Shown here in pieces: positions 1 to 15,847 of a DNA stretch of 15,847 nucleotides. Numbering within the stretch: position 1 is the stretch's first letter; each line of letters opens with the position of its first letter. This DNA is from Anaerolineae bacterium (GTDB lineage: Bacteria; Chloroflexota; Anaerolineae; JAFGEY01). The stretch spans positions 1 to 15,847 of the forward strand of contig JAFGEY010000427.1 of assembly GCA_016931365.1 (NCBI GenBank), given 5' to 3'. The position numbers and the translations under genes are program-made. The notes under the pieces were generated by a model. The model did not search any database, was not told the DNA's origin, and was given only the letters and a program-made list of their open reading frames with translations.

Positions 1-1302
1 GACAAGATTCGCCGCTCGATCCTCTTTGACGCCAAAGTCGACTATTTGCTCTACGGGATGGCCGACCGCAGCGTCGTCGAGCTGGCTCACGCGTTGGCGA
101 CGGGGAGCTATGCGGAGGGCATTCGCGGGCTGTGCTATGTTTCGCCGGAGCCAAAGGCGGGCTATCTGGCGCTGCCTTCGTATCAGGAGGTTGTTGCAGA
201 CAAGCGGGCGTTCATCGAGATGTTTCACCAGTTTTACCTGAACAACGATCCGCTCACCGCCAAAGGATTGTGCCAACAGCAGGACACGCGCTGGCTGATC
301 CACAACCCGCCTGCCCCCTACCTCACCCAGGCCGAACTTGACGCCGTCCACGCGCTCGACTATGAGCGCGCCCAGCACCCCTTTTACGAGCAGCAAGGGC
401 CGCTGCGCGCGTTGGAGACGATCAAGTTTTCGATTGCCACCCATCGCGGCTGCTACGGCGAGTGCAATTTCTGCTCGATTGCCGTGCACCAGGGGCGCAC
501 GGTGCAGTGGCGCAGCCAGGAGTCGATCTTGCAAGAGGCCGAACGGCTGACCCAATATCCCGACTTTAAAGGCTACATCCTCGATGTCGGCGGCCCGACG
601 GCGAATATGTACGGTTTTGAATGCTCAAAAAAGCTGCACAGCGGCGCGTGCCCCGACCGGCGCTGCCTTTATCCCGAGCGCTGCCCGTCGCTCAAGCCCG
701 ATCACAGCCAACAGATTGAACTGCTCAAGGCGCTGCGGCGCGTGCCGGGCGTCAAAAAGGTCTTTGTCGGCTCGGGGATTCGCTATGATTTGGTGCTGGA
801 TGACCGGCAGCACGGCGACGCCTACCTGCGCGAGGTGGTGCGCCATCACGTCTCGGGCCAGCTCAAGGTCGCGCCGGAGCACACCGAGCGGCGCGTGCTG
901 GCCCGCATGGGCAAGCCGGGCACGGAGGATTTGCTCCGCTTCAAAGACAAGTTTGATCGCCTGAACGCCGAGTCTGGGGCGGAGCAGTTTCTCACCTACT
1001 ATCTCATCGCCGCCCATCCCGGCTGCTCGGAAAAAGATATGGCGCGCATGCGCGAGTCGATCAGCCGCGAGTTGGAAATCAGCCCCGAGCAGGTGCAAGT
1101 CTTCACGCCGACGCCATCCACATACAGCAGCCTGATGTATTACACCGAGATCGATCCTTTTAGCGGTGAAAGCCTGTTTGTGGAAAAGGATTTGGGGCGC
1201 AAACAACGGCAGAAAGACATTTTGACCACAGCAAGACCGCTGACAACGGACCACCGACGACAGACAAACAACCGCCGACGGCGGACGAATGATCGCCGCT
1301 GA
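1..1302 (+). CDS. ygiQ: YgiQ-family radical SAM protein, 5' end cut off by the window
   Basis: The reading frame is open from base 1, so the true start lies upstream and about 433 C-terminal residues are present. Family proteins are usually 600-700 residues. The window begins in the conserved segment before the radical SAM domain (KIRRSILFDAK, then LLYGMADRS). The CX3CX2C cluster motif that binds the [4Fe-4S] cluster and S-adenosylmethionine is at bases 451-474 (C-Y-G-E-C-N-F-C). Downstream are KVAPEHTE and QVFTPTPSTYSSLMYYT, both typical of the family. The cellular role of YgiQ proteins is not established. The last 20 or so residues after KQRQKDIL are a Thr/Arg/Asn-rich tail read from an intergenic repeat, in place of the short conserved C-terminal segment I expect in the family. 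The gene is followed 46 bases later by an aldo/keto-reductase-like gene. Family assignment is firm; the function is unknown. Confidence 0.9.
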   Translation, partial: DKIRRSILFDAKVDYLLYGMADRSVVELAHALATGSYAEGIRGLCYVSPEPKAGYLALPSYQEVVADKRAFIEMFHQFYLNNDPLTAKGLCQQQDTRWLIHNPPAPYLTQAELDAVHALDYERAQHPFYEQQGPLRALETIKFSIATHRGCYGECNFCSIAVHQGRTVQWRSQESILQEAERLTQYPDFKGYILDVGGPTANMYGFECSKKLHSGACPDRRCLYPERCPSLKPDHSQQIELLKALRRVPGVKKVFVGSGIRYDLVLDDRQHGDAYLREVVRHHVSGQLKVAPEHTERRVLARMGKPGTEDLLRFKDKFDRLNAESGAEQFLTYYLIAAHPGCSEKDMARMRESISRELEISPEQVQVFTPTPSTYSSLMYYTEIDPFSGESLFVEKDLGRKQRQKDILTTARPLTTDHRRQTNNRRRRTNDRR

Positions 1303-1332
1303 ATGATCGGCGATCGGCAGTCGGTGGTCGAT
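1233..1332. repeat. GACCACCGAC-type inverted repeat, copy A
   Basis: Imperfect hairpin-forming repeat spanning the ygiQ stop codon. Perfect 10-base arms GACCACCGAC (1249-1258) and GTCGGTGGTC (1320-1329) enclose a second small inverted repeat (GATCGCC 1291-1297, GGCGATC 1309-1315). Two related copies lie at about 14125-14190 and 14599-14671. The outer limits are approximate. Confidence 0.7.
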
Positions 1333-1348
1333 ATTCAAAGGAGACAAA

Positions 1349-2152
1349 ATGTCGCTCGAACACGTTCAATTGGGTTCACTCTCGGTCAGCCGCTTGATCA
1401 TCGGCGGCAACCCGTTCAGCGGCTTTTCGCACCAATCGCCGCAGCGCGACACCGAGATGCGCGAATTTTACACTGAGGCTCAAGTGCAGGCCACGTTGCG
1501 CGAGGCGGAATCGCTGGGCATCGACACCTTTTTGGGCCGTGGAGACGGGCACATGACCGGCATCCTCAAGGACTATTGGGCGCAGGGCGGCGCGATCCAG
1601 TGGGTGGCGCAGACGGCGTCCGAAGCGCCCACCCAGCCGATCGCCGCCCGGTTTGCCATCGATGCGGGGTGCAAAGCTTGCTACATCCACGGCGGGCGGA
1701 TGGAATACATGCTCGCCAACGGGATGGAGGACGAGATCGTCGAAACGATCCGGATCATCCAGGATGCCGGGCTGCCGGCCGGCGTGGCCGGTCACATCCC
1801 GGAGATTTTCACCTGGGCGGAGGAACACCTCGCCCTCGACTTTTACATGTGCTCCTATTACAACCCTTCGCCGCGCGACAAACAGCCGTGGCACGATCCC
1901 AACGTCAAAGAGCAGTACCAAGTGGAGGATCGCGACCGCATGCTGGCGCGGATTGTGACGCTGTCCAAACCGGCGATCCACTACAAGGTGTTGGCGGCGG
2001 GGCGCACCGATCCGAGGGAAGGGATCATATTCGCTGCGCGGCAGATGCGTCCCGGCGACGCGATGTGCGTGGGGGTTTACACGCGGGACAAGCCGGGGAT
2101 GATACAAGATGATATACGATATTTTGAGGAAGAGTTGAGGACGGCAGAGTAA
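1349..2152 (+). CDS. Aldo/keto-reductase-like TIM-barrel protein, function unknown
   Basis: A 267-residue protein starting at ATG 1349, with AAAGGAG ending 5 bases upstream. The N-terminus (LGSLSVSRLIIGGNPFSGFSH) resembles the first strand of aldo/keto-reductase-type barrels. The alternating strand and helix pattern continues through AGCKACYIHGGR, AGLPAGVAGHIPEIF and LDFYMCSYYNPSP to a C-terminal GDAMCVGVYTRDKPGM. I do not see the full Asp-Tyr-Lys-His reductase tetrad, so NADPH-dependent reductase activity should not be assumed. No signal peptide or membrane segment is visible. It follows ygiQ with a repeat between them and may be cotranscribed with it. Fold assignment is moderate; the substrate and role are unknown to me. 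Confidence 0.6.
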   Translation: MSLEHVQLGSLSVSRLIIGGNPFSGFSHQSPQRDTEMREFYTEAQVQATLREAESLGIDTFLGRGDGHMTGILKDYWAQGGAIQWVAQTASEAPTQPIAARFAIDAGCKACYIHGGRMEYMLANGMEDEIVETIRIIQDAGLPAGVAGHIPEIFTWAEEHLALDFYMCSYYNPSPRDKQPWHDPNVKEQYQVEDRDRMLARIVTLSKPAIHYKVLAAGRTDPREGIIFAARQMRPGDAMCVGVYTRDKPGMIQDDIRYFEEELRTAE

Positions 2153-2181
2153 AATCCGATCTGGGCAACGTGCCCGGCCAT

Positions 2182-2282
2182 GGAGTGCAGCTGTAGTTTG
2201 GGGCGCATCCTTTGCTGCTCGCCAATGGCGCTAAAGAACACTGTTTGTTGGCGACGCGCTTGCCCCAAACTCCGCGTGCTCC
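2182..2282. mobile_element. Short palindromic MITE-like element with flanking target duplication
   Basis: A roughly 101-base element begins GGAG and ends CTCC. Its termini are imperfect inverted repeats with a perfect internal block (GTTTGGGGC 2196-2204, GCCCCAAAC 2262-2270) and an inner pair (TCGCCAA 2220-2225 region, TTGGCGA 2248-2254 region), so the whole element can fold on itself. It is flanked by the same direct repeat, CCGGCCAT at 2174-2181 and 2283-2290 (CCCGGCCAT if one shared C is counted). This is what a target-site duplication from insertion would look like. It has no coding capacity, so it would be non-autonomous. Confidence 0.75.
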
Positions 2283-2328
2283 CCGGCCATTTGTGCTGGT
2301 GCATAAAGTGTAGTAATATCTGAGTTGA

Positions 2329-2360
2329 GTTTTTTCAGTAGAGTCAGTGATTGAAAAAAC
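2329..2360. promoter_or_regulatory. 9-base inverted repeat in the recQ leader
   Basis: GTTTTTTCA (2329-2337) is exactly complementary to TGAAAAAAC (2352-2360), with 14 bases between. It ends one base before the GGAG ribosome binding site of the helicase gene. It could be an operator or a leader hairpin that occludes or exposes the binding site. I found no convincing -35/-10 pair beside it. Confidence 0.45.
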
Positions 2361-2369
2361 GGAGAAACG

Positions 2370-4445
2370 ATGACACACCGCGAACGTGTCCTCGCTCACC
2401 TGCGTACCATGCTCGGCGCACAGGCAGACTTTCGCCCCGGGCAATGGGAAGCCATTGAAGCTGTTGCCGTGCATAAAAAGCGCGCCCTGGTTGTCCAGCG
2501 CACTGGATGGGGCAAAAGCCTGGTGTATTTTCTCGCCACCAAACTTTTGCGCGAACAGAACGCAGGCCCCACTCTACTCATCAGCCCGCTGCTCTCGCTC
2601 ATGCGCAATCAGATCGAGATGGCCAAGAGGATCGGCATCCGCGCTTACACCATCCACAGCGCCAACCGCGAAGAATGGGAGGCAGTCGAGGCCGCGCTCG
2701 AAGAGAATGCCTGCGATGTTTTGCTCATCTCGCCCGAACGCCTGAACAACGAGCGATTTCTCCAATCAGTCTTGCCCGGCATGGCTGGGAAGGTGGGCTT
2801 GTTTGTGGTGGACGAAGCCCACTGCATCTCTGACTGGGGACACGATTTCCGCCCCGATTACCGCCGCATTGTGCGCATCCTGCGAATGCTTCCCAAAAGC
2901 GCCCCGGTGTTGGGGACTACCGCCACAGCCAATAACCGCGTGGTGGCCGATATTCGAGCGCAATTGGGAGATGATCTGCTCATCTTACGCGGGCCGCTCG
3001 CCCGTGAGTCATTGCGACTGCAAACCATCACGCTTGCCAATCAGAGCGAGCGCCTGGCCTGGCTGGTGGAAAACCTGCCCAAACTGCCCGGCAGCGGCAT
3101 TATCTATTGCCTGACCGTGCCGGATACCGAACGGGTGGCCGGCTGGCTGCGACAAAAGGGCTTTTCGGCTGCTGCATATCACGCCGAAAGCCCCGACCGT
3201 CCCGCCTTGGAGCAAGCCTTTCTGGACAACAACATCAAAACGCTGGTGGCGACGGTGGCGCTGGGCATGGGCTTTGACAAACCCGACATCGGCTATGTCA
3301 TTCACTTTCAGCGTCCCGGATCGGTCGTGGCCTATTATCAGCAGGTTGGACGCGCCGGGCGGGCGGTGGAGCGGGCCTATGGCATCTTGCTCAGTGGCGC
3401 TGAAGATGACGAAATTCAAGACTATTTTATCGAATCCGCTTTCCCCAGCCTCGAAATCATGCGCCAAACCCTGGCGGCGCTTGAACGCAGTGAAGGACTG
3501 TCAATCAATGAAATCCTGGCCCAGGTCAATGTCAGCCGGAGCACGCTGGAAAAAGCCCTCAAACTGCTCGAAGTGGATGGAGCGGTCGGAGCCGCCTTTG
3601 AGAATCGCAAGACCGTCTATTTCCGCACGCCCAATGCCTGGAATCCCGACAGCGAACGCATCGAGCGCGTTACCAACCTGCGCCGCGCCGAGCAAGCCCA
3701 CATGCAGGCGTACATGGCGCATACCGGCTGTTTGATGGAATTTCTGCAGTGCGCTCTCGATGACGCGCGCCCTCAACCCTGTGGGCGCTGTGCCAACTGC
3801 CGGGGTAAGGGATTGCCGCAGACCGTCTCCTTTGCGCTTGTCGTTGAAGCCGAAAGCTATTTGAAAGGCGCCGCCATCCTCATCAAACCGCGCCTCATGC
3901 TTCCGGCGGGCATTTTCCTTGAGCAAAAACGTACTATCCCGCCCGAATTGCTCAACGAAACCGGTCGTTCCTTGTGTTATTATGGCGATGCCGGATGGGG
4001 CACGCTGGTGCGCGCCGGGAAATACGAACACAACCATTTTTCGGATGATTTGGTGCAAGCTGCCGCCCGTCTCATCCGCGAAATCTGGCGGCCTGAACCA
4101 TTCCCGGCCTGGTTGACCGCCATCCCATCCCGCCGCCATCCGGAACTCGTTCCCGATTTTGCCGTGCGGCTCGCTAATCGATTGGACATTCCGTTCAAGC
4201 CCGTGCTGGTACGTGTGGCGAACGCTGAACCACAAAAGCTTATGCAAAACAGTTCCATGCAAGCACGAAACGTGTTGAATACGCTCGACCTTTGCGACAA
4301 GATACCCGACGCTCCCGTGTTGCTGATAGATGACATTCTCGATTCCGGCTGGACACTGACTATGGCTGGTTACATGCTGCGCAAACATGGCTCCGGACCA
4401 GTCTATCCCTTTACTCTGGCGCAAGCCACTGCGAGAAATACATGA
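2370..4445 (+). CDS. RecQ-type DNA helicase fused to a C-terminal phosphoribosyltransferase-like domain
   Basis: A 691-residue protein; ATG 2370 is preceded by GGAG with 5-base spacing. Superfamily 2 helicase motifs are complete: RTGWGKS (Walker A, 44-50), DEAHCISDWGHDFRPDY (148-164, the RecQ DEAH box plus aromatic-rich loop), TTATA (183-187) and QQVGRAGR (324-331). Zinc ligands C454, C471, C474 and C477 have exactly the RecQ spacing (17, 3, 3). There is no HRDC domain. Residues about 575-685 instead resemble ComF-type phosphoribosyltransferases, with a PRPP-loop-like LLIDDILDSGWTL at 651-663. The expected activity is ATP-driven 3'-5' DNA unwinding; the PRTase substrate is unknown. The Trp in Walker A and the PRTase fusion match a RecQ subfamily I recall from Actinobacteria. 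Its stop overlaps the dprA-like start by ATGA, implying translational coupling. It is unlikely to be the housekeeping RecQ. Confidence 0.9.
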   Translation: MTHRERVLAHLRTMLGAQADFRPGQWEAIEAVAVHKKRALVVQRTGWGKSLVYFLATKLLREQNAGPTLLISPLLSLMRNQIEMAKRIGIRAYTIHSANREEWEAVEAALEENACDVLLISPERLNNERFLQSVLPGMAGKVGLFVVDEAHCISDWGHDFRPDYRRIVRILRMLPKSAPVLGTTATANNRVVADIRAQLGDDLLILRGPLARESLRLQTITLANQSERLAWLVENLPKLPGSGIIYCLTVPDTERVAGWLRQKGFSAAAYHAESPDRPALEQAFLDNNIKTLVATVALGMGFDKPDIGYVIHFQRPGSVVAYYQQVGRAGRAVERAYGILLSGAEDDEIQDYFIESAFPSLEIMRQTLAALERSEGLSINEILAQVNVSRSTLEKALKLLEVDGAVGAAFENRKTVYFRTPNAWNPDSERIERVTNLRRAEQAHMQAYMAHTGCLMEFLQCALDDARPQPCGRCANCRGKGLPQTVSFALVVEAESYLKGAAILIKPRLMLPAGIFLEQKRTIPPELLNETGRSLCYYGDAGWGTLVRAGKYEHNHFSDDLVQAAARLIREIWRPEPFPAWLTAIPSRRHPELVPDFAVRLANRLDIPFKPVLVRVANAEPQKLMQNSSMQARNVLNTLDLCDKIPDAPVLLIDDILDSGWTLTMAGYMLRKHGSGPVYPFTLAQATARNT

Positions 4446-5413
4446 TCACTCAAGACGCTCAAGCTTTATTGCTGCTCTGCTCTCACCTGGGGTTGCCTGA
4501 TGAGCCACCGTTTGCCCCCCTTACCCTGCGCGAGTGGAATCCGCTGGCCCGTAAACTGCAAGCCCTTAATTTGCGCCCCGGCAGCTTGCTGGACCGGGAT
4601 GGGTCCGATCTCCAAACGCAACTTGCCCTGCCGCCTGCCCAAGTCGAACGGCTTGCCGGTCTGCTGGCCCGTCACGGCGCGCTGGCGATCGTGCTGGAAA
4701 GGCTGGCTTCGCTCGGCATTTACCCGCTCACCCGCGCCGACGTGGACTATCCCCAGCGTTATCGCCAGCGTCTCAAAGATTCTGCTCCGGCAGTGTTGTT
4801 CTATGCCGGTGAAAAAGCCCTGCTCGGTCAGCCGGGGATCGCCATTGTAGGATCGCGCCACCTCGACCAGGCCGGGCAGGAATGTGCAAAACTCGTCGGC
4901 GGCGCCTGCGGGGTTTCCGGACAGGTGCTCTATTCCGGCGGCGCAAGGGGCGTGGATACGCTCAGCATGGAAGCGGCGCTCCAAGCGCGCGGCACGGCGG
5001 TTGGCGTGCTGGCCGATAGTTTGGAGAAGACTGTCCGCAAATGGCAGGACGCTCTGCGGCGCGGCGACCTGTGCCTGATGACCCCATACAGCCCCGACGC
5101 CGGATTCTCGGTCGGCGCGGCGATGGGACGCAACCGGCTTATCTACTGCCTGTCCGATTACGCCATCGTGGTCGCCAGCGATGCCGAAACCGGCGGCACA
5201 TGGGCGGGCGCCACCGAGGCGCTCAAAAACGGTTGGGCGCCGATCTTTGTGTTGGAACACGCGCAAATGCCCGAAGGCAACAAACGCTTGCTGCAAAAAG
5301 GCGCGCTACCCTTCCCCCATCCTTTCCGGGAATCACCCTTAAGGCTTTCGGCATGGCTTGGCGAACACTCATCCGGACAGGCCGGGTCATTGAGACAGAT
5401 GACGTTGTTCTAA
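4442..5413 (+). CDS. DprA/Smf-like SLOG-domain protein
   Basis: A 323-residue protein beginning at the ATGA overlap with the helicase gene. The Rossmann-like SLOG core of DprA is clear: AIVGSRHLDQAG (134-145), SGGARGVD (165-172), GRNRLIYCLSDYAIVVAS (229-246) and ETGGTW (249-254). DprA proteins bind single-stranded DNA and load RecA during transformation; related SLOG domains also bind nucleotides in immune and toxin-antitoxin systems. The N-terminal 100 residues are a helical region with DYPQRY before the core, as in DprA. The C-terminus ends shortly after the core, and I see no clear winged-helix domain. Location beside a helicase-PRTase fusion and an HNH protein suggests an accessory system rather than ordinary competence. 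Family assignment is firm; the role is inferred. Confidence 0.88.
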   Translation: MITQDAQALLLLCSHLGLPDEPPFAPLTLREWNPLARKLQALNLRPGSLLDRDGSDLQTQLALPPAQVERLAGLLARHGALAIVLERLASLGIYPLTRADVDYPQRYRQRLKDSAPAVLFYAGEKALLGQPGIAIVGSRHLDQAGQECAKLVGGACGVSGQVLYSGGARGVDTLSMEAALQARGTAVGVLADSLEKTVRKWQDALRRGDLCLMTPYSPDAGFSVGAAMGRNRLIYCLSDYAIVVASDAETGGTWAGATEALKNGWAPIFVLEHAQMPEGNKRLLQKGALPFPHPFRESPLRLSAWLGEHSSGQAGSLRQMTLF

Positions 5414-5496
5414 AATTCATGAACAATTCCAGTTCATCATTCTCTTGATAATTTTACTGGTTTGAGTTGAGATTTCTTATTCCAAAGGGGCAATAC

Positions 5497-6612
5497 ATGA
5501 ACCTTCCCCCTGTTCCCAACCTGCCGGTCGAACACCTTGCCGCCAGTTTTGACAAAGTGACCAATTCCTACAAGTTCTACTGGTTTCTGGCGATTCTGGG
5601 ACATATCCATGGGCATCAGGTGCGGGTCATTCCTATCCAAGATCTCCTGGCGCAGATGGTGGCGGAGGTGTGGTATCCGGCGCACTACTTTCGGCTTTCG
5701 TTTGGCAAGCAAGATCGACTAGGGATGATTGCGCTCGACTTGGCGGGGCAGGGACGGTTGACGACCGAAAGCAGACGCGCCCAAGTGCTCCACACTGTGC
5801 GCGATGACCTGGCTCAACAGACCGCTATCGGGCGCAAAATTCACAGTCTGGGCGATTACGTTCCTTATCGCTTCTTACGTCCTTTCTTTATGGCGCAACT
5901 GCGCGGGGTGGATGATTGGAAGATCAACCCCGCCATCGAAGCGCTTGCTGGTCAATCACTTACCAATTTGCCCCCCTGCCTGTATCGTTTTCTCGCCCAA
6001 CCCGCGCCCTCCATTGAAATTCATCCCGCCTGGTTCGATTATCTCAACCAACACATTGCGATTTTGAGTGGCTTTTGCCTATGGCATCTGGTCAACTACC
6101 TACAAAAGAACAATCCCAACGTCCCCAACATTGCTGGGAAATTGTTTGAGCCGCAGGAACGCGACCTAAAACAGGCCAAAACCTTCTGGAACAGCGTTTT
6201 GCAACAGACTGGCGGCCTGAGTTGCATCTATTCGGGGCAGCCGATAATGAAAGGCGATTTCTCGCTCGACCATTTCCTGCCTTGGCGCTTCGTGGCGCAC
6301 GATTTACTCTGGAATATCGTTCCCACACCCAAAACAGTCAATTCATCCAAAAGTGATAACCTGCCGGATTTTGCGCTCTACTTCGACCCATTTGCCAGAT
6401 TGCAACACCAAGCCGTCCAGGTAACCGCGCGCACTCCGCATATAGCCAGATTGCTTGAAGACTATGTGCTGTTGTTCAAGGTAAGTTCCGTCACAGATTT
6501 TCAGGTAACGAGTTTTCGATCGTTTCGCGACACTCTTTATCAGGCCATGGCCCCGCAGGCGCAAATTGCGGCAAATATGGGCTTTGCGACAGGATGGAAA
6601 TACACGTCATGA
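5497..6612 (+). CDS. HNH-endonuclease-domain protein
   Basis: A 371-residue protein. I chose ATG 5497 because AAAGGGG lies 6 bases upstream; an in-frame TTG at 5467 has no such site. The C-terminal third carries an HNH (beta-beta-alpha metal) signature: CIYSG (243-247), SLDHFLPW with D258-H259, FVAHDLLWNIVP with H268 and N273, then NSSKSDNLP starting at N282. These residues would bind the metal and attack the phosphodiester. The N-terminal half, from TNSYKFYWFLAILG (22-35), is helical and unlike anything I can name, and may recognise substrate or a partner protein. It lies 83 bases after the dprA-like stop with no terminator between them, and it overlaps the next gene. GC content is lower than in the flanking genes (about 42% at 6481-6540), consistent with transfer. 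The nuclease target is unknown. Confidence 0.85.
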   Translation: MNLPPVPNLPVEHLAASFDKVTNSYKFYWFLAILGHIHGHQVRVIPIQDLLAQMVAEVWYPAHYFRLSFGKQDRLGMIALDLAGQGRLTTESRRAQVLHTVRDDLAQQTAIGRKIHSLGDYVPYRFLRPFFMAQLRGVDDWKINPAIEALAGQSLTNLPPCLYRFLAQPAPSIEIHPAWFDYLNQHIAILSGFCLWHLVNYLQKNNPNVPNIAGKLFEPQERDLKQAKTFWNSVLQQTGGLSCIYSGQPIMKGDFSLDHFLPWRFVAHDLLWNIVPTPKTVNSSKSDNLPDFALYFDPFARLQHQAVQVTARTPHIARLLEDYVLLFKVSSVTDFQVTSFRSFRDTLYQAMAPQAQIAANMGFATGWKYTS

Positions 6613-7514
6613 ATCTGGTTTTTCAGTCGCCACAAAACCCCAACAGCCATCTGACGGTTAAAGAACGCCGACGAGTTTCGTTTCCGGCGCGACATTTGTT
6701 CAATCAGTATTTGATTCGCGGGCGGGTGCTGGATTTTGGAAGTGGCTTGGGCGCGGATGTAGACTTTCTACGTCAAAAGGGGTTCGACATCACTAGCTAT
6801 GATCCCCACTACGCCCCCGACCCACCACAGGGCAAATTTGACACTATTATATGCACCTATGTCCTGAATATCTTGCTTCCCGAAGAGCAGGCGCACGTCC
6901 TGATGGCTGTTGCGGAATTGCTCAAACCTGAAGGTAAAGCCTATTTTACTGTGCGACGCGATATTCAGCAGGATGGTTTCCGCACCCACGTCAAACATAG
7001 CGTGAGCGTTTACCAGTGTAACGTCAAACTGCCTTATCGTAGTTTCTTGCGCACTGAACATTGTGAAATCTACGAGTATCAACACTATAACCGCCTGCTG
7101 CACCCCAACCCTGAAAACTGCCCATTTTGCGCCCCTGACTTGGAACGGGAATTGATTACCGAGTCTGCAACGGCTTTTGCGATCTTGGACAAGTATCCGG
7201 TTTCGCCTGGTCATACATTGGTCATTCCCAAAAAACACATTGTCAATTACTTTGACCTGTCCACTCACACCAAAACCGCCTGTTGGCTGATGACCGACCG
7301 CCTGAAAATGCTCCTGACCGAGCGTTTTTACCCGGATGGCTTTAATGTGGGCATCAACATTGGCTCAGCCGCCGGGCAAACCGTCCCGCATGTACATATC
7401 CACATCATCCCGCGTTACGCAGGGGATGTAGAAAATCCTGCTGGCGGAGTACGGCATATAATACCGGGCAAGGGGGATTATTTGCACAACAAGCCAATCC
7501 CGGCGCTGGCATAA
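6609..7514 (+). CDS. SAM-dependent methyltransferase-HIT hydrolase fusion
   Basis: A 301-residue protein. ATG 6609 forms an ATGA overlap with the preceding stop, like the recQ-dprA junction. An alternative in-frame ATG at 6594 would add five residues. The N-terminal half is a class I methyltransferase: VLDFGSGLGADVDFL (40-54, SAM-binding loop), YDPHY (64-68), FDTIICTYVLNIL (77-89) and LLKPEGKAYFTVRRD (104-118). The C-terminal half is a HIT domain: CPFC (171-174), PGHTLVIPKKH (200-210) and the catalytic triad HVHIHIIPR (H261, H263, H265). HIT enzymes hydrolyse or transfer nucleotidyl groups from nucleotides or adenylated ends. The methyl acceptor and nucleotide substrate are not evident. As the last gene before a strong terminator it closes the cassette. 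GC is about 48% at 6841-6900, below the window average. Domain assignments are firm; the function is open. Confidence 0.88.
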   Translation: MNLVFQSPQNPNSHLTVKERRRVSFPARHLFNQYLIRGRVLDFGSGLGADVDFLRQKGFDITSYDPHYAPDPPQGKFDTIICTYVLNILLPEEQAHVLMAVAELLKPEGKAYFTVRRDIQQDGFRTHVKHSVSVYQCNVKLPYRSFLRTEHCEIYEYQHYNRLLHPNPENCPFCAPDLERELITESATAFAILDKYPVSPGHTLVIPKKHIVNYFDLSTHTKTACWLMTDRLKMLLTERFYPDGFNVGINIGSAAGQTVPHVHIHIIPRYAGDVENPAGGVRHIIPGKGDYLHNKPIPALA

Positions 7515-7578
7515 TCCTGCCGTCGCAATTCAAACGAATCGGCGTGTGTGCCGGCCTGAGATTCTCCGAGCAAAATAA

Positions 7579-7625
7579 AGCCTTGTAAGGATGCCCCGCC
7601 GGGGCATCTCTACAAGGCTGTTTTT
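7579..7625. terminator. Strong bidirectional hairpin terminator
   Basis: Stem AGCCTTGTA (7579-7587) with TACAAGGCT (7611-7619) continues, after a 2-base mismatch, into GATGCCCC (7590-7597) with GGGGCATC (7601-7608). A T run follows at 7621-7625. On the other strand the hairpin is followed by TTATTTT, so it can also end the minus-strand operon whose last gene stops at 7670. The inner stem resembles dispersed GC-rich palindromes. A further GC hairpin (GCGGGC 7641-7646, GCCCGC 7651-7656) lies beside it. Confidence 0.85.
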
Positions 7626-7669
7626 GTGTTGGGTGGCGCAGCGGGCAGCAGCCCGCCTGCGTATGACGG

Positions 7670-8140
7670 CTACTTGATTTCCAGCCTCATCTCCGTACTG
7701 GCCTTAAAGCCCATTCGTTCATACATCGGCCGGCCCATGTCCGAGGCGTGCAGGGCGATGCGGGTGACGCCTTGCGCCTTGAACCACTCGATGATCGTCT
7801 CCACAATGCGCCGGGCCAGCCCGCGCCGCCGGTACTCGGGCCGGGTGGCGACGCTCATAATGTAGCCGATTTTGCCGGACAGGTTGCCCGGACCGGGCGG
7901 GTGCACGTCGATCACCGCGCCGCCGCTGCTGACCACCTGCCCGTCGGCGGCGACGGCGACCCAGGCGCAAAATTCGCCGCCCGGCAGCTTGGCCTCTATG
8001 TAAGCCCGCGCGGCCCGGTCGCCGGCGGCAAGCTGTTCGGGGTCAGTGTGGCCCATCGATTCAAACATCAGCCGGCGCAGGTACACCAACGCATCCAGGT
8101 CGTCGAGCGTGGCCGGGCGAATGAGGATGTCATCGTTCAT
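7670..8140 (-). CDS. GNAT-family N-acetyltransferase
   Basis: A 156-residue protein. ATG at 8140 forms a 4-base ATGA overlap with the stop of the upstream PHP gene and has GGAG 9 bases before it, so longer in-frame extensions are not needed. The GNAT fold is evident: an N-terminal IRPATLDDLDALVYL, then KIGYIMSVATRPEYRRRGLARRI with the acetyl-CoA-binding RRRGLA at 104-109, and a C-terminal GVTRIALHASDMGRPMYERMGF typical of the final strands. It would transfer an acetyl group from acetyl-CoA to an amine; the substrate cannot be read from the sequence. It is the last gene of a three-gene minus-strand operon and ends at the 7579-7625 hairpin. Confidence 0.88.
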   Translation of the reverse strand: MNDDILIRPATLDDLDALVYLRRLMFESMGHTDPEQLAAGDRAARAYIEAKLPGGEFCAWVAVAADGQVVSSGGAVIDVHPPGPGNLSGKIGYIMSVATRPEYRRRGLARRIVETIIEWFKAQGVTRIALHASDMGRPMYERMGFKASTEMRLEIK

Positions 8141-8982
8141 GGTCGTGCTCCAATCCTGGCATAGCCGAGCAGCGGCCCCAGATTGAGTTGCGACAGGCGC
8201 GCTTCCGGCTGGCCAAGCGCACGCTCGGCAACAAAGCCGCCGTGACAGTCTGACCCGGCGGTGATCAACAGGCCGTGCTGGCGGCAAAAATCCAGGCATC
8301 GTGCGACCAGTGGCGCGTCATGATAAGGGGTATAGCACTCCAGCCCATCTATGCCGATGTCCCGCACGTAATCGAATATCTCATCGGCGGTACGCCCATT
8401 GAGGACATTGCTGCCGGGGTGCGCCCAGATCGCCGTGCCGCCGGCGCGGTGAATGATCTGCACCGCTTCGGCCGGGTCGGCGAAGGCGGGATAGTGAAGG
8501 GCCATCTCGCCCACAAACAGCCGCCCGAAAAAGTCTTTCACGCCACTGCAAATCCCCTTGTCGATCATAAAATTGAGCGCCTTCCAGCCCCCGCGCGAGG
8601 TGTCGTTCTGGTAGGTTTCAAATTCCTCAAAGCTGATCTCGTACCCCGCAGCGATCAATTTGCGGATCGATTGATCGTCAACGCTCGCCAATCTATGCCA
8701 GTTTTCGTCGATCATTGCCAGCAGGGCCGCATCATTGAGGTCGATGCCGTAGCCGAGAATGTGGATCAACTGGACATTCCAGGTGGACGACACTTCGACG
8801 GCGCGGATAAAGTGCAAGCCGCGTTCACGGGCCAACGCTTCGGTAGCCCGCACGTTGCCCACCGAGTCGTGATCGGCGACGGCAAAGAGATCGATGCCGG
8901 TGGCCTGCACCTGCTGCACGAGTTCCCGCGGATTCCACGTGCCGTCGGATGCGGTGGAGTGAATGTGGAGATCGACACGCAT
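8137..8982 (-). CDS. PHP-domain phosphoesterase (YciV/TrpH type)
   Basis: A 281-residue protein; ATG at 8982 has GGAG about 9 bases upstream. Metal-binding motifs of the PHP family are complete: DLHIHSTASDG (H6, H8), ADHD (D37, H38), EVS (E63), HILGYG (H74), AHPG (H188) and SDCHGG (D245, H247). This layout matches the YciV/TrpH group, which includes 5'-3' exoribonucleases and enzymes that dephosphorylate nucleoside 3',5'-bisphosphates. It begins 2 bases after the aldolase stop and overlaps the GNAT gene by 4 bases, so the three are clearly one transcription unit. Cytoplasmic; no signal peptide. The family is firm; the exact substrate within it is inferred. Confidence 0.88.
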   Translation of the reverse strand: MRVDLHIHSTASDGTWNPRELVQQVQATGIDLFAVADHDSVGNVRATEALARERGLHFIRAVEVSSTWNVQLIHILGYGIDLNDAALLAMIDENWHRLASVDDQSIRKLIAAGYEISFEEFETYQNDTSRGGWKALNFMIDKGICSGVKDFFGRLFVGEMALHYPAFADPAEAVQIIHRAGGTAIWAHPGSNVLNGRTADEIFDYVRDIGIDGLECYTPYHDAPLVARCLDFCRQHGLLITAGSDCHGGFVAERALGQPEARLSQLNLGPLLGYARIGARP

Positions 8983-8984
8983 GG

Positions 8985-9596
8985 TTAAAACTCCGCCCGG
9001 TAGGTTTCGGGACGAGTGTCATAGCCGCCGAGCAGGTGGGCGAAAATCATGCTTTGCGCGCTGCGCTCGATCAGCTCGGCGAAATCGAGCGCCTGGCGCA
9101 GGTCTTTGCCCCCGGCCAACGCGCCGTGGTTCTTGAGCAGGATGCCGTGTTTCCGGTCGCCCAGGCACTTGACCGCGTTTTGGGCCAGTTCGAGCGAGCC
9201 GGCCGGGCCGTAAGCGGCAAGGTCGATCGGTCCGCCGATATAGTGGGCAACTTCGCCCAGGACGGCCGGGATACCCTGGCGCAGCACACTGGAGGCGAGT
9301 GTGGTCGCGTACTGCGAGTGGGTGTGGACAATCGCCGCGATGTCGGGGCGGGCCAGGTAGACCAGGCGATGTAGATGGTGCTCGATGGATGGCGTGCCGC
9401 CCTCGATCACGTTGCCCTCCCAGTCGATGACGACCAGGCTTTCAGGCGTGATGTCGGGGTAAGGCGTGCCGCTCGGCTTGATGTACAAGCCGCGTCCGTC
9501 CTCGGTGCGCACGCTGATGTTGCCTGCCGTGTAAACGGTGAGGCCGCGACGGAGCAGTTCGTTGCCCGCCCAGACCAGTTCTTGACGTCGATTCAT
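8985..9596 (-). CDS. Class II aldolase/adducin-family protein (fuculose-phosphate aldolase-like)
   Basis: A 203-residue protein. I chose ATG 9596 because GAGGAC lies about 7 bases upstream and the family begins at this point; an in-frame extension to 9650 has no family similarity. Residues matching the zinc site of L-fuculose-1-phosphate aldolase are present with near-identical positions: E72 (SIEHHLH), H91 and H93 (HTHSQYA), and H157 (KNHGAL). TAGNISVR (23-30) and KPSGTPYPDIT (40-50) would bind the phosphate. Likely a retro-aldol cleavage of a phosphorylated sugar to dihydroxyacetone phosphate and an aldehyde, but related proteins act on methylthioribulose-phosphate or other substrates. It is the first gene of a minus-strand operon with PHP and GNAT genes, an unusual set that gives no clear pathway. 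Confidence 0.87.
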   Translation of the reverse strand: MNRRQELVWAGNELLRRGLTVYTAGNISVRTEDGRGLYIKPSGTPYPDITPESLVVIDWEGNVIEGGTPSIEHHLHRLVYLARPDIAAIVHTHSQYATTLASSVLRQGIPAVLGEVAHYIGGPIDLAAYGPAGSLELAQNAVKCLGDRKHGILLKNHGALAGGKDLRQALDFAELIERSAQSMIFAHLLGGYDTRPETYRAEF

Positions 9597-9672
9597 AGCT
9601 GTCCTCGTGGTTTTCAGTTTAGCATTGAGAGAGAGTAACTGCTCAGGCATAGCTGATTCTCGATCATTTTTC

Positions 9673-9737
9673 GACAGGATTTACAAGATTGTCAGGATTT
9701 GATGGTCTTTTATCCTGTTAATCTTGTTTATCCTGTC
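9673..9737. repeat. Palindromic intergenic repeat of ACAGGAT/ACAAGAT units
   Basis: Arms 9673-9698 and 9712-9737 are imperfectly complementary: GACAGGAT with ATCCTGTC, ACAAGATT with AATCTTGT, and CAGGAT with ATCCTG, around a 13-base centre. Each arm is built from similar roughly 10-base units. It lies between the divergent aldolase upstream region and the 3' end of the adenylyltransferase gene. It resembles a dispersed bacterial intergenic repeat I recall from several phyla; the rest of 9597-9882 holds no gene. Confidence 0.7.
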
Positions 9738-9808
9738 CAGATTTGAGCACAGGTTGAGCAATTACGAGAACGGATTATATGCCGGCCCCGGTGTGCCGTC
9801 AAATGCAA

Positions 9809-9881
9809 GGCCCCCACCTCAAAGAGATGGGGGCCGTAAACAGGGCAATGCTGCACCCTTTGGCGCGCAAAATGGCGCGCC
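9809..9881 (-). terminator. Two stem-loops after the adenylyltransferase gene
   Basis: Reading the minus strand, a 7-base GC hairpin (9875-9881 with 9862-9868, 6-base loop) begins 1 base after the stop codon. A 12-base hairpin with one mismatch follows (9824-9835 with 9809-9820, loop of three), then a weak T-rich stretch. Probably the transcription end of the minus-strand operon, although the T run is poor. Confidence 0.55.
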
Positions 9882-9882
9882 C

Positions 9883-11169
9883 TCAGGTCGCATCGACCCT
9901 GGCTTGACGCCGGGAAGGGACAAGCTCCCGAGGATATTCCTGTCCGACGACAACCCCGGTGTGGATGTGAGCTCCTTTTTCGATCACCGTGATCGGCGTC
10001 GGCGCTTGTGCTGTCATCGTCGGCGCGTGACGGGTGGCGATACCCACCTGGGCCTGCTGCCCAACGGTAGCTTCGATGTCGAGGATAGCATTTTGCACCA
10101 GGGCGCGTTCTTCGATAACCACGTCTTGCATCACAATTGAATTGCGGACCACGGCGCCAGGGCCAACGTACACACCCGGCGAGAGGATCGAATATTCGAC
10201 CGCGCCCTCGATGATGCAGCCGCCGGAGATCAGGCTGTGCGAGACGTGCCCACCAATTTCGATGCGGGTGGGCGGGCGGGCCTGGACTTGCGTGCGGATG
10301 GGCCAGCCGGTGTCGTGCAGGTTCAGGGGAGAAGCGTCCCGGAGCAGGTCGATGCTGGCCTGCCAATAATCCTCGACGGTATGAATGCAGTTCCAGTAAT
10401 CGGTGTACTGAAAAGCCAGCACACGGTCGCCGGCCCGGATCATGCAGGGAATCACATCATGGTCGAACTGGTGCGTCGAGTTGGCATCCTGAGCGTCTTC
10501 GTTCAAACGCCAGTTGAGCACATCGGTGTTGAACAACAGTATGCCCATCAGAGCCAGCGATCCCGGTTCGTTGCTGCCCGGTGGGAGCAGGGCCTGCACC
10601 CAGCCCAATTCATTGATTTGCAGCGTATAATATTGCGCTGCCCGCTCTGGTTCGATGGCGGTCGCGACGACGGTCAGATCGGCGCCGGCCTGACGATGAC
10701 GTACGAGCGGCACATTCAGGTCTTGTTTGTAGGCCTGGTCGCCGGCGAGGAGCAATACCTCGCCGGTGCGATGGCGCAGAATAAAGTCCTGGTTCTGATA
10801 GATCGCATCGGCGGCGCCGCTATACCATTGCATGCCACTGTGTCCCTGGTAGGGATGAAGCAGCGCCAGCCCCCCCTGGCGCCGATCGAGGTCCCAGGGG
10901 CGGCCATAGGCAAGATGGTCGTGCAACGAGCGGGATTGGTACTGTGTGATCACGCCCACCGTGTCGATGCCTGAATGGACGCAGTTGGACAAGGCAAAAT
11001 CGATCAGGCGGTATTCACCGGCAAAGGGCAGAGCGGCTTTGGAGCGGTGGGAAACCAGATTGCCAAGCTGTGCTGAATCGTGATCGGCGAGAATCAAGGC
11101 CAGGGGCTGGCCCGAATAGGCGTCAACGGCATCCGGATCGTTATGAAGGCATGAAAATTGATTTTCCAT
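9883..11169 (-). CDS. Divergent ADP-glucose pyrophosphorylase homologue, probably non-catalytic
   Basis: A 428-residue protein with GGAAG about 8 bases before ATG 11169. GlgC landmarks are clear: KAALPFAGEYRLIDFALSN (44-62), GRPWDLDR (89-96), WYSGAADAIYQNQDF (115-129), GDQAY (143-147) and a C-terminal left-handed beta-helix with hexapeptides (about 303-375). GlgC makes ADP-glucose from glucose-1-phosphate and ATP. Several catalytic signatures are lost here. The Gly-rich loop that binds ATP is ADHDSAQL (28-35). The EKP lysine that binds glucose-1-phosphate is absent from ALLPPGSN (193-200). The metal-binding Asp of the usual W-x-D-V-G-T motif is replaced in YWNCIHT (258-264). One metal-site Asp (D144) remains. 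Loss of function with fold retained suggests a GlgD-like regulatory subunit. It lies 63 bases downstream of a small ANTAR-like gene. Homology is firm; lack of activity is inferred. Confidence 0.85.
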   Translation of the reverse strand: MENQFSCLHNDPDAVDAYSGQPLALILADHDSAQLGNLVSHRSKAALPFAGEYRLIDFALSNCVHSGIDTVGVITQYQSRSLHDHLAYGRPWDLDRRQGGLALLHPYQGHSGMQWYSGAADAIYQNQDFILRHRTGEVLLLAGDQAYKQDLNVPLVRHRQAGADLTVVATAIEPERAAQYYTLQINELGWVQALLPPGSNEPGSLALMGILLFNTDVLNWRLNEDAQDANSTHQFDHDVIPCMIRAGDRVLAFQYTDYWNCIHTVEDYWQASIDLLRDASPLNLHDTGWPIRTQVQARPPTRIEIGGHVSHSLISGGCIIEGAVEYSILSPGVYVGPGAVVRNSIVMQDVVIEERALVQNAILDIEATVGQQAQVGIATRHAPTMTAQAPTPITVIEKGAHIHTGVVVGQEYPRELVPSRRQARVDAT

Positions 11170-11232
11170 CGGTTTTCTTCCAAGACTGCGCTGGCACTAA
11201 GCAGTGCTGGGGAAAGGGGGCGTCGATGTGCG

Positions 11233-11448
11233 TCAAACCGGCGCGCTGTACCGATATGAAATCTCTTGATCGTTGACGATCGCTTCGGCAACCTGGCTCA
11301 GACTGGCCTTTTTTGCCCTGGCTTCTTGCATGATCCGTTCCAGGGCTTTCTGCGGCGAGGTGCGGTCGCGTGTCGTCAGATAATTTATGGCGTATTGGAT
11401 GGTTGAACGGGTATGATCAAGCGGCCGACTCGGTTTGTTTTCGTCCAC
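11233..11448 (-). CDS. Small ANTAR-domain-like protein
   Basis: A 71-residue protein starting at GTG 11448, chosen because GGGGGA sits about 7 bases upstream; an in-frame TTG at 11463 has no ribosome binding site. From TRSTIQYAINYLTTRDR the sequence follows the ANTAR pattern: a helix with a conserved Ala, then SPQKALERIMQEARAKK and LSQVAEAIV. ANTAR domains bind paired RNA stem-loops and prevent transcription termination; normally they sit behind a receiver or sensor domain. Here the domain stands alone after a short charged N-terminus, so any input would come from a partner. It is the first gene of an operon with the adenylyltransferase homologue, and its upstream leader contains alternative inverted repeats. 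Assignment is by pattern only and moderate. Confidence 0.65.
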   Translation of the reverse strand: MDENKPSRPLDHTRSTIQYAINYLTTRDRTSPQKALERIMQEARAKKASLSQVAEAIVNDQEISYRYSAPV

Positions 11449-11485
11449 TCGTGTTTCCCCCAAACACCAGGCATCTCACTCGCCT

Positions 11486-11587
11486 TTACTGACCCAAACA
11501 GAGTTCCCCAATAGAATCTAGCCCATCATGAGAATCTAAAAAGCACCAGGGACCAATACTCGGGTCAGTAAGCGATCAGTTGCTTAC
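11486..11587 (-). promoter_or_regulatory. Leader with mutually exclusive inverted repeats upstream of the ANTAR gene
   Basis: TTACTGACCC (11486-11495) and GGGTCAGTAA (11562-11571) are a perfect 10-base pair 66 bases apart. Bases 11568-11573 also pair with 11582-11587 (GTAAGC/GCTTAC, 8-base loop). The two structures share 11568-11571 and cannot form together. A direct repeat AGAATCTA occurs at 11513-11520 and 11531-11538. This could be an attenuator-like switch or operators; nothing here proves which. Confidence 0.35.
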
Positions 11588-11752
11588 AGAGACAAAAAAC
11601 GCTGCCAGGTCTGTGACGACAGGACAGCATCGTTTGTGCTCGGCTCGAACAGATCAAACCGATTGGGAGTATGTAACAATGTAGCTCTATCATACCACAC
11701 TTGGATCTGAATTTCAACCCCTTGTGCGTGTAGATTGCGTGAATTTAGTGGT

Positions 11753-11782
11753 GTTATGATGGCTGTCACCGCAGGTTGTCAA
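11753..11782 (-). promoter_or_regulatory. Possible minus-strand promoter for the ANTAR operon
   Basis: On the minus strand a consensus TTGACA (11782-11777) is followed after 18 bases by CATAAC (11758-11753). It overlaps the -35 region of the opposite promoter, so the two transcripts would be divergent and might compete. It would give a leader of about 300 bases. The -10 match is only partial. Confidence 0.3.
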
Positions 11783-11804
11783 AATCTGCTGCGCCATGTA
11801 TAAT
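11776..11804 (+). promoter_or_regulatory. Near-consensus sigma70 promoter for the methylmalonyl-CoA genes
   Basis: TTGTCA (11776-11781) and TATAAT (11799-11804) are separated by exactly 17 bases. The predicted start at about 11811 gives a leader of roughly 245 bases before the mutase gene. A 16-codon ORF with no ribosome binding site begins at 11814, three bases after the predicted start. Confidence 0.65.
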
Positions 11805-11963
11805 ATAAAGTAAATGGCAAACAGCCACAGTATTACATGTTGTCATCGGCACAAGCAAATGTGAGTCATCATATTATTTGGAGATACGAAAGAACGCAAA
11901 GCTCGTCAGCAAGAGCGACAGCAAGCCCGTACATCGGCCCGCACATCCTGCGCGAGGCAGAAT

Positions 11964-12029
11964 ATGTCACCATCAGCGCGTGAATACCTGTATCACATCC
12001 TTCCGCATATCTTGAACAGTTCAGACTGA
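11964..12029 (+). pseudogene. Possible relic of a HepT/DUF86-like gene start
   Basis: A 21-codon frame reads MSPSAREYLYHILPHILNSSD-like residues, and its first dozen resemble the N-terminus of HepT-type proteins (S-x-REYLxHIL). It stops within the palindrome before the mutase gene. No further homology is visible, and chance resemblance is quite possible. Confidence 0.15.
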
Positions 12030-12033
12030 ACTG
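12013..12033. promoter_or_regulatory. Overlapping palindromes (candidate operator) before the mutase gene
   Basis: TGAACAGTTCA (12013-12023) and CAGTTCAGACTGAACTG (12017-12033) are both perfect palindromes around a central base and overlap. They end 8 bases before the AGGAGG site (12042-12047). The symmetry suits a dimeric regulator, or a small RNA hairpin near the ribosome binding site. Confidence 0.45.
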
Positions 12034-12055
12034 ACTTGATCAGGAGGCCCCATCT

Positions 12056-13720
<1,665 letters not shown>

Positions 13721-13732
13721 AGGATAGATACA

Positions 13733-14140
13733 ATGAAACCCACCAAACTCAACCATCTCGGCATCGCCGTGCACGATCTCGACGCGGCGGCCCGAATCTA
13801 CCAGGCGTTGGGCTTATATGTGGAGAAAATCGTCGACGTGCCGGAGCAGCAGGTGCGCGTGGCCTTTATCCCGGTTGGCGAGAGCACCATCGAACTGGTG
13901 CAGCCCACCTCGCCCGACAGCACGATCGCCCGCTTTCTGGAAAAAAACGGCGAAGGGCTGCATCACCTGGCACTGCAAGTAAGCGATGTGCAAGCCTCGC
14001 TCGGCGAACTCCAGGCACAAGGCATTCAACTGATCAACGAAGCGCCGCGCCACGGCGCGGAAGGTTTGATCGCCTTTTTGCACCCCAAGAGCACCGGGCG
14101 GGTGCTGATCGAGTTGGTGGAAACGACCGCCGACCACTGA
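13733..14140 (+). CDS. mce: Methylmalonyl-CoA epimerase
   Basis: A 135-residue protein of the vicinal-oxygen-chelate (glyoxalase/bleomycin-resistance) superfamily; AGGA ends 8 bases before ATG 13733, and the gene begins 12 bases after the mutase stop. Two VOC modules are visible (LNHLGIAVHDLDAA and GLHHLALQVSDVQA), with probable metal ligands H8, Q57, H77 and E127. The IELVQPTSPDST and AFLHPKSTGRVLIELVE segments are diagnostic for this epimerase. It interconverts the (S) and (R) forms of methylmalonyl-CoA so the mutase can use the product of propionyl-CoA carboxylation. The last residues after LVE (TTADH) and the stop codon lie inside an intergenic inverted repeat. Confidence 0.93.
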   Translation: MKPTKLNHLGIAVHDLDAAARIYQALGLYVEKIVDVPEQQVRVAFIPVGESTIELVQPTSPDSTIARFLEKNGEGLHHLALQVSDVQASLGELQAQGIQLINEAPRHGAEGLIAFLHPKSTGRVLIELVETTADH

Positions 14141-14190
14141 CTGTAGACCACCGACGACGGTCGGCCGTCTGTGGTCGATGGTCAGCGGTC
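14125..14190. repeat. GACCACCGAC-type inverted repeat, copy B
   Basis: GACCGC (14125-14130) and GCGGTC (14185-14190) form the outer pair. The inner arms, built from GACCACTGAC and GACCACCGACGACGG, pair imperfectly with TCGGCCGTCTGTGGTCGATGG. The repeat covers the epimerase stop codon and ends 9 bases before the next ribosome binding site. Confidence 0.7.
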
Positions 14191-14209
14191 TTGATCAACA
14201 GGAGCAGAT

Positions 14210-14620
14210 ATGCACAAAATTCGCGTTCTCATCGCCAAACCCGGCCTCGACGGCCACGACCGGGGGGCCAAAGTGGTCGCCCGCGGGCTGCGCGACGCGG
14301 GGATGGAAGTGATTTACACCGGCTTGCGCCAGACGCCGGAAATGATCGTCGAGGCGGCGCTGCAAGAAGACGTCGACGTGATCGGGTTGAGCATCCTCTC
14401 CGGCGCGCACATGACCCTTTTTCCGCGCGTGATCGCGCTGCTCAAGCAGCACGAGATGGATGACGTGCTCGTCATCGGCGGCGGGATCATCCCCGAGGAG
14501 GATGCTGCTGCGCTGAAAGCGCTGGGCGTGGCGGCGATCTTTGGCCCCGGCACCCCCATCGGCAAGATCGTCGAATTTATCCAGGCTAACGTCAGGCGAC
14601 CGCCGACCACGAACAACTGA
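14210..14620 (+). CDS. mcmA2: Methylmalonyl-CoA mutase, small B12-binding subunit
   Basis: A 136-residue protein with AGGAG (14200-14204) 5 bases before ATG 14210. It is a stand-alone cobalamin-binding domain: DGHDRG gives the D-x-H-x-x-G motif (D14, H16, G19) whose His replaces dimethylbenzimidazole as the cobalt ligand, followed by SILSG (61-65) and GGGIIP (90-95). [28 protein letters not shown] is nearly identical to the C-terminal domain of one-piece mutases. It pairs with the large subunit encoded upstream. The last eight or so residues (RRPPTTNN) come from the start of an intergenic repeat, so the natural domain probably ends just before. Confidence 0.95.
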
Positions 14621-14671
14621 CGACCGACCACCGACTATAGTTGTTCGCGGTCAGCGGTCAGCAGTCGGCGG
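14599..14671. repeat. GACCACCGAC-type inverted repeat, copy C
   Basis: Bases 14599-14617 pair with 14640-14658 at 17 of 19 positions. An alternative register pairs CCGACCACCGAC (14624-14635) with GTCGGCGG (14664-14671). The repeat overlaps the small-subunit stop codon and fills the gap before meaB. Confidence 0.72.
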
Positions 14672-14688
14672 TTTAAATTGAACAGGCA

Positions 14689-15654
14689 ATGAACATAGAA
14701 CAGCATATAGACTTGATACAAAGTGTGCTCGAAAACCACAAACGCGCTCTCGCCCGCGCCATTTCGCTGATCGAAGCAAGCGCGTCGTTTGCTAACGCGC
14801 CCGCGCCCACCGCTGCCGACCTGCTCACAGCCCTCTACCCGCACACCGGGCAGGCGCACCTGGTCGGCATCACCGGCGCGCCGGGCACCGGCAAGAGCAC
14901 GCTGGTCAACCAGCTTGCCCGCGCCTATCGCCGGCAAGACGTGCGCGTCGGCATCTTAGCCGTCGATCCGACCAGTCCCTTCACCGGCGGCGCGCTCTTG
15001 GGCGACCGCATCCGCATGCAAGACCTGGCCGGCGATCCCGGCGTGTTCATCCGCAGCATGGCCACGCGCGGCGCGCCGGGCGGCTTGAGCGCGGCCACGT
15101 TCGACGCGGCGCTCATTCTCGACGCGGCGGGATACGGGGTGATTTTGATCGAAACCGTCGGCGCGGGGCAGGACGAGGTCGAAATTGCCCGTCTGGCCGA
15201 CACCGTCGTCGTCGTCGATGCGCCCGGCCTGGGCGACGACGTGCAGGCCGGCAAGGCCGGGCTGATGGAGATCGCCGACATTTTTGTGGTCAACAAGGCC
15301 GATCGACCGGGGGCCGATCAAGCTGTCCGCGCGCTGGAGTTGATGTTGGAGATGGATACCCGGCAAGCCGGCTGGCCGCCGCCGGTGTGCAAGACGGTGT
15401 CCATAGAAGGCACAGGCGTGGAACAGATCATATCTCACATTTATGCTCACCGTCAATACTTGATAAGTCATCATTTTCGAGAAAGCAAAGAAAGACAACG
15501 TGCAGAACACTGGTTGATTCAGAATTTACATTACACCCTTACAGAACGTTTTTTAGCCAATCTGGAACCAGGACAATGGCAAGATATGATCATCCAGATA
15601 GCTACTCGTCAAATAGACCCTTATTCCGCTCTTCACAAGATAATGAAATTCTAG
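14689..15654 (+). CDS. meaB: MeaB/ArgK-family G3E GTPase, mutase chaperone
   Basis: A 321-residue protein starting at ATG 14689 with only a weak binding site (ACAGG). GTPase motifs are complete: Walker A GAPGTGKST (63-71), VDPTSPFTGGALLGDRIRM (92-110), RSMATRGAPGGLS (122-134), ETVGAGQDE (155-163) and NKAD (202-205). MeaB gates loading of adenosylcobalamin onto the mutase and protects it from inactivation, which fits its position next to both subunits. The C-terminal helix bundle with IDPYSALHKIM is also typical, so the protein appears intact. Base composition, however, falls from about 62-70% GC up to 15420 to 35-40% afterwards (residue 245 onward) without loss of homology. This points to recombination or an assembly join within the gene. 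Confidence 0.93.
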   Translation: MNIEQHIDLIQSVLENHKRALARAISLIEASASFANAPAPTAADLLTALYPHTGQAHLVGITGAPGTGKSTLVNQLARAYRRQDVRVGILAVDPTSPFTGGALLGDRIRMQDLAGDPGVFIRSMATRGAPGGLSAATFDAALILDAAGYGVILIETVGAGQDEVEIARLADTVVVVDAPGLGDDVQAGKAGLMEIADIFVVNKADRPGADQAVRALELMLEMDTRQAGWPPPVCKTVSIEGTGVEQIISHIYAHRQYLISHHFRESKERQRAEHWLIQNLHYTLTERFLANLEPGQWQDMIIQIATRQIDPYSALHKIMKF

Positions 15655-15712
15655 ATTCGTTGCTGTATGTTTGTCCGTTCGTCTTTGTATTTGACATAGT
15701 AAGGAAACTGAC

Positions 15713-15778
15713 ATGAATTGGATATTCTCTCCTCTTGGTATTAGCTCGACCACAATTATAATCCTAGCATCAGTCTGA
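15713..15778 (+). other. Possible 21-residue hydrophobic peptide ORF
   Basis: ATG 15713 has AAGGA 8 bases upstream and opens a 21-codon frame rich in Ile, Ser and Thr, ending TGA. It lies in the AT-rich tail of the window after meaB. Chance is likely; the remaining bases to 15847 show no other gene. Confidence 0.15.
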
Positions 15779-15847
15779 AACGGTCCTTTAAAAATGATAT
15801 AACTGGAATCAAGGAGCCTGTGCCAGATAGAAACGCAACAGGCGACC

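What the first reader, a model, noticed from the sequence alone, without database searches (positions are those of the whole stretch)
2370..7514. Four-gene RecQ-PRTase / DprA / HNH / methyltransferase-HIT cassette
Seen: four same-strand genes with ATGA overlaps at two junctions, an 83-base gap at the third, and one terminator at the end. Known: each domain acts on nucleic acids or nucleotides. Inferred: they form one functional system, probably anti-phage or foreign-DNA processing. I do not recognise the combination as a named defence system.
Basis: partly seen in the sequence, partly recalled or inferred. Interest (0 to 1): 0.82.

Follow-up and report, generated by a model that had tools for sequence, protein, structure and literature searches.

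The report
PsyrTA toxin pair beside HNH module
The proposed new four-gene defence system is a known bacterial toxin-antitoxin pair (PsyrTA) standing next to a separate, barely studied two-gene nuclease module that elsewhere turns up in DNA-sulfur-modification defence operons.

Summary
The four genes, overlaps, 83-base gap and terminator are real. Genes 1-2 match PsyrT and PsyrA (PADLOC E 2e-279 and 9e-102): the known PsyrTA/RqlHI toxin-antitoxin pair. Genes 3-4 (HNH nuclease; methyltransferase-HIT) are a separate module. In 400 Chloroflexota genomes, full-length-like PsyrT occurs in 30, HNH in 4 and methyltransferase-HIT in 2, both beside HNH; one genome has PsyrT and HNH, on different contigs. 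None of 29 PsyrT neighbourhoods holds HNH, and none of 79 HNH loci matches PsyrA. GC drops at the junction. Against strict independence, one Sinorhizobium plasmid carries psyrT-psyrA-HNH.

The HNH module has only partial PADLOC matches. Phosphorothioation genes sspB, C or D lie near it in 27 of 79 loci, in some plasmids between complete sspC and sspD. Where methyltransferase-HIT is present, sspC is usually truncated or absent and sspD missing. I infer a portable nuclease effector, recruited mainly by sulfur-modification defence. The single-system reading is not supported; the module's restriction role is unproven.

The parts
2370..4445 (+). psyrT / rqlH homologue: RecQ-type helicase with C-terminal phosphoribosyltransferase domain (toxin of the pair)
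   Evidence: PADLOC PDLC03928 PsyrT E 2.1e-279, residues 3-688 of 691; Pfam DEAD, Helicase_C, Pribosyltran
4442..5413 (+). psyrA / rqlI homologue: DprA-like (SLOG) antitoxin, short form that stops where the model continues
   Evidence: PADLOC PDLC03927 PsyrA E 9.2e-102, profile 3-304 of 398; relatives of 317-340 aa also exist: L123 325, L131 340, L136 317 aa
5414..5496 (.). A+T-rich junction between the two modules (GC 0.325)
5497..6612 (+). HNH_4 nuclease (Cas9-type HNH domain behind a largely helical N-terminal part of about 240 residues)
6609..7514 (+). class I SAM methyltransferase fused to HIT (histidine-triad) domain, the HNH partner
   Evidence: Pfam Methyltransf_23 and HIT; motif PHVHIH present, conserved in most of 26 aligned relatives
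7573..7625 (+). strong terminator hairpin followed by a T run
2182..2284 (.). imperfect inverted repeat upstream of psyrT, possible terminator or structured leader
2321..2333 (+). 13-base box TGAGTTGAGWTTT upstream of psyrT
5463..5475 (+). same 13-base box upstream of the HNH gene
   Evidence: not conserved in other loci

Best explanation
The interval holds two neighbouring modules. Module 1 is a complete PsyrTA (RqlHI) toxin-antitoxin pair. The RecQ-PRTase protein is toxic to the cell's own DNA through its PRTase domain, and the DprA-like protein binds and restrains it. A signal on DNA would release the toxin and stop the cell. Toxicity and restraint were shown for RqlHI in the literature; here they are inferred by homology, and the trigger is inferred. 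Module 2 is a portable HNH nuclease with a methyltransferase-HIT partner. I infer that the HNH cuts DNA and the HIT domain hydrolyses a nucleotide-phosphorus bond on a product or cofactor. Its commonest recognisable neighbours are DNA phosphorothioation (Ssp / type-4 BREX) genes, where it would be an extra effector, but it also persists alone or behind other defence genes, as here. Likelihoods: two separate modules 0.88; module 1 works as PsyrTA 0.75; module 2 is a phosphorothioation-linked nuclease effector 0.35.
For: PADLOC matches. 30 of 400 Chloroflexota genomes hold PsyrT-like proteins at E <= 3e-165; psyrA is adjacent in 25 of these 30. No HNH, MT-HIT or Ssp match in 29 PsyrT neighbourhoods. 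HNH in 4 of 400 and MT-HIT in 2 of 400, both next to HNH. No PsyrA match in 79 HNH loci. Top-120 HNH and MT-HIT lists share 35 longest-contig lengths; PsyrT shares only the window's own. GC psyrT 0.58, psyrA 0.63, HNH 0.52, MT-HIT 0.50. sspB/C/D in 27 of 79 HNH loci against 0 of 29 PsyrT loci. DUF4007 in 22 of 50 HNH genomes against 26 of 301 Chloroflexota. HNH lies between sspC and sspD in L068 and in two cyanobacterial plasmids, Cyanobacterium HL-69 and Geminocystis, where the SspC match covers 1147 and 1141 of 1160 positions, each over two reading frames, and SspD is complete.
Against: Sinorhizobium meliloti pSymB carries psyrT-psyrA-HNH on one strand; its psyrA frame is broken in that record. 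One 13-base box precedes both psyrT and HNH in the window (7 of 1000 shuffles reach it; found after looking). psyrTA itself has lower GC3 (0.66, 0.70) than the ten other genes measured (0.70-0.86), so the composition step is not all at the junction. 46 of 79 HNH loci show no Ssp or BREX gene, though many contigs are short; of 34 such genomes searched, 1 has DndC. In most MT-HIT-bearing Ssp loci the operon is broken, which fits poorly with a working partnership there. No phosphorothioation gene was found in the window, and no whole genome is held. No activity was measured.
Confidence: 0.6

Rival explanations
1. One four-gene system: PsyrTA senses or halts invasion, and HNH plus MT-HIT act as its effector and regulator.
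For: Same strand, short spacing, common terminator. A second psyrT-psyrA-HNH tandem in Sinorhizobium. A shared 13-base box upstream of psyrT and HNH.
Against: 0 of 29 PsyrT neighbourhoods hold HNH or MT-HIT. 0 of 79 HNH loci match PsyrA. 1 of 400 genomes has both, on different contigs. Composition drop at the junction. Box absent elsewhere: 1 of 90 HNH and 0 of 47 PsyrT upstream stretches, one mismatch allowed, some loci overlapping. Sinorhizobium shows no MT-HIT.
Confidence: 0.1
2. The HNH module cuts phosphorothioated DNA (type IV style), so it cannot live with an active modification operon and selects for its loss. That is why sspC is truncated and sspD missing beside HNH-MT-HIT.
For: SspC complete in 3 of 12 MT-HIT-bearing Ssp loci against 20 of 21 HNH-less Chloroflexota Ssp loci; SspD 1 of 12 against 18 of 21. 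ScoMcrA, an HNH enzyme, cuts PT DNA (PMC3009677, search listing only).
Against: HNH without (MT-)HIT stands beside SspD in 7 of 14 Ssp-linked loci and in plasmid operons with complete SspC and SspD matches. No SRA or sulfur-binding domain matched.
Confidence: 0.2
3. HNH-MT-HIT is a selfish or homing-like unit that lands in defence operons, replacing the sspC end and sspD, and here landed behind psyrA.
For: SspC similarity stops 13-69 bases before the HNH match in L002, L014, L017 and L055, at different points of sspC. In L014 the following sspA lacks its N-terminal part (profile match starts at 144 of 371). Tree: at least 19 changes of Ssp linkage on 72 tips.
Against: L002, L014 and L055 (with L013) fall in one clade, so one ancestral arrangement with later erosion is enough. 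I found no recombinase that recurs beside it, but did not search for shared ends. No match in viral contigs. psyrA ends where its relative in L123, which has no HNH match, also ends.
Confidence: 0.15
4. Module 1 is a DNA-repair or uptake pair rather than defence.
For: PMC4670107 (passages read) reports rqlH without rqlI in 55.3% of strains and DNA-stress phenotypes. PMC12409345 (passages read) saw no phage protection by PsyrTA in its overexpression test.
Against: PADLOC files it as defence. A DprA-PRTase pair protects against T7 and lambda (PMC9122126, passage read).
Confidence: 0.2

Closest known systems
PsyrTA (Pseudomonas syringae; Sberro 2013, seen only as cited in PMC4670107 and PMC8790059) / RqlHI (E. 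coli F11; PMC4670107, passages read)
   Same: RecQ-PRTase gene directly upstream of a DprA-like gene; sizes 691/323 aa against 698/400; PsyrT model matched over residues 3-688 of 691
   Different: The window's DprA-like protein is 323 aa and its match stops at profile position 304 of 398, so it lacks the C-terminal part where RqlI carries a helix-turn-helix; followed by HNH-MT-HIT
ShosTA / DprA-PRTase pair (PADLOC ShosA; PMC9122126, passage read)
   Same: DprA-like protein paired with a PRTase protein; ShosA model matches gene 2 at E 3e-24
   Different: No RecQ helicase in the pair as that passage describes it; PsyrA matches far better (9e-102)
Ssp phosphorothioation defence (SspABCD with SspE or SspFGH; PMC8092258, passages read) and type-4 BREX (PMC12839542: 12 passages, section 34 and part 1 of section 35 read)
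   Same: Relatives of genes 3-4 lie in or beside these operons in about a third of loci and on several plasmids
   Different: No Ssp gene found in the window. The HNH protein has no DUF262 match. Nothing that I read of PMC10853773 (8 passages) or PMC12839542 describes an HNH plus methyltransferase-HIT pair
SBD-SRA-HNH type IV enzymes (ScoMcrA)
   Same: HNH nuclease linked with phosphorothioation
   Different: No SRA or sulfur-binding domain match
Cas9 HNH domain
   Same: Same HNH_4 Pfam family; structural match to about residues 220-363
Thoeris ThsC HIT proteins (PADLOC)
   Same: HIT domain, E 4.3e-10 over residues 167-272
   Different: HIT only; no methyltransferase in that match; no other Thoeris protein matched in the genes tested

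Membership tests
PsyrTA / RqlHI | RecQ-type helicase fused to a C-terminal PRTase | tested here: met
PsyrTA / RqlHI | DprA-like partner encoded directly downstream | tested here: met
   PsyrA E 9.2e-102, ATGA overlap
PsyrTA / RqlHI | PRTase acidic motif at the position mutated in RqlH (DIVD663) | tested here: inconclusive
   Window protein reads VLLIDDILDSGWT, which fits; the equivalence is judged by eye, no alignment with RqlH was made
PsyrTA / RqlHI | Helicase-PRTase toxic alone, neutralised by partner | not testable with these tools
   shown for RqlHI in PMC4670107 (passages read)
Ssp / type-4 BREX phosphorothioation system | sspB-sspC-sspD modification genes in the same locus | tested here: not met
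   Neither the four genes nor the seven flanking genes tested match SspA-D; the genes at 12056-15654 are methylmalonyl-CoA enzymes; DNA beyond the window is not held
SspE | DUF262 NTPase with C-terminal HNH | tested here: not met
   only HNH_4 matched; the SspE architecture itself is recalled
SBD-SRA-HNH type IV enzyme | sulfur-binding and SRA domains before HNH | tested here: not met
   only HNH_4 matched
Cas9/IscB | RuvC plus HNH and guide RNA | tested here: not met
   371 aa, HNH_4 only; no Rfam match in the window
HNH-MT-HIT pair (this report) | HNH gene followed on the same strand by (MT-)HIT | tested here: met
   In the window by sequence; 38 of 79 HNH loci have an MT-HIT or HIT match, 37 downstream and L077 upstream

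The most novel reading that the evidence does not exclude
The HNH-(methyltransferase-)HIT module is an undescribed restriction effector of phosphorothioation-based immunity. It would be one of the missing partners of the many sspBCD loci that have neither sspE nor sspFGH, and portable enough to be reused beside PsyrTA. Its HIT domain would clear thio- or adenylyl-nucleotides made by modification or cleavage, as HINT1 does with nucleoside phosphorothioates.
Probability: 0.3. Interest if true: 0.72.

Novelty: new variant of a known kind. Interest (0 to 1): 0.42.

Why it matters
PMC8092258 (passages read) found sspFGH beside sspBCD in 7.3% and sspE in 7.4% of 2,678 strains, so most such loci have no known restriction partner. 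A conserved HNH nuclease inside or right behind some of these operons, paired with a HIT enzyme in many of its relatives and without a full-length model in the PADLOC copy used here, is a concrete candidate to test. The contrast between operons with sspD (HNH alone, 7 of 14) and without it (HNH with MT-HIT, 11 of 12) makes opposite predictions about whether the nuclease needs or attacks sulfur-modified DNA. For the window itself the result is sobering: two tight, same-strand gene pairs with one terminator can look like one system without being one.

Tried and rejected
Single four-gene system: rejected on co-occurrence, composition and the PADLOC match.

psyrA truncated by insertion of the HNH module: rejected, because L123 (55% identical, no HNH match) ends at the same place.

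HNH and MT-HIT as strict phosphorothioation partners: weakened, because 46 of 79 loci have no Ssp/BREX gene nearby. DndC was sought in 40 genomes: 4 have it (L040, L047, L060, L071); six of the 40 loci do have an Ssp-type gene, and of the other 34 only L040's genome has DndC. Same-strand neighbours of loci without Ssp genes are mixed: 69 of the 151 neighbours listed were scanned (six of the 69 lie on the other strand), giving scattered type IV, PbeA, Cmr, McrBC and HipA matches, at most 3 of 69 for any family shown.
Full report
OBSERVATION. The genes, overlaps, gap and terminator are as described.

GENES 1-2 ARE PsyrTA. PADLOC gives PsyrT E 2.1e-279 over residues 3-688 of 691 and PsyrA E 9.2e-102 over profile 3-304 of 398. 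PMC4670107 (passages read) describes the E. coli pair RqlH/RqlI: a RecQ-like helicase whose PRTase domain is genotoxic, and a DprA-like partner that binds and restrains it. It names PsyrT/PsyrA as orthologues. The window's partner is shorter than most of the Chloroflexota relatives aligned, but forms of 317-340 aa exist.

THE TWO HALVES ARE SEPARATE. In 400 Chloroflexota genomes PsyrT matched 60 at E <= 1e-60. Thirty of them match at E <= 3e-165, over nearly the whole protein (one from residue 73); the rest are four 37% full-length matches, fragments, and many matches to the helicase part only. psyrA follows in 25 of the 30. HNH was found in 4 of 400, MT-HIT in 2 of 400, each beside HNH. Among the 30, only G335 also has HNH, on another contig (C26 and C51); G389 has HNH and a helicase-only match. 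I fetched 29 of the 30 PsyrT neighbourhoods (G411 not fetched): none has an HNH, MT-HIT or Ssp match at E <= 1e-8. Of 12 Chloroflexota HNH genomes one matched PsyrT, only over residues 10-438 at 38%. HNH loci from genome contigs are the best 80 of 103 relatives, 79 distinct loci. None of 79 matched PsyrA; five had weak helicase matches of 26-41%. In the top-120 lists, HNH and MT-HIT share 35 longest-contig lengths (mean 1.2, at most 6, when lengths are shifted); PsyrT (118 of 120 rows typed) shares only the window's own. Lists are truncated, so this is support, not proof. HNH and MT-HIT have GC 0.52 and 0.50 against 0.58-0.63 for psyrTA and 0.60-0.67 for the other ten genes measured; the gap has GC 0.325. 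psyrTA itself is slightly low in GC3 (0.66, 0.70), HNH and MT-HIT lower (0.61, 0.56).

AGAINST STRICT INDEPENDENCE. The Sinorhizobium meliloti pSymB record CP090106 has psyrT, psyrA and HNH (31% identical to the window's) in a row on one strand, without an MT-HIT match, in a stretch with transposases and an integrase. psyrA is not annotated there and its frame is broken in that record. In the window a 13-base box precedes both psyrT and HNH; 7 of 1000 shuffled pairs reach this; it was found after looking and is nearly absent from other loci (1 of 90 and 0 of 47).

THE HNH MODULE ELSEWHERE. HNH has 1537 homologues at E <= 0.001; the loci come from many phyla. An MT-HIT or HIT match lies near HNH in 38 of 79 loci, downstream in 37. 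Recurrent neighbours were identified with PADLOC, on one representative each, as SspA, B, C, D, F, G, H, PglZ and BrxL. At least one of SspB/C/D lies in 27 of 79 loci and any of the nine in 33 of 79; among loci with 5 kb on both sides, 13 of 39 and 17 of 39. DUF4007 (SspB) is in 22 of 50 HNH genomes searched (50 of the 79 loci were sent); in 14 of the 22 SspB also matches within the HNH locus. The comparison is 26 of 301 Chloroflexota genomes; restricted to Chloroflexota it is 7 of 18 against 26 of 301, p 0.0009 (one genome, G009, is on both sides). On plasmids, HNH matched 20 records. I opened nine. Five have phosphorothioation genes beside it: Synechocystis pSYSM, Hymenobacter, Cyanobacterium HL-69, Leptolyngbya, Geminocystis. 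In HL-69 and Geminocystis HNH lies between SspC (1147 and 1141 of 1160 positions, each over two reading frames) and a complete SspD; in Hymenobacter SspB and SspC are complete and SspD runs off the stretch; in Leptolyngbya a cysteine desulfurase follows and a partial SspC match lies at the edge. Allochromatium and Nostoc show none, one is the Sinorhizobium case, and Methylorubrum has no annotation and no match to SspB, C, D, PsyrT or PsyrA.

A PATTERN IN THE OPERONS. Twelve loci with the two-domain MT-HIT have an SspB, C or D profile match: SspC is complete (over 1080 of 1160 positions) in 3, truncated in 7 and absent in 2; SspD is complete in 1. Left out of this count: four loci with a HIT domain alone (L066, L073, L074, L077; SspD complete in two, SspC partial or absent in all, some at contig ends) and L026, whose SspB fragment was seen only by tblastn. 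In 21 HNH-less Chloroflexota Ssp loci SspC is complete in 20 (the other runs into a contig end) and SspD present in 18 (HNH-less); p 5e-5 and 2e-5. The SspC profile was built partly from those loci, contig ends cut some of the 12, and related loci are counted as independent, so the p values flatter the contrast; Chloroflexota alone give 0 of 4 against 20 of 21. SspC ends at residue 118 (L002), 758 (L055) and 541 (L030) of the L014 protein, with similarity stopping 13-69 bases before HNH in the four Chloroflexota loci. HNH without (MT-)HIT instead often has SspD (7 of 14, p 0.04 against 1 of 12). L002, L014 and L055 are one clade with L013, so erosion of one ancestral operon may explain them.

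MECHANISM. Shown: sequence families, order, composition, co-occurrence. From the literature: PRTase toxicity and restraint in RqlHI (PMC4670107); SspE needs PT DNA while SspFGH attacks unmodified DNA (PMC8092258, passages read); HINT1 converts nucleoside 5'-phosphorothioates to nucleotides plus H2S (PMC8775712, passages read). Inferred: the HNH protein is a DNA nuclease; the PHVHIH triad makes the HIT domain a likely active hydrolase; the methyltransferase substrate is unknown. The methyltransferase half resembles small-molecule methyltransferases by fold and matches a Dnd-associated methyltransferase model below its cut-off (41 against 150 bits).

NOVELTY. PsyrTA is known. For HNH-MT-HIT, PADLOC gives only partial matches: Cas9 HNH at E 0.0055 for gene 3, ThsC HIT at 4e-10 and mad2 at 8e-6 for gene 4. 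Searches, the passages read of PMC10853773 and the passages and sections read of PMC12839542 (which mentions standalone HNH nucleases in BREX loci; its supplements were not open to me) did not show this pair. It may be in that paper's supplement.

Noticed in passing
L057:609-2486, L073:1138-2910: HNH homologues fused at the C-terminus to an S24 (LexA-like) peptidase domain and followed by a stand-alone HIT gene; L072 is a close relative. Suggests autoproteolytic control of the nuclease.
   Followed up: partly
L029:5668-6210; also L020, L024, L045, L069: RNA 2'-phosphotransferase (Tpt1/KptA) genes recur near HNH or MT-HIT, in L029 between them (the Pfam name was tested in L029 and found in two of the scanned neighbours, the rest go by sequence cluster).
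   Followed up: no
L222:3780-9119 (Synechocystis pSYSM): DUF4007, then an SspC that stops early (545 of 1160 positions), a reverse LAGLIDADG endonuclease gene, and HNH: another truncated sspC next to HNH.
   Followed up: partly
L227:2378-5975, L229:359-4253: SspC encoded in two successive reading frames just upstream of HNH on two cyanobacterial plasmids.
   Followed up: no
L055:8891-12805, L030:13834-17895, L194, L198: A protein of about 1230-1350 aa without a significant Pfam match in L055 and L030 (and, for L055, no PADLOC match) lies before pglZ or downstream in Ssp operons.
   Followed up: no
L056:9734-11122: Cyanobacterial HNH homologue with an N-terminal HTH_3 domain.
   Followed up: no
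L016 / G009:C1:1037930-1039037: The HNH gene of Anaerolinea thermolimosa is in two pieces with a stop inside, and has no MT-HIT match.
   Followed up: no
window 2182-2284: Imperfect inverted repeat between gene 1349-2152 and psyrT, RNA fold z -3.62, no Rfam match.
   Followed up: partly
window 5414-5424 and 5492-5502: Near-identical 11-mers AATTCATGAAC / AATACATGAAC flank the gap between psyrA and HNH; could be chance or an insertion scar.
   Followed up: no
window 12056-15654: Methylmalonyl-CoA mutase large and small subunits, epimerase and MeaB GTPase in a row: ordinary metabolism.
   Followed up: no
L223:2640-12719 (E. coli plasmid P3): psyrTA sits inside a type I restriction operon, between the S-subunit and R-subunit genes.
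   Followed up: no
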